Source of the DNA: Chitinophagales bacterium
GTDB lineage: Bacteria > Bacteroidota > Bacteroidia > Chitinophagales > Saprospiraceae
Length of the DNA stretch: 64,000 nt
NCBI GenBank assembly: GCA_013299105.1
Contig: JAAFJY010000001.1
Coordinates: forward strand, 328,978 to 392,977
Reading direction: 5' to 3'
Part shown: positions 1 through 64,000 of the stretch, in pieces
Numbering within the stretch: position 1 is the stretch's first letter
Layout: each line of letters begins with the position of its first letter
Notes under the pieces: model-generated
The model's database searches: none
The model's input: only the letters and a program-made list of their open reading frames with translations
What the model was told of the DNA's origin: nothing
Position numbers and translations under genes: made by a program

Positions 1-2
1 AT

Positions 3-500
3 CCACTCAAAACCCTGATCCTGGGTTGCACCCATTATCCGTACATGGATGCTGTGATTCAGGATGTGCTCGAGGAATTGCGCAACGCCAAGTTGGATGG
101 CAAGCGACCCTATCGAAAGCTCTTGGCCAAAGAAATTGTGCTTATCGACCCTTCGGTCAATACCGCCCGTGAATTATACGAACACTTGCAGGCACAAAAA
201 CTGCAAAATACCGCTGGTAAATTGAGCAATGCAGAGTTTTTTATCACGGTTCCCAACACCCAATTACCTGGGGTGGGCGTAGAAGGCGAAGGCAGCCGAT
301 TTACTTACGATTACAAGTATGGCCGCTCGGCAGGTACCGATCTACAATATGTGCAAACGGCTCCTTTCAGCCGCCAAAACATCTCAGCGAGCGTGGCCGA
401 TCGCTTGAAAATGCAGATCCCGAAAGTATATGAACTGATTCAAATTTTTGCCAAGGAGAGTGGGAAAACCAAGGATTTGAAGCCTGAGCAGCGGCTGTGA
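3..500 (+). CDS. Asp/Glu racemase-family protein, C-terminal part
   Basis: The reading frame is open from the window edge, so the 5' part of the gene is missing. The visible start encodes the stretch LILGCTHYPYM, which matches the second catalytic-cysteine motif (GCTHYP) of the aspartate/glutamate racemase superfamily. MurI glutamate racemases end roughly 60-80 residues after this motif, whereas here about 155 residues follow, including a segment with no recognisable motif. It may therefore be a longer racemase-family member rather than MurI itself. If it is MurI-like, it would supply D-glutamate for peptidoglycan in the cytoplasm. The family call rests on the cysteine motif alone; the substrate is unknown. 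Confidence 0.6.
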   Translation, partial: PLKTLILGCTHYPYMDAVIQDVLEELRNAKLDGKRPYRKLLAKEIVLIDPSVNTARELYEHLQAQKLQNTAGKLSNAEFFITVPNTQLPGVGVEGEGSRFTYDYKYGRSAGTDLQYVQTAPFSRQNISASVADRLKMQIPKVYELIQIFAKESGKTKDLKPEQRL

Positions 501-1203
501 AGCCGTCGGGTTGGGCTTCAGAATGGTGCTTTTTTACATACGAAATACGATAGACGACATACGACATATGATTTGAGGGGCTCGCTGGAAAGATTTGTCG
601 TTTCTTGAGTCTTCGGTTGCACGATTTAGGGTTTTGAAGTTGATGAATACCCATTTGTTCTCTGTCGTAAGCGATCAGCAAATAATTTTTTGTCCTGAAT
701 TTATGTAGGCTCTTATTGGGTTTCAAGTGGTGATTCAAAACGAGTTTGTTCTGGCCATCAAGCAACAAAGACTTTTTTTGAGTGACGACTTACGAGTGAC
801 GACTTACGACTTACGAAGTAGGGCTTCGATTGAAAATTTGTGGTTCATCAAATCATCGTTTTTACGATTCAAGTTTTCCCAGTAAAATAACTACCTAGAC
901 TTCTAGCAATTCTTGGCGAAAGTGAATATTAGTTGTAATTCGTTGTTTTTCAAACCTTGGTAGCTAGAGCTGGACAAAGATCAACTCGAAAATACCAAAC
1001 CGTGCAAACAGGTGCCTAAGAACCCTAAAGTCTTGCCAGCGAGTCCCCACTTCGTAGGTCGTAAGTTGTCACTCGTAAGTCGTAAGTCAAAAATTTGGAC
1101 CTCGAAAATCCAAAACTCACCTAAAGTTAGGTCCAGGCAACCATCCAAACCTTTTTTCAACTTGAAATCCAAATTGAGCCTTTGTGTAGAAGAAAGGTAT
1201 CTC
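501..1203. repeat. gene-free region with three dispersed repeat copies (family A)
   Basis: No supported gene. The region holds three copies of a dispersed element: about 525-660 (+), 690-895 (+) and 965-1180 (-). Each has tandem TACGACT/TTACGAG-like units; 525-660 and 965-1180 carry a GGG(G/A)CTCGCTGG core followed by a semi-conserved tail. Copy 690-895 is about 85% identical by eye to the reverse complement of 16010-16200, and copy 965-1180 resembles 15725-15950. Short open frames here are by-products of the repeats. Confidence 0.75.
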
Positions 1204-1743
1204 TTATTCTTTTTCCATAATCACAATCATTTTTACAACAACCTGATCAGGAATTTCTGACAATGAAGAGGCCCCGTAAAAGAGTTTTTTATGGCCCTCA
1301 AGGTTCAAATGATAATAAATATCGGGGTCCTTCAAGTCCCGAACGCTTAGTTCCCCATCAGGGCCAGAAGGTATTTTTTTGGCTACACCGGTCCTCAGCG
1401 TGCTCATCTTTTGACCAACTCCGAGTCCAGAGGTAGTGACTATTCTTTTATCAAAAATGGTGATCCTTGAGATCGTTTGTTTGTCTACCCAATTGGATTC
1501 AGCCATAAACAACGCTTTGCCTTCATAGAAAAAATCAAGTGCCACCCAAGTAACTTGTTCATTATAGTCATCAACTACGGTCCTTCTTTTGATGGTTAAA
1601 CATTTGAACTGGGCTTGGTTGATCGTACCTACTTTTTTGCCCATCAATGCAGATTTCAAGTCATTTATGGTCGGGAAATCGCATGGCTCTTTATCATTTG
1701 TTGCAGTGATGACCGATAAAAAGAACAAAAATAAATACTGCAT
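1204..1743 (-). CDS. hypothetical exported protein
   Basis: A 179-residue protein that I do not recognise. The ATG at 1743 is chosen because it gives a short hydrophobic N-terminus (MQYLFLFFLSVITA) suited to a signal peptide, and because the longer frame up to 1803 would run into the end of fcl. The rest is mixed alpha/beta in character with no clear domain: there is a patch ending in YHLNLEGHKKLFYGASSLSE near the C-terminus. It lies 50 bp downstream of fcl on the same strand and could be co-transcribed with the gmd-fcl pair, but nothing links it functionally to polysaccharide synthesis. Confidence 0.6.
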   Translation of the reverse strand: MQYLFLFFLSVITATNDKEPCDFPTINDLKSALMGKKVGTINQAQFKCLTIKRRTVVDDYNEQVTWVALDFFYEGKALFMAESNWVDKQTISRITIFDKRIVTTSGLGVGQKMSTLRTGVAKKIPSGPDGELSVRDLKDPDIYYHLNLEGHKKLFYGASSLSEIPDQVVVKMIVIMEKE

Positions 1744-1793
1744 AGCTTGGCATTTGTGGCAGGAATCAAACAGACAATCTTCCTCAAAGCCTC

Positions 1794-2726
1794 TCAAAAC
1801 CACTCCTGATTCCCCAATTCCGCATACACCTTCCGAATCCCTGTTTCCAGATCGGTGTGTGCTTTCCAGCCCAGTTTGTTCAGCTTGGATACGTCCATTA
1901 GCTTGCGAGGGGTGCCGTCGGGTTTGCTGGAGTCGAAGCGCAAGTTGCCCGAGTAACCTACGATTTCGCGGATAAGCAAAGCCAACTCTTTGATCGAGAG
2001 GTCCACCCCGGTACCGATGTTGACGAGCCCAGGCTCATTGAAGTTTTGCATCAAAAACAAGCTTGCCTCAGCCAGGTCATCCACGTGCATGAACTCGCGC
2101 ATGGGCGCACCGCTGCCCCAGATCACCACTTCGGGGCTTCCGTTTTTTTGGGCTTCGTGCATTTTGCGGATCAAAGCAGGCAAAACGTGGGATTTTTCCA
2201 GGTCGTAGTTGTCGTTTGGGCCATACAGGTTGGTGGGCATGGCCGAAATGTAATTGCAACCGTACTGGGTCCGAAAAGCGTCACAAAGCTTGATGCCAGC
2301 TATTTTGGCGATGGCATAAGGCTCATTGGTTGCTTCTAGTGGGCCAGTCAGCAAATAATCTTCGCGCAAAGGCTGTGGGGCCAATTTGGGATAAATGCAG
2401 GAAGAACCCAGAAACAACAATTTCTCTACGCCATGCTGCCAGGCGGCATGAATGATGTTGTTCTGGATCATCAGGTTATCGTACAGGAAATCTGCACGAT
2501 AAGTATTGTTCGCCAAAATACCGCCTACTTTGGCTGCCGCTAAAAAGACGTAAGCAGGTTTGTTGGCCTGAAAAAACGCGTCAACCTCGGTTTGTCTGCG
2601 CAGGTCCAGTTGCGCAGAACTCAGGGTGAGGATATTCGAAAAACCTTCTTTCTCCAATTTTCGTACGATGGCCGAACCAACCATTCCCCGGTGGCCCGCC
2701 ACATATATCGGACTATTTTTATCCAT
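1794..2726 (-). CDS. fcl: GDP-L-fucose synthase
   Basis: This enzyme converts GDP-4-keto-6-deoxy-mannose to GDP-L-fucose using NADPH (epimerisation then reduction), supplying fucose for surface polysaccharides. The 310-residue protein is a short-chain dehydrogenase/reductase: the Rossmann motif GHRGMVG is at residues 11-17, serines 108-109 lie in GSSC, and the catalytic YxxxK is Y137-K141. Family motifs such as NEPYAIAKIAG and NLYGPNDNYDLEKSHVLPALI are typical of Fcl/WcaG. It starts 5 bp after the gmd stop codon, so the two consecutive pathway enzymes are very likely translated from one transcript. Length and motif order are normal for the family. Confidence 0.96.
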   Translation of the reverse strand: MDKNSPIYVAGHRGMVGSAIVRKLEKEGFSNILTLSSAQLDLRRQTEVDAFFQANKPAYVFLAAAKVGGILANNTYRADFLYDNLMIQNNIIHAAWQHGVEKLLFLGSSCIYPKLAPQPLREDYLLTGPLEATNEPYAIAKIAGIKLCDAFRTQYGCNYISAMPTNLYGPNDNYDLEKSHVLPALIRKMHEAQKNGSPEVVIWGSGAPMREFMHVDDLAEASLFLMQNFNEPGLVNIGTGVDLSIKELALLIREIVGYSGNLRFDSSKPDGTPRKLMDVSKLNKLGWKAHTDLETGIRKVYAELGNQEWF

Positions 2727-2731
2727 TGTTT

Positions 2732-3847
2732 CTACTCAAACTCTTTCTTAATGTCGTAGCCATTGTCTACCAGCAGCGCATCGCGGCGGAAGAGTTGCAC
2801 ATCTGCTTCGACCATTTCTTTGACCAGGGCTTTGAGGTCGTATTTGGGTTTCCAGCCTAGTTTTTGCTGGGCTTTAGTGGGATCCCCAATCAACAACTCC
2901 ACCTCGGCGGGGCGGTAATAACGTGGGTCAATGCCCACCACTTCTTTGCCTATTTTGATCTGAAAATCAGGATGAGAACTGGCGGTCACAATCCCTACTT
3001 CTTGCTCTCCTTTGCCTTTGAACTCCACTTGCACCCCAATTTCGGCAAAAGCCAGGCGTACAAAATCCCGAACGCTGGTAGTTACACCTGTTGCTACCAC
3101 ATAATCATCTGGTTCGGGTTGTTGGAGGATCAGGTACATGGCCTCGCAATAATCTTTCGCGTGGCCCCAGTCGCGCTGGGCATCGAGGTTGCCAAGCCAG
3201 AGTTTGTCGTGTAGTCCCAAGCCAATCTTGGCCACTGCACGGGTGATTTTACGGGTCACGAAAGTTTCTCCGCGTAAAGGCGACTCGTGGTTGAACAAGA
3301 TGCCATTGCAAGCATACATGTCGTATGATTCACGGTAGTTTACAGTGATCCAGTAACCGTACAATTTTGCCACTGCATAGGGTGAACGTGGGTAAAATGG
3401 CGTGGTTTCTTTTTGGGGAATCTCCTGCACTTTGCCGTACAACTCGGAGGTTGATGCCTGGTAAAACTTGGTTTTCTTCTCCATTCCTAGGATGCGAATG
3501 GCTTCCAGAATGCGGAGCGGACCAATGGCATCGGAATTGGCAGTGTATTCAGGCGTTTCAAAACTCACTTTTACATGCGACTGTGCGCCCAAGTTATAAA
3601 TCTCATCGGGCTGTACTTCCTGGATGGTGCGAATGAGACTGGTGCTATCCGTCAAGTCGCCGTAATGCAAAATGAACTTGAGCCGGTCTTCGTGAGGATC
3701 CTGGTACAAATGGTCCACACGAGCTGTATTGAAGAGGGAAGAGCGGCGTTTGATGCCGTGTACTTCGTATCCTTTGTCGAGCAAAATTTCAGCTAAGTAT
3801 GCACCGTCCTGGCCAGTAACACCTGTGAGCAACGCCTTTTTTTTCAT
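2732..3847 (-). CDS. gmd: GDP-mannose 4,6-dehydratase
   Basis: Catalyses the first committed step of GDP-L-fucose synthesis, dehydrating GDP-D-mannose to GDP-4-keto-6-deoxy-D-mannose. The 371-residue protein begins at the ATG at 3847; an in-frame ATG farther upstream would add 31 residues with no homology to the family. The NAD(P) motif GVTGQDG spans residues 9-15, the catalytic STSE is at 132-135 and YxxxK is Y157-K161. The GRRSSLFNT-like nucleotide-binding loop and the [13 protein letters not shown]-terminal motif are also present. It precedes fcl with a 5-bp gap, forming the fucose operon, downstream of a glycosyltransferase and a carbamoyltransferase on the same strand. Confidence 0.97.
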
Positions 3848-4003
3848 AAAAGTTGAAAGGGAGTAAGAGTTGAATGATAGCCCTATTTCTGAGACGCGTA
3901 TCATGGCAAAAGACACATTGATAAGTCTTTGTGAATGCAAAGCCCAGAAAAGAAAGACAAAGATCGGTTTTTTTTAGATTTGAGCCGTAATAATCCATAT
4001 CAA

Positions 4004-4040
4004 CAAAGGTTCTACCCCTTTTCCAGGAGCAGAACCTTTG
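4004..4040. terminator. stem-loop between glycosyltransferase and gmd
   Basis: A perfect 10-bp inverted repeat (CAAAGGTTCT at 4004-4013 with AGAACCTTTG at 4031-4040) and a 17-nt loop. It lies 22 bp past the stop of the glycosyltransferase gene and about 155 bp before the gmd start. No long T run follows on either strand, so it may be a processing site or weak terminator rather than a classical intrinsic terminator. Confidence 0.45.
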
Positions 4041-4061
4041 CAGTATGAGACTTGCATACGA

Positions 4062-4886
4062 TTAATCTTCGCCTACACCTGCTAAAAGTTGTGGAATGGT
4101 CTTTTTGGTAGTGGGTTTGGGCGTTTGCGTTTGCGGGCGACGAAAAAACTGCGTCAGCTTGCGCAAAGGCTTCATAGGGATGGTATAGAAACGAGGGGTA
4201 AGTTCATTCATTTCCCATGCCATGCGGTCTTCGCGGTTCGCTTTGAAGCGGCCTTTCCAAGTAGCACCGCTGGCACCGCCTGTGCGCATCCGCACCAAAA
4301 CCTCTGGAATGTACTGGGTGCTGATGCGGTTTTTGTAGAGCAAGCGCAACATGAGTTCATAGTCTGCGGAGTTGCTCATTTGGTTGTTGAACAGGCCATA
4401 CTTGTCATAGGCACTGCGGCGTACAAAAAACGAGGGATGTGGTGGCATCCAACCCGATAAAAAGCGCTTGTGGTCGAAATGGCCGGACTCCCAATGGCGG
4501 ACGATTTGGTGGGTGTTTTCCTGGTGTACGTATTGCAAGTCACCATATACCGAATCCAAACGCTGCTGGCGAATGAACTGGTGCATGATGCGTTCAATTA
4601 CATAATCGTTCACATAAAAATCATCGGAATTGAGAATGGCGATTACTTCGCCTGTGGCGGCTTTGATGCCCTTGTTCATGGCATCATAAATACCCTTGTC
4701 AGGGCCGTAAATTACCTGGTCAACCACATCTCCAAAGGACTCTACAATGGTCAAGGTGTCATCTTTTGAGCCTCCATCAACAACGATGTATTCGATGTTG
4801 GGGTAGCTTTGGGATTCTACGCTGCGGATGGTGTCAGCAATTGTTTGGGCGCTGTTGTAAGAGGGCGTAATGATTGAAATCTTCAT
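4062..4886 (-). CDS. family 2 glycosyltransferase
   Basis: A 274-residue GT-A fold glycosyltransferase that probably adds a sugar to a lipid-linked oligosaccharide at the inner membrane. The N-terminus has the typical MKISIITPSYNSA opening; the nucleotide-binding VVDGGSKDD lies at residues 35-43 and the metal-binding NSDDF at 86-90. The downstream SGWMPPHPSFFVRR and ADYELMLRLLYK motifs are seen in WcaA-like enzymes of colanic-acid-type clusters. The C-terminus is short, basic and proline-rich without a membrane anchor. It lies upstream of gmd-fcl on the same strand, so GDP-fucose could be a donor for this pathway, though donor and acceptor cannot be read from the sequence. Confidence 0.9.
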   Translation of the reverse strand: MKISIITPSYNSAQTIADTIRSVESQSYPNIEYIVVDGGSKDDTLTIVESFGDVVDQVIYGPDKGIYDAMNKGIKAATGEVIAILNSDDFYVNDYVIERIMHQFIRQQRLDSVYGDLQYVHQENTHQIVRHWESGHFDHKRFLSGWMPPHPSFFVRRSAYDKYGLFNNQMSNSADYELMLRLLYKNRISTQYIPEVLVRMRTGGASGATWKGRFKANREDRMAWEMNELTPRFYTIPMKPLRKLTQFFRRPQTQTPKPTTKKTIPQLLAGVGED

Positions 4887-5488
4887 CCTGTACGGTTTTC
4901 AGTTCTTGGGATAGGCAACCGCAGTCGCCATGTTGAAATTTGGGAATAGTAGGAGTACAAAGACAAATCCGGGACAAAGACCAGAACGTTTTGAATTTTC
5001 TGGTAGTATGTTGGGCTTAAAATTAATGCTTTTGACGCAAGGATGGACAGAAAAGGCACAAAAGAAGGGTATATTTTTTTTGCTCAATTGAAAATTCAAA
5101 GCCCCCATGCGCTGAAAAACAAAGAGAAAAAACAATTTAATCACAAGGTGGACGAAAATCCCTTTTCTCCATACCTGGTGCCGAAGATTCCCTGAACCAG
5201 AATCTTTCACCAATATTATTGAAAGCCTTTGTTGGAGGCAATTGTGTGCCCTGGCTTGAATTTGACTTGAAAAGCAGTACGACATCTTTTTTCTGCAATA
5301 CTAAAACGGGAAACTTTGCTGGTCAAGGACAAAAAACACATTTTGTCCCCCCACTGTTTTCGATAATTAGCGATAATAAAGTGGCGTATTTATTTGAAAA
5401 TCAGAAATTTAATGAGTTTTGAAATACAGCTAAAGTCCAATTCAAACCACTGTTTTAAGCTCGGAAAGCGGCTATTTTGGCTGCATTT
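4887..5488. other. gene-free region upstream of the glycosyltransferase
   Basis: About 600 bp with no convincing coding frame; short open frames on both strands lack any recognisable domain. The part next to 4886 is AT-rich and contains closely spaced TTTG motifs on the minus strand (around 4945-4985), which may hold the glycosyltransferase promoter. None of the dispersed repeat families found elsewhere was seen here. Confidence 0.5.
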
Positions 5489-7222
5489 TTAGTCGTTTAT
5501 TCGACGTACAATGTGATTTCCCAAAACCAACAGGTCCATTTTGGTGCGCAAAAAGCACTCTAGCGCGTGTTCAGGTGTGTTGACGATGGGCTCGTTTTCG
5601 TTGAATGAAGTGTTGAGCAAGATGGGTACACCTGACTTTTCGCCAAAACGCTTGATCAGGTGGTAATACCGCGGATTGTCTTTTTCCTCCACGCTTTGCA
5701 GGCGACCTGTACCGTCCACATGGGTCACAGCAGGAATGGTGGCCCTCTTTTCTGCTTTGATTAGGAATACTTTTTCCATAAAAGGCACATCGTCGTTGCG
5801 CTCGAAGTACTCGTTGACGTACTCCTTGAGGATCGAAGGCGCAAAAGGTCGGAAACTTTCGCGACGTTTGATTTTGCTATTAAGCAGTTCTTTGGCGTCC
5901 TGGCGGCGTGGATCGGCCAGAATAGAGCGATTGCCCAAAGCCCTGGGGCCAAACTCGGCCCGGCCCTGAAACCAACCAATCACCCCACCATTTAATAAAG
6001 CTTCGCTGACTTGTTCGTAAAGTTCTTCTTCGGGGTGGGTGGTAAATTCAATATTGCGGCCTTCAAGGTAAGTTTTGATCTGTTCATCGCTGAAAGACAT
6101 ACCCGTGTACGCCTGGTGACGGAAAGGCTCGCGGGGCTTTTTTTGCACTTGGTGCAAGGCATACAAAGCCGCACCAATCGAAGTGCCTGCGTCGTGCCCG
6201 GCAGGTGGAATGAACAGGTTCTCGAACGAGGTATTTTGGATCAATTTGCCGTTGGCTACCGAATTTTGGGCCACACCACCCGCTATACAAAGGTTTTTGA
6301 GGCCCGTTTTTTTGTACAAATCCTCGGCCAGATGGAAAATAACCTGCTCACATACCCGCTGCACAGAGGTGGCGAGGTTGCGGTGGTAATCGCTGAGGGC
6401 TTCGTCTTTGCCACGCAGGGGGCCGAATTCTTCCACAAATGCATCGGAGTACAGTGCGTCCACATGCGGGGCACCATCGCTCCAGCTCATGTTGACCCCC
6501 TCCTTGAAATGGCGGAAATAAGTGGGGTTCAATTCAAACAAGCCGTTCGGCTTGAGCTGGATGGTTTTCCAAACCCTTTCCATTTCAGTTGGCTGGCCGT
6601 AAGGGGCTAAACCCATCACCTTGTACTCATCTCCATAATGTGGGAAACCCAAGTACTGTGTAAATGCCGTGTAAAACATGCCCAAGGAGTGCGGATACGA
6701 CACGCTGTCGATCACTTCCATGTGGGTGCCCCGCCCAATGCCCCGCATGGTGGAGGTAAAATCGCCCATGCCGTCGATACTCAACAAGGCGGCTTCTTCA
6801 AAAGGAGATACAAAAAAGGCAGAGGCCAAGTGGCTGCGGTGGTGTTCGGCGTAAACGACCTTAGCTTTGATTTCGCTTTCCTGAAACCCTAGGGCCTCGG
6901 CCAGGTCTTTCTTTAGGGAGCGGATGTTGAGCGAGTTTTTGGCCCGGTCCAGGATGCTGGTGAGTTTCACGCCTTTGCGGATGGCATACCAGGCTTTTTG
7001 GACCAACTTAGCTTGTGGGTCCCTTGATACCGCGATCACGTCCACGTCTTTTAGGGTAATGCCAGCTTCGTCCAGGCAAAAGCGCACGGCTTCACTGGGC
7101 AAACCTGCCCAATGCTTGATGCGGCGGATGCGCTCCTCTTCGGTGGCCACCAAAAGTTCATTGTCGCGGTAAATACAAGCTGATGAGTCGCCGTGAAAGG
7201 CATTCAAACCAAGGGTAAACAT
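5489..7222 (-). CDS. carbamoyltransferase (NodU/CmcH family)
   Basis: A 577-residue O-carbamoyltransferase that would transfer a carbamoyl group from carbamoyl phosphate to a hydroxyl on a sugar or secondary metabolite. The start at 7222 gives the canonical N-terminus MFTLGLNAFHGDSSA; longer in-frame starts run through a repeat element and past the predicted promoter. The N-terminal ASKHA-like ATPase-fold domain contains the EHHRSHLASAF motif and LSIDGMGDF, and the C-terminal domain has GGVAQNSVANGK, HDAGTSIGAAL, EFGPRALGNRSI and NTSFNENEPIV, all typical of the family. Its position upstream of a glycosyltransferase, gmd and fcl suggests carbamoylation of a surface glycan, which is inference. 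Confidence 0.93.
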   Translation of the reverse strand: MFTLGLNAFHGDSSACIYRDNELLVATEEERIRRIKHWAGLPSEAVRFCLDEAGITLKDVDVIAVSRDPQAKLVQKAWYAIRKGVKLTSILDRAKNSLNIRSLKKDLAEALGFQESEIKAKVVYAEHHRSHLASAFFVSPFEEAALLSIDGMGDFTSTMRGIGRGTHMEVIDSVSYPHSLGMFYTAFTQYLGFPHYGDEYKVMGLAPYGQPTEMERVWKTIQLKPNGLFELNPTYFRHFKEGVNMSWSDGAPHVDALYSDAFVEEFGPLRGKDEALSDYHRNLATSVQRVCEQVIFHLAEDLYKKTGLKNLCIAGGVAQNSVANGKLIQNTSFENLFIPPAGHDAGTSIGAALYALHQVQKKPREPFRHQAYTGMSFSDEQIKTYLEGRNIEFTTHPEEELYEQVSEALLNGGVIGWFQGRAEFGPRALGNRSILADPRRQDAKELLNSKIKRRESFRPFAPSILKEYVNEYFERNDDVPFMEKVFLIKAEKRATIPAVTHVDGTGRLQSVEEKDNPRYYHLIKRFGEKSGVPILLNTSFNENEPIVNTPEHALECFLRTKMDLLVLGNHIVRRIND

Positions 7223-7248
7223 GGGACGAGTCGTCGTTTTTTGACTTA

Positions 7249-7268
7249 AGAGCATGTTAACAAGCTCT
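7249..7268. repeat. near-perfect 20-bp palindrome in the carbamoyltransferase leader
   Basis: The sequence AGAGCATGTTAACAAGCTCT is palindromic apart from one mismatched pair per arm. Each half matches the terminal repeat (GAGCTTGTTTAAA / GAGTATGTTTAAA) of the family D elements at 24827-25005 and 31210-31380. It lies 27 bp upstream of the carbamoyltransferase start, downstream of the predicted promoter, so it would be transcribed into the 5' leader and could form a hairpin. Confidence 0.6.
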
Positions 7269-7288
7269 AAAAATTCGCTCAGGAACGA

Positions 7289-7296
7289 CAAAGATA
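7289..7296 (-). promoter_or_regulatory. candidate -7 box for the carbamoyltransferase gene
   Basis: Read on the minus strand the sequence is TATCTTTG, an exact match to the Bacteroidota -7 consensus TAnnTTTG. A good -33 TTTG is not visible at the expected distance. It would give a leader of about 60 nt containing the palindrome at 7249-7268, and it makes the longer N-terminal start codons unlikely. Confidence 0.5.
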
Positions 7297-7350
7297 CACG
7301 CTTTGTTTTGGGAGAGCGGTAATATCTAACGTGAGTGCTGGTTTGTTCGG

Positions 7351-7475
7351 CATGTTTTTTGACATACGATAGACGACTTACGACATACAACATATGATTT
7401 AGAGGCTCGCTGGGGAAATTTGTCGTATTTTAGGTTCTCGTTTGCACGGTTTGAGATTTTTAAAATTTAAAATTG
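7351..7475 (+). repeat. dispersed repeat family A copy
   Basis: Tandem units of the TACGATAGACGACTTACGAC type are followed by AGAGGCTCGCTGG and a tail with TTGCACGGTTTGA. Closest by eye to the copy at 525-660, in the same orientation. It directly abuts a family B element. Confidence 0.8.
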
Positions 7476-7476
7476 A

Positions 7477-7690
7477 TAAGTAACGGTTCAAAAATAAACC
7501 TTCCCAGTTTTTAAGACACATCGCACGTCAACGATATGGTCAACTTCGTGTTGGAAATCCGCGTCATCCGCGTCATCCGCGTCATCCGCGTCATCCGCGT
7601 CATCCGCGTCATCCGCGTGCTAAAAACGGCCTCGCGCAGCGAGGCAACGCAGTTGCGATTTGGCAAGGTTTATTCGTGGCTTGTCACTAA
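7477..7690 (+). repeat. family B element with terminal inverted repeats and six 9-bp units
   Basis: The left terminal repeat AATAAACCTTCCCAG (7493-7507) is inverted relative to TTGGCAAGGTTTATT (7660-7674). Between them are six perfect tandem copies of GCGTCATCC (7561-7614) and a 7-bp stem hairpin GCCTCGC-GCA-GCGAGGC (7629-7645). The element is related over its whole length to 40640-40825, where the left and right repeats match better. It encodes nothing. The rest of 7691-7954 shows no gene. Confidence 0.8.
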
Positions 7691-7954
7691 GTCTTCGCCA
7701 ATTCTCAAGGAATAAATCTTTTAGGAACAACTTCCTTTACTCAGAATTCAAGTTGTTTATGATTCGGAATGCTTCGCTACGGATTTCCTGTTTAACAAGG
7801 TGTCAATAGTCGTCATTTCAACCCATTTTACTGTCATTTCAAGGTGCTTTTTCTGTCATTTCGCTTAAGGAGCGAGCTTTTTTCCACGACCGTATCGGCC
7901 AGGTATTGATCTAATGGGGGTACAGACTTTTTTCTTAAACCTTCATTTTCAGAT

Positions 7955-8524
7955 ATGAAAAAGACCTTTTTGCTGCTCGCAGCACTGTCATGTCTTTGTA
8001 GCGGAGTAAACCTACGGGCTCAATCCAAGATGCAATACGTGTTGGGGATCAATTTCCCGGCTTATGGGTTGCCAGCTTATCGCCTCTCGGAAAATTTCCG
8101 CAACATTGGCTTCAATGCGGGCATTGCTTACCCATTGAATAAACAAGCCAGCAGTGCGCTGCGCTTGGATGCGGGGTTCAATCACACCCGTGCGCAAGGG
8201 AATAATTACTACGTACAAAGCCAGTTTAGCTTCCATCCCGTTTGGAAAAATGGCCTTGAAACAGGGGTAGATATTGGAGTTGGTTTTCAAATGGCAAAAG
8301 GGAATGGCGATGCTTGGATACGTGACCCCAATGGCGAGTGGCAGCAGGCCGTCAACCGCAGAGGACTATTGTACGTCCCGATTGGTATGCACCTGGGTTA
8401 CCAAGTAAGCGAAAACTGGCGACCATTTGTACAGTATCAAATTCAAGCCATCACAGGTTACAACGAAGCTTTTCCAATTTTCCCAGTGCACGTACTGACG
8501 CTGGGGCAAACTTTCAAATTCTAA
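7955..8524 (+). CDS. exported barrel-like hypothetical protein
   Basis: A 189-residue protein with a clear signal peptide (MKKTFLLLAALSCLCSGVNLRAQ) followed by alternating aromatic and polar segments ending in phenylalanine (LTLGQTFKF), the usual pattern of a small outer-membrane beta-barrel. No named family is recognised. The serine hydrolase lipoprotein gene starts 4 bp after its stop, so the two are probably co-transcribed and both act at the cell envelope. Confidence 0.7.
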   Translation: MKKTFLLLAALSCLCSGVNLRAQSKMQYVLGINFPAYGLPAYRLSENFRNIGFNAGIAYPLNKQASSALRLDAGFNHTRAQGNNYYVQSQFSFHPVWKNGLETGVDIGVGFQMAKGNGDAWIRDPNGEWQQAVNRRGLLYVPIGMHLGYQVSENWRPFVQYQIQAITGYNEAFPIFPVHVLTLGQTFKF

Positions 8525-8528
8525 GGCC

Positions 8529-9716
8529 ATGAAAAATACCTTTTTGCCCTTCTTACTATTGCTCACAGGGCTTTTTGCTTGCGAACAAACAGAGCAAAGT
8601 CTCAATCCTGGTGTTGGTTGCGATACACCTAATTTCAATCAACAACACCCGCTAGGCCCCAAGATACAATCCGTGCTAGACAGTTTCGTAAAGGAAGGCT
8701 TGCCCGGAGCAAGTGTAGCCATCAAAGACAGCAGAGGCACTTGGATCGGGGTCAGCGGAAAGGCGAAGTTGGAAGACAACACGCCGATGCAAACCTGTAT
8801 GGTGCAACATGCTTATAGTGTGAGCAAAACTTATTTGGCAGTCACCCTTCTTCGTTTGCGGGATCAAGGCAAATTGAGTTTGGATGACACAATCAATAAG
8901 TGGCTGCCTGAGCACATCGCCAAACGTTTGACCAGGGCCGATGACGTGACGGTACGCATGCTATTGAACCATACCGCCGGGTATAGAGAGTTCCACGAAA
9001 GCATTTTTCGCTTATCGGATTTTCTCAACCAACCCACCCGTACATGGAGTAGGGAGGAACTCCTGTCGTATGTAATCGACAAGCCCCTGCTCTTTGAGCC
9101 CGGCTCAAATTGGGCGTATTCCAATACCAATTACCTGCTGCTCACCTTTGTCATCGAAAAAGCAAGTGGCAAGGATCATGCACAAGTGATGAAAGAAGAA
9201 GTGTTTGATACACTGCAATTGAAAAACAGTTTTTATAAACTCCAAAAAGGCTATCCCAATGCCTTGCCCTTGCCTAATCATTACTGGGATCGGTTCAGCA
9301 ATGGGGTGTTGGAAAATTGTACCCAATCCAACCTTAATATTGCTTGCTATTCCGGTTACGGTGAAGACGGGATCATTGCCTCTCCCTTAGATTTTGTAAC
9401 CTTTATGGATGCGCTGGCTAAAGGACAATTACTTAGTGCCAAATCTTGGCAAGACATGCAGCAGTGGGTGCAAGGTGTGCAATCAAAAGAGCCAGATTAT
9501 GGCCTGGGCTTAGTTTGGGTGAATTTTGCAGGCGGTGTACATGAATTTGGCCATTACGGCGGTGGAATCGGTGGGCAATGTTCATTGATTTACTTGCCCA
9601 AACAGCAAATAAGCGTTTACACCAGCGTAAATGTAGGGCGTGAAGGTGGGGGCAAATTTGCCTACCTCAGTAGTGTGCTCGTTAATAGGATACCAGAGAT
9701 GTTGGCAAAAATGTAA
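8529..9716 (+). CDS. serine hydrolase, class C beta-lactamase fold lipoprotein
   Basis: A 395-residue penicillin-binding-protein-like hydrolase. A lipobox ends at Cys18 (LTGLFAC), so it is probably a membrane-anchored lipoprotein. The active site is complete: SxxK at S97-K100 (SVSK), the YxN motif at Y197-N199 (YSN) and an HYGG box in place of KTG in the C-terminal third. This family includes D-amino-acid peptidases, esterases and AmpC-like enzymes; the substrate cannot be assigned. It follows the barrel gene by 4 bp and precedes a LytTR regulator gene by 26 bp on the same strand. Confidence 0.9.
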   Translation: MKNTFLPFLLLLTGLFACEQTEQSLNPGVGCDTPNFNQQHPLGPKIQSVLDSFVKEGLPGASVAIKDSRGTWIGVSGKAKLEDNTPMQTCMVQHAYSVSKTYLAVTLLRLRDQGKLSLDDTINKWLPEHIAKRLTRADDVTVRMLLNHTAGYREFHESIFRLSDFLNQPTRTWSREELLSYVIDKPLLFEPGSNWAYSNTNYLLLTFVIEKASGKDHAQVMKEEVFDTLQLKNSFYKLQKGYPNALPLPNHYWDRFSNGVLENCTQSNLNIACYSGYGEDGIIASPLDFVTFMDALAKGQLLSAKSWQDMQQWVQGVQSKEPDYGLGLVWVNFAGGVHEFGHYGGGIGGQCSLIYLPKQQISVYTSVNVGREGGGKFAYLSSVLVNRIPEMLAKM

Positions 9717-9727
9717 TAATCGAGTAT

Positions 9728-9793
9728 TTTGACGCGTAGTTCATGACCTACAGGAGCGTTTTCAGCTCAAATACTATGATTCTACGCGTCAAA
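9728..9793 (+). promoter_or_regulatory. 12-bp inverted repeat around the LytTR gene start
   Basis: TTTGACGCGTAG at 9728-9739 is perfectly inverted at 9782-9793 (CTACGCGTCAAA), with 42 bp between the arms. The arms bracket both possible start codons of the regulator gene (9743 and 9776). It could act as an autoregulatory binding site or as an mRNA hairpin covering the translation start. Confidence 0.5.
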
Positions 9794-10636
9794 TACCCTG
9801 ATCTATACATTCGATTAATCGCCATCCCAATCTGGGGAATCGCCTATCGCAACATTGGTGAGGTAACCCCTATCGCCAAGCTGCTCCAAGAAAAACAGTA
9901 TTACCTGGACATGGCTGTTGGAACTTTCTTTACCTGGGTGATCTGGGAGCTCAATCGTGCATTGATCCTGCGTTTTGACAAAAAATATTCTTGGGTGGAG
10001 CATTCCTTGTCCAGGGCGCTCGTACAAGGTTTGAGTTGCTTTGGGCTTTCTGCTTTGATTGTACTGATGGTCAGTTTTGTTTACAATACATATGCTGTTG
10101 ACCGCTCTCCTTATTTCAACATTGGGATAGTTTTTATGACTGATATTCCAATGGCCTTGATGTTTTTGTTGGTCATGCACTTGATTTGTACAGGCATTTG
10201 GCTATGGGAGTATCATTTGAGCGTAGTTGTAGATTTAAAAGCAAAAATAGCGAGCTTGACAGCTTCTACGCCTGAAGAGACTCAAGCGAACAATGCACCC
10301 CGTGCTTTATTGGTCAACCAAGGGAAGGCACAAATCCCGGTTTTATTGAGCGATATTGCTTATTTGCATGTAGCTGGGTCCCTTTGTGTGGTCAAAAAAA
10401 TAGATGGGCAAAGTTTCAGTCTGGACCAAAACCTGGAGCAACTAGAAGTGAGCATGCCCGCTGAAGATTTTTTTCGACTAAACCGCCAAGTCATCGCCCA
10501 CCGCCAAGCGATTCGCAAGGTAGAATCTGATGGCACGGGCCGTCTTTTGTTACAACTTTACCCACCATTTGCTGATGAAGTAAGCATCAGTCGTAAAAAA
10601 GCAATGTTATTCAAACGTTGGATGACCGGGGCTTAA
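9743..10636 (+). CDS. membrane-bound LytTR-family transcriptional regulator
   Basis: A 297-residue protein with several hydrophobic segments in its first 155 residues (around 55-75, 90-112 and 130-152, plus a weaker one near 20-37), a short coiled linker, then a C-terminal LytTR DNA-binding domain from about residue 190. LytTR features include ILLSDIAYLHVAG-like start, SLDQNLEQLE and DFFRLNRQVIAHRQAIRKVE. It lacks a receiver domain, so it is probably regulated through its membrane part. The start could instead be the ATG at 9776, giving 286 residues. Its 3' end overlaps the convergent winged-helix regulator gene by 26 bp. Confidence 0.85.
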   Translation: MTYRSVFSSNTMILRVKYPDLYIRLIAIPIWGIAYRNIGEVTPIAKLLQEKQYYLDMAVGTFFTWVIWELNRALILRFDKKYSWVEHSLSRALVQGLSCFGLSALIVLMVSFVYNTYAVDRSPYFNIGIVFMTDIPMALMFLLVMHLICTGIWLWEYHLSVVVDLKAKIASLTASTPEETQANNAPRALLVNQGKAQIPVLLSDIAYLHVAGSLCVVKKIDGQSFSLDQNLEQLEVSMPAEDFFRLNRQVIAHRQAIRKVESDGTGRLLLQLYPPFADEVSISRKKAMLFKRWMTGA

Positions 10637-11510
10637 GCTCCATCCGGTAGCCCACCCCATGCACACTGCCGATGCGAATACCCTCGTCTTCGCGCAGGAG
10701 TTTGCGCAGGCGTGACACAAATACATCCAGGCTACGTCCGATCAGTAAGTCCTCGTCGCCCCAGATGTCTTGCAAGATTTGCTCGCGTTCGAGGGCCTGG
10801 TTGGCGTGGTTGAGGAAGTAGTTGAGCAATTGGGCTTCGCGCAAGGTCAAGTCTTTTTCCTGGCCTTTTACCCAAACTTTTTGGTTGGGGAAATCAAAAT
10901 GGGATTGGCTGAATGCGCTGAGATGGGCGGGCATAGAAGAAGATTCCCGGACAGGTTTTTGCCGATTTTTCCAAAAGAAAAAGGCACTGCCAAGTCCCAG
11001 ACATAGCCCCAGCGCCAAATGCCATAGACCATCAGATCGCTTTGAAATGGCTTTCTCCAAAAGGGTGATTTTCACATTCAGACAAGCCACTGCTTGGTCG
11101 CGCCCACCACAGGGCACATTTGGATCTATGACGTATTCGCTGCCCACATAACCCAGCATTAATTCCTCATCGCGGCAGCGCAGAACCGCCACGTTGTAAT
11201 CGTTTGGGATGCGGTGACGCAGCATTGCCCGGTGCAGAATGGGCGGCAAACTATCGTACTCGAAGTGCCGCTCCAATTTCAAAAGCCAGGTATGTTCACT
11301 CAAGCGTTGTACAGGTTGAATAGTGCTTTGGGTATCGCCAGCCAAGTCCAGCAGACGGTCGCCCGTGTAACGGAGCGCCAAGTTGATGTTTTCGGCGAGT
11401 AGGGCATCCTCATCGGGGTTCGGTTTACTTTGCCAAACCGCAGATCCACCCAAAATCACCAATGCACTCAAGCCCAGCAGTAAAGCCAAATATTTGAAAG
11501 TAGCGATCAT
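10611..11510 (-). CDS. membrane-anchored OmpR-type winged-helix regulator
   Basis: A 299-residue protein with an unusual order: transmembrane helix at about 7-27, an extracytoplasmic domain of roughly 130 residues with paired cysteines, a second helix near 163-180, then a cytoplasmic Trans_reg_C winged helix from about 205 to 295 (LTLREAQLLNYFLNH, LDVFVSRLRKLLRED, IGSVHGVGYRME). There is no receiver domain, so this resembles a one-component ToxR/CadC-type sensor with the DNA-binding domain at the opposite end. An 11-bp-pitch direct repeat lies just upstream of its promoter and may be its own operator. Confidence 0.9.
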   Translation of the reverse strand: MIATFKYLALLLGLSALVILGGSAVWQSKPNPDEDALLAENINLALRYTGDRLLDLAGDTQSTIQPVQRLSEHTWLLKLERHFEYDSLPPILHRAMLRHRIPNDYNVAVLRCRDEELMLGYVGSEYVIDPNVPCGGRDQAVACLNVKITLLEKAISKRSDGLWHLALGLCLGLGSAFFFWKNRQKPVRESSSMPAHLSAFSQSHFDFPNQKVWVKGQEKDLTLREAQLLNYFLNHANQALEREQILQDIWGDEDLLIGRSLDVFVSRLRKLLREDEGIRIGSVHGVGYRMELKPRSSNV

Positions 11511-11517
11511 GATGGGA

Positions 11518-11525
11518 CAAAAGTA
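11518..11525 (-). promoter_or_regulatory. candidate -7 box for the winged-helix regulator gene
   Basis: On the minus strand this reads TACTTTTG, an exact TAnnTTTG match. A T-rich -33 stretch (TTTTTG) lies at 11542-11547. Because the start codon is at 11510, the leader would be only a few nucleotides, so the mRNA may be nearly leaderless. Confidence 0.55.
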
Positions 11526-11548
11526 AAGCCATTATTTGGGTCAAAAAG

Positions 11549-11578
11549 CACTTTTACATTTCCTTTACAAGGTTTTAC
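11549..11578. promoter_or_regulatory. 30-bp TTTAC direct-repeat site (copy 1), candidate operator
   Basis: Three TTTAC units start at 11553, 11564 and 11574 (pitch 11 and 10 bp). The whole 30-bp stretch recurs without a mismatch at 16217-16246. It abuts the -33 region of the winged-helix regulator promoter on the side where OmpR/PhoB-type proteins bind. The remaining bases of 11511-11803 hold no gene; the site could also serve the rightward AAA+ operon. Confidence 0.6.
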
Positions 11579-11803
11579 CCAATGATCTGGTTTTTTCCGC
11601 CTTGGTGCATGTCGAGCATTGTGCTGCTGTTATTTGTCATCCGACCCAATTCAATATCAAGGGACCAGAGCGCTTGAAAAATTAAGCCCTCAAAGTTTTT
11701 TTTAGCTGGAAACCTGTTTTACATTGCGTCGTCTAGTTCTAATAACAAAATTTGCCCCAACTGGTCTCAAGTTTACCTGACTCAATAGTAAAATTAGTAC
11801 AAC

Positions 11804-13111
11804 ATGAACGACAATACCGTTGACAGTTTACGTGAAGCACTAAAACACTCTCCTGAAAATACGCCATTGAGGCTGTTGCTGGCCGATACCTTATTGTCTT
11901 TGAACCGATTGGAGGAAGCGGAAGAAGAGTATTCAAACCTCCTGAAACGCAGCAATGACATCAAATCCAAAATCGGCTTGGCCAAAGTGTTTTTCAAAAA
12001 AGGCAACTATTCGGCTTGCAATGTGATCCTGGAAGAAGTCATTGACAATGGAGCGAGAGACATTGATGTTTTTACCCTTTATGCCAAAGGTCTCCTGCAA
12101 GAAAACGATACAGCCAAAGCCATTGAGGCTTACAAAAAAGCCCTGGCCCTGGATCCCAATTACTTTGATGAAGCCCTGGACAAGCAACTGAGGTTGAGAG
12201 GTCGTGAAGAAGTTCCTGATTTAGAGGAAGAACTGGACAGCCGGTTTTTGGAAAAACCAAATGTCAACTTCAGCGATGTAGGCGGAATGGACCTGGTCAA
12301 AAAAGAAATTGAGCTCAAGATCATCAAACCACTGCAACACCCTGAACTTTACAAGGCGTATGGCAAAAAAATAGGGGGTGGCATCCTGCTCTATGGGCCT
12401 CCGGGATGTGGAAAAACCTTCATCGCCAAGGCCACCGCTGGTGAAGTGAAAGCCCGATTCATCAGCGTAAGCTTGAATGACATCCTGGACATGTGGGTAG
12501 GCAGCAGCGAGAAGAACCTGCATGAGATCTTTGAATTGGCCCGAAACAATACCCCTTGTGTCCTGTTCATCGATGAGATTGATGCACTTGGTGCAAGTCG
12601 AAGCGACATGAAACAATCCAGCGGGCGGCACTTGATCAATCAGTTTTTACAAGAATTGGACGGTATTGACAGCTCCAACGAAGGGGTTCTGGTCATTGGC
12701 GCAACCAATACCCCTTGGAACTTGGACCCAGCGTTCAGAAGACCAGGCCGATTTGACCGCATCGTATTCGTTCCACCGCCTGATGAAGCGAGCCGAGAAT
12801 CCATCCTGAGGCTAAAACTCACCAACAAACCCACTGGAACCATCGATTTCAGAACCATTGCAAAAAAGGCAGAGCACTACTCAGGTGCCGACCTGGATGC
12901 AATCATCGATATTGCCATCGAAGAAAAACTGGAACGTGCCTTTGAAGATGGGATTCCCAAACCCCTTGAAACAAATGATTTGTTAAATGCTGTCAAAAAG
13001 CACAAACCAAGTACCCAGGAATGGTTTTCTACGGCCAAAAACTTCGCCTTGTTTGCCAATGACTCTGGGCTTTATGATGACATTTTAACTTACCTGAAAA
13101 TAAAGAAGTAA
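11804..13111 (+). CDS. TPR-AAA+ ATPase (Cdc48/FtsH-like AAA module)
   Basis: A 435-residue cytoplasmic protein. Residues 1-125 form about three TPR-like helical hairpins, residues 150-430 a single classical AAA domain with lid. Walker A is GPPGCGKT (198-205), Walker B VLFIDEID (253-260), sensor 1 Asn302, and arginine fingers lie in FRRPGRFDR (311-319). There is no protease domain and only one AAA ring, so it is probably a protein-remodelling ATPase with TPRs choosing partners or substrates. The next gene starts 1 bp after its stop (TAAGATG), implying translational coupling to a TPR membrane protein that may be its anchor. Confidence 0.9.
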   Translation: MNDNTVDSLREALKHSPENTPLRLLLADTLLSLNRLEEAEEEYSNLLKRSNDIKSKIGLAKVFFKKGNYSACNVILEEVIDNGARDIDVFTLYAKGLLQENDTAKAIEAYKKALALDPNYFDEALDKQLRLRGREEVPDLEEELDSRFLEKPNVNFSDVGGMDLVKKEIELKIIKPLQHPELYKAYGKKIGGGILLYGPPGCGKTFIAKATAGEVKARFISVSLNDILDMWVGSSEKNLHEIFELARNNTPCVLFIDEIDALGASRSDMKQSSGRHLINQFLQELDGIDSSNEGVLVIGATNTPWNLDPAFRRPGRFDRIVFVPPPDEASRESILRLKLTNKPTGTIDFRTIAKKAEHYSGADLDAIIDIAIEEKLERAFEDGIPKPLETNDLLNAVKKHKPSTQEWFSTAKNFALFANDSGLYDDILTYLKIKK

Positions 13112-13112
13112 G

Positions 13113-14369
13113 ATGAAAGAAGATCCCAGAGTTACAAGGGTCGGTGTACTGATGGAGCAGAATAGGTTTGCGGAAGCAGAGAAAATTCTTGCGGAGTTAC
13201 TGGCTGATTACCCCAATGATGCCCTTTACTTGTATTTGCTTGCCGAGGTGTGTTTGCAACAAGATAAACATGAAAAAGCAGGCCATTTCGCTGACCTTGC
13301 ACTTGGCATCAATCCCGATGATTCAGATTTGTACTATGTCAAATCAAGGATTGCCGCTGACCAAGAAAAAATGGATGTCGCTGAAAAATTCATCGAGCAA
13401 GCCATCGGAATAGACCCAAGAGACGCGAACTATTTTGCTTTTTGGGCCAGCATTAAGTTGGTGCGGAAGCAGTACGGAGAAGCCCTTGAAATTGCAAATC
13501 GTGCCTTAGAGCTTGATGCAGAAAACCTACTGGCCCTCAATACCAGAAGTACTGCACTAAACAAACTGGATAGGAGTGAGGAGGCTTTTGCCACAATTGA
13601 AGGTGCTTTGCGCGAAGATCCAAACAACCCGCATACCCACACTGGTTATGGTTGGGGGCTTTTGGAGAAAGGTGACCACAAAAAAGCATTGGAGCACTTC
13701 AAGGAGGCTTTAAAAAATGATCCTTCGCTAAAATATGCCCAAATGGGGATGCTTGAGGCGATCAAAGCAGCAAATCCTATTTATCGAGTCTTTCTGAAGT
13801 ATGCTTTCTGGATTAGTAACCTTACCGCCAAATACCAGTGGGGTGTTATCCTTGGCTTTTATTTTGGCTTTCGCGCTTTGAAAGTCTTGGCAAAAAATAG
13901 TCCAAGCCTTGAGCCTTACCTTACTCCGTTGATCATTTTACTTGGCGTGCTGGCGTTTTCTACCTGGATCATTACCCCAATCAGCAACTTGTTCCTGAGG
14001 TTCAACAAATACGGGCAACTACTGCTTGACGAAGCAGAAAAAAAGAGTTCAAATTTTGTTGCCTTGAGCCTGGGCTTGTCTGTTCTAGGTGCAGTGCTTT
14101 ACTTTGCCTTAAAAGACGAGCGATTTTTATCCATTGCCGTATTTGGATTCACCATGATGCTGCCCTTGGGTTCCATGTTTTCCCAGGGCAGTGGTAATGC
14201 AACATTGCGGATTTATACCATTTCCCTGGCCGTTGTGGGGGCCCTGGCCATCGGCGTGACTTTTTTGACTGGGGTATTGGTCAACTTATTTAGCCTGATT
14301 TTTATCCTGGGCTTCATCGGCTTTCAATGGGTAGCAAACTATTTTTCCATCAAAAACAGCAATTATTGA
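13113..14369 (+). CDS. TPR membrane protein, copy 1
   Basis: A 418-residue protein: residues 1-225 are a run of about six TPR repeats (for example AEKFIEQAIGIDPRDANYFAFWA and NTRSTALNKLDRSEEAFATIEGAL), followed by four or five predicted transmembrane helices between about 235 and 415. The TPRs are probably cytoplasmic and the C-terminal half an integral membrane domain of unknown function. It is coupled to the TPR-AAA+ gene by a 1-bp gap. A paralogue of exactly the same length follows; their last ~115 residues differ at a single position. Confidence 0.85.
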   Translation: MKEDPRVTRVGVLMEQNRFAEAEKILAELLADYPNDALYLYLLAEVCLQQDKHEKAGHFADLALGINPDDSDLYYVKSRIAADQEKMDVAEKFIEQAIGIDPRDANYFAFWASIKLVRKQYGEALEIANRALELDAENLLALNTRSTALNKLDRSEEAFATIEGALREDPNNPHTHTGYGWGLLEKGDHKKALEHFKEALKNDPSLKYAQMGMLEAIKAANPIYRVFLKYAFWISNLTAKYQWGVILGFYFGFRALKVLAKNSPSLEPYLTPLIILLGVLAFSTWIITPISNLFLRFNKYGQLLLDEAEKKSSNFVALSLGLSVLGAVLYFALKDERFLSIAVFGFTMMLPLGSMFSQGSGNATLRIYTISLAVVGALAIGVTFLTGVLVNLFSLIFILGFIGFQWVANYFSIKNSNY

Positions 14370-14376
14370 GTTGTCA
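14037..14376 (+). repeat. near-identical duplicated block, copy 1
   Basis: About 340 bp covering the 3' end of TPR gene copy 1 align without gaps to 15365-15704 at a constant offset of 1328 bp. Only about six mismatches were found by eye. Sequence upstream of the block in the two genes is strongly diverged. Confidence 0.95.
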
Positions 14377-14440
14377 AGATCATTTTACTAGACATTCATG
14401 GGTATGGTGATATTTTCATTTGTTAAACAATCAAAACACA

Positions 14441-15697
14441 ATGAAAAGAGATTATAAATTTTGGAAAGTCTATCTACTTTTGAGACAAAACAGATTCTCC
14501 AACGCAGAGAAATTACTTTTAGAATTACTTCCTGAAGATCCGAATAATACGAATGGCCTTGCCCTGCTTGCAGAAATCTATTTTCAGCAAGACAAATATG
14601 TGAAAGCAGATAAGGTTATCAATAATGCTATTAGCCTTGCCCCTAAAGACCCTGACCTGCACTACATTAAAGCCCGAATCGCATTACAGCAAGATGAAAT
14701 GAAAGAAGCAGAAGAATTTACTATGCAGGCAATCAAGTTAAATCCTCAAGTTGCCGAATATTTTGGCTTTTTAGCCTCCATACAACTGATCCGCAAAGAA
14801 TACAGCCAAGCACTTGTAACTGCAAATAAAGCTTTGCAAATTGATGCTAAAGACTTACTTGCAATTAATGTCAGAAGTACAACTTTGACCAAACTCAAAA
14901 GAAATATTGAAGCATTTGAAACAATCGAAGGTGCTTTAAAGGAGGATCCAAACAACGCCCATACTCATGCTAACTACGGATGGTTGCTTTTGGAGAAAGG
15001 AGACCATAAAAAAGCTTTGAAACATTTTAATGAAGCATTGAAAAGTAATCCCTCATTTGAATATGCCCATTCAGGATTTCTCGAAGCAATGAAGGCACGT
15101 AATCCATTTTATAAAATTCTCTTGAAATATTCTTTCTGGATCGGTAACTTATCGGCAAAGTATCAATGGGTGGTTTTAATTTTAATTTTTTTAATTTTTA
15201 ATTTTTTTAACTCTTTAATTCAAAACAACAAGGCATTTCAACCTTACTTAACACCATTTGTTATTGGACTTTCAATAGTTATATTTTTTACTTGGATCAT
15301 CACTCCAATTAGCAACATGTTTCTAAGGTTTAATAAGTATGGACAATTACTGCTCAATGAGGAAGAAAAAAAGAGTTCAAATTTTGTTGCCTTGAGCCTG
15401 GGCTTGTCCCTTCTAGGTGCAGTGCTTTACTTTGCCTTAAAAGACGAGCGATTTTTATCCATTGCCGTATTTGGATTCACCATGATGCTGCCCTTGGGTT
15501 CCATGTTTTCCCAGGGCAGTGGTAATGCAACATTGCGGATTTATACCATTTCCCTGGCCGTTGTGGGGGCCCTGGCCATCGGCGTGACTTTTTTGACTGG
15601 GGTATTGGTCAACTTATTTAGCCTGATTTTTATCCTGGGCTTTATCGGCTTTCAATGGGTAGCAAACTATTTTTCCATCAAGAATAGTAATTATTGA
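14441..15697 (+). CDS. TPR membrane protein, copy 2
   Basis: A 418-residue paralogue of the preceding gene. The ATG at 14441 is chosen because it aligns with the first residue of copy 1 and gives an identical length; a TTG at 14420 is the alternative. TPR repeats fill residues 1-225 and membrane helices the rest. The first ~310 residues are moderately conserved and encoded by DNA visibly richer in A and T than copy 1 (lysine AAA, isoleucine ATT/ATC and asparagine AAT codons abound). The last ~115 residues are essentially identical in protein and DNA. This points to recent gene conversion between an old duplicate pair. Confidence 0.85.
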   Translation: MKRDYKFWKVYLLLRQNRFSNAEKLLLELLPEDPNNTNGLALLAEIYFQQDKYVKADKVINNAISLAPKDPDLHYIKARIALQQDEMKEAEEFTMQAIKLNPQVAEYFGFLASIQLIRKEYSQALVTANKALQIDAKDLLAINVRSTTLTKLKRNIEAFETIEGALKEDPNNAHTHANYGWLLLEKGDHKKALKHFNEALKSNPSFEYAHSGFLEAMKARNPFYKILLKYSFWIGNLSAKYQWVVLILIFLIFNFFNSLIQNNKAFQPYLTPFVIGLSIVIFFTWIITPISNMFLRFNKYGQLLLNEEEKKSSNFVALSLGLSLLGAVLYFALKDERFLSIAVFGFTMMLPLGSMFSQGSGNATLRIYTISLAVVGALAIGVTFLTGVLVNLFSLIFILGFIGFQWVANYFSIKNSNY

Positions 15698-15704
15698 GTT
15701 GCCA
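15365..15704 (+). repeat. near-identical duplicated block, copy 2
   Basis: Partner of 14037-14376. Mismatches are a two-base change turning a valine codon into leucine, one silent change, and three silent changes in the last codons. The block ends a few bases after the stop codon. Confidence 0.95.
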
Positions 15705-15724
15705 AGGGAGCATAAAAAAATAGG

Positions 15725-15950
15725 CTCAATGTGGGTTTCAAGTTGAAAAAGACTTGGGCGTTTGTCTTGACCTAAGCCAAGGTGAGTTTTGGGTTTGCGA
15801 AGTTCGATTTTTTGACTTACGACTTACGAGTGACAACTTACGACTTACGAAGTAGGGGCTCGCTGGCAAGACCTTAGGGTGCTTAGGCTCCCATTTTCAC
15901 GGTTTGATATTTTTGAGTTAATCTCAGCTTTGACATGTTTGTAAAACATT
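15725..15950 (+). repeat. dispersed repeat family A, full-length copy
   Basis: Starts with a segment containing GGGTTTCAAGTTGAAAAA, continues through TTTTTTGACTTACGACTTACG units to GTAGGGGCTCGCTGG, then a tail with TTCACGGTTTGATATTTTTGA. It matches the reverse complement of 965-1180 along its full length. The region 15698-16328 contains no supported gene. Confidence 0.8.
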
Positions 15951-16009
15951 GAAAAACAATTATTTAAAATCGTTTTTCGCGTCCGCTAAAGATGCAATAA
16001 AATTGACTG

Positions 16010-16200
16010 AGCTATTTTATTGGGAAAACTTGAATCGTAAAAAAGATGACTTGCTGCACCACAAATTTTCAATCGAAGCGCTACTTCGTAAGTCGTCATT
16101 CGTAAGTCGTCACTCAAAAAAAGTCTTGGAGCTTGATGACCGCAACCAATTCGTTTTGAAGCACCACTTGAAACCCAATAAGAGCCCAAAAATATTTTAG
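16010..16200 (-). repeat. dispersed repeat family A variant, inverted copy
   Basis: Read on the minus strand it matches 690-895 (GGCTCTTATTGGGTTTCAAG, then tandem GACGACTTACGA units, CTTCGATTGAAAATTTGTGG and ACGATTCAAGTTTTCCCA) at roughly 85% identity by eye. It faces the copy at 15725-15950 tail to tail. Confidence 0.8.
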
Positions 16201-16216
16201 CTCAGATCCTAAATGT

Positions 16217-16266
16217 CACTTTTACATTTCCTTTACAAGGTTTTACTTGCCTTTTACTAGCTTTAC
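16217..16266 (+). promoter_or_regulatory. TTTAC direct-repeat array (copy 2), candidate operator
   Basis: Bases 16217-16246 are identical to 11549-11578, and two further TTTAC units follow, giving units at 16221, 16232, 16242, 16253 and 16262 (pitch 11, 10, 11, 9). The array ends 62 bp before the start of the small secreted-protein gene. A weak -7-like CACATTTG is at 16279-16286. Confidence 0.6.
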
Positions 16267-16328
16267 AATCAAGCCCTGCACATTTGTGGCCAGCAGAATA
16301 GTCTGCTGTATGTCAAATCATTACCAAA

Positions 16329-16739
16329 ATGAACAAATTCAAAATGCCCTTTTTGGGCCTGGTGTTGCTCTTTTGCCTGGAATCAAAAGCACAAAACGAT
16401 TTCAACAACTGCACAGCCGTATTGCTCAATGCCAATTTGATTGTGGATGAATATTCCCCATCGGGTACTTGTCGGATTTCCGCCGATGCCGTTGGGAAAA
16501 TTACCGTTGAACCCGTGACCTTGGAAGAAGGCGGCAAAACCTTGCCCCAGGGCAAACGCCGTTTCAAAGTGGCCATCCGCGATGGCAACACCAAAACCCT
16601 CATGTCTTTTTCGGATAAAACCTATACCGAGATTGCCATCCAAGACCTGCTGAAAGCATGCAAAAAAGGCGATTACATTGTATTCATGACCTTGGATCGC
16701 GATTTGGCCTTGCCCCACAATGAAGTGTTGGTGGAGTGA
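16329..16739 (+). CDS. small exported hypothetical protein
   Basis: A 136-residue protein with a signal peptide (MNKFKMPFLGLVLLFCLESKAQ) and a mature part of about 114 residues with three cysteines and a beta-rich pattern (GKITVEPVTLEEG, RRFKVAIRDGN). No known family is recognised. Its upstream region carries the same 30-bp direct-repeat site found at the promoter of the membrane-anchored winged-helix regulator, so it is the best candidate target of that regulator in this window. Confidence 0.7.
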   Translation: MNKFKMPFLGLVLLFCLESKAQNDFNNCTAVLLNANLIVDEYSPSGTCRISADAVGKITVEPVTLEEGGKTLPQGKRRFKVAIRDGNTKTLMSFSDKTYTEIAIQDLLKACKKGDYIVFMTLDRDLALPHNEVLVE

Positions 16740-17212
16740 GAAAGAATGGATTTTGACTCAAAAATCTAATGTACATAATTCGTAACTATCCAGCCGGTTC
16801 CTATTTTGGCCAAAAAAGGTCGCTTTTCCGCCACTCTTCGCCTCTTTTGGCGAAGTTAGCTTGGGCTACCTCCGCCAAAAGTAGGCTCGATTGACAAAAA
16901 ATCTTCTACTTTTTTTGTCTCAAAACCACTCGGCTGGATATTTACATAATTCTATTATATTTAAGCACCACCCACGGTTTTATTGTCTTTTGGGTTTAAC
17001 CCCTTTTCTAAGGATAAAAAAGAATCCTCCAAAATGAGGATTGTGTCACTTAGGGGCGCAGCTTACTTTTGCAGTATTCATTTACGAATAAGGAAGATCG
17101 ATTTAGGTTGGCCAATTCTATTCGCTCCATCCCATTTGGAGCGCAGATCATGCGATGCCCAATCCATTCTTTTATCCTTGCCGTATGTTACTTAAACCTA
17201 AATCCTTAAAAC
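16740..17212. repeat. gene-free region with a nested inverted-repeat element
   Basis: TATCCAGCCG at 16787-16796 is perfectly inverted at 16931-16940. Inside lie a second imperfect inverted pair (CCTATTTTGGC near 16799 and GCCAAAAGTAGG near 16875) and a GACAAAAAA..TTTTTTTGTC hairpin around 16890-16920. The whole could fold into one long branched structure. The remainder up to 17212 shows no gene. Confidence 0.5.
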
Positions 17213-18556
17213 ATGAAACAAAGTAAGGGTATTATAGCCATGCCCTCTAAGCAACACGCCATCGTATTGGGTGGTAGCTTGGGTGGGCTGATGCAGGCTC
17301 GTGTATTGAAAAACCATTTTGCAAAAGTTACCATCATCGAAAAAGACAAGGTTGAAAGGAAGGCCTTTTCCAGAAAAGGACAACCACAAACCCGACATTT
17401 GCATGGGCTTTTACCAGCTGGCTTTCAAGTGATGAGTCACTATTTTCCCGATTTGAAAGAAGACTTGGTTCAAAATGGGGCATTGGTAGCGGACTTTGCC
17501 AAAGACATGATTTGGTATACACACGGAGGATATCGAAAAAGGTTTGAGATGAACCTTAATGCGGTAACCTTAAGTCGTCCTACCTTAGAGCACCTGATTC
17601 GGGAGCGCGTATTGGACCTGCCTGGAATCGAATTGATCGATGAAGCCAACGTCAAAAGTTTGATTTTTCAAAAAGAACAAGGCCGGGTAACCGGGGTTAA
17701 ATACCAAAACACCGCAAGTGAGATCATTGACCTTAGTGCTGACTTGATTATTGATGTTACGGGCCGGGGCTCTCGCAGCACACAATGGTTGAATGAGATG
17801 GGTTTTGTGGCTCCAACCCAAACAGAAGTGAAAGTAAATGTGGGTTATGCCACGCGAATCTACCAGCGAGACCCTGACGCTGCATTGGGCAAAAGTTGGA
17901 TGTTGCATACCCCGGAAGCTCCCTTTGAGTCACGTTTTGGAGGGATGTTTCCGATCGAGGGGGACCGTTGGATTTTAACGGTTGGTGGATGGCATGGTGA
18001 TTGTGCTGGCGTAGATGAGGCGTCGTTTAATCAATTTGTGAAGGAGCTTCCGATGCCTGAATTTTATGACATCATCAGCCAGTCCGAGCCACTTTCGGAG
18101 GTGATGCCTTATAAGTTTTCACATAGTTTGAGGCGCCACTATGAACGCTTGAAGGAGTTCCCATTGGGTTATCTTGTCGCTGGAGACGCTGTTTGCAGTT
18201 TTAATCCAGTTTATGGGCAAGGAATGACCTCCGCTTCCCTCCAAGCCCAGGTTTTGGATCAGGTATTGAGAGATGGTGTAGCTGAAGAACAATTGGCCCT
18301 TACTTTTTTCCGAAAAGCAGCCAAAATAATTGACATTCCCTGGCAAATGGCAGTAGGTGAAGATTTTCGCTATCCAGCAACCCAAGGAACCAGACCTTTT
18401 GGCATCAATTTCATCAATAAGTACATTACCCGTGTCCATCGCGTAACGTTGAAAGACGAGGTCGTATGTGATGCATTTTTGCGCGTGATGAGTTTATTGA
18501 ATACACCCGCATCCTTGTTTCGCCCCCACATTTTTTGGAGGGTGATGTTTGGATGA
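17213..18556 (+). CDS. FAD-dependent monooxygenase/oxidoreductase
   Basis: A 447-residue flavoprotein of the PHBH-like class. The N-terminal dinucleotide motif is GGSLGGLMQARVL near residues 20-32 (the expected pattern with a Gly-Gly start), and the second FAD motif is GDAVCSFNPVYGQGMTSA around residue 325. The middle contains the DVTGRGSRSTQWL stretch typical of tryptophan-halogenase and geranylgeranyl-reductase-like proteins. The substrate is unknown. A second ATG 9 codons in would also fit. It stands alone on the plus strand and converges with the alcohol dehydrogenase gene. Confidence 0.85.
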   Translation: MKQSKGIIAMPSKQHAIVLGGSLGGLMQARVLKNHFAKVTIIEKDKVERKAFSRKGQPQTRHLHGLLPAGFQVMSHYFPDLKEDLVQNGALVADFAKDMIWYTHGGYRKRFEMNLNAVTLSRPTLEHLIRERVLDLPGIELIDEANVKSLIFQKEQGRVTGVKYQNTASEIIDLSADLIIDVTGRGSRSTQWLNEMGFVAPTQTEVKVNVGYATRIYQRDPDAALGKSWMLHTPEAPFESRFGGMFPIEGDRWILTVGGWHGDCAGVDEASFNQFVKELPMPEFYDIISQSEPLSEVMPYKFSHSLRRHYERLKEFPLGYLVAGDAVCSFNPVYGQGMTSASLQAQVLDQVLRDGVAEEQLALTFFRKAAKIIDIPWQMAVGEDFRYPATQGTRPFGINFINKYITRVHRVTLKDEVVCDAFLRVMSLLNTPASLFRPHIFWRVMFG

Positions 18557-18575
18557 ACATTCTAGGAAAACACGA

Positions 18576-18608
18576 GGGTTGCATGGTCTGTTTTTTATCA
18601 TGCAACCC
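18576..18608. terminator. stem-loop between convergent genes
   Basis: A perfect 10-bp inverted repeat, GGGTTGCATG (18576-18585) and CATGCAACCC (18599-18608), with a T-rich 13-nt loop. It sits midway between the ends of the FAD oxidoreductase and alcohol dehydrogenase genes and could stop transcription from both sides. Flanking T runs are short. Confidence 0.65.
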
Positions 18609-18636
18609 CGTTCTACTTCAGTTACTGCTTCGTGTT

Positions 18637-19584
18637 TTAATGGTCTCCAATATTGGACGATGCATCACAAATGACCACCACATTCCCCTTCTTATGCCCC
18701 AAATCCACATACTCGTGCGCAGCAACGATTTCATCCAAAGCATAAGTGCGGTCTAGCACTGGGTTTAATGCACCTGCTTCGACCATTTTTTCCAATGCTT
18801 CAAGCTTTTCGAGGCTTTCATGGGTCAGCGATTTGACAGAACTAAAAGTGCCCCCTTTTTTCAGCAGTAATTTTAAAGTGCGCTTTTCAAATTTGCCAAC
18901 CGCGTCAAAAACCACGTCGAATTTTTCTTTTTCGGGCAAAAAATCCAAGTTGTGGTAGTCTAAAATGGCCTCAGCGCCCAAGTTTCTGATCCACTCACCA
19001 TTACTTGGACTGCAAGCGGCACTTACATTGGCACCCCAGTACTTGGCAATTTGTACCGCATAAGTACCTACACTGCCCGATGCCCCATAAATCAGGACCC
19101 GCCGGCCTTTTTTTAAGCCTGTTTTTTGCAACAACTGCAAAGCCGTCATGCCACCCACGGGCAAGGCTGCTGCTTCCTTAAAACCCAAGCTTTGGGGCTT
19201 TAATTTCACCACACCCAATTTCCATTTTTCGGGAACGCACAAGTACTCAGCATATGCCCCATTGTTGAGGCCAGTGGTAGTGCCATAAACTTCATCTCCC
19301 GGTTTGAAGCTGGACACGCCTGCGCCAATTGCTTCCACCATCCCCGAAAACTCGTATCCCAGAATCGGGTGCTTGGGGCGTCGAATGCCGTTGAACAAAC
19401 GCAAAAGAAAAGTAAAAAGCCAAGAACCCGGGTATTGCCCCTGGCGTACCCAAATTACCCCGGCACTCACTGTCGAAGCTTTTACCCGGACTAATATTTC
19501 ATGGTTTCTGGGCCTTGGTCGCTCCCACTCTGTAATTTTCAGGACCGATGGCGGACCGTATTCGGTATAAATGACTGCTTTCAT
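18637..19584 (-). CDS. medium-chain dehydrogenase/reductase (quinone reductase-like)
   Basis: A 315-residue NAD(P)-dependent oxidoreductase of the MDR superfamily. The start at 19584 gives the usual MKAVIYTEYGPPSVL opening; the open frame continues upstream through a repeat and another gene in a different frame. The GroES-like domain covers the first ~125 residues (GYEFSGMVEAIGAGV, FKPGDEVYG) and the Rossmann part has YGASGSVGTYAVQIAKYWGA. Zinc-binding cysteine clusters of true alcohol dehydrogenases are absent, which favours a quinone oxidoreductase or enoyl reductase-like enzyme. The physiological substrate is unknown. Confidence 0.88.
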   Translation of the reverse strand: MKAVIYTEYGPPSVLKITEWERPRPRNHEILVRVKASTVSAGVIWVRQGQYPGSWLFTFLLRLFNGIRRPKHPILGYEFSGMVEAIGAGVSSFKPGDEVYGTTTGLNNGAYAEYLCVPEKWKLGVVKLKPQSLGFKEAAALPVGGMTALQLLQKTGLKKGRRVLIYGASGSVGTYAVQIAKYWGANVSAACSPSNGEWIRNLGAEAILDYHNLDFLPEKEKFDVVFDAVGKFEKRTLKLLLKKGGTFSSVKSLTHESLEKLEALEKMVEAGALNPVLDRTYALDEIVAAHEYVDLGHKKGNVVVICDASSNIGDH

Positions 19585-19601
19585 AGTTGAGGAGTTGAGG
19601 A

Positions 19602-19626
19602 GTTGAGGAGGAGCGCTCTCCTCAAC
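19602..19626 (-). terminator. GTTGAGGAG hairpin with adjoining 8-bp repeats
   Basis: GTTGAGGAG (19602-19610) pairs perfectly with CTCCTCAAC (19618-19626). The left arm is the last of three tandem GTTGAGGA units beginning at 19586. It lies between the stop of the barrel gene at 19640 and the start of the dehydrogenase at 19584, both leftward, so it may attenuate readthrough. Confidence 0.5.
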
Positions 19627-19639
19627 CCCTTGACTTGAT

Positions 19640-20263
19640 TCAAAACTTGAACCCAACATGGAACCCAGGCTCAAATAAAAAGTAATTGGGCCACTCTTTT
19701 TCTTTGGCCGCAAAAGCATCCGGCTTGTTGTTGCTGATTGGCCAATGGGTGAAGGCAACGGAGGGCTCAATAAAAAAGCGATCCTTGAACAAGCGCACAT
19801 GGTAGCCCGTGCGAAACACCGCGAACAACTGAAATCCATTTTGGATTTTATCGCCGTCCTGATCCAGGTATTTTTGCAAAAAAGGCGTGGCGTGTACGGC
19901 TGAATACAGGCCCTTCCACCAAAAGCGTTGGTAAGCCAACCCCAGCCCATATTCCCGGATTGAGCCAGGGTACTGGTATTCAGGAGCCCCAAAAGACTCC
20001 CCATAAGGAATGCCCAAGGGCTGGAAATACCGCCAGGTTTTCAATTCCAGTGAAATCACATCTTTTTTGCTCAACCAGTAGCCGCCATTCAATTGGTAGA
20101 AATAATTTGAATTGGGGAATAAATTGGCCAACACAAAAGCCGAGCTGCCTACAAAGCGGCGGCGAAATTCAGGTTCTGTACTACTCTGCTGTCCGGATGC
20201 ATCTATGGCACTTAATAGACAAAAAATAGCCAGCCAATACAAGCGTGCATTGGAAAATCTCAT
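19640..20263 (-). CDS. outer-membrane barrel-like hypothetical protein
   Basis: A 207-residue protein beginning at 20263 with a signal peptide (MRFSNARLYWLAIFCLLSAIDASGQ). Strongly alternating aromatic/polar strands run through the mature part and the C-terminus ends in phenylalanine (EPGFHVGFKF), as in small beta-barrels. No named family is recognised. It lies 55 bp upstream of the dehydrogenase gene on the same strand. Confidence 0.7.
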   Translation of the reverse strand: MRFSNARLYWLAIFCLLSAIDASGQQSSTEPEFRRRFVGSSAFVLANLFPNSNYFYQLNGGYWLSKKDVISLELKTWRYFQPLGIPYGESFGAPEYQYPGSIREYGLGLAYQRFWWKGLYSAVHATPFLQKYLDQDGDKIQNGFQLFAVFRTGYHVRLFKDRFFIEPSVAFTHWPISNNKPDAFAAKEKEWPNYFLFEPGFHVGFKF

Positions 20264-20389
20264 GGTCAAAATAAGTTTATATCGCAGTTCGCCGGGTGAT
20301 CTCAGGCGCTGCAAGTCGGGTGAAATAATGCCACAAAGTTAGGCGGGCCTTTTAGCATTTGACCTTGACTTGGGTTAAGATATGGGAGC

Positions 20390-20421
20390 GTTGAAATGTT
20401 GATGAGTTGAAATGTTGATGA
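20390..20421. repeat. 16-bp tandem doublet (family C)
   Basis: Two exact tandem copies of GTTGAAATGTTGATGA. The motif class recurs with the same 16-bp period at 27811-27842, 47151-47182 and 58209-58240. Confidence 0.85.
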
Positions 20422-20451
20422 GAGTAGCTTCAATGAGGAGCTTTGCGGCTT

Positions 20452-21033
20452 TCAAGCTTTCCCTTTTTTTTGCAATCGCCTGCGAATCCGACTCAAAGAC
20501 TCTGCTTGAATGCCCAGGTAACTGGCCAATTGGTGCAAGGGCACGCGCTGAAACAACCCAGGCCGGGTTTCGAGCAAATGCAGGTAGCGTTGCTCGGCAG
20601 TAGAATTTTTATAAAACTCAAAAGAAGCCTGGTTTTGTGCCAACAAATCTTCAGAAAGCAGTCGACAGAGCGTTTCAAAGCGGGGGAATTTTTCAAAAAC
20701 TTCCCGTTCCATCGCCGGATTGGAGACCAGAATGATGGAATCCTCCACACAAGCTAGGTAATATTCAGAAGGCTTTTTAGTAGTCACACACAACGGTGTA
20801 ATGCTTTCAGATTCAGTGAAAAAAGCGCTGGTTTTTTCGGCCCCGTCCACATCGTAATAACAGCGCAGACAACCCTTGATAACAAAATAGCTTTCCTGGC
20901 TAAGTGCCCCTTCTTTGAGTAAAAGATGGCCTTTTTTATAAGATTTGAAGATGCCCAAGTCGATGATGGCTTGTTTTTCGGCCTCATTGAGGGGCATGTA
21001 TTGGGCGATGAAATCAAAAAGTACATTTTCCAT
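20452..21033 (-). CDS. Crp/Fnr-family transcriptional regulator
   Basis: A 193-residue regulator starting at the ATG at 21033. The N-terminal cyclic-nucleotide-binding-like barrel covers roughly residues 20-115 (GHLLLKEG, FVIKGCLRCYYDVDG), and the C-terminus carries a helix-turn-helix (LHQLASYLGIQAESLSRIRRRLQ). The arginine and glutamate pair that binds cAMP in Crp is not evident, as is usual for this short Bacteroidota subgroup, so its ligand is unknown. Its target genes cannot be inferred from position; the nearest leftward gene is the barrel protein. Confidence 0.9.
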   Translation of the reverse strand: MENVLFDFIAQYMPLNEAEKQAIIDLGIFKSYKKGHLLLKEGALSQESYFVIKGCLRCYYDVDGAEKTSAFFTESESITPLCVTTKKPSEYYLACVEDSIILVSNPAMEREVFEKFPRFETLCRLLSEDLLAQNQASFEFYKNSTAEQRYLHLLETRPGLFQRVPLHQLASYLGIQAESLSRIRRRLQKKGKA

Positions 21034-21076
21034 GTTCGGAGTGGCTTGGAGGAAAAAAGAAGCGTACAACACAAAA

Positions 21077-21112
21077 ATAAGGGTGTGTTGAAAAACCCCA
21101 GCACACCCTTAT
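21077..21112 (-). terminator. intrinsic terminator of the CotH-like gene
   Basis: ATAAGGGTGTG (21077-21087) and CACACCCTTAT (21102-21112) form a perfect 11-bp stem with a 14-nt loop. Read leftward the stem is followed by TTTT, as expected for a terminator of the gene ending at 21139. Confidence 0.8.
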
Positions 21113-21138
21113 CCGCTTTTTCGACCAATCTTTATCCA

Positions 21139-22200
21139 TCAAGGGTTGATCGCCTTTAGGAATCTTTTTTCGTCTTCCAGTTCTTTGAAGAAATCTTCCA
21201 GATAAGCCTTGACGTCGTTTTTGTTGAACTTGTCCAGGTAAGGGAATTTTTCTATCTCCGCCATGATGGCGGCCTTAGCGTCCATGAAGCGTTTGCGCAA
21301 GAGCAAGGCTTCAGGTTGCTCTACATTGCCCCCTTTGAAGTAACGGGTGCGTACATCCTGAATGGGCAAACTTTCGTGGGGCACTGCATAAGGAGCATCT
21401 ACCATGCCAGAATAATCGAAATCGTAAGGTACTGGGACCACTTTTTTGCTCTCATTGAGCTGTACAAACCGCATGTTGTGGATATTGCCAAAAGCCCAAT
21501 CGGTATTGCCAATCATGTACTGAAACAAAGAAAAATTGAGGTAATCCTGGCGCAAGAACTGCTTCACGTCTTTGGGGCGTTCTTCCATCACCAAGCCTTT
21601 CATGCGCTCGGAGAGCTGTTTTTCATCCTCTACCAGAAATCCCAGTTTTTCAATCGGCTTGTCTGGATTTTTAGGGTCTACCATGATGATTTTGGCCATT
21701 TTCACCCTAAAGCTATTTGGTGTGATCAGGTTATAAAGCCGATAGGCCAGGAATTCCTTGTAAATATACTGCTCAAACACCGCAGAGGGTTTGCATTCCC
21801 AGACCACTTTCATGTCATTGTGGTCATTCAGGCCTATTTCTTTGAGAAAAACCTTTTTAATTTTCAGCTTAATTGGTGGATGCAGGCAAATGTCTTTGCG
21901 GGTTTTGCCACGGGCTTTGATTTCAGCCGCAGCTTTTCTCTCTTCGCCACTTTTGGTTTTGTAAGTCAAGGTAGCCGGCTGAAAAGCTTCATCATGCTTG
22001 GTTTTTACCAATAGTTTGACGTCGGTCTCTAGACGCAGTTCAACGATACCATCTGGATCCTCCTCTAATTGCAAATCCAACCAGCTTTTACTAGGACTGC
22101 TTGCCGTTGCAATAGGGTTTTGCGCAAAAGAGGCAAAGGACGTGCTCAGTTGAGCGACCAGCACCAAGACCAAAACAGCCAATGAAGACTGTTTAGACAT
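21139..22200 (-). CDS. exported CotH-kinase-like protein
   Basis: A 353-residue secreted protein. The ATG at 22200 is preferred since it opens a signal peptide (MSKQSSLAVLVLVLVAQLSTSFASFAQ); an ATG 8 codons upstream is possible. The mature part has features of the CotH family: a KARGKTRKDICLHPPIKLKIKK segment, the NTDW and NMRF patches and the PYDFDYSGMVDAPYA motif matching the metal-binding region of secretory-pathway protein kinases. The function in Bacteroidota is unknown; phosphorylation of envelope proteins is inference. Its start overlaps the acyl-CoA synthetase stop by 8 bp, suggesting coupling. Confidence 0.75.
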   Translation of the reverse strand: MSKQSSLAVLVLVLVAQLSTSFASFAQNPIATASSPSKSWLDLQLEEDPDGIVELRLETDVKLLVKTKHDEAFQPATLTYKTKSGEERKAAAEIKARGKTRKDICLHPPIKLKIKKVFLKEIGLNDHNDMKVVWECKPSAVFEQYIYKEFLAYRLYNLITPNSFRVKMAKIIMVDPKNPDKPIEKLGFLVEDEKQLSERMKGLVMEERPKDVKQFLRQDYLNFSLFQYMIGNTDWAFGNIHNMRFVQLNESKKVVPVPYDFDYSGMVDAPYAVPHESLPIQDVRTRYFKGGNVEQPEALLLRKRFMDAKAAIMAEIEKFPYLDKFNKNDVKAYLEDFFKELEDEKRFLKAINP

Positions 22201-23974
22201 ACAATTGACGAATAGCTTTTTCATGTTTACTGATGATGAGTTTACGACGTAGTTTTAGGGTTGGGGTCATCTCCCCGCTGTCTTCAGTCCAGGGTTCGTG
22301 CAACAAAAGCGAGTGTTGGACGTGCTGATACGGCGGCAAATCCTGGTTGAGACGTTTCAATTCTTCCTGGAAAAAAGCGATTACTTTGTGGTTAAGGACC
22401 ATGAACTGTGGCCCAGTCCAATGGATTTTATGGGCTTTGCACCAAGCTTCGAGCTCCACAAAATTAGGGATAAGCAGCATCGAAGGAGCAGGGCGGTTGG
22501 CTCCGGTAATTAAACATTGGGCAATATACGGAGATTGAAGCATATGGCGCTCAATAACTTCGGGGACAATGAATTTTCCAGCCCCGGTTTTGAATAGGTC
22601 ATCGCGTCGACCGCTGATTTTCAGAAAATGTTTACCTACCCAGCTGCCTACGTCGCCAGTGCGGAACCAACCATCTTCGGTGAATACATCCTTGCTGGCC
22701 TCTTCTTGTTGGTAGTAGCCCAGCATTACATTGGGCCCTTTGATTTGCACTTCACCCTCACCTTCTTCATCGGGCTCAAAAATGCGTACTTGTACGCCTG
22801 GAATAGGCATTCCGACGGTGCCAAAACGTACCCCGCCAGGTTCAAAACGATTAAAGGCGATGACTGGCGAGGTTTCTGTCAATCCATAACCCTCGCGAAT
22901 GGGCAGGCGAGCTGCCGAAAACAAGCGCCCTAATTCTGGAGAAAGTGCCGCTGCACCTACTGATATGCCTTCGATTTGCCCTCCAAAGCCTTTGCGCCAA
23001 TGCCTGAAAACCAAAAAACGAGCCAAAGTCAACTTGAACCAATAAGGCCAGGGTTGGCGTTTGCCATCGTGGTAATGTTTGCCGAGGTTCACTGCCCAAG
23101 TGAAAATTTTTCGTTTGACCAGAGGGCCGCGCTGCAAAGCAGTGTTGATGCGCTCGTAAATGCGCTCGATCAGCAAGGGTACTGCAGTAAAAAAATGGGG
23201 TTTGATTTCTTGCAGGTTGCGCAGCAGTTGGTCCTGGTTTTCGGCATAAGCCAGAGATGCCCCTACGGCCATGTATACATAGGTGATCATGCGCTCGAAG
23301 ATGTGGCTGAGCGGCAAAAAACTCAAGGCGCGTTTTTCCCAATTGACTGGTGCGAGGGTGATGGTCGACTTGATATTGCATACAATATTATAGTGCGAGA
23401 GCATTACCCCCTTGGGTTTGCCAGTGGTGCCAGAAGTGTAGATGATGGTGGCCAGGTTTTCGGGTAAAATGCGGTCGCTAATGCTTTTGATCTGGCCCCT
23501 TTCTACCTCGCTGGGCGTTTGCAACAAGTCGAGCAAACAGGGAGCGACTTGGGCAATCGGGAAAAAAGGGATCACCCATTCCAGGCTTTTGAGTTGGATG
23601 TTTAGGCCTTGAATGTTATGGAACAAATCTTCATTGCCTGTAAAAACGGCCCTGATTTGTGCATGTTCAAGGATGTATTGCAGTTCGTCCAGGCCCGAAG
23701 TAGCGTGCAAAGGCACCACGATTATTCCTATTTGCTGCAAGCCCAAATCCACAAAATTCCAGTAAGGGCTGCCTTGTCGGGCGATCACAGCAGCACGGTC
23801 GCCAGGTTGCAAGCCCATGCGCAGGGCTGCGGCGCTCATGGCATGTTGCTGGTCTACGCAATCTGCCGTACTAAAAAAACGCCATTGCCCATCTTGCTTA
23901 AATCCCAAAGCCCGCTCGTTGGGAAAACGCAGCGCTTGGTAGGGCAAAAGGTCAAATAGGCGTTGAAAATCCAT
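22193..23974 (-). CDS. long-chain acyl-CoA synthetase (AMP-forming)
   Basis: A 593-residue adenylate-forming enzyme that would activate fatty acids to acyl-CoA through an acyl-AMP intermediate. The signature motifs are complete: IIYTSGTTGKPKGVMLSHYN for phosphate binding, GYGLTETSPVIAF, GWFRTGDVG and the C-terminal KLRRKLI lysine region. The LLIERIYERI and KHFLKISGRRDDLFKT stretches are typical of bacterial long-chain FadD15-like proteins. The gene downstream begins within its last codons. No other beta-oxidation gene lies nearby, so the role may be lipid recycling or complex-lipid synthesis. Confidence 0.92.
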   Translation of the reverse strand: MDFQRLFDLLPYQALRFPNERALGFKQDGQWRFFSTADCVDQQHAMSAAALRMGLQPGDRAAVIARQGSPYWNFVDLGLQQIGIIVVPLHATSGLDELQYILEHAQIRAVFTGNEDLFHNIQGLNIQLKSLEWVIPFFPIAQVAPCLLDLLQTPSEVERGQIKSISDRILPENLATIIYTSGTTGKPKGVMLSHYNIVCNIKSTITLAPVNWEKRALSFLPLSHIFERMITYVYMAVGASLAYAENQDQLLRNLQEIKPHFFTAVPLLIERIYERINTALQRGPLVKRKIFTWAVNLGKHYHDGKRQPWPYWFKLTLARFLVFRHWRKGFGGQIEGISVGAAALSPELGRLFSAARLPIREGYGLTETSPVIAFNRFEPGGVRFGTVGMPIPGVQVRIFEPDEEGEGEVQIKGPNVMLGYYQQEEASKDVFTEDGWFRTGDVGSWVGKHFLKISGRRDDLFKTGAGKFIVPEVIERHMLQSPYIAQCLITGANRPAPSMLLIPNFVELEAWCKAHKIHWTGPQFMVLNHKVIAFFQEELKRLNQDLPPYQHVQHSLLLHEPWTEDSGEMTPTLKLRRKLIISKHEKAIRQLYV

Positions 23975-24076
23975 GTGCTACAGAATTGTTCGCTCTAAGA
24001 TAATGGTAAATGCCAATTTCTACAAAACATCTGTGCTTGACTTGGCGTTATTGGCCCCAAATCAAACATACTTTTC

Positions 24077-24667
24077 ATGTACCCACGGTTTATTTTGCTT
24101 TGCTTTGCGCTAGTCATTGTTTTTGCTTGCGACAAACCAGTCGCTTACCCCAAACCCCGTGCCTATCCCAGGGTTTTTTACCCAACCAAACGCTACCAGT
24201 CTTTTGACACCAATTTTTGCAAATTCACTTTCGACTATCCGGTCTACACCGAGATTCATCAAGATAAGAACCCGCTGAACACCAAGGCAGCGGATGCTTG
24301 CTGGTTCGATTTGTTTTATCCGCAGTACGATTGCCGCATATACTGCACCTACTATCCAATCGGTAAGGGCAAAGACCTGGAACGCCTCAAAGCAGATGCT
24401 TTTGAACTCGTGGATTGGCACAACAAGAAAGCCAATTACATTGAAGAAGAGCCGCTGAAACAAGCTGAAAATGTCAAAGGAATGGCATTCTCAATCGAAG
24501 GTCCGGCAGCAACACCTTTTCAGTTTTACCTAAGCGACGAAAAACAGCATTTTTTCCGGGCATCGCTTTATTTCAACACCAAGGTCAATCCAGATTCCCT
24601 GGCACCAATTTACAGCTTTGTCAAAGCCGACATGAGAAAGATGATCGAAACCTTCCGTTGGAAGTGA
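24077..24667 (+). CDS. gldD: gliding motility lipoprotein GldD
   Basis: A 196-residue lipoprotein with lipobox cysteine at residue 18 (VIVFAC) and the characteristic PKPRAYPRVFYP segment just after it. Later motifs (CWFDLFYPQYDCRIYCTYYPI, NVKGMAFSIEGPAATPFQFYLSD, HFFRASLYFNT) match the GldD family, a component associated with type IX secretion and gliding in Bacteroidota. Length is normal. Here it is separated from other gld genes, standing between a leftward acyl-CoA synthetase gene and rpoD. Confidence 0.92.
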   Translation: MYPRFILLCFALVIVFACDKPVAYPKPRAYPRVFYPTKRYQSFDTNFCKFTFDYPVYTEIHQDKNPLNTKAADACWFDLFYPQYDCRIYCTYYPIGKGKDLERLKADAFELVDWHNKKANYIEEEPLKQAENVKGMAFSIEGPAATPFQFYLSDEKQHFFRASLYFNTKVNPDSLAPIYSFVKADMRKMIETFRWK

Positions 24668-24826
24668 TTCAAAAACAAGGACTTGGACGAGAATTCCAGG
24701 GGTTTGATCGAAATAAAAGGCTTTTACCGCTGAAAAAGAGAATTCTAGCAAAATTGTGAAACTTTTGGCACCAAAAAAGCGTATAATTGAGAGTTCAACG
24801 AACCTCAGCAAATGGCTAACTATTGG

Positions 24827-25005
24827 TAAGAGCTTGTTTAAAAATTGAAGGCTTGTTCTGAAAGCGAGTCAAGTTTTGGCTAATCGAGGCAGGAAAAGCG
24901 AAGTTATGCGGCGCATAATGAGCACTTCCCCAACGACCTTTTTCATAAGGGTGAGTCGAAATTGGGCCGTTTTATGGCAAACATAGAATTTTAATCATGC
25001 TCTAA
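24827..25005 (+). repeat. family D element with terminal inverted repeats (copy 1)
   Basis: The left end reads TAAGAGCTTGTTTAAAAATT and the right end is its imperfect inverse (AATTTTAATCATGCTCTAA). The interior includes GGCTAATCGAGGC and a palindrome TTATGCGGCGCATAA at 24904-24918, both shared with the inverted copy at 31210-31380. No coding capacity. The rest of 24668-25229 is the rpoD upstream region. Confidence 0.8.
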
Positions 25006-25171
25006 GATCGCAGCGTACAGGAAAAGAATTTGGAATGTAAAAGTTTAGGCTCGAAACCACTGACCTGGACTTTCACTTTGTAACTAATCCCAAAAAACGA
25101 GTTTATACTTAGTAGTTAACCATTCGTCTAGTAGCAAACACCTACTATTGGACCTGATTTTTTAAAAATGC

Positions 25172-25202
25172 TTTGCGATTTTGTTGAAAGTGTTTATTTT
25201 TC
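25172..25202 (+). promoter_or_regulatory. rpoD promoter, Bacteroidota type
   Basis: A -33 TTTG at 25172-25175 is followed by a 19-bp spacer and a -7 box TATTTTTC at 25195-25202, one base away from TAnnTTTG. It lies 28 bp before the rpoD start codon. Confidence 0.7.
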
Positions 25203-25229
25203 GTGTATGTTATTTAACTTCCTGGACTC

Positions 25230-26096
25230 ATGCGTCAACTGAAGATTACGAACAAGATTACGGCTCGGGAGAGCTTGGCACTGGACAAATACTTGAATGA
25301 CATTGGCAAGATACCAATGTTGACTGCCGAAGACGAAACGGAGCTGGCTCGCCGTATTCGCGAAGGGGATCAGGAAGCTTTGAACAAACTGACCCGTGCC
25401 AACCTGCGCTTTGTCGTATCCGTAGCCAAACAGTACCAAAACCAAGGCTTGTCGCTCAGCGACCTCATCAACGAGGGCAACGTGGGCTTGATGAAAGCCG
25501 CCAAACGTTTTGACGAAACCAAAGGCTTTAAGTTTATCTCTTACGCGGTATGGTGGATCCGCCAGTCCATTCTGCAAGCCATTGTTGAATATTCCCGCAT
25601 TGTACGCCTGCCCCTCAATAAGGTAGGGTCATATAACAAGGTGAACGAGGCTTACCTCAGTTTCATTCAAGAATATGAGCGTGAGCCGACTAATTCAGAA
25701 TTGGCCGATGTGTTGCAAATGACCGAAAAAGAAGTGGCCAACATGTTGCGCAGCAATGGACGCCACATATCGGTCGATGCGCCGATCAGTGGAGAGGATG
25801 GCGACTCTACCATGTTGGACATGATTTCGGGTGAAGGAAACCTGGAACCTGACACGGCTTTGATGGAGCAGTCGCTCAAAGAAGAGGTGAAACAAGGTTT
25901 GTCGATCCTCAATATCCGCGAAGTGGAAGTTTTGTCGGCGTATTATGGATTAGATGGCAACAAACCACTGACTTTGGAAGAAATCGGCGAATTGTTTGGC
26001 CTGACTCGCGAACGGGTGCGCCAAATCAAAGAACGTGCTATTCGCCGTTTGAGGAAGTCTTACAACCGCAATAACCTACGCTCCTATCTAGGCTAA
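25230..26096 (+). CDS. rpoD: housekeeping RNA polymerase sigma factor
   Basis: A 288-residue primary sigma factor of the compact Bacteroidota type, which lacks region 1.1 and the non-conserved insert. Region 1.2 is [19 protein letters not shown], region 2 contains [23 protein letters not shown] and the -10-recognising [14 protein letters not shown], region 3 VRLPLNKVG, and region 4 the helix-turn-helix [28 protein letters not shown]. The protein starts [11 protein letters not shown], as in many relatives. It stands alone with its own promoter and a downstream stem-loop. Confidence 0.97.
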
Positions 26097-26130
26097 TCAG
26101 GTAGCCTTTGGGGCTCTTTTTTCATAATAG

Positions 26131-26195
26131 TTGAGCTAAAACAAGGTAAACGTATTTGCTAAATCCAAATCCGTTTACCTTATTTTTTATGCTCC
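26131..26195 (+). terminator. family E hairpin, likely rpoD terminator
   Basis: AAGGTAAACG (26143-26152) pairs perfectly with CGTTTACCTT (26172-26181), followed by ATTTTTTATGC. The outer bases GAGCTAAAA and TTTTTATGCTC extend the symmetry. A larger relative of this element is at 36832-36959. An additional isolated end (TTTTAGCTAAAATAAAATGG) is at 26305-26324. Nothing else was seen in 26196-26451. Confidence 0.7.
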
Positions 26196-26451
26196 CTTGC
26201 TGATTGATAGAGATGAAAAGGTAAAAAGTATTGACACGCTTAACACTTTCATTCAAAAACTCATTTTTGATGGTTTAGCGAACTTGAAAACGCTGTACTA
26301 AATATTTTAGCTAAAATAAAATGGACGTATTTGCTTTTGAGGGAATAGTGGCGTTCACTCCGAACCCTACGCAACCCAGCATTGTTACTCCCAAAGCAAC
26401 TATTCGTCAAAGTCATGCTTTTTACCAGTTTTTTAGACCTTTGCCTCCTGC

Positions 26452-27786
26452 ATGAAAAGATCCGACATCGCGTATCAAGTCTACGAGGTTGAACTCACAC
26501 CCCGCGAACTGAGCCGACTCCGCAGCCAATTGTTTAATTGGTTGCCGAAATTCGATACTTTTTGTCTGCTCGATTCGCATGGCAATGAGCAGGATCCTTA
26601 TGCCAATTACGACTTGTTGTTGGGTTTGGGCAAACTCGAAGAAGTCAAAACTTGGGCAGGTGATGATGCTTTTGAAAATCTAGAGGCCTTTCAAGGGGCT
26701 TACCAAGAGCATTTTTTATTCGGCTACCTGGGTTATGACCTGAAAAACGAGCTGGAAGAACTTCGTTCTCACAAGCGCGATCCGCTGGGTTTCCCAGACC
26801 TGCATTTTTTCTTGCCCGAGCACCGCATTTGGCTGAAAAATGGCCGCTTAAACATCGCGTCGGCTACGGCCAGTCCACAGGATTTGTACACCCAGTTGTG
26901 GCAAAAAAACAACAGCCCTTGTAGGATTACCCCCCCAATCTCCTCGCTGAAAGCGAGCATGGACCAAGAAGATTACCTGCAAAAAGTGGAAAAAATTCGG
27001 CAGCACATCGCCCTCGGCGACATTTACGAAATGAATTTTTGCCAGGAATTCGCGGCCAAGGGGGCAGAAATCGACCCTTTTGCGGTATATGCTCGCCTGA
27101 GCGGCATCGCCCGTACACCATTTGGGGCTTTTTACCGCGAGGGATCGCGATTTTTGTTGTGCGCCAGCCCGGAACGGTTTTTGCAGAAAAAAGGAAAGAA
27201 CTTGATTTCACAACCCATCAAGGGAACCATCCGGCGTGGAAAAACCGAAGCGGAAGACCTGCAACTGCGCCAAACCCTGCTGCACAGCCCCAAAAACCGC
27301 TCCGAAAACGTAATGATCGTGGACCTAGTACGCAATGACTTGTCTAAAACCTGCGTAACAGGCTCGGTAAAAGTGCAGGAACTCTGTGAAATTTACAGTT
27401 TTGCCAACGTGCACCAGATGATTTCGACGGTGGTGGGGGACTTGCGGCCCGACAAGTCGCCGATCGAAGCGATCAAACAAGCTTTTCCGATGGGTTCGAT
27501 GACCGGAGCACCCAAATTGCGCAGCATGCAACTGATTGAGCGCTACGAAAACCGCAAGCGTGGATTGTATTCCGGGGCCTTGGGCTATTTCGCTCCAGGC
27601 GGCGATTTCGATTTCAATGTGGTGATCCGCAGTTTGTTTTACCACCAACAAAAGCAATACCTGGCCTTGCAAGTAGGTGGGGCCATCGTCTTCGACTCCG
27701 ACCCGATGGATGAATACAACGAATGTATGCTCAAGGCCGAAACAATGAATCGTGCGCTGGAGCAACCTGAATCACTCCCTACTTAA
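26452..27786 (+). CDS. pabB: aminodeoxychorismate synthase component I
   Basis: A 444-residue chorismate-binding enzyme that aminates chorismate to 4-amino-4-deoxychorismate for p-aminobenzoate and folate. The PIKGT motif at residues 255-259 has lysine (K257) where anthranilate synthases carry PIAGT; this lysine marks the PabB mechanism. Other family motifs are CQEFAAKG-like region, LCASPERFL, ENVMIVDLVRNDLSK, HQMISTVVG, SMTGAPKLRSMQLIE and AGGAIVFDSDP-type ending. The glutamine amidotransferase partner PabA and lyase PabC are not in the window. It sits alone, convergent with glgB. folA, another folate gene, is 8 kb away. Confidence 0.9.
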   Translation: MKRSDIAYQVYEVELTPRELSRLRSQLFNWLPKFDTFCLLDSHGNEQDPYANYDLLLGLGKLEEVKTWAGDDAFENLEAFQGAYQEHFLFGYLGYDLKNELEELRSHKRDPLGFPDLHFFLPEHRIWLKNGRLNIASATASPQDLYTQLWQKNNSPCRITPPISSLKASMDQEDYLQKVEKIRQHIALGDIYEMNFCQEFAAKGAEIDPFAVYARLSGIARTPFGAFYREGSRFLLCASPERFLQKKGKNLISQPIKGTIRRGKTEAEDLQLRQTLLHSPKNRSENVMIVDLVRNDLSKTCVTGSVKVQELCEIYSFANVHQMISTVVGDLRPDKSPIEAIKQAFPMGSMTGAPKLRSMQLIERYENRKRGLYSGALGYFAPGGDFDFNVVIRSLFYHQQKQYLALQVGGAIVFDSDPMDEYNECMLKAETMNRALEQPESLPT

Positions 27787-27810
27787 ACAACTGATCAGGT
27801 CTTTTCTTTT

Positions 27811-27842
27811 CAACCCTTCAACTTTTCAACCCTTCAACTTTC
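27811..27842. repeat. 16-bp tandem doublet (family C)
   Basis: Two tandem 16-bp units (CAACCCTTCAACTTTT, then the same with one change at the end). The reverse complement reads GTTGAAGGGTTG, the same motif class as 20390-20421. It fills most of the 65-bp gap between the convergent stops of pabB and glgB. Confidence 0.85.
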
Positions 27843-27851
27843 CAACTAAGT

Positions 27852-29756
27852 TCAGTCTCGCTTGAACACCAAAAGCCCCAAGGCTGGCACCTGGATTTCG
27901 ATCGAGTAATCGCGGCCATCCCATTCCTTTTTATCGGCTTTGACGGTGGTATTCATGGCGTCTCCAGTACCGTGGTAAGCAGGATCGTTGCTATTGAGCA
28001 CTTCGGTCCATTTGCCTTTGTGGGGTACTCCCATGCGGTAAGCTTCGAAGGGATTGGGTGTAAAATTGCAGACCACCACCAAGTCGTCTTTGGGGTCCTC
28101 GCCATGGCGAATGTAGGTCAGTACACTTTTTTCCCAATCGCTGTGGTTGATCCATTCAAAACCTTCGGCTTTGAATTGCTTTTCATACAGCGCAGGGTAT
28201 TGTTTGTAAAACGCGTTGAGGGCTTTGGTCCATTCCTGCACGCCTTTGTGCGGGCCAAATTCGGTGAGCCACCATTCCAGGCCACGCTCAATGTTCCACT
28301 CCGAAGTTTGGCCAAATTCACCGCCCATGAACACCAACTTGGTGCCAGGGTGGGTGTACATGTAGCCAAAAAGCAGGCGAAGGTTGGCAAAACGTTGCCA
28401 CTCATCGCCGGGCATGCGGTCGATCAGCGGGCCTTTGCCGTGCACCACCTCATCGTGAGAAAGGGGCAACATGAAATTTTCGCTGAAGGCATAAACCAAA
28501 CTGAAAGTAATGTCACCATGGTGGTATTTGCGGTGAACAGGTTCGCGCTTGAAGTAGTTGAGCGTGTCGTGCATCCAACCCATCATCCATTTTTGGCCAA
28601 AACCCAGGCCACCTGCATACACCGGGGCTGAAACACCACTGAAGGCCGTCGATTCCTCGGCAATGGTGATGGCATCCGGGAATTCGCGGTACACCATCGT
28701 ATTGAACTCCCGCAAGAAACTGATGGCTTCCAGGTTTTCTTTTCCGCCGTATTGGTTCGGAATCCACTGCCCTTCTTCGCGTGAATAATCGAGGTAAAGC
28801 ATCGAGGCTACTGCATCCACCCGCAGGCCGTCGGCATGGAAACATTCCAGCCAAAACAGCGCATTGCTGATTAGGAAATTACGAACCTCATTGCGACCGA
28901 GATTGTAAATGGCACTTTTCCAATCGGGGTGAAAACCCTGGCGTGGATCGGCGTGCTCGTACAAGGCAGAACCATCGAATTCGGCCAAGCCATGTGCATC
29001 AGTCGGAAAATGCGAGGGCACCCAATCGAGGATCACCCCAATGCCCTCTTGGTGCAGGCGATCCACGAGGTACATGAAGTCTTGCGGCGTACCAAAACGG
29101 CTGGTCGGCGCAAAATAGCCAGTGAGCTGATACCCCCAAGACGGGAAATAAGGGTGCTCCATCACGGGCAAAAACTCGATGTGGGTATAGCCCATTTCTT
29201 TGATGTAAGCGCTGAGTTCTTCCGCCGTTTCGCGGTAATTCAGTGATTCTGACCCGCCTGCCTTTTTGCGCCAAGTGCCAAGGTGGACTTCATAAACCGA
29301 GTATGGTTGTGGCTTGTTGGCCATTTCCTTGCGCTGGTCGAGCCATTTTTGGTCTTTCCACTTGTAGTCGTGGTCCCACACAATCGATGCAGTGCGTGGG
29401 GGAATTTCCCAAAACCAGGCGTAAGGGTCGCCTTTTTCGAGGTGCCGACCATTGTGGGCCTGGATATGGTATTTGTACAAAGTGCCTTTGTCCAAGCCAG
29501 GGATAAAGCCTTCCCAAATGCCGGAGCCATCCCAACGTGGGTGCAGCGAATGCTCAGTAGCGTTCCAGAAATTGAAATTGCCCACCACTGACACTTGGCG
29601 TGCGTTGGGTGCCCAAACGGAGAAATAGACTCCTTTCTGGCCATCGACTTCGATGATGTGACTGCCCATTTTTTCGTAAATCCGAAAATGGGTACCCGAT
29701 TTGAAAAGGTAGATATCGTATTCAGTGAACAGGCTGTGGCTAATGACTTTGCTCAT
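27852..29756 (-). CDS. glgB: 1,4-alpha-glucan branching enzyme
   Basis: A 634-residue GH13 enzyme that forms alpha-1,6 branches in glycogen. An N-terminal CBM48 module (FSVWAPNARQVSVVGNFNFW) is followed by the TIM barrel: VILDWVPSHFPTDAHGL, nucleophile region GLRVDAVASMLYLDYSR, acid/base AEESTAF, and LSHDEVVHGKG, then the C-terminal beta domain. Length and motif order are as in other short-N-terminus GlgB proteins. No glgC, glgA or glgP gene lies nearby, so it is a stand-alone locus. Convergent with pabB. Confidence 0.97.
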   Translation of the reverse strand: MSKVISHSLFTEYDIYLFKSGTHFRIYEKMGSHIIEVDGQKGVYFSVWAPNARQVSVVGNFNFWNATEHSLHPRWDGSGIWEGFIPGLDKGTLYKYHIQAHNGRHLEKGDPYAWFWEIPPRTASIVWDHDYKWKDQKWLDQRKEMANKPQPYSVYEVHLGTWRKKAGGSESLNYRETAEELSAYIKEMGYTHIEFLPVMEHPYFPSWGYQLTGYFAPTSRFGTPQDFMYLVDRLHQEGIGVILDWVPSHFPTDAHGLAEFDGSALYEHADPRQGFHPDWKSAIYNLGRNEVRNFLISNALFWLECFHADGLRVDAVASMLYLDYSREEGQWIPNQYGGKENLEAISFLREFNTMVYREFPDAITIAEESTAFSGVSAPVYAGGLGFGQKWMMGWMHDTLNYFKREPVHRKYHHGDITFSLVYAFSENFMLPLSHDEVVHGKGPLIDRMPGDEWQRFANLRLLFGYMYTHPGTKLVFMGGEFGQTSEWNIERGLEWWLTEFGPHKGVQEWTKALNAFYKQYPALYEKQFKAEGFEWINHSDWEKSVLTYIRHGEDPKDDLVVVCNFTPNPFEAYRMGVPHKGKWTEVLNSNDPAYHGTGDAMNTTVKADKKEWDGRDYSIEIQVPALGLLVFKRD

Positions 29757-30178
29757 ACATTTGGGTTTCGGGTTGGCTCATTACTTGAACCACTCGTCAA
29801 GCAAATATAAAAATCTGCACCTAAGTAACAGCCACAAGTAACGATTCTTTTTTCAGAAGACTGATTATGTTCAAAAACAGCACTTCTTTGGGGCTAAACA
29901 AGCTGCTTTTGGGGCTCAAAAATAAAGCAGCAAACTTTTAATGCCCTTTTTGCAAAAAACTCCACATTTTTTTCCTTCTTTTGCGTGCGGAAAAACGCGC
30001 TTATGCTTTTGCAATCAGGTATTTAGCCGTAAAAATATGTACGTATTGTGCAATTTACCTGGCCTTAGCGGCACAACATGCCTGCTAAAGTGGCGTTCGA
30101 GGACAAAGCAAAAACTTGGCCTATCACAATAGGTTGAGTTTTTACGAAAAATTAAATCACTTTTGGCAAAAGACATTG
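29757..30178. other. gene-free region upstream of mreB
   Basis: About 420 bp between the divergent glgB and mreB starts. It must hold both promoters, but no exact Bacteroidota promoter or repeat family member was identified. Several runs of T and A occur around 29935-29975. Short open frames here are not supported. Confidence 0.5.
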
Positions 30179-31213
30179 ATGAAACTGTTCGACTTTTTCA
30201 AATTCAAACAAGAACTAGCCATTGACTTGGGTACCGCCAATACCTTGATTATACAAGATGGGGATGTTGTAGTGGATGAGCCATCAATTGTGGCCCTGGA
30301 CCGTAATGGAGAAGTAATCGCCGTAGGCAAGCGTGCGATGCAAATGCACGAGAAAACACACGATAAAATCAAAACCATCCGCCCATTGAAAGACGGTGTA
30401 ATTGCCGATTTCGACGCTGCGGAAAAAATGATCAAGGGCTTCATCGAGCTCATCGATGGCCGCCGCAAGATGTTTTCTCACATGAAAATGGTGATTTGTA
30501 TCCCTTCGGGCATCACCGAAGTGGAAAAACGCGCCGTTTTTGAATCAGCCGACCACGTTGACTCTAAAGAAACTTACCTCATTCATGAGCCCATGGCCGC
30601 TGCCCTGGGTATCGGCCTGGATGTGGAAGAACCAGAAGGCAACATGATCATCGACATCGGCGGAGGTACCACCGAGATCGCGGTGATTGCCCTGGCAGGT
30701 ATCGTTTGCGACGAATCGATCCGTACTGCTGGCGACGAACTCACTGCTGACATCGTGAGCTATATGCGCCGCCAACACAATATCCAAATTGGCGAACGCA
30801 CCGCTGAACAGATAAAAATTCACGTAGGTTCAGCCCTACATGAATTGGAGGACGAGCCAGAGGATTATGCTGTAAATGGCCGCGACTTGATGACGGGAAT
30901 CCCCAAACAAGTCAAGGTCAACTACCGCGAAATTTCCTTGGCCATCGACAAGTCGATCATCAAGATCGAAGATGCAGTACTGCGTGCCCTGGAATCCACT
31001 CCGCCAGAATTGGCCTCCGATATTTTTAGAACGGGCCTGTACCTAACTGGTGGCGGTGCCTTGTTGCGGGGCTTGGACAAGCGCCTTTCGCTGCGTACCA
31101 AGCTGCCTGTACACATTGCACATGACCCATTGCGGGCAGTAGTACGTGGCACAGGCTTGGCTTTGGCCAATACTGGGCGCTACTCTTTCTTGATCGACCG
31201 CAAGAGCCTTTAG
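30179..31213 (+). CDS. mreB: rod-shape-determining protein MreB
   Basis: A 344-residue actin-like filament protein that guides lateral cell-wall synthesis. The ATG at 30179 gives the family start MKLFDFFKFKQELAIDLGTANTLI with the phosphate-1 loop DLGTANT. Later come IADFDAAEKMIKGFI, PSGITEVEKRAV, the phosphate-2 motif DIGGGTTEIAVI and the adenosine motif TGGGALLRGLD. An upstream in-frame start would add 21 unrelated residues. The stop codon TAG is formed by the first bases of a family D repeat element. mreC follows after 265 bp instead of being closely spaced. Confidence 0.97.
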   Translation: MKLFDFFKFKQELAIDLGTANTLIIQDGDVVVDEPSIVALDRNGEVIAVGKRAMQMHEKTHDKIKTIRPLKDGVIADFDAAEKMIKGFIELIDGRRKMFSHMKMVICIPSGITEVEKRAVFESADHVDSKETYLIHEPMAAALGIGLDVEEPEGNMIIDIGGGTTEIAVIALAGIVCDESIRTAGDELTADIVSYMRRQHNIQIGERTAEQIKIHVGSALHELEDEPEDYAVNGRDLMTGIPKQVKVNYREISLAIDKSIIKIEDAVLRALESTPPELASDIFRTGLYLTGGGALLRGLDKRLSLRTKLPVHIAHDPLRAVVRGTGLALANTGRYSFLIDRKSL

Positions 31214-31380
31214 AGTATGTTTAAAAATTTTTGCTTGGCCCAAAATGGCTCCGCCTAAGTCTTGATTTACGCCGTTCCAAAAATGCTCATTATGCGCTGC
31301 ATAACTCCGCTTTTTGCGCCTCGACTAGCCGAAAACGTGCCCATTTTTGACTTCAATCCTAAATTTAAACATCCTCTTAA
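31210..31380 (-). repeat. family D element with terminal inverted repeats (copy 2)
   Basis: The ends TTAGAGTATGTTTAAA (from 31210) and TTTAAACATCCTCTTAA (to 31380) are imperfect inverses. The interior is homologous to 24827-25005 in reverse orientation, including GGCTAGTCGAGGCGC and the palindrome TTATGCAGCGCATAA. The left end overlaps the mreB stop codon at 31211-31213. Confidence 0.8.
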
Positions 31381-31402
31381 TTGCACTCTTTGAGGCAAAA
31401 AT

Positions 31403-31447
31403 GAAGTTCCAGGCTGAAAAATGATATTATTTTGAGTCTGGAACTTC
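31403..31447 (+). terminator. stem-loop in the mreB-mreC gap
   Basis: GAAGTTCCAG (31403-31412) and CTGGAACTTC (31438-31447) form a perfect 10-bp stem with a 25-nt AT-rich loop, 31 bp before the mreC start. No T run follows, so it may be an mRNA processing or attenuation structure rather than a full terminator. Confidence 0.5.
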
Positions 31448-31478
31448 GTCGTTATTGCCCTATTCTTTTCCGTTTGCA

Positions 31479-32354
31479 ATGAACACCCTGCTGAAATTAC
31501 TCACAAGGCTGCATCCGCTACTTCTTTTGCTCATTTTGTTGAGCATCAGCCTCTCACTGATCGTGCGATTCAACGAGAACCAGGGAGCCATTGCCAGCAA
31601 CTCTACCAATGCGGTGGTCAGCAGGATTTATTCGGTGGTCGATATGATGACGGGTTTTTTTACCCAAGCCAGGGAAATCCGGGAATTGCAGGAAGAAAAT
31701 GCCAAACTTCGCGCACAGTTGCCAACTGGCCTTACGACCTCAGCCGAAAGAGATACTTTCCAGCGCAACCTCGACTCGAATGTCACGGCGATTTACACCT
31801 ACATTCCAGCTCAGGTGATCAACAACTCGATCAATCGCAAAAATAACTACATCACCCTCAACCGAGGAACTGCAGACGGAGTAGAAGAAGGGATGGGTGT
31901 AATCACTCCCAACGGTGTTTTGGGGGTGGTGCGTCAGGTACGTAAAAACTACTGCCTGATCATGTCTGTTTTGCACAGTCAGAATCGCATAAGTGCGCAA
32001 ATCAAAGGCAAAGAAATTTATGGCTCACTGGTTTGGGATGGCCAGGATCCTCGCTATGCTCAACTGATCGACATCCCTAAACACCACAAAATCAAAGCCA
32101 ATGGGCTGTTCAAAAGGAAAGGCCAAAAACCATTAGAAATCCCTGGAGACTTGGTAGAAACTTCTGGTTTTTCGGCCTATTATCCCCCCAAAATTGCCAT
32201 TGGAGAGGTTCATCGGTATTGGACCGAACCAGGAAGCCCTTCGACAACCGTCCAAGTGAAACTGAACAATGACTTGAGTACCGTGCGCAATGCATACATT
32301 GTAGTACACAAAGACAGGATAGAACTTAAGCATTTGGAAGCTCAACAAAAATGA
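31479..32354 (+). CDS. mreC: rod-shape-determining protein MreC
   Basis: A 291-residue inner-membrane protein with one N-terminal transmembrane helix (LLLLLILLSISLSLIVRF), a coiled coil around residues 55-80 (EIRELQEENAKLRAQL) and a periplasmic beta domain with GTADGVEEGMGVITPNGVLGVV and SRISAQIKG-like elements typical of MreC. It links MreB to the elongasome enzymes. The start at 31479 is preferred to an ATG 8 codons upstream because it gives the usual MNTLLKLL opening. The mreD start overlaps its stop (ATGA). Confidence 0.93.
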   Translation: MNTLLKLLTRLHPLLLLLILLSISLSLIVRFNENQGAIASNSTNAVVSRIYSVVDMMTGFFTQAREIRELQEENAKLRAQLPTGLTTSAERDTFQRNLDSNVTAIYTYIPAQVINNSINRKNNYITLNRGTADGVEEGMGVITPNGVLGVVRQVRKNYCLIMSVLHSQNRISAQIKGKEIYGSLVWDGQDPRYAQLIDIPKHHKIKANGLFKRKGQKPLEIPGDLVETSGFSAYYPPKIAIGEVHRYWTEPGSPSTTVQVKLNNDLSTVRNAYIVVHKDRIELKHLEAQQK

Positions 32355-32881
32355 ACAACAGCCCTTTACGCATAGCACTGCGCTACTTGGCGCTTTACCT
32401 TTTGCAAGTAGTCATTTTCAAACAGATGACTATGCAGGTATCGGGCATTTATTCAGCTGAAATATTTGTTTTTCCCTTGTTTCTCGCCATGTTGCCCTCA
32501 CGTACCCCCATCCAATTGGGCATGCTGATTGGTTTTTTTGGCGGCTTGTTGCTTGATATCGCTTACGATACTTTGGGGGTGCAGGCCGCAGCGGGGGTAT
32601 TCTGCGCCTTCTGTATGCCTTGGGCGCTGAGGCAAGTGGAGCCCAAAGGTGGATTTGGCAATGAAATCACCCCATCCATTCAAACCTTGGGATTGCGGCC
32701 TTTTTTCGTTTATTATGCTTGGGTGCTCTTGTTTTTTGTCATTTTCTACTATTCCATGTTGGAATTTAGTCCTTACTACTTCGTCCGAATTCTGATAAAA
32801 AGTGTTTTGACTTATATTGGTTCTCTGTTTTTTGGTGTACTTTTATCTACCTTGTTCAGGTCTTGGGAAAAAGTACGTTAA
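32351..32881 (+). CDS. mreD: rod-shape-determining protein MreD
   Basis: A 176-residue integral membrane protein with five or so hydrophobic helices and no extensive soluble domain, as in MreD. It is recognised mainly by context: an ATGA overlap with mreC and mrdA 30 bp downstream, plus the RTPIQLGMLIGFFGGLLLDI segment seen in family members. It forms part of the elongasome membrane complex with MreC and PBP2. Confidence 0.85.
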   Translation: MNNSPLRIALRYLALYLLQVVIFKQMTMQVSGIYSAEIFVFPLFLAMLPSRTPIQLGMLIGFFGGLLLDIAYDTLGVQAAAGVFCAFCMPWALRQVEPKGGFGNEITPSIQTLGLRPFFVYYAWVLLFFVIFYYSMLEFSPYYFVRILIKSVLTYIGSLFFGVLLSTLFRSWEKVR

Positions 32882-32911
32882 TCTGTTGTATTTCATCGAT
32901 AAACACCTGCT

Positions 32912-34804
32912 ATGGATGCACTTAATCGCCAACGCACCATCCAGTTTTTCTTTGTTTTTGCAGCAGCAATGCTCCTGTTGAAGGCATTCCAACTACAGGT
33001 TTACAAAAACTGGAAGGAGGGCAATACCATCACGGGCGCTGTTTACCGCAAAACAGTGTACCCGGCGCGTGGTCTAATCTACGATCGCAAAGACAAGCTA
33101 TTGGTTGTTAACAACCCAGCTTACGACCTGATGGTCACTGTAGATCAGATGGACAAAGGCATGGTTGAGGGTACGAGTTGGAAAAAAATCAAGCGCTTCT
33201 GCGACCTGACCAATACCCCTTTTGAGGAATACAAAAAAGCCCTAAACCAGGACTTTAAAAGTGGCCGCTACTCCAGGTCAGTACCTTATGTTTTCAAAAG
33301 CAAGATATCTGCCAAAGAATTTGCCCGGTTCCAGGAAGCCCTGATCGAATTTCCGGGTTTCGAAATCGTGCTGCGGAGCGCCCGTGAATACCCCCGTCCC
33401 GTGGCGGCCCACCTACTGGGCTATATCCGCGAGGTGAATGGAGATGAAGTTGAAAAAAACAAAGACAAATACATCGCAGGTGACTACATCGGGGCCAGTG
33501 GTTTAGAAAAACAATACGAGGAACAATTGCGTGGCCAGAAAGGTTATGCCATGATCCTCAAAGATAAATTGGGCCGCCCGGTTGGAAAACACCAAGATGG
33601 AAAACAAGACATTCCTATGGTACCTGGTTTGGACCTCCACACCACCATAGACTTAGACTTGCAGGAATACGCCGAAGACCTGTTGCGCAATAAAAGAGCA
33701 GGTCTGGTGGCTATTGAGCCCAGAACTGGTGGCATCCTGGCCATGGTCAGCACCCCCAATTATGACCCCAACGATCTGGCCGTCACCAACGACAAGCGCG
33801 GCGATGTGTACAATGCGTTGCTCAAAGACCCCAATCAACCCTTGTTCAACCGTGCCATCATGGCCCAATATCCTCCCGGATCAATACACAAGACCGTTTT
33901 GGCTTTATCGGGCATGCAAATGGGCGTGTGGAATGTCAATCGCGGAGTGAGTTGCAGCCGAGGTTACTTCGTTGGCGGTGCCAAGTTGGGTTGCCACGGG
34001 CATCCTTATTGTAGCAATGTCAGCATGGGCATCCAGCATTCTTGCAACGCTTATTTTGTAACCGTTTTTCGTACCTTAATTGACCGCTACAACGAAAAAA
34101 CACCCCGTCGGGGCTTGAACGAGTTGAACGATTACCTCGCTCGCTTTGGCTACGGCAACAAATTAGGGGTGGATTATCCCGGCGAAAAAAGTGGAAACTA
34201 TCCCACTGTAGAACACTTTGACCAATGGTATAAAAACGATGGGCACTGGAAGTCGATCTGGATCCGCTCGTTGGGTATTGGCCAAGGAGAAATGTTGGGA
34301 ACCAATCTCCAATTTGCCAACTTGTGCTGCATCATCGCCAACAAAGGGTTCTATTATCGGCCTCATTTTGTGGATCACTTTGGTGAAAACGGTAAGCAGA
34401 CCGATATGAAATACCTTGAACGGATCAAAGTAAGGGTCGATGAAAAGCATTTTTACCCGGTCATTGAAGGCATGGAACAAGTGACCATTGCAGGCACCGC
34501 CCGCCGGGCTTTTATTCCTGATATTGCAATCTGTGGAAAAACGGGTACTGCCGAAAACTCAGGCAAAGACCACTCGATTTTTTTCTGCTTCGCACCCAAG
34601 AACAACCCCAAAATCGCAATGGCTGTTTATGTCGAAAACGCTGGCTTTGGGGGTTCAGTAGCTGCTCCAGTAGCCAGTTTGCTCATTGAGAAATACCTCA
34701 AAGGCGAAATCCGCAGCGCTGAACGCAAGTTCATGGAGAAGTCGATCCGGGAAAAAGACTTTTTGATTTACGAAAAGAAAGTGGCAGGTTTGGCCGCAAG
34801 ATAA
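32912..34804 (+). CDS. mrdA: penicillin-binding protein 2 (elongasome transpeptidase)
   Basis: A 630-residue class B PBP. A single N-terminal transmembrane helix (FFFVFAAAMLLLKAFQLQV) leads to the pedestal domain with ARGLIYDRKDKLLVVN. The transpeptidase domain holds SxxK in YPPGSIHKTV, SxN in QHSCNAYF, and KTG in CGKTGTAENSG. It crosslinks lateral peptidoglycan together with RodA. No rodA gene follows; the next gene, 7 bp on, is a CapA-family protein. Clear operon with mreC and mreD. Confidence 0.95.
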   Translation: MDALNRQRTIQFFFVFAAAMLLLKAFQLQVYKNWKEGNTITGAVYRKTVYPARGLIYDRKDKLLVVNNPAYDLMVTVDQMDKGMVEGTSWKKIKRFCDLTNTPFEEYKKALNQDFKSGRYSRSVPYVFKSKISAKEFARFQEALIEFPGFEIVLRSAREYPRPVAAHLLGYIREVNGDEVEKNKDKYIAGDYIGASGLEKQYEEQLRGQKGYAMILKDKLGRPVGKHQDGKQDIPMVPGLDLHTTIDLDLQEYAEDLLRNKRAGLVAIEPRTGGILAMVSTPNYDPNDLAVTNDKRGDVYNALLKDPNQPLFNRAIMAQYPPGSIHKTVLALSGMQMGVWNVNRGVSCSRGYFVGGAKLGCHGHPYCSNVSMGIQHSCNAYFVTVFRTLIDRYNEKTPRRGLNELNDYLARFGYGNKLGVDYPGEKSGNYPTVEHFDQWYKNDGHWKSIWIRSLGIGQGEMLGTNLQFANLCCIIANKGFYYRPHFVDHFGENGKQTDMKYLERIKVRVDEKHFYPVIEGMEQVTIAGTARRAFIPDIAICGKTGTAENSGKDHSIFFCFAPKNNPKIAMAVYVENAGFGGSVAAPVASLLIEKYLKGEIRSAERKFMEKSIREKDFLIYEKKVAGLAAR

Positions 34805-34811
34805 CTTTGGT

Positions 34812-35975
34812 ATGAAGAATTTTAATTTGGCTTTAGCACTGATCTTTCTGGGCAGTGTTTTGCCCAGCTACGCCCAGGACAAACTCAAACTGCTCTTCGT
34901 AGGTGACATCATGGGGCACGGCCCGCAGATCGAGTCGGCGATGGTCGAAAAAGACAAGGTCTATGACTATTCGCCTTGTTTCGAGTACCTGGCCCCAATC
35001 ATCAAACAAGCCGACCTGGCCATTGGCAACCTGGAATTGACCCTGCCTGGCAAGCCGCCCTACACGGGCTATCCGACCTTCAAAAGCCCCAATGAACTGG
35101 CCCTGGCCCTACGCAGTGCTGGATTTGATCTGCTGGTGACCGCGAACAACCACTCGAATGACGGTGGCCTTTTGGGCTTGCAGAATACCATCAAAGTGGT
35201 GCAGGATTTGGGTTTTTACCAAACGGGCACCTTCATCGACTCCACTTACCGGGCGGCTTTGTATCCGCTGATCGTGTACAAAGGCCCGTTTAAGCTGGCG
35301 GTGCTCAACTATACCTATGGCACCAACGGCATTCCCAACCCCAAGCCCGGTATCACCAATGTGATTGACGAAAAAGTCATTGAAAAGGACCTGGCCCAAG
35401 CCCGTGCCCACAAGCCCGATGCCATCATTGTGGTGACCCACTGGGGGGCCGAATACCAACTCAATGAAAGCGAAAGCCAGCGCCAATTGGCCCAAAAAAT
35501 CCTGGACTGGGGAGCCACTTTTGTGATCGGAGCACACCCGCACGTGGTGCAACCGATCAAAAACCACAGTACCAAAAATGCCGACGGTAGCGCCCGCCAG
35601 GGCTTGGTGGTGTATTCGCTCGGTAACTTCATTTCAGGCCAAACCAAGCTGTACACCGACATTGGGTTGATGGTAGAAATCGACTTGGAGAAAAACCAGG
35701 CCACTGGCAAAACTGCCGTCAGCCGCTGTGAATACTTGCCTGTGTACCGCCACATTCAAACTTTGAGCAGCGGTAAAAAAGTGTTCCGCAGCATCCCCGT
35801 TGCTGCTTTTGAGGATGGGGAAATGCAGGCCACTTTCCCGATTGCAGCCAGCACCCTGGTAGCGATGAAAAACAGCACCAACGTGATCCGCGCCAACTTG
35901 AGCAAATACGGAGCCGTAGAACGCAAAGTCAAAGCCAAGGACTTGTTGACTCCTGCTCCGGCAGGGAATCGATGA
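34812..35975 (+). CDS. CapA-family putative metallophosphoesterase
   Basis: A 387-residue exported protein (signal peptide MKNFNLALALIFLGSVLPSYAQ) of the PGA_cap family. Metal-site-like motifs are present in family order: FVGDIMGHGP, IGNLELTLPG, TANNHSNDGG, VTHWGAEYQ and IGAHPHVVQP. Members include CapA/PgsA of poly-gamma-glutamate capsule synthesis, but capBC partners are absent here. It starts 7 bp after mrdA, in the position where rodA usually sits in this operon, so a role in envelope or cell-wall metabolism is a reasonable inference. Substrate unknown. Confidence 0.88.
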   Translation: MKNFNLALALIFLGSVLPSYAQDKLKLLFVGDIMGHGPQIESAMVEKDKVYDYSPCFEYLAPIIKQADLAIGNLELTLPGKPPYTGYPTFKSPNELALALRSAGFDLLVTANNHSNDGGLLGLQNTIKVVQDLGFYQTGTFIDSTYRAALYPLIVYKGPFKLAVLNYTYGTNGIPNPKPGITNVIDEKVIEKDLAQARAHKPDAIIVVTHWGAEYQLNESESQRQLAQKILDWGATFVIGAHPHVVQPIKNHSTKNADGSARQGLVVYSLGNFISGQTKLYTDIGLMVEIDLEKNQATGKTAVSRCEYLPVYRHIQTLSSGKKVFRSIPVAAFEDGEMQATFPIAASTLVAMKNSTNVIRANLSKYGAVERKVKAKDLLTPAPAGNR

Positions 35976-36080
35976 AAATGGGTGTGAGTGTGATGGTGTG
36001 AGTTAGGGTGTGAGGGACCCGTTTTCAGAATGAAAATTGGTGTTCTGTTAAGATAATACCCTTTCCCATTCAAGGTTTTG

Positions 36081-36102
36081 TAGACAGGGCATGCCCTGTC
36101 TA
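36081..36102. repeat. perfect 22-bp palindrome
   Basis: TAGACAGGGCA followed directly by its exact reverse complement. It lies in the gap between the CapA-family gene and folA, after a GTGTGAG-rich stretch (35981-36017) and before a family B-like internal fragment (36137-36205, with AATCCGTGAAAATCCGT). Confidence 0.9.
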
Positions 36103-36136
36103 ACGCAACGCTAGCTCACTCAAATTAATCACAGTC

Positions 36137-36205
36137 AACATCACGCTGGCAATCCGTGAAAATCCGTAGCATCCGTTAAATCCGTGTTCCTAACCAAGGC
36201 CGCGC
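36137..36205 (+). repeat. partial family B element
   Basis: Contains GTCAACATCACGCTGG, short tandem AATCCGT units and GTTCCTAACCAAGGCCGCGCAGCGG-like sequence split over the region, matching the interior of 40640-40825. The terminal inverted repeats are missing. Confidence 0.6.
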
Positions 36206-36263
36206 AGCGGACTAAAAAAATTTGAAATCGGTGGCCCACTCCACTAGTACTCAACAACCATCC

Positions 36264-36785
36264 ATGATCGTATCCGCCATCTACGCCATGACCAAAAATC
36301 GGGTCATTGGCCGCCACAACGAAATACCCTGGTACTTGCCCGCCGACCTCAAGTACTTCAAAAAGGTCACCACGGGGCACCACGTCATCATGGGGCGCAA
36401 CACTTTTGCCTCCATTGGCCGCCCCCTGCCCAACAGGACCAATATCATCATCACCCGCGACCCATTTTTTGTGGCCAATGATTGCCTGGTGGCCCACTCG
36501 GTACACGAAGCCCTGGAAATCGCCTTCGACAATGGCGAAAGCGAAGCCTTCATCATCGGCGGCGGCCAAATTTATGCCGAAAGCCGGCCCTTCTGGGACA
36601 AGCTCTACCTCACCGAAGTAGAAGCTGAAATCCCCGGCGACACCTACGCCCCGGAGCTGAACAAAAAAGAATGGCAACTGATCAAACAAGAAAAATCAGC
36701 AACAGACGAGAAAAATGAATACGCTTGTACCTTCAAAGTCTATCAGCGCAAGGAAGGGGATGGGATTGTGGGAGAGGAGGAGTGA
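36264..36785 (+). CDS. folA: dihydrofolate reductase
   Basis: A 173-residue enzyme reducing dihydrofolate to tetrahydrofolate with NADPH. The ATG at 36264 gives the canonical MIVSAIYAMTKNRVIGRHNEIPW opening; a TTG farther upstream is less likely. Substrate-site residues W23 and D28 (PWYLPADL) are present, followed by HHVIMGRNTFASIG, the nucleotide-binding PNRTNIIITRD and the EAFIIGGGQIYAE motif. Length is normal apart from a short acidic tail. It is isolated, flanked by repeat elements on both sides. Confidence 0.96.
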   Translation: MIVSAIYAMTKNRVIGRHNEIPWYLPADLKYFKKVTTGHHVIMGRNTFASIGRPLPNRTNIIITRDPFFVANDCLVAHSVHEALEIAFDNGESEAFIIGGGQIYAESRPFWDKLYLTEVEAEIPGDTYAPELNKKEWQLIKQEKSATDEKNEYACTFKVYQRKEGDGIVGEEE

Positions 36786-36831
36786 AGGGCCTCTTTCTCA
36801 ACTCCTTTGCCACAAAATTAACGATAAGTAT

Positions 36832-36959
36832 TTGAGCTAAAATAAGATGGACATCTTTGTTTTTGAGGTTTAGCAAAAAAGAACGCAACTTCCTTTCATC
36901 CAGTTGCTTATCTTTTTTCACTAAACCCAAACCTGTCCACCTTATTTTTTTACGCTCCC
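36832..36959 (+). repeat. family E element with terminal inverted repeats
   Basis: TTGAGCTAAAATAAGATGG (from 36832) is inverted imperfectly at the right end, GTCCACCTTATTTTTTTACG and GCTCC (36935-36959). Inside is a smaller inverted pair around AAGAACGCAAC and GTTGCTTATCTT. A short relative at 26131-26195 keeps only the ends. It lies 46 bp after folA and may end its transcription. The rest of 36786-37094 is the receptor gene's leader. Confidence 0.7.
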
Positions 36960-37094
36960 TAACCTACAGACAGCACTCAAAAAATTAACAGACTCCCCAA
37001 TATCTTGTTGTTTCGTTAAACCCAAGCTTAACTACGCTTAATCTAAGGCCTGTACTTTCGCCTTCGAAATCTTACATTCACTCAATACCCAAAC

Positions 37095-40000
37095 ATGAGT
37101 CGTTATTACACTTGCTTTTGGGCAGTGCTCGCACTGTCCTTGGCTTTGCCGTGCCTTCTTTGGGGGCAGGCTACCAATGCCTCTTTCAAAGGCCTGATCA
37201 CCGATGTCAAAGGAGAAGTTTTGATCGGAGCTACGATCCAGGTTCGCAACGAATCTACTGGCTTTTACACGGGTACCACAACCCAATTGGATGGTCGTTA
37301 CCAGCTCCTGCAATTGCCTTTGGGCGGGCCCTACACGATCAGTGTTTCCTACACGGGCTATGCCAGCCAACAACTCAAAGGCTACTCACTCAACCAGGGT
37401 GATGTAGTGCAGGTAAACGTGAAACTACAAGAGCAGGCTACCGAATTGAGCATGGTAGAGATTACTGCGAACAAGTTGATCGACGATGTCAACATCTTTG
37501 GCGCGGGAACAACCGTTTCCGCAGACCAAATCAAAGCCTTACCTTTGGAAGGCCGGAACTTCAGTGGCTTGGTTGCGCTTTCTCCATTGCAAGGCAATGG
37601 CGCTGCCAATTTAGGTGGGCATCGTGCAGGTTCTACAAATATTACCATCGACGGTGGCAACTTCCGCAGTCCGCTTTGGGCGGGATCGAGCGGTGGTGGC
37701 CCTCAGCAAATTTCACAAGAAGCCATTCGCGAGTTTCAGGTTGCTACCAATGACTACGACGTAGCCCAAGGCCGCCAAGGTGGCGGCTCGGTAAACGCGG
37801 TAACTAAAAACGGTACCAACGAACTGAAAGGAACCCTGTTTTTTTACAACCGCGCCGATGAGTTTTCCAGCCCATACGATATCCGTGGGGTAAAACGTAA
37901 CATTGATTTTACCACCAGCCAGTGGGGCTTGAGCCTGGGTGGGCCGATCATCAAGGACAAAATGCACTTTTTTTTCGCTTTTGACCGCCAGGATCAAACC
38001 GAACCCGTTAACATTGCTGACATCCAATCCGCTGATGATGAAATCCGCTTGGGCATTCGCAAAGACACCTTGGACAAATTCATCGACATCGCCCGCCGCG
38101 TTTATGGAGTTGGCTCTGGTCCTCAGGTTGGGCTTTTTGAACGGAAAACCACTTCCAATGTGATTTTCGCCCGTTTTGATTACACCCTCAACGACAAGCA
38201 CAAGCTGACTTTCCGCAACAACATCACGACCTGGAATAACCCATTGAATGCCAACGACAACTCCAACATCAACTTGCGTGAAGTGTGGAACAAACAAGAG
38301 GCGCGTTCTTATACGGGCTTGGTATCCTTGCGTTCTAATTTCAGCTCTAATTTCCTGAATGAATTGAAGGTGCAGTTCCAGTCTGAATATACCGCCCAGG
38401 TACCCAGTGACGAGCTCCCTGCCCTGAACATCCCACGCGCCATTGTTAACGTGCGTTCGCCAATCCCAACCTCTTCTAACCCGAATGCAGTGTCTACACG
38501 GACTGTTCAAATCGGTGGACAGCGTTTTACCCCAGAGAAAACCATTTACAACCAGATCCATTTGGTGAACACCTCCTACCTGACCAAGGGCAAATTCAAC
38601 CTAACGATCGGTACCGACAATTTCTTCACCAGACTTGAAGATGTATTTACTTCTGAGTTGAATGGCCGCTTTTTCTTCAACTCCCTGCGGGATTTTGAAT
38701 TGCAAAGGCCTTCTCGTTACGTTCGCGAAGTTTACCTGGGCGAAGGTGAGCCTTGGGTGCGTTACAGTGTACTGGATCTGGCTGCTTTTGCACAAGTTGA
38801 CTTTGAATTGGCTAAAAACCTGGACGCAGTAGTGGGCTTCCGTTGGGATGGAACTGCCTTTTTGACTACACCTACCCCCAACGTTCGGTTGGCAGAAAGC
38901 CTGAAAGTATTCACCAATACAGCACCTGTTGATTTTAACAACTTCCAACCTCGTGTACAGTTTACTTGGAATGTTGGCGGCAAAAACAAGGATATTTTCA
39001 AGTTGGGCGCAGGTGGATTTTCCAACATGGCGATGTACTACAACCTGGCCAACAACATGCTGTTTGATGGCAACAATGTGGCCTCTATCGACGTATCAAG
39101 CAACGTACCCTTCCCGAATTTCAAAGGCTATCGCGAAGACCCGAGCACTGCTCCTGGCGTAACTCCTGGCCAGCCTTTTGTATCCACCATCAACGCAATG
39201 GGCCCAGACTTCGAAATTCCTTTTACCTGGAAAGCCAACTTTAGCTACAACCGACTGCTCCTAAATGACAAGCTGCGCATAGGGATCAACCTGATCGCTT
39301 CACGCACCAACGATAATTACGTTTACCAGGAAACGAATCTGGTTGACCAGCCCTACTTCCGCCTGGCCAATGAAGCCAATCGTGGCGTATTTGTACCCGC
39401 CGATCGGATTGGCACTAATGGCGTTTTGAACTGGCAAGACAGCCGCAAAGACCCCAACCTGGGCCGTGTATTGGAGTTGAACCCAGACGGTATTTTGGAT
39501 CAAACTGCGGTAATCCTTGATGCAGAACTGCGCCTGGGTAAAAAAGGTGGCTATGTAGCAGCCAGCTACACCAACAACAGTACCAAAGACAACTCTTCGT
39601 ACAACTGTTGCGTAGCCAACACCTCTACCTTTTTGCCCGTAGTGGACGATCCACGGGCTTTGAATTATGGTTTTTCGGATTCTCATTTTCGCCACAAATT
39701 GCTGGTAAGCGGCGCTACGCCTGAGATTGGTGGCTTTCAATTGGGGGCTACTTTCAATGGGCAGGGAGGCTACCCATTTGCTTTCCACGCTTTCCGTGCG
39801 GGTACCAGCTTGAACGGGGATTTCAATGAGCAAAACGACCTGGCTTTCTTGTTTGACCCCAATGATCCCAAAACTGATCCGGCACTGGCGACTGCTATCA
39901 AGGCTTGGTTTGACAATCCTTTGGTCGCCAACGTAGCCAAAGAATACTACCGCGAAAACATGGGCAAAATTGCTCCTCGCAATGGTGGAAGCAACCCATT

Positions 40001-40274
40001 CTTCTCTACCATCGACCTGCGTTTGACCAAAAAAATCAAAACTTTTGGCCAGCAGTCGATTGAGTTCAGCGCCGACTTGTTCAATTTCATGAACCTGCTG
40101 GACAAAGAGAAGGGCCGCAATACCAACCTGGCCCGTGAATCTCGCTTATTGAACATCGCTGGTTTTGACCGAACCTTGCAGCAGTACCGCTACACCCTCA
40201 ACGCCAATACGGGTGTGGATCCAGTGGGTGGTACGCCCTGGCGTTTGCAATTGGGCTTGCGCTACAACTTCTGA
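37095..40274 (+). CDS. TonB-dependent receptor, Oar-like
   Basis: A 1059-residue outer-membrane receptor. After the signal peptide (about 1-25) a carboxypeptidase-regulatory-like beta domain covers residues 28-115 (GLITDVKGEVLIGATIQVRN, YQLLQLPLGGPYTISVSYTGY). The plug domain follows (ADQIKALPLEGRNFSGLVALSP, STNITIDGGNFRSP, QEAIREFQVATNDYDV), then a large barrel ending in RLQLGLRYNF. No SusD partner gene follows, so it is not a SusCD pair; the architecture resembles Oar adhesin/transporters. The ligand is unknown. A strong terminator follows directly. Confidence 0.93.
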   Translation: MSRYYTCFWAVLALSLALPCLLWGQATNASFKGLITDVKGEVLIGATIQVRNESTGFYTGTTTQLDGRYQLLQLPLGGPYTISVSYTGYASQQLKGYSLNQGDVVQVNVKLQEQATELSMVEITANKLIDDVNIFGAGTTVSADQIKALPLEGRNFSGLVALSPLQGNGAANLGGHRAGSTNITIDGGNFRSPLWAGSSGGGPQQISQEAIREFQVATNDYDVAQGRQGGGSVNAVTKNGTNELKGTLFFYNRADEFSSPYDIRGVKRNIDFTTSQWGLSLGGPIIKDKMHFFFAFDRQDQTEPVNIADIQSADDEIRLGIRKDTLDKFIDIARRVYGVGSGPQVGLFERKTTSNVIFARFDYTLNDKHKLTFRNNITTWNNPLNANDNSNINLREVWNKQEARSYTGLVSLRSNFSSNFLNELKVQFQSEYTAQVPSDELPALNIPRAIVNVRSPIPTSSNPNAVSTRTVQIGGQRFTPEKTIYNQIHLVNTSYLTKGKFNLTIGTDNFFTRLEDVFTSELNGRFFFNSLRDFELQRPSRYVREVYLGEGEPWVRYSVLDLAAFAQVDFELAKNLDAVVGFRWDGTAFLTTPTPNVRLAESLKVFTNTAPVDFNNFQPRVQFTWNVGGKNKDIFKLGAGGFSNMAMYYNLANNMLFDGNNVASIDVSSNVPFPNFKGYREDPSTAPGVTPGQPFVSTINAMGPDFEIPFTWKANFSYNRLLLNDKLRIGINLIASRTNDNYVYQETNLVDQPYFRLANEANRGVFVPADRIGTNGVLNWQDSRKDPNLGRVLELNPDGILDQTAVILDAELRLGKKGGYVAASYTNNSTKDNSSYNCCVANTSTFLPVVDDPRALNYGFSDSHFRHKLLVSGATPEIGGFQLGATFNGQGGYPFAFHAFRAGTSLNGDFNEQNDLAFLFDPNDPKTDPALATAIKAWFDNPLVANVAKEYYRENMGKIAPRNGGSNPFFSTIDLRLTKKIKTFGQQSIEFSADLFNFMNLLDKEKGRNTNLARESRLLNIAGFDRTLQQYRYTLNANTGVDPVGGTPWRLQLGLRYNF

Positions 40275-40294
40275 TCAACGCTTTGAGCTTGATT

Positions 40295-40343
40295 TTACAC
40301 CCCAGTTGGTCAAAAGGCACCAACTGGGGTGTAATTTTTTTTT
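40295..40343 (+). terminator. intrinsic terminator of the TonB receptor gene
   Basis: A perfect 16-bp stem (TTACACCCCAGTTGGT at 40295-40310 and its complement at 40319-40334) with an 8-nt loop, followed by nine T. It starts 21 bp after the stop codon and is the clearest terminator in the window. Confidence 0.95.
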
Positions 40344-40500
40344 GGCTCTTATTAGGTTTCAAGTGTGGGGCAGTACTCAATCTCAGTACTTGGATTTTTT
40401 GAAGTACGATTGATGATCGATGAGCTATGAAGTACGAAGTTAGGGGCTCGCTGGGTAGATTTAAGGTTCCTCAAGTCATCGTTTTTCCGATTTGAGATGT
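40344..40500 (+). repeat. dispersed repeat family A copy
   Basis: Begins with GGCTCTTATTAGGTTTCAAG (as at 690 and 16200), passes through diverged GAAGTACGA/ATGATCGATGAG units to TTAGGGGCTCGCTGG, and ends with a CAAGTCATCG..CCGATTTGAG tail. A composite of the two family A subtypes. Confidence 0.75.
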
Positions 40501-40639
40501 TAGATAGCGGTCCAAAATCTAATGTCCATTAGTAATGAGCCACAAATAAACGCCGCCAATTCGCAGCTTCATTTAGACTACGAAGCGGGTCAGTTCTCTA
40601 ATTCTTTAAAATGCTGGTTTGGTCAACATCACACAAGTA

Positions 40640-40825
40640 AGTAACGGTTCAAAAATAAACCTTACCAATTTTTTAATTGCCAGTTGTCAACATCATGGTC
40701 AACGTCATGCTGGAAATCAGTGAAAATCAGTTTCATCAGTTTCATCCGTGTTCCGAACCAGCACCGCACAGCGGGGCAACGAAGTTGCGATTTGGTAAGG
40801 TTTATTCGTGGCTTGTCACTAATTC
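40640..40825 (+). repeat. family B element with 15-bp perfect terminal inverted repeats
   Basis: AATAAACCTTACCAA (40654-40668) is exactly inverted at 40792-40806 (TTGGTAAGGTTTATT). The interior carries AATCAGTG/TTTCATCAG short tandem units and GCGGGGCAACGAAGTTGCGA. It matches 7477-7690. A diverged right end in opposite orientation (GAGCCACAAATAAACGCCGCC) lies at about 40536-40580. Confidence 0.85.
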
Positions 40826-40871
40826 TGTAATTCTGGCATTCTGAAAATTCTGGTTTAGACACAGTAAAATC

Positions 40872-40910
40872 AAAAAAATCCCCGCAACCATCAGCCACGA
40901 GGATTTTTTT
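40872..40910 (-). terminator. intrinsic terminator of the following leftward gene
   Basis: AAAAAAATCC (40872-40881) pairs with GGATTTTTTT (40901-40910) over 10 bp with a 19-nt loop. On the minus strand it lies 22 bp after the stop at 40933 and ends in a T run. Confidence 0.75.
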
Positions 40911-40932
40911 GCCCACCCCATTATGAAGCCTA

Positions 40933-41667
40933 TCATAGTTTATTAAAAAATAGCTTTTTTGCTTCTTTTTTCGGCAGTAAATGGCCTTTGCTGTGCAGCA
41001 ATTGCTCAAACACCAGCTCATCGCTGTTGATCAGCGCAACCTTGGCGTACTCGATTTGGTCGCTGTCCTGGGGCAGCATAATCAGGTATTCACCGTCTTG
41101 TGAAAGGCTCCAACGACCGTACTCGGTAAAAATAGCAGTTGCATTTTTATTGCTATAGCTGCGGCTGAAAGTGCCATCGGCATTGAAACGCAAGTCTTGA
41201 AAATCGCTTTCATTACTCATGGCATTTTCCCAAGTGCCTTGCAAAGCTTGTTGTTTGCGGGCCAAAAGCAGTGGATTTACCGCAACACCCAAGCGCAAGT
41301 GTACTACCGAGCGAAACTCACTCTGGAAAGGAACCAAGTCGATGCCGCCAGCGCTGGGGCGCAAAGCATACCGAAGCACCTGCTGGGCATCGCGCAAGGT
41401 CAAAACGGCATAGTCTGCTTCTTCGCTCAGGTTCCAGCTGTAGTTGCCCAAGGCAGGCCACTCGCCAGATTGGTTGCACACTACACGGGCTTGTCCGTTG
41501 TTTTGAAACTCCATCATGAGGCTGAATCCAGTCCACTCACTCGCATCGGCCTGTAGCCAGGTGTTGAGGGTCAATTTTTCGCGTAATGACTCGACGAAAG
41601 TATTATTATTGGCGTAGGCATTACCAAAAGTGATGACAAAAAGCAGGGTAGCGAAAAAGGCTTTCAT
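40933..41667 (-). CDS. exported hypothetical protein
   Basis: A 244-residue secreted protein with a signal peptide (MKAFFATLLFVITFGNAYA). The mature part contains two similar beta-rich stretches: an N-terminal one (LMMEFQNNGQARVVCNQSGEWPALGNYSWNLSEEADYAVLTL) and a C-terminal one (DLRFNADGTFSRSYSNKNATAIFTEYGRWSLSQDGEYLIML). Both have the 'F..dG....G.W.l..d...L.l' pattern of lipocalin-like domains, so it is possibly a tandem lipocalin-like protein. This is weak inference; no named family is recognised. Confidence 0.65.
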   Translation of the reverse strand: MKAFFATLLFVITFGNAYANNNTFVESLREKLTLNTWLQADASEWTGFSLMMEFQNNGQARVVCNQSGEWPALGNYSWNLSEEADYAVLTLRDAQQVLRYALRPSAGGIDLVPFQSEFRSVVHLRLGVAVNPLLLARKQQALQGTWENAMSNESDFQDLRFNADGTFSRSYSNKNATAIFTEYGRWSLSQDGEYLIMLPQDSDQIEYAKVALINSDELVFEQLLHSKGHLLPKKEAKKLFFNKL

Positions 41668-41844
41668 GACTGAATGTTTTAGGAAAAGTACTGGTGTTTA
41701 AATTCCTGACCACTTTTTATTATTGGTAACAGGAAACTGATCACAAGGACAAATTTATGGGGGAAAGGATGCATCACTCCAAGCAATTTCGATCACTTTA
41801 ACATTTCATTCGATAAAAATGGGTTTTTGAGGGGGATTGCGAAA

Positions 41845-44800
41845 CTATCTTCCCAACCAAAACTCCCCAGCCTGGGTCACTCTAGCCCCCAAAACATCCA
41901 TTCCACTCAGTCGATAAAAATAAGTGCCTATCACCAATTCTTGGCCCCGACTGCGGCCGTCCCAGCAATCGCCTCGGTAAAGTAGGTTGCCCCAACGGTC
42001 GTAAATGCTCAGTTCGACCTGAGAAAGGCAAGGACTGTAAGCACAGAAAGTATCGTTTTGACCATCCGCATTGGGGCTGAATGCGTTGGGCACGTACACT
42101 GGACAATCGCCCGACACCGTAATTGTGGTGCAAGTATCCTTTTGACAGCCATTCAAGAAAGCTGCTACACAATACTGCCCTCCTTTCTGGGCTTTGAACA
42201 CCGGATTGGGGCAATCTGTACAACTAAGCCCCTCCGCTGGCGACCATTGGTATCGCTCGGCATCCTGCCCTACCTTGAGCTCAATCGTTTTCCCCAGTTT
42301 GAGGTCTATTTTAGCGGGCAGGGCCAACACTGGCAACGCTTGCACCTGCAAAGCGAACGTGGTGGTATCTGCACAAGCGTTCTGGTCTTTTACCTCCAGC
42401 TCATACACGCTGTTGCGCACCGGGTTCACCTTGAGCTCGTTGCTGCTGCTGCCATTGCTCCAGCGGTAAATGCTGCCACCGCTGGCTTTGAGGGTGGCCT
42501 TTTCGCCTGCACAGACCTGACCGGGGCCTTCGATATTGGCCACTGGTCGGGGCAAGATGTCCACTTTTACCTCCGTTTTGGCCGTACAACCTTGTGTATT
42601 GCCCACTGAGAGTTGATAAATACCACCCAAGGGGGTGCTTTGCGACAATTGCGCTCCCTGGGTTTTTACATTGCGGGGGTTGGTCCAGGTATAGTCGCTG
42701 CCGCCGCTGGCCTGGATCAAGAGGGGCAAGCCTTCGCACAGGCGAATATCCTGGCTGGGCTGGACTTGGATTTTGGGTTTAGGCTCCACCTTTAGTTCAT
42801 ACAACAGGGTGTCGCGGCAGCCGCTGGCATCGCTGGTGTAGAGGCTGTATTTTTGCGCTTGGGCGGAGGCAATGGTCAGCCTGGTACCATTATTCTCATT
42901 ATTCCAGCTAAACAGGTAAGGGGCTCTCCCCTGCGTGGCCGAGGCTTGCAGACTGAGGCTATCCGCTTCGCACACTCGCCTGGGGGCCGTGATGCTGGCG
43001 CGGGGTTTGGGATTCACCTGGATGATGCTTTGAGTGCTGGCCTGGCATTGCTTGGCATCGGTAATCGTTACCGCAATGGCTCCGCTATTTTCTGGTCGAA
43101 AACTGATCGAAGGGCCACTTGCGCCATTGCTCCACGACAAACGGTAGGGCGGCGTACCGGTGCCAAACTCCGCATTTAGAGCCAGGCTATTGCCCGCACA
43201 TGCCGCTACAGTGCCTGGCAGGCGTACAAAAGGCAGGGGATTAACTTCCACGAGTACTTTGATCGTATCGGCGCAGTTTTGTTCATTCAATCCGATCAGG
43301 GTGTAAGTAGCCGTATTTTGGGGCCGAAAAGCTTGTCCATCTTTAACGCCCTGGTCCCAAATCAAATTAGGAGCCCCGCTGCCCCGCAAACTCAGGGAAT
43401 CACCTGCACAAATGCTGCGATCCGGCCCTGTGCTCAGGCGTGGACGGGGTTTGACGGTCACTTTCACATTGAGGGTATCCTTGCAAGCAACATCATTTTC
43501 GCCAATCAGCAAGTATGTACTGCTTTGCCTGGGTTTGAAGGGCACTCCGTTTTGTACGCCTTGGTCCCAGGTATATTTGCTGGCTCCCTGACCGCTCAGG
43601 GTCAGGCTTTGGCCTTCGCAGATTTCTTCGTAAAAGGCCACGTTCAAGTCTGGGCGGGGGCGTACTGTCACCCGCACTTGGGCGGTGTCTTTGCATTGGT
43701 TTTCGTCCACGCCAGTGAGGGTAAAGACTGCACTTTCACTGGGCTGGAAAGGGCGGCCATTGACCACCCCACGGTCCCAACTCAGGTCCTTGGCTCCACT
43801 GCCAGTCAAGGTGATTTTTTCGCGGGCACAAATACTGAGGTTGGGGCTTGCCACCACTTGCGGGCGGGGCAATACCGTGATTTTTACTTGAGCAGTATCT
43901 AGGCAAGTGCCGCCATTGCTGCCGATTAGGGTATAGGTTTGACTGCTTTGGGGCGCAAAAAACACCCCATCTTTTACCCCATCCGACCATTGGTAAGTGC
44001 TTGCCCCGCTGCCTTTGAGTTGGATGGAATCGCCCAAACAGACCCGCTGATCTGCCCCTGCTACCACCTGGGGCCGCTCGTTGACCTGCACTTGCACCTG
44101 GGCGGTATCCTTGCACTGGTTGGCGTCGGTGCCGATGACGGTGTAGGTACGGCTCTGGTCGGGTTGGAAAACTTCGCCGTTTTTGATGCCTTGGTCCCAG
44201 TCGTAAGTCGCGGCTCCGCTGGCTTTCAAACTCAGGGTATCCCCCTTGCAAATGTCCCGATTGGGACCTACAGTAATTTCAATTTTAGGGCGGATAGTGA
44301 GGATCACTTGGGCGGTATCCTTGCAGCCTGTTTGATCGGTGCCAATCACCTTGTAGATCCCACCGACGGTGGTTTTGAAGGCTTGACCGTCCACCACGCC
44401 ACGGTCCCAGGTGTAAGTATTGGCCCCGCTGCCTTTGAGCACTACATTTTGATCACCACAAACCAGCTGATCTGGGCCACCGCTGACCTGAGGTCTGGGC
44501 CGCAGGATCACTTCCACATATCCGGTATCACGGCAGCCCAGCAATCCGGTGGCGATCACCCGGTAAGTGCGGCTCTGGGCGGGCACAAAGGGCCGACCAT
44601 TGACTGCATCCCCATCCCAAGTGTGAAAGATAGCCCCGCTGGCTTGCAAAGTAATGGGCTCCCCCACACAGGCCCGCACTTGCGCCGGACCTACAAATAC
44701 ATTGGGCCTGGGGGTCACTTGCACGGTGATCGCAGTACGGGCGCTGGGGCGTTCGCACAAGCTGTCTTGCACATAAAAAGTGGTGGTTTGGGTCAAAGGC

Positions 44801-47049
44801 TCTGTAAACAAGCTGTCGCCACGTCCCAGCAGCCTCCCCCCTTTTGCTGCGCTGTACCAGCTCAGGTAGCCCACCCCACTGGCTTTGAGGGTAGTGCGTT
44901 GATCGCTACAAAGGCGCAAGTAATGAGCAGGGGTGATGCTTTTGGGAGCCAAGGGCGAAAAGCAATCTTTGAACTTGGCCAAGATCATTTCGTTTCTCAG
45001 GCTGCTGAGGTAGGGTTGAAAAGCATTCTCGGTAGCGATTCCTGATTGCGATCGGCTGGCACCGAGGCAATAAATGTATTGGCTATCGACTACCATGTCT
45101 CTGAAAGAATCCCAGCTCTCTCCTCCAAAATAGGTGGACCAGATCATCTGGCCGTTTGCGTCCAATTTGGATAAAAAACCATCGGAGAAAGAGCCTCCAT
45201 AGCTCTCTTGCCAACTGTCGGTGCTGGTCAAGCCCAGGTTTTCATTGGTACCTCCACAAATGTAAACATGACCAGTGCCCCGTGGATCCAGGGCCAAAGT
45301 TGCCCCATGTTCTTCACCAAAGCCACCAACGTAGGTGCTCAACAACAACTGGCCGTTGGTGTTGAATTTGGCTAAAAAGGCATCTTGGGTACCTTTTCGA
45401 GACTTGTTGGCGGCATTCGCGGTAGTGGGAAAATCAGGCGAATAGGTATGTCCAGTGAGGTACAGGTTTTTTTGGGCGTCCAAAACCAAAACTCCAGAGC
45501 CCTCATACGCGCTGCCCCCAAAATAAGTGGCCCACAAAACATTGAAACTGGGATCAGTTTTTATCACAAAAATGTCCCCATCCCCCTTGTATTGACTTTG
45601 CAGCGCATTCCTCACGTTTAAACCGCCTTCAGAAGGGCCAACCATGTACAAGAAACCACGATCATCAGCAAGGATTTTAGAGAACCAAACCGTACCACTG
45701 AACCTTTGCTCGGAGCGAAATTCTCCAGCATCGGTAAAGCTAAGTAACAGCGACCTCCCATTGTAGCCTTGTAAAAGTGGGTCAAGCACATTTTGGTAAC
45801 CACCTCCAACACAGATATTGTTATATGGATCAGGGGTAATGGCTAAAGTATAGAAGACATCCCATTCGGGAGTGCCATAATAGCGAGCCCAGATACGGGT
45901 TCCATCAGGTCTTAGTTTGACCAGTATCCCATCCGATTCGCCAGCTAAAGCAGAGGTGCCAAATGCGCCCGCGCTGGCAATGCCATTGCTGGAATAGGTA
46001 TAGCCACAAAAAACCAGGTTGCCCTCAAAGTCGATAGCCATATCGGTGAAATCATCAAATTCGCTACCCCCATAAAAACCAGCCCAGATTCTTTGTCCTT
46101 GCTTGTTAAAAACAGCGATCAGGCCATCGGTCTTTCCACCAGCAGTAGATTGGTGCACGCCAGTGGTCGCCAAATTCAATGAACTCCCGGTTGAACCATA
46201 AATAAGCAAATGTCCTTTGCCGTCATCCAGCATCCCTTCGGCATACTCATCGCCAGTATCGCCAAAATAAGTGGCCCAAAGCAGCGTGGGGGTAGGGTCA
46301 ACGATCAATTTTTCTTCGAGCACCGTGCTTGGTCCTTTTAAGCCTATGACCAATCGACCATTGTTTTGCTCGATCAGTTGGTATTGGACTTCGACTGCTG
46401 TTTCTGTTTTTTCCCAATAACTGGCTGGAATGCTTTCGCTCAAAGTACCCATTTTCAGGTGCAAGTCGATTTTTGCTGGCGAAAAAGTGGTGGCATTTGC
46501 ACCTCGGTATTCCATCCGAATGTCAGCCAGTCTCGCACCAGGGTGTAGGATAAAATTGTATTCAACGGGTTTGGCGGTACCGGGTCGAGCCACCCATTCC
46601 AGGTCGATGTTGGGATAAAGGTTGCGGCAGGTGATTTTTTGGTAATGCCACACTTTCAAGCCATCCGAATGCGGATCCGGGTAGTACATTAGGTAATCAT
46701 CAGCGCAGTCCAATGCTTCGATTTGAGCATTGGGATTGGCCCCAAGGAAGTTGACATCTACCCGATGGAAGTCGTAGGATTTTGGTACGCTACGCTTTTC
46801 TTTGATACGTTGGTCGATGAAAGTGGTATCTCCATTGCTTTGATAAGCATCGTAACTAAAGCCCTCGGCATGGATCTGGACCTTCAAGCCCCGCTGTGCG
46901 TTGTACAAAAAAAGCGCTGAAGAGGGCGAGCCATCCTGGGTAAGCACCTGGCCCTTGTTTTCAACAAAGCCATAAGGCTGCATTTTTTGACCAAAAATTG
47001 GCCCGAGCAGAAAGCATAAACAAGCAACGAGTAAATAGTCGGTTTTCAT
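41845..47049 (-). CDS. giant T9SS cargo: SBBP propeller, PKD-like repeats, type B sorting domain
   Basis: A 1734-residue exported protein. After the signal peptide comes an N-terminal domain with the FVENKGQVLTQDG motif, then beta-propeller (SBBP) repeats at about residues 265-690 (LWATYFGGSAYEG, WSTYFGGESWDS, LSTYVGGFGEEHG). From about 778 to 1268 run seven regular ~70-residue repeats, each with two cysteines (CxGDSLSLxGSGA...WDxGVxDG...YTLIG...CKDTAQV). About five more divergent repeats follow. The last ~85 residues (VPNAFSPNADGQND, YDRWGNLLYRG, GTYFYRLSG) are a type B (CHU_C) sorting domain. It is probably a surface adhesin or secreted matrix protein. Confidence 0.93.
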   Translation of the reverse strand: MKTDYLLVACLCFLLGPIFGQKMQPYGFVENKGQVLTQDGSPSSALFLYNAQRGLKVQIHAEGFSYDAYQSNGDTTFIDQRIKEKRSVPKSYDFHRVDVNFLGANPNAQIEALDCADDYLMYYPDPHSDGLKVWHYQKITCRNLYPNIDLEWVARPGTAKPVEYNFILHPGARLADIRMEYRGANATTFSPAKIDLHLKMGTLSESIPASYWEKTETAVEVQYQLIEQNNGRLVIGLKGPSTVLEEKLIVDPTPTLLWATYFGDTGDEYAEGMLDDGKGHLLIYGSTGSSLNLATTGVHQSTAGGKTDGLIAVFNKQGQRIWAGFYGGSEFDDFTDMAIDFEGNLVFCGYTYSSNGIASAGAFGTSALAGESDGILVKLRPDGTRIWARYYGTPEWDVFYTLAITPDPYNNICVGGGYQNVLDPLLQGYNGRSLLLSFTDAGEFRSEQRFSGTVWFSKILADDRGFLYMVGPSEGGLNVRNALQSQYKGDGDIFVIKTDPSFNVLWATYFGGSAYEGSGVLVLDAQKNLYLTGHTYSPDFPTTANAANKSRKGTQDAFLAKFNTNGQLLLSTYVGGFGEEHGATLALDPRGTGHVYICGGTNENLGLTSTDSWQESYGGSFSDGFLSKLDANGQMIWSTYFGGESWDSFRDMVVDSQYIYCLGASRSQSGIATENAFQPYLSSLRNEMILAKFKDCFSPLAPKSITPAHYLRLCSDQRTTLKASGVGYLSWYSAAKGGRLLGRGDSLFTEPLTQTTTFYVQDSLCERPSARTAITVQVTPRPNVFVGPAQVRACVGEPITLQASGAIFHTWDGDAVNGRPFVPAQSRTYRVIATGLLGCRDTGYVEVILRPRPQVSGGPDQLVCGDQNVVLKGSGANTYTWDRGVVDGQAFKTTVGGIYKVIGTDQTGCKDTAQVILTIRPKIEITVGPNRDICKGDTLSLKASGAATYDWDQGIKNGEVFQPDQSRTYTVIGTDANQCKDTAQVQVQVNERPQVVAGADQRVCLGDSIQLKGSGASTYQWSDGVKDGVFFAPQSSQTYTLIGSNGGTCLDTAQVKITVLPRPQVVASPNLSICAREKITLTGSGAKDLSWDRGVVNGRPFQPSESAVFTLTGVDENQCKDTAQVRVTVRPRPDLNVAFYEEICEGQSLTLSGQGASKYTWDQGVQNGVPFKPRQSSTYLLIGENDVACKDTLNVKVTVKPRPRLSTGPDRSICAGDSLSLRGSGAPNLIWDQGVKDGQAFRPQNTATYTLIGLNEQNCADTIKVLVEVNPLPFVRLPGTVAACAGNSLALNAEFGTGTPPYRLSWSNGASGPSISFRPENSGAIAVTITDAKQCQASTQSIIQVNPKPRASITAPRRVCEADSLSLQASATQGRAPYLFSWNNENNGTRLTIASAQAQKYSLYTSDASGCRDTLLYELKVEPKPKIQVQPSQDIRLCEGLPLLIQASGGSDYTWTNPRNVKTQGAQLSQSTPLGGIYQLSVGNTQGCTAKTEVKVDILPRPVANIEGPGQVCAGEKATLKASGGSIYRWSNGSSSNELKVNPVRNSVYELEVKDQNACADTTTFALQVQALPVLALPAKIDLKLGKTIELKVGQDAERYQWSPAEGLSCTDCPNPVFKAQKGGQYCVAAFLNGCQKDTCTTITVSGDCPVYVPNAFSPNADGQNDTFCAYSPCLSQVELSIYDRWGNLLYRGDCWDGRSRGQELVIGTYFYRLSGMDVLGARVTQAGEFWLGR

Positions 47050-47150
47050 GGGAATATGATTGGTCTAGAAAAGAATGGAGGTGTAAGGGCGTTTTTAAAT
47101 AAAAACATACCCAAATCGCATATTTTCGGTTCCACCAAGACCCTATCCTA

Positions 47151-47182
47151 GTTGAAATGTTGAAGGGTTGAAATGTTGAAAA
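47151..47182. repeat. 16-bp tandem doublet (family C)
   Basis: Two tandem units, GTTGAAATGTTGAAGG and GTTGAAATGTTGAAAA, in the divergent gap between the giant T9SS cargo gene and porQ. No gene was found in 47050-47488. Confidence 0.85.
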
Positions 47183-47451
47183 GCGGAACCCTGAATGGTG
47201 TCAAAGTGCAGTAGATTTGGGTATTTTTTTGTTTGCCCCCTAATTGCAAAACATAAAAGTAAGATATTTACGAAGGCGAGATTAAAAATGATAAATAAGT
47301 GTAAGCGAAAAGCCATTCCGTGTAAGGTTTACTTGAATATTCGCAAAAATGCGCAGCGAATCAGTTCTCAAAGTCATCCATAAAGTACATTCAATTTGAT
47401 CACAAGGACGACAAAGCCCAATTCAAGGCTAAAACCTTCAAAAATGGGTGC

Positions 47452-47459
47452 TAACTTTG
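47452..47459 (+). promoter_or_regulatory. candidate porQ -7 box
   Basis: TAACTTTG is an exact match to TAnnTTTG, 29 bp before the porQ start at 47489. A clear -33 TTTG is lacking. It supports the internal start over the upstream in-frame one. Confidence 0.5.
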
Positions 47460-47488
47460 CCTCAAACCCTGAACCAAAACCAATCATC

Positions 47489-48553
47489 ATGGCTCATCGT
47501 CTCCTGCTGCTGTTTTGTGGATTGTTGTGCTGGCAAAACGCCTTTGCGCAAATCGTAGGTGGCAGGACCACTTTTTCGTTTCTGCGGCTACCAGCTACGG
47601 CGCGGATCAGTGGCTTGGGAGGAAACCTGATTACCGTAGTTGACGACGATGTGAGCCTGGCTTGGGGCAATCCCGCAGCACTCAATCCCTCCATGCACCA
47701 GCAATTGGCTTTCAACCACGGTTTTTTGCCTGCAGGCATCCAATTTGGTTCTTTCAATTATGGCCACCAATGGAAAGAGAAAGGCCCCAGCCTGCACGCC
47801 GGGGTGCAGTACATCAACTACGGGGAGATGAACCTCAATGACGAGTTTTTTCAGAACTTAGGTACCTTCAAGGCCAATGAACTGGCCTTGTGCTTGGGTG
47901 GTTCTTACCAAGTTTACGAGCGCATCAACCTGGGAGCCAACTTGCGGCTGATCAATTCCAGCCTGGGGCAATATTCCTCGGCGGCCATGTCATCAGACCT
48001 CGCCATGACCTACCAAGACACCGCCAAACGCATGGTTTTCAGCGTGGTGGCGCGCAATGTGGGTGGGCAATTTTCGCCTTTTGACCCGCAAATTGAGCGC
48101 GAACCGCTGCCTTTGGATGTGCAAATTGGTTTTTCCAAACGCCTCAAATACCTGCCGTTTCGTTTCTCGGTCATCTACACCCATTTCAACCGCTGGAACT
48201 TGCTTTACGATGACCCCAACCAGGAAAATGGCAGCTTGTTCCTGGGCGAGGAGCCCAAAGAACCTGGTGAATTCAACCTTTGGCTCGATAATTTTTTCCG
48301 CCACTTCATTTTCAACGGAGAATTATTGATTGGCGAAAAAGAGAATTTTCGCCTGCGTTTTGGCTACAATTATCGCTTGCACAAGGAACTGACCGTGCAG
48401 GGCTTCAGCAGCCTGGCTGGATTTTCGTTTGGTACGGGTTTCAAGATCAATCGTTTTCGCATCGACCTGGGCCGCAGCGTGTATCACCTGGCTGGCGGGC
48501 AAACCCAGTTGAGCATCGCTACGAATTTTCGGGAGTTTAGAAAAAGGGGGTGA
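47489..48553 (+). CDS. porQ: type IX secretion system protein PorQ
   Basis: A 354-residue outer-membrane barrel protein of the FadL-like fold. The ATG at 47489 opens a signal peptide (MAHRLLLLFCGLLCWQNAFAQ). The mature N-terminus GGRTTFSFLRLPATARISGLGG followed by DDVSLAWGNPAALNP is the PorQ hallmark. With PorZ, PorU and PorV it belongs to the set that supports attachment of T9SS cargo at the cell surface. It lies between two genes encoding T9SS-sorted proteins, although no other por gene is present in the window. Confidence 0.92.
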   Translation: MAHRLLLLFCGLLCWQNAFAQIVGGRTTFSFLRLPATARISGLGGNLITVVDDDVSLAWGNPAALNPSMHQQLAFNHGFLPAGIQFGSFNYGHQWKEKGPSLHAGVQYINYGEMNLNDEFFQNLGTFKANELALCLGGSYQVYERINLGANLRLINSSLGQYSSAAMSSDLAMTYQDTAKRMVFSVVARNVGGQFSPFDPQIEREPLPLDVQIGFSKRLKYLPFRFSVIYTHFNRWNLLYDDPNQENGSLFLGEEPKEPGEFNLWLDNFFRHFIFNGELLIGEKENFRLRFGYNYRLHKELTVQGFSSLAGFSFGTGFKINRFRIDLGRSVYHLAGGQTQLSIATNFREFRKRG

Positions 48554-48581
48554 ATACGCTATTTGCCATTATTTGGATGGG

Positions 48582-48648
48582 CTGCACCCATCGCTGACAT
48601 ATTGCGCCCTTTCCGACTGCACCCATCGCTGACATATTGCGCCCTTTC
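48582..48648. repeat. 35-bp-period tandem duplication
   Basis: A 32-bp segment starting CTGCACCCATCGCTGACATA occurs at 48582-48613 and again, identically, at 48617-48648, separated by CGA. It lies 29 bp after porQ, followed by a short inverted family A fragment (about 48655-48720, with GCGAGCCCC and CATAACTCATAA units). Confidence 0.9.
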
Positions 48649-48726
48649 AGGGCTTCAAAGAGTATGATCCAAAGTGGAGGCGAGCCCCTACTCATAACTC
48701 ATAATTCATAACTCACAACCATCGAA

Positions 48727-50442
48727 TCAGCGCACAATTCCCACCTTGCTCCAATACACCCTTTGTTTTTGATCCATCCAGCGCAGCCAATACATACCCG
48801 TAGGCAAATTGGGGCAATCCACCTGGCTGTTTTGCCCATCAAAGCGTACTTGCGGCATCACTTGGCCTGCTTGGTTGAGCATTTGTACCTTGGTAATTTG
48901 CACTCCTTGGGGGGCTTTTAGCCAAAAACTGCCTTGCGAAGGGTTGGGGCTGATGAGCAGGTTTTTGCCCAAATCTTCCAAATTCCTACTGGCAGTGGTC
49001 CGACAATTCAAAGCCACTGCCTGCTCTTGAAACAAGAATGGGCCATTGTCGCCTTCGTTGCTTTCGGTCACTTTTTTTAAGTCGTCAATGCTGAAACCCA
49101 GGAAAAAATTACCACTGTTCAAGCGCCCACACAAGTCGATGCTGCGGCTGAACTGAGCGGTGCCATTGGCCGACAAGCGGGCCAGCGAATCCACGCCCAG
49201 CAATTTTGGGTTGTTGAAAGCCGCATTGTCGGCTGCGAAGTAAGCGATCCGAAAACCCGTTGCCGCTGCGGTTCCATTGTTGCGAACGGTGAGGCTAAAA
49301 GTGGCCTTGTTGTCATTGATTTCTACTTTCTGGCTCACCCGCTCCAGGTTGGCCAGTTCGGGCACGGCGCTGCAAGCGGCGATATCCGCTGCGACGTTGC
49401 TGCGCAGGGTAGCCAGGCGTTTGTACACGTTGCTGCCAGGGCATTCAGTAGCACAGCCGTCTTGGTGGCCGCAGATGTGGTTGAGCACCTTGTTGCTGCG
49501 GGCATGAAAAGAGTTGCTGAGCGGATCAATGTTGGAATTGCAGGATTTCCAGGCCAAAATGTCCTCCAGTTTTGAAAGCATTTGTTCCGAAGGTTCAATT
49601 TCCTGGTAATTTCCCATCAAACATACGCCCATCGTACCCGTATTAGTCGAGCAAAAATGGGCACCGATGACGTTGTTGCCGCCACCGCGTCCTTCGTACA
49701 AAACCCCATTGGGATCAATCAGAAAATTGTAAGCAATGTCGCAATACTGCCGGGTATTGACGTGAAAATCCCAGATACCCAGCACCACTTGTGCCCAGTT
49801 GCGGGCTGTATTGACCCCAGCGGAATGGTGAACCACCAAATGCGTAACCGCAGCCGTACTAGGCGGACCACAAGCCCCAGGAGCACCCCAATCGGCCCTG
49901 CTCACCGATTGCGGCAGGGGGCAGGGGCAGCCGCGCAATTCGATGGACCCAGGCTGCTGTTGGATGCTTGCTCGCTCTGCTGCGCTGGGTAAAATCGGGT
50001 TGAAGAGGTGGATTTCAATGTTGGGCAAGTCACTTCCACCCTCAACTTTGATTTGCAAAAAACGCTGATCGGCTGCCAAAAAACGCAACTCCGTGCTTTG
50101 GACGCCGTTTTCATCATCCAAATGCCGCTCCACTGGCAGTTTTTGCCAATCACTCCATTCTCCAGTACTTTTTTTGCTACGGTAACTCGGCACAATTTTC
50201 TCAACAGTGCCCTGCCAACTCAGCGCCAGGGTGTAAAACTCGTCTATGCGTTGGGCAAAATCCAGTTCCAGCGCCTTGGTAAGCAAAACGCCAGTCTGCA
50301 AGTTTTGGGATTCCAACAATTGTTCGTTCAATACCAAACGCTGGCGATTGCTGCGGATGCGCAGGTCGGCTTGGGAGCTTTGGGCGCAGAGCGGAGTCAA
50401 CAAGGAATACCCAATAAGTACGATAACAAGCAACTTTTTCAT
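48727..50442 (-). CDS. T9SS-sorted N-acetylmuramoyl-L-alanine amidase
   Basis: A 571-residue exported protein. Signal peptide at 1-20; a beta domain up to about 165; then a PGRP/amidase_2 catalytic domain (about 180-345) with zinc ligands in THLVVHHSAG, the CGHQDGC histidine and the TECPG cysteine, and the YNFLIDPNGVLYEGRGG motif. A CARDB-like Ig domain follows (LERVSQKVEINDNKATFSLTVRNNG). The final ~75 residues (LLISPNPSQGSFWLK... GMYWLRW) are a type A T9SS sorting domain. It would cleave the peptide from the glycan of peptidoglycan outside the cell, possibly that of other bacteria. Confidence 0.93.
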   Translation of the reverse strand: MKKLLVIVLIGYSLLTPLCAQSSQADLRIRSNRQRLVLNEQLLESQNLQTGVLLTKALELDFAQRIDEFYTLALSWQGTVEKIVPSYRSKKSTGEWSDWQKLPVERHLDDENGVQSTELRFLAADQRFLQIKVEGGSDLPNIEIHLFNPILPSAAERASIQQQPGSIELRGCPCPLPQSVSRADWGAPGACGPPSTAAVTHLVVHHSAGVNTARNWAQVVLGIWDFHVNTRQYCDIAYNFLIDPNGVLYEGRGGGNNVIGAHFCSTNTGTMGVCLMGNYQEIEPSEQMLSKLEDILAWKSCNSNIDPLSNSFHARSNKVLNHICGHQDGCATECPGSNVYKRLATLRSNVAADIAACSAVPELANLERVSQKVEINDNKATFSLTVRNNGTAAATGFRIAYFAADNAAFNNPKLLGVDSLARLSANGTAQFSRSIDLCGRLNSGNFFLGFSIDDLKKVTESNEGDNGPFLFQEQAVALNCRTTASRNLEDLGKNLLISPNPSQGSFWLKAPQGVQITKVQMLNQAGQVMPQVRFDGQNSQVDCPNLPTGMYWLRWMDQKQRVYWSKVGIVR

Positions 50443-50705
50443 ACTACGCGGATTTTGGTCAATACGCCAAATGTAACAGTTTAAGCGCTAAGAAATAGCA
50501 AAAAACAAACGCTAAACCACCATTGCATACCAGACCGCAAAAGATTTTTGCAAAAGCAAAAGAAGATTTTGAAACTCAAAAGTGACAAAAGATAACAAAA
50601 GTATTTACCTCAACGTGTTGAAGCATAATCATCGTTGCGCTGAAATCTCCGCCATTGAGACCAAGGTCCTCATTCCCCCAAACTCAAACAACCACACCCC
50701 TCATC

Positions 50706-52895
50706 TCATCCATTCCACCAAAAAGTCAATTTCGCCACCAAAGCCCGATTCCTGATTTGCAGGTTGTCAGACAAGTAGTTGTCGGTATAAACGATGAAAA
50801 AATCGGAAGCTGGGCTGTAGCGCCATTGGAAACGCAGGTTGAGGTTCACGTTTTTGATCTGGTTGTTGTACTGGATGAAGTTGGTGATGAAGAGTTTGTT
50901 GCTCAAGGTCAGGTCAATGCGCGGGCCGACCAGCCAAAAATCGTAGTTCTTGTTGCGCAATTTGGCGGGCAAAACCGCAGCTTCGCCAAAGTCCAGGTGG
51001 TTGTAATCCACCCGCATGGTGATGGCCGCATAAGGTTGCCAGCGGTAGCCAATTTCCCCAGAAATGCGCGTGCGATTGCCTTCGCCATAGAAGCCACCCA
51101 AGCGCACATTGGCATTGTAGGTGAACACGCTCTGGGGCTTGGACTGGATGTTGAACCCATAAAAATTCCAGGTGTGGTCGGTGCCGCGAGCCAGGGTGTC
51201 CACGCCAAAATTGGTGGGGTCGAAGGGGCGCAAGAGTTTCACATAATCCTGGCCGCCAAAAAAGAAGAAGTCGGTGCGGTTGCGCAAATTGATCCGGTAA
51301 CTCATGAAGTACTCGTAATCGGTCTGCTGCCCATCGGGGGTGAAAAAGTTGAAGTGCTCAAAACCCGGTCCGTGACTCAAAATTGTTTTTGACTTGGGAA
51401 AAAACAGGTACCCCAAATTGGTATTGAAATTTTGGTAGTTCACCCGTGGCACGAAGCCCACCTCGGCGCGGTAGTTTTGTCCTACATTCTCGTAGCCCAG
51501 GCCATAAGTCCAGTGTTTGGCATTGTGCTGGATCGATGCGACAAGGCTCTGATCCTTGTCGTCGATGTTGGGCGTAAAACTTTTCAGGTACATCAGTTTC
51601 CCCCGCCAAATGTTGTCTTTGGAGAGCAGGTTGTATTCGAAACCCAGGTTGCGGTTGTAGCGATTGATTTTCTTAGGGTCCTGCAACTGCTCGTAGTCGG
51701 AGGTTTGCTTGTTGACGGCCAGAAGAGAGATATTGGAGCGGGCAAACAGTTGCCTTTGTAGGGCCAAAACTGCAAAATTTTGCCCCGGCGTGCCTTGCCC
51801 ATCCGCGCCAGTTTGCATGTCCATCAAGCCGATGCGCCAGTTTTTATCCAGCTTCCCACTCAAGCGCGCACCGTAGCGGATCGGGGCATTCAAACCAATG
51901 CGGCGCGAGAAAAAAGGCCGCACCGTACGGGTGCCGAAATTGGTGAACAAGTCGCCGTTTTCGATGAAAAATTGGCGGCGTTCGGGGAAAAATAGCTCGA
52001 AGCGATCGAGGTTGGTCTGTTGTTGGTCAACTTCTACTTGCGAAAAATCGGGGTTTATCGTCAAGTCCAGGTTGAGGGCCGAGGTGACAGCAATTTTGGC
52101 ATCGCCGCCAAAATCAATGTTCCCTTTGCTAGCGGTTTTTTTGGCGTAATCCTTGCTCACCCCACTGAGCAAATAAGGAATCAAAGACACGTTCAAACCC
52201 GCCGGAGGTGGCGCTTCGTCCCAAACCAGGGTGCCCGCATAAGCCAAACTGGCGGTCGGAAACTGGCGCGGCACGGGAGCCCAAGCCGATTTTTCAGTCG
52301 TTTTCAAGTCCAGGCGGCTGAAATTGATCCCCCAGCGGGTGATGCCAGGTTTATAGCGCAGGGTTTTGAAGGGTACTGCCATTTCAAAAATCCAGACATT
52401 GTCGTCATTGGTGACCTCGGAAATCCACTTGTTGTCCCAACTCAAGTTGGCCGATCCACCATCGAACAATTGCCCATCCCATTGGGCACCTTCAGCATTG
52501 GAGCCAAAAGTGAAGCCATTGGTTTGGTCATCGAAAGGATCGAGAAAGAGTAAGAAATTGTCATTGCGGCCAAAATTGAAGTCGCGGCGCAAAGACTCCA
52601 CCATGTACGGGCCAGGCAATTTGTCGTAATTGACCGCGATGAGGTACAGGTTTTGGTCATCGTACAACATTCGGACTTCGGTGCGCACCTGGGCCCGGCT
52701 GGTGTCCATCGGCAAAACCATGTGAAAAGCAGTGGCCAAATCCGCGCCTTGCCAAGCGGCTTCGTCAGCTTTGCCATCCACCTTGATCGGCCCATTTGCG
52801 CGGTGGATGTGGTACTCTAATTGGGCATTTTTCTTTTGTGAAAACAGGGTAGTAGTGCAACAAGCAAATAGTAGCAGCAGATGAAATGCACGCAT
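50706..52895 (-). CDS. DUF5916 outer-membrane protein with CBM9-like domain
   Basis: A 729-residue exported protein. After the signal peptide a family 9 carbohydrate-binding-like domain covers about residues 28-215 (GPIKVDGKADEAAWQGAD, RNDNFLLFLDPFDDQTNGFTFGSNAEG). The rest is the DUF5916 region, a long barrel-like series with the hallmark NPDFSQVEVDQQQTNLDRFELFFPERRQFFIENGDLF. Such proteins are common in Bacteroidota; function is unknown, possibly binding or import of glycans. It stands alone, leftward, upstream of the amidase gene by 263 bp without repeats between. Confidence 0.9.
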   Translation of the reverse strand: MRAFHLLLLFACCTTTLFSQKKNAQLEYHIHRANGPIKVDGKADEAAWQGADLATAFHMVLPMDTSRAQVRTEVRMLYDDQNLYLIAVNYDKLPGPYMVESLRRDFNFGRNDNFLLFLDPFDDQTNGFTFGSNAEGAQWDGQLFDGGSANLSWDNKWISEVTNDDNVWIFEMAVPFKTLRYKPGITRWGINFSRLDLKTTEKSAWAPVPRQFPTASLAYAGTLVWDEAPPPAGLNVSLIPYLLSGVSKDYAKKTASKGNIDFGGDAKIAVTSALNLDLTINPDFSQVEVDQQQTNLDRFELFFPERRQFFIENGDLFTNFGTRTVRPFFSRRIGLNAPIRYGARLSGKLDKNWRIGLMDMQTGADGQGTPGQNFAVLALQRQLFARSNISLLAVNKQTSDYEQLQDPKKINRYNRNLGFEYNLLSKDNIWRGKLMYLKSFTPNIDDKDQSLVASIQHNAKHWTYGLGYENVGQNYRAEVGFVPRVNYQNFNTNLGYLFFPKSKTILSHGPGFEHFNFFTPDGQQTDYEYFMSYRINLRNRTDFFFFGGQDYVKLLRPFDPTNFGVDTLARGTDHTWNFYGFNIQSKPQSVFTYNANVRLGGFYGEGNRTRISGEIGYRWQPYAAITMRVDYNHLDFGEAAVLPAKLRNKNYDFWLVGPRIDLTLSNKLFITNFIQYNNQIKNVNLNLRFQWRYSPASDFFIVYTDNYLSDNLQIRNRALVAKLTFWWNG

Positions 52896-53093
52896 CAGTC
52901 GGTTTTTTATCCCGAAGGTAGAGTTTTGAAGCAGAAAAGGAGCAGGAATAAACCCGGAAGTTGACTAGCGACGGATGAAAGGGGATGAAAGGCGTTAGGG
53001 TAGAAAAATCGTAATTTTTTTTTCGATTAACACCTCATTAACCAGGCTTTTTAGCCACTTGCGACATCTTTGTTTCGATTAAACACTCACCCG

Positions 53094-53597
53094 ATGCGTT
53101 CTACACTGATCTTATTGTTATTCTTGCCCTGGTTTTTCCATTGCCAACGAGAAGTGGCTCCAGCACATTATCCCAAAAGTGTAGGAGACATTGATTTCGA
53201 TCCTAGGCTCGATAACCCGGAGTTCAAAATTTGCAACTCCTACGTTTACCAGTATTTCAATCTTGGCTATGGGGTAGAGTATGAAGGTGAAAAACTTGCC
53301 ATTGAAAAGGTTTTTCAGGAAGAATACCAGCCGGGAAAGGCCAAAAAACAAAGTGGCACCATCCGTATCCGTTTTCTCGTCAATTGCAAAGGAGAAATGG
53401 ACCGCTTTCGTGCGATTGGCATGGATGAAAACTGGAATGAAAAAACCTTTCACCCTTCCATCACTGGTCAGCTCATTGCCATTGCCAAAAGTCTCAAAGG
53501 CTGGAAGCCAAAAGTTGATCAAGGCAATCGGATAGACTTTTACCAATACCTGATTTTCAAAATTGAAAAAGGGGAAATCATCGAAATTTTGCCATGA
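53094..53597 (+). CDS. hypothetical lipoprotein
   Basis: A 167-residue protein that starts at the ATG at 53094; an upstream in-frame ATG adds eight residues. It has a hydrophobic N-terminus ending in a cysteine (LLFLPWFFHC), a possible lipobox. The second half, with GTIRIRFLVNCKGEMDRFRAIGMDENWNEKTF, resembles the TonB C-terminal-like fold seen in small envelope proteins, where a phrase such as 'RFVVNCKGETGRFRV' recurs; this is a tentative reading. The stop overlaps the next gene's start (ATGA). Confidence 0.65.
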   Translation: MRSTLILLLFLPWFFHCQREVAPAHYPKSVGDIDFDPRLDNPEFKICNSYVYQYFNLGYGVEYEGEKLAIEKVFQEEYQPGKAKKQSGTIRIRFLVNCKGEMDRFRAIGMDENWNEKTFHPSITGQLIAIAKSLKGWKPKVDQGNRIDFYQYLIFKIEKGEIIEILP

Positions 53598-54400
53598 AAA
53601 ACACTTGGATACTCTGGCTCATGATGCCTTTTTGGGGTTTCGCACAACCCAATTGCAATGCTTTTTTGTACCAAGGCGACACCTTGCAATACAAGGCTTG
53701 TCAACTCGTCAAAAACATTGACGATGTGCACTACCAGTTCAGCCGCGAGTTTCAGGAATTGTACGACCAGGCTTTGACCATTTGCCCATACTTTGCCTAT
53801 GCTTACCGCGAAAAATCGGTAGCTTACCTGAAAAGTGGTGATTTTTTGGGCTGGAAAAAGCTTATCGACCAGGCTGTGAAATACGACGCTCGTGGCAACC
53901 TGGGTGACCGGGCTTGGTGCCGTTACCAGTTTTTCAGGGATTACAAAGGAGCCTTGGAAGATTTCAAGCAACTCGATGTGCTGATGAAAACCAGCGACAT
54001 CGGTTATTCGGTAAATGGCGACTATCACTTAAACATTGCCCGGGCCATCTGTTATAGCGCTTTGGGGCAAAAAAAGCAGGCCAGAACGGTGATTGAAAAC
54101 CAACTTAAAGCGCCAAAGTACGAACCTGGCCTCTACGATTTTTTCCAATTGGGGCTTTTGTGCCATCAATTGGGTGACGAAACCGCAGCCCTAAAAAACT
54201 TCGACTTGCAAATGCAGCGCAACGAACTAGCCGATGCAGCTTATTACCTCTGCAAAATCTACAAAGCCCGCGGTGAGCAGGATAAATACCAACAATTTAA
54301 AAAACAAGCCTTGGAGCTTTATGGACGCAAGCGTTTTATGCTCAACCCTTACACCCACCATTGGGGCAGGGTGTTTTTGAAGGAAATCGAGGGGGCGTAA
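53594..54400 (+). CDS. exported TPR-like protein
   Basis: A 268-residue protein with signal peptide MKNTWILWLMMPFWGFAQ and several helical TPR-type repeats (YDQALTICPYFAYAYREKSVAYLKSGDF, LNIARAICYSALGQKKQARTVIENQL, AAYYLCKIYKARGEQDKYQQFKKQAL). It is probably periplasmic. The ATGA overlap with the preceding lipoprotein gene shows the two are coupled and suggests that their products work together. It converges with the sialate esterase gene, leaving an 11-bp gap. Confidence 0.8.
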   Translation: MKNTWILWLMMPFWGFAQPNCNAFLYQGDTLQYKACQLVKNIDDVHYQFSREFQELYDQALTICPYFAYAYREKSVAYLKSGDFLGWKKLIDQAVKYDARGNLGDRAWCRYQFFRDYKGALEDFKQLDVLMKTSDIGYSVNGDYHLNIARAICYSALGQKKQARTVIENQLKAPKYEPGLYDFFQLGLLCHQLGDETAALKNFDLQMQRNELADAAYYLCKIYKARGEQDKYQQFKKQALELYGRKRFMLNPYTHHWGRVFLKEIEGA

Positions 54401-54411
54401 ATCCCCCTGAC

Positions 54412-56361
54412 TCAAGGCTTGATTTCCCAGTCATCGGTACGGAAACTTCCCACTGGCAGGCCGTTTTTGCCAAACAGATTGGCTTCAACAGGGGACTGGC
54501 CCCAGGCATATCGCACGGCAAGGGGCTTTGCAACTGCATCACTTTTCAAAATCACTTCATTGCCTACAATGCGAGCACTGGCCCAATGGAATTTTTTATC
54601 CTCGCCAGCTACTACAAACCCCTTCAAATAGCCATAACGGTCTTTGGCCATCAAGCCATCACTTGCATTTTTGAACCGCAGTCGTACTTCGGGGCCATCG
54701 AAAAAAGCTTGCTCCAAGCTGGGGCTTTCAGCAGCCAGGTCTTTTTCGCCGTACACCATTTTGCGGGCCAAAAGTGACAAGCGATGCCCAACGGTTTGTT
54801 TGTCGGTAGGGTGTACATCTTTGGGGTTGCCAACATCCAGGATTACTGCCATTGCAGCATTGGGCACTTTTTTGACGGCCTCGGCCTGCGATTCGCGCAA
54901 TAAAGCCCAGTTGCTCATTTGGTTGGGGTCTTCCCACAAGGCTCCGTTGCTGGTCAATTGCACCACTAGAAAGGGCAAATCCCCTTGTCCCCATTTTTTG
55001 CGCCAATCAGTAATCATGTTGGCCAATTGCTGGCGGTATTCAAAAACACCGGGCATGGGCCAACTGTTGGACTCCCCTTGGTACCACAAGAAACCTTTGA
55101 TCGGAAAACGGTGCAGGGGGGCGATCATGTAATTGTACAAAAGCATCGGGCCCGTGTCAAATTGTTGTGAGGACAAATACTGAAAATTAAAAAGCTTGTA
55201 TTTCCACTCGCCGCTCAAGTCGATTTTACCGCAAGCGGTTTGCAAATACATGCCCTCGCTATCCGTCCAGGTACCGCAAGACCCTCCTTGGTCGTAAATG
55301 CGGAGGCTGATGACATTTTTACCCACTTTCCACACCTGAGCGGGTACTGAAAAACGACGCAGTTTACCACTCGCTTGCGAAGTCGTATCCACTGGAACGC
55401 CATTTACCCAAATTTGCACCGCATCAGAAAAATATCCCAGGTTGAGATCCAGGCTGCCACCCAAACTGCTGGCTGGCAAGTCAAGGGTTTTGCGCAGCCA
55501 CAGCACGCCGTCAAAATTCTCCCGGGCTTCGCCCCAAAACCAGGAAGGCAAGGGCATTTTTCGCCAATCCTGATCGGCGTAATCAAGGCTAGTTAAAGTG
55601 GGGGTGGCCCCGTTCATTTCCCTAGATTCGTTGGGAATAGGACCATGAATTTTCTCTACCTCGCTACGTTTGCGGAATTGTTCTTTGCTGTGATAGCTAT
55701 CCACATCGCTGAGAAATTTGTAGCCATTGCCTTCCATGCTGGCCCAACATTCCAGGCGAGTACCACCCCAGCTGGAGTTGATCAGGCCCAGTGGAATGTT
55801 GGGTTGCTGCTTGCGCAAATCGCGGGTAAAGAAGTAGCCCACTGCGGTAAAATTGCCTACTTTTTCGGGCGAGTTGACATCCCAACCCAGTGCAGGCAAG
55901 GTGTCTTGTACTTTTCCGCCAAACTTATTGGGGATTTTGACGTGGCGGATCAAGGGATCTTTTGCAGCAGCTTGCTCTGCAAGAAAATTGTCGGCAGATT
56001 GCACGCTCCACTCCATGTTCGATTGGCCAGAACACAGCCAAACGTCACCAAAAAGCACATTTTTCAGCTCCTTGCGGCCCGTTTTACCCCAGGTGAACAC
56101 CAGATCGTAAGGGCCGCCTGCTGCTTGGGCGGGCAATTTGATTTCCCACTTACCTGCTGCATCTGCTTTGGTACTCAGGTTTTGTCCCCGAAAACTCAGG
56201 TTGATTTTCTCTGCCGCTTTGGCCGTGCCCCAAATTGGTACACTGGTTTCGCGTTGCAAAACCATGTTGTGGGTAAAAATGGCGTGTAGGCGTAGGTCTT
56301 GAGCAAAACTTCGTCCAGCGTTTAGGAGCAAAAACAAGCTAACAAGGATGAATAAGCGCAT
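54412..56361 (-). CDS. sialate O-acetylesterase
   Basis: A 649-residue exported SGNH-type esterase that removes acetyl groups from sugars. The nucleophile lies in LCSGQSNMEWSV near residue 113, and the DVHPTDKQTVGHRLS segment carries the catalytic Asp-x-x-His. A beta-sandwich insert (about residues 285-385, GVLWLRKTLDLPASSLGGSLDLNLGYFSDAVQIWVNG) interrupts the catalytic domain, as in many Bacteroidota members. It follows the DUF4038 glycosidase gene by 37 bp on the same strand, so the pair probably degrades an acetylated glycan together. Confidence 0.92.
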   Translation of the reverse strand: MRLFILVSLFLLLNAGRSFAQDLRLHAIFTHNMVLQRETSVPIWGTAKAAEKINLSFRGQNLSTKADAAGKWEIKLPAQAAGGPYDLVFTWGKTGRKELKNVLFGDVWLCSGQSNMEWSVQSADNFLAEQAAAKDPLIRHVKIPNKFGGKVQDTLPALGWDVNSPEKVGNFTAVGYFFTRDLRKQQPNIPLGLINSSWGGTRLECWASMEGNGYKFLSDVDSYHSKEQFRKRSEVEKIHGPIPNESREMNGATPTLTSLDYADQDWRKMPLPSWFWGEARENFDGVLWLRKTLDLPASSLGGSLDLNLGYFSDAVQIWVNGVPVDTTSQASGKLRRFSVPAQVWKVGKNVISLRIYDQGGSCGTWTDSEGMYLQTACGKIDLSGEWKYKLFNFQYLSSQQFDTGPMLLYNYMIAPLHRFPIKGFLWYQGESNSWPMPGVFEYRQQLANMITDWRKKWGQGDLPFLVVQLTSNGALWEDPNQMSNWALLRESQAEAVKKVPNAAMAVILDVGNPKDVHPTDKQTVGHRLSLLARKMVYGEKDLAAESPSLEQAFFDGPEVRLRFKNASDGLMAKDRYGYLKGFVVAGEDKKFHWASARIVGNEVILKSDAVAKPLAVRYAWGQSPVEANLFGKNGLPVGSFRTDDWEIKP

Positions 56362-56398
56362 GGTGTTGGTTTGTTGTGATCAGGTAAGCTGGCTGGTT

Positions 56399-58072
56399 TT
56401 ATTTACGCACCAGCCTGATGGCCCAATTGCCGTCCAGTGGATAGAATTTTTTCAAATCGCTGGGATAAGTAAAGACCGGGCCTTTGACCTCACCCAGGTC
56501 CCATTTCTCGCCGCTGCGGGGATTGATCAACTCGCCTTGGTAAGCTTGATCATCCAATTGCAGTATCACCTGGGGTTTCATCGTATAAATGAGGTATTGC
56601 TTGCCAGGTTCAGCCAGGCAGAGGTTGCCTTCGTTGATCAAATGACCTGCGGGGTTCATTTTCCACCACTCCAGCGAAGTGAAGGTTTCGTACAAAATAT
56701 CGTGGTATTTGAACAGGATCATGTCGGCATTTCCCCGGCCATTGATCCAACCTCCGCCCGTGTCTTTGCCTGCTCCAGTACCATCGTTGGCTCGTTCGCC
56801 CGTGGTTTGGTAGCAGCCTGCCATGTACATCTGCCAGGCCAGGTGGATGCGGTTTTCGGCGGCTCGGCCAGGGGCTACTTTGGTCGTTCCACAACCCCAA
56901 GCTGGGTAGTGGCCTTCATAGCCGTATTCTTCATTGACCTGGGGCTTGGGCGTGCCCGTAGCTGCCTGTTCTTCGCGGTAACTGAGCATTTTTTTGTAGT
57001 CGGCGCACTCGTCCCAGTTTTGGAACATGGTAAAATCCACCCAATTGGCCTTGCGAAAGGGAAAATCCCCGTGCCCGTGAATCGACATGGCATGGTCATA
57101 GGGGTCTTCATCGCGGATGAATTGCCCCATCTTATCGGCCCATTCTTCGCTGCGGAAGAGGTGGTACTCATTGGTCACGTCCCACATCACATTGGAGTAA
57201 GCCGCCAGGCGCGAAATGGCATAACGGTAGTAGCGCTTTTCGTCCTCATTGCCCATCTTGGCTTTTTTGAAAGGGTCGCAACCGTGGTCCAGGCCATCGA
57301 CATAAAAAATGAGCGACACCACGATGTTTTTCGAGCGGGCGTGGGCCACCATGCGCTCAATTTTTTGCCAATGCGCTACATTGAAGCGGGTTACATCAAA
57401 ACCTGGATCATCCAAATCCAAAGGCCGGGCGGCAATCCAGGGATTGAGCATGAAGGTAAATTTGGCCGATTCCTTAACCATCGGCTCACTCCAACGGCTG
57501 CCGTCGTTTTGGCGGGCATTCATGCTCACGCGCATCCGGTTGATGTGGGTTTTGGCGTAACGGTCGATCACCCCCCGGATCATGCTTTCGTCTTTCCAAC
57601 CCAAAAGCCAGTAACAAGTGGTGCCATTGTAGAAATAATGCTCCTTGGTGCCCTCCCACATGAAATGCCAGGGGTAGGCTGGGTCAATTTGCACCATGCC
57701 TTTGCGCTTGCTGCCAATGGAGCTGAATTTGTCGCTGACCTTCTGGGTTTTGCCGTTTTGTTCCCAGCTCAAGGTCCAAGCATACAGACCAGTTTGGCGA
57801 GGCATGAAGCGGATTATAAACAACTTACCTGCTTGATCGTCGCAAAAACCCTTCACGTTGATTTTTTCACCGTTGGGGGCCGTAAAAACAGCGCTGAGGT
57901 TCACATCAGTAAAAGGGTTCTTGGCAGTTGGCACTGGAACATTGACGCGGATTTCCTGAAAGTCATGCGCTTCAACGATCGTTCTGACCTGTGAAACGCG
58001 AATAGTAGGCAGGTTTTGGCCCTGCAAACTACCGAAAAGCAAGAGGGAAAGCCAAAGAATGGTGTGTTTCAT
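56399..58072 (-). CDS. DUF5060/DUF4038 putative glycoside hydrolase
   Basis: A 557-residue exported protein. After the signal peptide an Ig-like DUF5060 domain spans about residues 25-110 (FQEIRVNVPVPTAKNPFTDVNLSAVFTAPNG), followed by the DUF4038 TIM barrel (HFMWEGTKEHYFYNGTTCYWLLGW, MRVSMNARQNDGSRW, SNVMWDVTNEYHLFRSEEW, PQVNEEYGYEG) with conserved glutamates that are plausible catalytic residues, and a C-terminal beta domain (LIYTMKPQVILQLD). Related barrels include apiosidases. It is the first gene of an operon with the sialate esterase. A long antisense open frame over this gene is not considered real. Confidence 0.88.
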   Translation of the reverse strand: MKHTILWLSLLLFGSLQGQNLPTIRVSQVRTIVEAHDFQEIRVNVPVPTAKNPFTDVNLSAVFTAPNGEKINVKGFCDDQAGKLFIIRFMPRQTGLYAWTLSWEQNGKTQKVSDKFSSIGSKRKGMVQIDPAYPWHFMWEGTKEHYFYNGTTCYWLLGWKDESMIRGVIDRYAKTHINRMRVSMNARQNDGSRWSEPMVKESAKFTFMLNPWIAARPLDLDDPGFDVTRFNVAHWQKIERMVAHARSKNIVVSLIFYVDGLDHGCDPFKKAKMGNEDEKRYYRYAISRLAAYSNVMWDVTNEYHLFRSEEWADKMGQFIRDEDPYDHAMSIHGHGDFPFRKANWVDFTMFQNWDECADYKKMLSYREEQAATGTPKPQVNEEYGYEGHYPAWGCGTTKVAPGRAAENRIHLAWQMYMAGCYQTTGERANDGTGAGKDTGGGWINGRGNADMILFKYHDILYETFTSLEWWKMNPAGHLINEGNLCLAEPGKQYLIYTMKPQVILQLDDQAYQGELINPRSGEKWDLGEVKGPVFTYPSDLKKFYPLDGNWAIRLVRK

Positions 58073-58121
58073 GTTTGTTTATTGAAGTGACATAAGCTTG
58101 CAAAACCCCAAAAATAAGCGC

Positions 58122-58152
58122 TGGCCGTGAAAAAACGGATTTCTCACGGCCA
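58122..58152 (-). terminator. stem-loop between the small coiled-coil gene and the DUF4038 gene
   Basis: TGGCCGTGA (58122-58130) and TCACGGCCA (58144-58152) form a perfect 9-bp stem. On the minus strand the arm is followed by GCGCTTATTTTT, which fits an intrinsic terminator for the gene ending at 58236. Confidence 0.65.
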
Positions 58153-58208
58153 ACGGCATAAAAAAGAAGGTATTTTTCGTACAAGCTTCACTCGGAGGAC
58201 TTTCTTCT

Positions 58209-58240
58209 CAACTCCTCAACTTCTAAACTCCTAAACTACA
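58209..58240. repeat. 16-bp doublet (family C), diverged
   Basis: CAACTCCTCAACTTCT followed by AAACTCCTAAACTACA. It reaches into the last codons and the stop of the adjacent leftward gene, so the repeat supplies part of that gene's 3' end. Confidence 0.7.
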
Positions 58241-58739
58241 ACTTGTACGTCTTACCTTTAGGCTTGGGCTTGCTATCGGGCTTGGCTGGTTCGCCAGGTT
58301 TATTTGGCTCACTTGGCTTGGCAGGCGCTTCAGGGTTTTCATTTTCTTCGAAAAAGCGTAAGAAAGGAAAAAGGCCCTCACCATTTTTCTCCATTCCCTC
58401 GAATTGTTTTTGCATTTGCTCTGCCATTTGCATCATTTGGCGTTGCATTTTGGCGAGGTCCATGGTCAGGATGCTGTCTTGGCCTTGCAGCTTGATGCCC
58501 AAATCGTCCAGATTCAGGTTTTCAAAATGGCGCATCTGGGGCTCAAACTGGCGTTGGATCAGGGTATCCCACTGGATGGTATTGAACGAATCCTGCTTGA
58601 GCGGAAAACTCTTCATCCATTGTTCCAGCTGCTTGCTGATATTTTCCAATTGTTTGAACAAGGGCTGTTCTTGGCTTTGTGCTGCCAGGTTACCCCAAGC
58701 CAGGCAGGCCAACATAGCGATCAAAGCAATTTTTTTCAT
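58236..58739 (-). CDS. exported Met/Gln-rich hypothetical protein
   Basis: A 167-residue protein starting at 58739 with a signal peptide (MKKIALIAMLACLAWGNLAAQ). The middle is an amphipathic helix rich in glutamine and methionine (MQRQMMQMAEQMQKQFEGMEKN), and the C-terminus is a proline/lysine-rich low-complexity tail (a PAKPSEPNKPGEPAKP-type pattern). No family is recognised. It might be a periplasmic helical protein. The last codons overlap a repeat. Confidence 0.7.
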   Translation of the reverse strand: MKKIALIAMLACLAWGNLAAQSQEQPLFKQLENISKQLEQWMKSFPLKQDSFNTIQWDTLIQRQFEPQMRHFENLNLDDLGIKLQGQDSILTMDLAKMQRQMMQMAEQMQKQFEGMEKNGEGLFPFLRFFEENENPEAPAKPSEPNKPGEPAKPDSKPKPKGKTYKL

Positions 58740-58956
58740 CGTGTTATTTTGGTAATAAAGACTGCCACCATCGGCTTTCCGTTGCATTAGACGTAAAAAA
58801 AAGGGGGGGTAACTGCGTGAAAAAGGGCTATGAACAAAAATTACAATTGTGATAAAACAAAAAAATGTGATGGATTCAAAAAAATAGAGACAAATTTTTG
58901 TTTTTCTAAAAAATAAACTATTTTTGTTTTTATTTATTTTTTTAAATCATCCAAAT

Positions 58957-59802
58957 ATGGCAAATCAATTTGGTGGCAAATGGACAAAAGATAAGATTGA
59001 AACTTTTGTCAAATACACAAAAGCATACTTAGAAATAATGAAAGACAGGCCGTATTTTTCATTAATCTATTTTGATGGTTTTGCTGGCTCTGGTGCCATC
59101 ATGCAAGATGGCAATGATTATGACTTACTAGAGGGGGTGGCTAAACAGGTTCTCGATATTGACCAACCTCGTATATTCGATATTTATTATTTTGTTGAGA
59201 AGGATCAAAACAATCAAACGACATTAGAGGCTATGGTCAAATCACAATACCCAAATCGCAATGCTTTTGTAGTTTGCAATGACTGTAATAATCGTCTCCT
59301 AACAATGGCACAATTTCTAAATCGCCCTCAAAACAAAAAATACAAAGTACTTGCCTTTATTGATCCTTATGGAATGCAAGTAAAATGGTCTTCTCTGGAA
59401 GCTTTGAAAGATCTGAGTATCGATATGTGGATACTAGTTCCAACAGGATTAGGGGTTACGCGACTTTTAAAAAACAATGGTGAGATAGAGGACAGCCTTA
59501 TGGAGCGGTTAAAAACTTTCCTCGGTCTTGGATCAGAAGAAATAAAAAACTATTTTTACAAATCAGTTTCTACGACCAATTTATTTGGAGAGGATGAAAC
59601 ACTTTTGGTCAAAGAAAGAAGGATTGCCCAAAAAGCAGCAGAACTTTACCGCGAACGCTTAAATTCGATTTTCAAGCACGTGTCAAAACCTTTGCAGATG
59701 ACCAATTCAAAGGGTTCCATTATGTACCATTTTCTAATGTGCTCCAACAACAGAGTTGCGGCTAAGATAGCAAATGATATTGTGACTCCAAAATTCAGAT
59801 AA
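58957..59802 (+). CDS. tcmP: three-Cys-motif partner protein (TcmP family)
   Basis: A 281-residue protein from the ATG at 58957; an upstream start would add only an AT-rich low-complexity stretch. The N-terminus (GGKWTKDKIETFVKYTKAYL) and the DGFAGSG motif at residues 40-46 with FIDPYG at 134-139 are typical of TcmP. These two motifs resemble motifs I and IV of class I methyltransferases; that resemblance is my inference. The function is unknown. It overlaps nothing and is followed after 2 bp by its usual partner. Base composition is clearly more AT-rich than the neighbours, suggesting transfer. Confidence 0.88.
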   Translation: MANQFGGKWTKDKIETFVKYTKAYLEIMKDRPYFSLIYFDGFAGSGAIMQDGNDYDLLEGVAKQVLDIDQPRIFDIYYFVEKDQNNQTTLEAMVKSQYPNRNAFVVCNDCNNRLLTMAQFLNRPQNKKYKVLAFIDPYGMQVKWSSLEALKDLSIDMWILVPTGLGVTRLLKNNGEIEDSLMERLKTFLGLGSEEIKNYFYKSVSTTNLFGEDETLLVKERRIAQKAAELYRERLNSIFKHVSKPLQMTNSKGSIMYHFLMCSNNRVAAKIANDIVTPKFR

Positions 59803-59804
59803 AC

Positions 59805-60536
59805 ATGGCACAATCAAGCATTGAATGGACGGAAATGACATGGAACCCCGTCACAGGTTGTGATAAAGTTTCTGCTGGCTGTAAATTTTGTTACGCAGAA
59901 GTTATGGCAAGAAGATTACAAGCAATGGGCCTCGAAAAGTATAGGGATGGCTTTAAGATTACATTGCAACCTGATGCTTTACATATTCCGTACTCGTGGA
60001 AAAAGTCTAAAGTAGTATTTGTAAACTCTATGAGCGACTTATTCCATCCTGAAATTCCCTTGGATTACATCAAAAAAGTGTTTCGCGTAATGAATGAAAC
60101 TCCTCAACATAAATACCAAGTTTTGACAAAACGAGCCGAGATATTGGCACTATATAGTAATGAATTGGATTGGACAAGTAATATCTGGATGGGTGTTTCG
60201 GTCGAAAACTCAAAAGTATTAGACCGGATTCAATACTTAAAATCAACAGGTGCAAAAATAAAGTTCCTTTCTTGTGAGCCATTATTATCTGCTTTACCAA
60301 AGTTAGAACTAAATGGTATTGACTGGGTTATTGTTGGCGGAGAAAGTGGAAGAGGAAAAATTAGACCTATGCGTGAAAATTGGGTTCTTGATATTCAACA
60401 ACAATGTTCGGATAACAAAGTCCCATTCTTTTTTAAACAATGGGGAGGAACCAATAAAAAGAAATCAGGTCGAATGCTAAATGGTCAGACATATGATGAA
60501 ATGCCCGCTATACCCCTGGAAAAACAAACAATTTAA
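59805..60536 (+). CDS. three-Cys-motif Gp37/Gp68-family (DUF5131) protein
   Basis: A 243-residue protein of the phage Gp37/Gp68 family. The motif C19-x6-C26-x2-C29 (TGCDKVSAGCKFCYAE) is the three-cysteine signature after which the partner is named, and probably binds an iron-sulfur cluster in a radical-SAM-like barrel. Also typical are FVNSMSDLFH, YQVLTKRAE, WMGVSVEN, LSCEPLL, WVIVGGESG and FFFKQWGG. Biochemical activity is unknown. It is separated from tcmP by 2 bp, shares its AT-rich composition, and the two form a self-contained cassette of the kind found in phages and islands. Confidence 0.9.
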   Translation: MAQSSIEWTEMTWNPVTGCDKVSAGCKFCYAEVMARRLQAMGLEKYRDGFKITLQPDALHIPYSWKKSKVVFVNSMSDLFHPEIPLDYIKKVFRVMNETPQHKYQVLTKRAEILALYSNELDWTSNIWMGVSVENSKVLDRIQYLKSTGAKIKFLSCEPLLSALPKLELNGIDWVIVGGESGRGKIRPMRENWVLDIQQQCSDNKVPFFFKQWGGTNKKKSGRMLNGQTYDEMPAIPLEKQTI

Positions 60537-60642
60537 TGTTAAGGTATTCTGTATAAAATATTTTCATTCTGTTGGACAAACGAGTAGTTTTTTGACTGCC
60601 ACTCAATATGAAATTTTACTCGAAGAAAAGTATTGATGAAAT

Positions 60643-61317
60643 TCACCCAATCTCCCGAATCACCTTGGCGGGTGCCCCATAAGCCACTACCCCCGCAGGA
60701 ATATCCTTGGTGACCACCGAACCAGCACCGATGATGCTGCCTGCGCCGATTTTCACCTGGTCCAGTACTGTAGCTCCTGCCCCAATTACGACGCCAGGCT
60801 CCAAATGGCAGCAACCTGCTACATCTACACCTGGGTTGAGGCCCACAAAATCTTCCAGAATAGTATGGTGCCCCACGCTGACTTTGCGGTTAATGGCTAC
60901 AAAAGACCCTAATTGAGCATGAGGTCCGATCACCGAAAGCGGGCCGACATACAAGCCATGCCCTCGTACCAGATTCGGAGGGCAATAAGCACTGGCATGG
61001 ATCGAAGGGACGTAATCCTCGGCTCGAATACCATAATTTTTGGCAAAAAACGCCACAATGGCCGCCCGACTTTTACCTACTGAACCCAACAAACAAGGTA
61101 CAGCGGCTTGCATTTGCCAATCTTCGTAAAAAATTTCTTCACACCTGATGCCTGGGACTTCGTAAGGATACTGCCGAGAATCGTTTTGTGCTGCTGGCAG
61201 GTTGCTGACGATTTGAATGTTGAATTCCGCGCCAGGACGCTGGCTCGCCAGGTTGTCAAGCAACATGGCCACCGCAAAATTGCTTTGCCCCAAGATGTAA
61301 AAATCTGGCTTGTTCAT
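60643..61317 (-). CDS. PglD/NeuD-like sugar O-acyltransferase
   Basis: A 224-residue protein. The first ~90 residues are a Rossmann-like PglD_N domain (MNKPDFYILGQSNFA), the rest a left-handed beta-helix of hexapeptide repeats (VRGHGLYVGPLSVIGPHAQLG, CCHLEPGVVIGAGATVLDQVKIGAGSIIGAGSVV) ending in YGAPAKVIREIG. The histidine pair in VSVGHHTILED is the usual catalytic base region. It would transfer an acetyl group to an amino- or hydroxy-sugar. Its ATG overlaps the stop of the BKACE gene upstream, so the two are co-translated, which is an unusual partnership. Confidence 0.88.
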   Translation of the reverse strand: MNKPDFYILGQSNFAVAMLLDNLASQRPGAEFNIQIVSNLPAAQNDSRQYPYEVPGIRCEEIFYEDWQMQAAVPCLLGSVGKSRAAIVAFFAKNYGIRAEDYVPSIHASAYCPPNLVRGHGLYVGPLSVIGPHAQLGSFVAINRKVSVGHHTILEDFVGLNPGVDVAGCCHLEPGVVIGAGATVLDQVKIGAGSIIGAGSVVTKDIPAGVVAYGAPAKVIREIG

Positions 61318-62159
61318 TTTTGTCGGTAACGATTATAAAAGCCCAATTCCCCAAAGGTTTTTGGCGACATAATGGGACGCTCAAAGACCTCCGCCAGCTC
61401 GTGAATGCGTTTCAAAAGCCCTGCATTAGTAGCCAATTTTTTACGGTTCCCATCCCAGTAAAGGTTGTCTTCAAGCCCGATCCTGACCCCGCCGCCGCTG
61501 GCCAGCGCCAGGGTATTGGCCCGAAGCTGTTGGTCGCCAATGCCCCCAAAAGCCCAGTAGGCACCAGCAGGCAATTGGCTTTGCATGATGCCCAATTCGC
61601 TGAGGCTGGCCTGGATACCCGCCACATTGCCCGCGATGATGTTGACATAATAAGGCGGCTGAAGCAGGTTTTTACGTACCAAGTAGTGGCCATAGTGCAA
61701 CATACCCAGGTCAAAAACCTCCCACTCCACGTGTACCCCTTCTTCCAGCATTTTGGTGGCCAGTTGTTGGATCATATCTGGTGCATTGGTGCTCGCTTGT
61801 TTTGAAAAATTCAAAGAGCTGAGGGTAAGACTGCCCATATCTGGGCGTAAAGAAAGTACTTCTGAGCGTTTTTCAAAGACATTGTAATTGCGCCCACTGA
61901 GCGAAGCACAAATTACCAACTCAGGGCAAAACTGTCTAATGCCCTCAAAAATTCGCCCATAAATATCGACTTTCCAACTGGGGCTACCGTCGTGTTCCTC
62001 GCGGGCGTGCAAGTGGGCGAGCGTGATGCCAATTTCCACGGCCTCATGGACTTGCTCTACGATTTCATTGACCGCAATAGGCACATGGGGCGACATGGCT
62101 TTAGTAGGTACCATGCCCGTAGGTGTAAAATTGACAATTAGTGAAGTGTTGGTATTCAC
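61314..62159 (-). CDS. beta-keto acid cleavage enzyme (BKACE family)
   Basis: A 281-residue protein of the family that condenses beta-keto acids with acetyl-CoA, whose founder is the 3-keto-5-aminohexanoate cleavage enzyme of lysine fermentation. The zinc-binding HLHARE motif, NFTPTGMVPTKAMSPHVPI opening, and the GGGVRIGLEDN stretch near the C-terminus are diagnostic. I chose a GTG start at 62159 because it fits family length; an ATG at 62303 would overlap the divergent DUF1015 gene and add ~48 unrelated residues. Specific substrate unknown. ATGA overlap with the acyltransferase gene. Confidence 0.85.
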   Translation of the reverse strand: MNTNTSLIVNFTPTGMVPTKAMSPHVPIAVNEIVEQVHEAVEIGITLAHLHAREEHDGSPSWKVDIYGRIFEGIRQFCPELVICASLSGRNYNVFEKRSEVLSLRPDMGSLTLSSLNFSKQASTNAPDMIQQLATKMLEEGVHVEWEVFDLGMLHYGHYLVRKNLLQPPYYVNIIAGNVAGIQASLSELGIMQSQLPAGAYWAFGGIGDQQLRANTLALASGGGVRIGLEDNLYWDGNRKKLATNAGLLKRIHELAEVFERPIMSPKTFGELGFYNRYRQK

Positions 62160-62317
62160 GGTATGAAAGTATCCAGGACAAAATGATTGCGATATTACAA
62201 CAAAACCACTGATTACAGACAACTCGCTGGGCAAAGAATGCTGGCTTTTGGATAAAACCTTACCTTGGAGACCAAATAATGGCAACTTTGTCATCAAATT
62301 CAAAGCCCAGCAAACAC

Positions 62318-63403
62318 ATGCAGCTCAGACCTTTGACCGCTTTACTCCCCGATTTATCCAAGATTGAAACCCCCGCTACTTTTTTCAGCACCTTGAGGGA
62401 CGATTATCCCGTTTGGCGCGAACGTGGTTTTTTTACCCCCAACTCCCAGCCCGCCCTATTTTTGCTGGAAATGAAGAACCAATGGGGCACCCAGCGCGGC
62501 ATCATCGCCAATGCAAGTATTGAAGACTACTTGGCAGGGCACATTAAAATCCACGAAAAATTGGTGGCGGCAAAAGAAGATGGCCAGGTCAGGCTTTGGG
62601 CCGAGCAAAAAATCATGAGCAAACCCGTTTTGCTTGCTTACCAAAGCCACCCCAATATTGACGAGTGGATGAATGAAAAAGTAGCCAGCAAGCCCGATTT
62701 TCACTTTGATTTTAGCGAAAAAGACCAACAAAAGCTTTGGGTCATCAATCAGCCCGCGGAAGTGCAACAATTACAAGTATGGTTTGACACATTGGTGTCC
62801 GCAGCCTATATCGCCGATGGGCATCACCGATGCTCAGGGGCAGCCTTGGCGGCACAACGCGGCCTCGGAATCGAGGGCATTTTTGCTGGGTTTTTTCCTG
62901 CCAAGGATTTAAAAATTTTGGCCTGGCGGCGCGTCATCCAAGGCTTGCAGGGTTTTCAAGCAGCGGATTTTTTACAAAAATTAGCAACATGGGTCGATTG
63001 TGAGGTACTTGAATCCCCGATTGAGCCCCGTCAAAAAGGGGAAATTTGCCTACTCTTGGCCCAACAAGCCTACCTTTTTCGCTGGAAATCTTCGGTTGTG
63101 GCCAATTTTGGCAACCAGGAATTGGATGTGCAACTGTTGAATGAACTGGTTTTGAAAAAAATACTGGGTATTGATGTGCTGCAAAAAGACCAGCGCCTGA
63201 CTTACCTGGAACCACAAGTCACGTTGGGTTCGGCCCAAGCCCGCTGCAATGCTGGCGAAATAGACCTGGTTTTTGCGCCTTACCCGATCGACATTGCCGA
63301 CATGATGCGCCTGGCCGATGCCAAAACCAGCCTGCCACCCAAGTCCACTTGGTTCGAGCCACGCTTGAAGACGGGAATACTGGCGGTTCCTTTTCCCGGA
63401 TAA
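62318..63403 (+). CDS. DUF1015 family protein
   Basis: A 361-residue protein. The ATG at 62318 gives MQLRPLTALLPDLSKI, aligning with the common start of the family; an ATG at 62279 would add 13 residues. Diagnostic stretches include AAYIADGHHRCSGAALAAQ, LTYLE and IDLVFAPYPIDIADMMRLADAKTSLPPKSTWFEPRLKTGI. The biochemical role of DUF1015 proteins is unknown; they often sit near serine-metabolism genes in Bacteroidota. It is followed after 31 bp by an amidohydrolase gene on the same strand and diverges from the BKACE operon. Confidence 0.88.
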   Translation: MQLRPLTALLPDLSKIETPATFFSTLRDDYPVWRERGFFTPNSQPALFLLEMKNQWGTQRGIIANASIEDYLAGHIKIHEKLVAAKEDGQVRLWAEQKIMSKPVLLAYQSHPNIDEWMNEKVASKPDFHFDFSEKDQQKLWVINQPAEVQQLQVWFDTLVSAAYIADGHHRCSGAALAAQRGLGIEGIFAGFFPAKDLKILAWRRVIQGLQGFQAADFLQKLATWVDCEVLESPIEPRQKGEICLLLAQQAYLFRWKSSVVANFGNQELDVQLLNELVLKKILGIDVLQKDQRLTYLEPQVTLGSAQARCNAGEIDLVFAPYPIDIADMMRLADAKTSLPPKSTWFEPRLKTGILAVPFPG

Positions 63404-63434
63404 TAAACTTATTTTCGCCACCAAATCCATCAAA

Positions 63435-64000
63435 ATGCGCAAAATCACCGCCCAACGCATCCACACCGTTTCTGGTCCAGTTTTGGAAGACCATGTGCTG
63501 ATCATTGATGAACAAGGAAAAATTTTGGGGATTGATCCCCTGATCAGGCATGACGCTGCGGAGGTAGAATTCCTGGATGGCGATTTGGTACCAGGTTTCA
63601 TCAATACCCATTGCCATTTGGAGTTGTCCCACATGAAAAACCGGGCGGCTACGGGTACTGGTTTGGTGCCTTTTTTGAAAACGGTGGTTAATTTTCGCGA
63701 CATTTCCCAGGAAGAAATCCTGGCGGCGATTGACCAGGCCGATGCCGAAATGTATGAAAACGGTATTGTAGCCGTAGGTGATATTTCCAACAAAGTTGAT
63801 ACCGCAGCTCGCAAAAACCAAAGCCCAATCCGCTATTACACCTTTGTGGAGATGTTCGATTTTTTTCAGGATGATAAAGTCGAGCAGTGGTTCAATAACT
63901 TCAAGCCCGCCTATGATAGCCAGAGTGAGCAGGGCAAAAACCGCAAAAGTTGTGTGCCTCATGCGCCTTATACCGTCAGTCGCAGCTTGTTCAAGCGCAT
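63435..64000 (+). CDS. amidohydrolase-superfamily protein, N-terminal part
   Basis: The frame opens at the ATG at 63435 and runs off the window edge; 188 residues are visible. The start MRKITAQRIHTVSG leads into a small beta domain and then GFINTHCHLELSHMKN, which holds the metal-binding HxH motif of the amidohydrolase superfamily. Later SCVPHAPYTVS supplies the next conserved histidine region. Relatives include chlorohydrolase/SsnA-like deaminases and aminofutalosine deaminase (MqnX); which one applies cannot be decided from this fragment. Probably co-transcribed with the DUF1015 gene. Confidence 0.85.
   Translation, partial: MRKITAQRIHTVSGPVLEDHVLIIDEQGKILGIDPLIRHDAAEVEFLDGDLVPGFINTHCHLELSHMKNRAATGTGLVPFLKTVVNFRDISQEEILAAIDQADAEMYENGIVAVGDISNKVDTAARKNQSPIRYYTFVEMFDFFQDDKVEQWFNNFKPAYDSQSEQGKNRKSCVPHAPYTVSRSLFKR

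Follow-up and report, generated by a model that had tools for sequence, protein, structure and literature searches.

Two neighbouring genes in the window (the whole 64,000-nucleotide stretch of DNA analysed here) raise the question of how two coding sequences that differ over most of their length can be nearly the same at their 3' ends. The genes, designated A and B, lie head to tail with 71 bases between them (Table 1), and both belong to the family of TPR-membrane partners of a CDC48-like AAA ATPase, within which they diverged long ago. The sequence-only reading of this DNA had described two 418-codon paralogues, strongly diverged over the first ~310 codons, with the last ~340 bp free of gaps and carrying about six mostly silent mismatches; a sharp boundary near 14037/15365 and bases shared past the stop codons it took as traces of gene conversion or a crossover. 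The coordinates and lengths in that description are correct, and A and B, with 418 codons each, align without a single gap.

Table 1. Features of the operon and of the shared block (positions in the window)
Feature	Position	Strand	Remarks
Inserted segment: ATPase, A, B, MITE-like repeat	11579..16216	+	in all four same-genus genomes the two flanking genes lie divergently side by side
Left 30-bp repeat copy	11549..11578	+	partial TTTAC array, three repeats
ATPase, TPR + CDC48/p97-type AAA, 435 aa	11804..13111	+	first operon gene; Pfam AAA 1.5e-44 + TPR
Gene A	13113..14369	+	TPR part at about residues 5-220 and six predicted TM helices; usual ATPase partner, likely patch donor
Conversion tract in A	14036..14353	+	318 nt with 3 mismatches; codons 309-413 (TM3 and most of TM6); placed by breakpoint fit and silent-site counts
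Tail of weaker A-B similarity, A side	14354..14378	+	4 mismatches/25 nt; ends 9 nt beyond A stop codon
Gene B	14441..15697	+	tandem second copy; AT-rich, diverged codons 1-308; likely recipient
Conversion tract in B	15364..15681	+	copy of 14036-14353
Matching tail, end of B	15682..15706	+	
Right 30-bp repeat copy	16217..16246	+	complete TTTAC array, five repeats, as in relatives

Extent and edges of the near-identical block

A one-breakpoint likelihood fit placed the 5' boundary at 14036/15364 (2dlnL 209.5), with mismatches at 346 of the 923 bases before it and at 6 of the 334 bases after it, which bears out the strong divergence, the near identity and the sharp boundary described beforehand. 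Counted in 60-base windows, mismatches range from 13 to 30 up to about codon 300 and then fall to 7, to 2 and to 0 in three windows, with 4 in the last. The six coding mismatches inside the block lie at positions 14081, 14082, 14315, 14354, 14357 and 14360; among the 110 residues compared they change only one (V324L), and the longest perfectly identical run is 232 bp. At the protein level, A and B share 57% of residues over codons 1-215, 57% over codons 216-308 and 99% over codons 309-418. The sliding-window and silent-site comparison that the sequence-only reading had proposed gave the same picture, with silent divergence collapsing at 14036/15364: among codons specifying the same residue, 97 of 169 are silently changed in codons 1-308 and 2 of 100 in codons 309-413 (P-value = 1.6e-23, Fisher test). 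Silent codons stay unchanged for up to 73 in a row, whereas 20,000 shuffles gave a mean maximum of 10.6 and a largest value of 30. The upstream edge lies just beyond the stretch encoding the conserved motif TWIITPISNLFLRFNKYGQLLLD, where the two genes are still fairly alike.

There is also a 3' edge, at about 14353/15681 and inside the gene, beyond which 3 of 5 silent codons (codons 414-418) are changed (P-value = 5e-4 against the 2 of 100, Fisher test, from few codons). From the stop codon onward A and B agree at 11 of 12 bases (TGAGTTG[T/C]CAAG), a sequence that is absent in relatives, and the DNA match then stops at 14378. The sharing past the stop codons is thus real, but the near-identical core has already ended before them; the shared bases and the tail are to be explained by a second and older event or by common descent of the 3' flank. 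The genome holds exactly two copies of the block, and no further copy was found elsewhere in it.

An AlphaFold2 model from a 50-sequence alignment (mean pLDDT 91.9, pTM 0.78) shows a TPR solenoid at residues 5-220, a long helix at 222-262 bearing TM1, TM2 within 267-296, TM3 at 307-333, TM4 at 337-354, TM5 at 362-386 and TM6 at 392-417, the TM labels being a reading of the predicted helices together with a hydropathy scan. The tract begins at the foot of predicted TM3 and covers most of TM6, leaving TM1 and TM2 outside. The earlier idea of one identical membrane domain on both proteins therefore holds for TM3-TM6 (309-413) and fails for TM1-TM2: these fall in the diverged part and, with 57% identity over codons 216-308, differ between A and B as much as the TPR part does. 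The two proteins thus have no whole membrane domain in common. No Pfam family matched the membrane part of the partner, and a PDB fold search returned TPR folds only, which is uninformative on that part.

Origin of the block and direction of copying

We consider it very probable that A and B are old diverged paralogues and that a recent recombination put about 320 bases of A onto B non-reciprocally, by gene conversion. The sequence comparison strongly supports a recent homogenisation through recombination, with three signs of gene conversion occurring together: silent-site likeness far above that of the surroundings, phylogenetic conflict, and two edges in homologous sequence. In the maximum-likelihood tree of codons 1-308, A and B are 1.26 changes per site apart (end branches 0.48 for A and 0.78 for B) and form weak sisters (84/33), while in the tree of codons 309-418 their distance is 0.009 with support of 100/100; the conflict between tract and flank is one of depth and not clearly of topology. 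Of the two processes named by the sequence-only reading, conversion is the better fit, since both edges of the core fall within homologous coding sequence, which a crossover explains less well. Homologous recombination would have taken place between the close direct repeats A and B, with its 5' edge just after the conserved motif; about 320 bases of A would have overwritten the corresponding part of B with no reciprocal exchange, and the resulting B would carry its own TPR part and TM1-TM2 fused to the TM3-TM6 of A.

On composition alone, the most likely direction of copying is from A to B. GC3 in A is 0.46 over codons 1-308 and 0.53 over the remainder, while in B the values are 0.31 and 0.52; among window genes of at least 250 codons the mean is 0.55 (SD 0.07). 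The first 308 codons of B lie more than 3 SD below this mean and its shared block does not, for which the simplest reading has A as the donor and B as the recipient. That the second copy is AT-richer in its diverged part had been noticed from the letters, and the AT-richness indeed ends at the boundary. The version in the near relative G324 is also AT-rich (GC3 0.27-0.30), and such versions in other genomes hint at a foreign origin of the first part of B. B itself may stem from an old duplication or from an outside source, both compatible with the weak sister support. Apart from B, the sole window ORF of at least 250 codons with a similarly low GC3 (0.34) is the open frame at 58957-59799, which was possibly also acquired.

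A history in which A was duplicated in tandem and an AT-rich foreign homologue then replaced codons 1-308 of the second copy, leaving the block as a remnant of the duplicate, is improbable. A leftover duplicate should be evenly similar through to its end, but the 3' edge lies inside the gene and the silent sites of codons 414-418 are as diverged as those of codons 1-308; the foreign piece must also have joined exactly in frame. This history would account for a first part of B compositionally unlike the genome and for the sharing that extends past the stop, and it suits a horizontally mobile module, whose ATPase is closer to that of another genus (85%) than to those of its own (55-56%).

That reads from the 3' end of A were used for both copies during assembly is very improbable, even in a genome of 77 contigs with a perfectly identical stretch of 232 bp. 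Seven A/B differences, one of them changing a residue, fall within 15364-15706, the unlike halves and their flanks are joined within one contig, and the block was found exactly twice; a false join would itself require common sequence at the boundary.

Among 118 homologues, the mean pairwise identity over codons 301-418 is 0.28-0.38, a variability approached only by codons 1-120 (0.32-0.38), while A and B reach 0.90-1.00 in the former region; A and the near relative G324 share 66% of residues over codons 1-215, 74% over codons 216-308 and just 55% over codons 309-418. Purifying selection keeping the C-terminal membrane parts of A and B alike, the refuting alternative named by the sequence-only reading and one that a single differing residue in 110 might suggest, thus has next to no chance, and as a sole cause it is ruled out by silent-site identity within a block that ranks with the family's most variable regions. 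Homologues of the same genus are only 34-37% identical.

Tandem second TPR-TM copies are also found at four other loci (L109, L131, L158 and L159). None of these four pairs shows a 3' identity peak, and the patch in A and B looks like a single event.

The ATPase module and its insertion into the genus

Gene A lies directly behind the ATPase gene, and the pair of ATPase and TPR-TM gene is kept in 77 of 80 Bacteroidota loci. No conserved neighbours were found beyond the pair, the next cluster occurring in 8 of the 80 loci, and the two genes form an isolated two-gene module. The best solved relatives of the ATPase are CDC48/p97. At the thresholds used, a homologue is present in 118 of the 398 genomes of the family and in 8 of the 395 of the phylum, the tree follows taxonomy poorly, and the ATPase is 55-56% identical to that of same-genus genomes against 85% in one genome from a different genus. 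Across Bacteroidota the module has a patchy distribution and is mobile. Relatives on plasmids were not found, and limited searching of the literature for the ATPase/TPR pair returned nothing relevant and no description; the module is widespread and apparently undescribed.

Two irregular loci were noted among the homologues. In G646, an open frame of 1140 aa suggested that the ATPase and the TPR-TM protein were fused; this was discarded, as the frame looks like a GC-rich ORF artefact and has no adjoining ATPase. At L077 (4670-5996) an otherwise intact TPR-TM gene follows an ATPase gene that is broken into two open frames.

In this genus, the entire operon is inserted DNA. An exact 30-bp direct repeat, CACTTTTACATTTCCTTTACAAGGTTTTAC, bounds the segment with the ATPase, A and B and occurs at only these two sites in the genome (up to 3 mismatches allowed). 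On either side lie a Trans_reg_C regulator gene (10611-11510) and a gene for a 136-aa protein (16329-16739). In all four same-genus genomes (4/4) the site is empty, with a short common promoter region and a single TTTAC array between the flanking genes. The left flank matches the promoter region of the relatives as far as about 11580, and the match of the right flank starts at about 16220. In the relatives these matches have about 30 bp in common, so the segment between the flanks was inserted with duplication of 30 bp of the array. The array is a putative operator of the adjacent regulator. Insertion into the divergent promoter thus left part of the regulatory array in duplicate, one copy on each side, and this shows how the module arrived.

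No terminal inverted repeats were obvious by eye where the insert begins and ends. For a transposase, a duplication of 30 bp would be long; the insertion may, for example, have come about through repair of a break with widely staggered ends. Since the module came from outside, the conversion may predate or postdate its transfer.

A MITE-like repeat of about 470 bp (15721-16190) begins 23 nt downstream of B and has imperfect terminal inverted repeats (GGCTC...GAGCC). Several more long copies occur in the genome at 87-100% identity, three of them at 99-100%, together with many diverged or partial ones, and some copies have apparent 8-bp target duplications (TAAGTTTT in L168, TTGTTCTT in L171).

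Possible function and comparison with known systems

Judging from domain architecture, the TPR-TM partner would tether the ATPase to the membrane, and the ATPase would unfold or extract proteins selected through the TPR parts, with B serving as a second adaptor. We speculate that one and the same ATPase is anchored or guided at the membrane by the proteins of both A and B. An adaptive reading of the conversion, in which TM3-TM6 is the part recognised by the ATPase and copying it re-tethered a diverged or foreign TPR adaptor B, is unlikely; if it were true, one unfoldase would have two membrane-bound substrate adaptors. Whatever its effect, the case draws attention to a compact module of a TPR-CDC48-type AAA ATPase and a TPR/six-TM partner.

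The AAA domain of the upstream gene matches IetA of the IetAS anti-phage system (PADLOC 7.9e-38). However, the partner in IetAS is a protease, whereas here it is a TPR-membrane protein: no IetS protease stands beside the ATPase, the gene directly downstream being the TPR-TM gene with no third gene in more than 8 of 80 loci. The ATPase scores 124.1 bits against NCBIfam NF042959, far under the cut-off of 510. Because the IetA-like matches are this far below the curated cut-off, the label of a defence system was dropped for the module.

A closer parallel in form is offered by the mammalian tandem genes TLR1 and TLR6, in which nine species show independent gene conversion at nearly the same position (PMC2077338). 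There, too, tandem paralogues are homogenised in a C-proximal part that includes the membrane region while the N-terminal recognition part diverges. In the present family, by contrast, the patch is seen once, and the four other tandem pairs, lacking a 3' identity peak, give no sign of such recurrence. In the concerted evolution of prokaryotic paralogues, genes evolve in concert over very long times (PMC6053082); A and B resemble these in that paralogues of one genome are closer to each other than orthologues are, but differ in that the likeness is confined to one 318-nt patch in one genome. A gene-conversion patch is a known kind of event, clean but ordinary, and this one would provide a clear natural case in which conversion grafts part of the membrane domain of one paralogue onto another.
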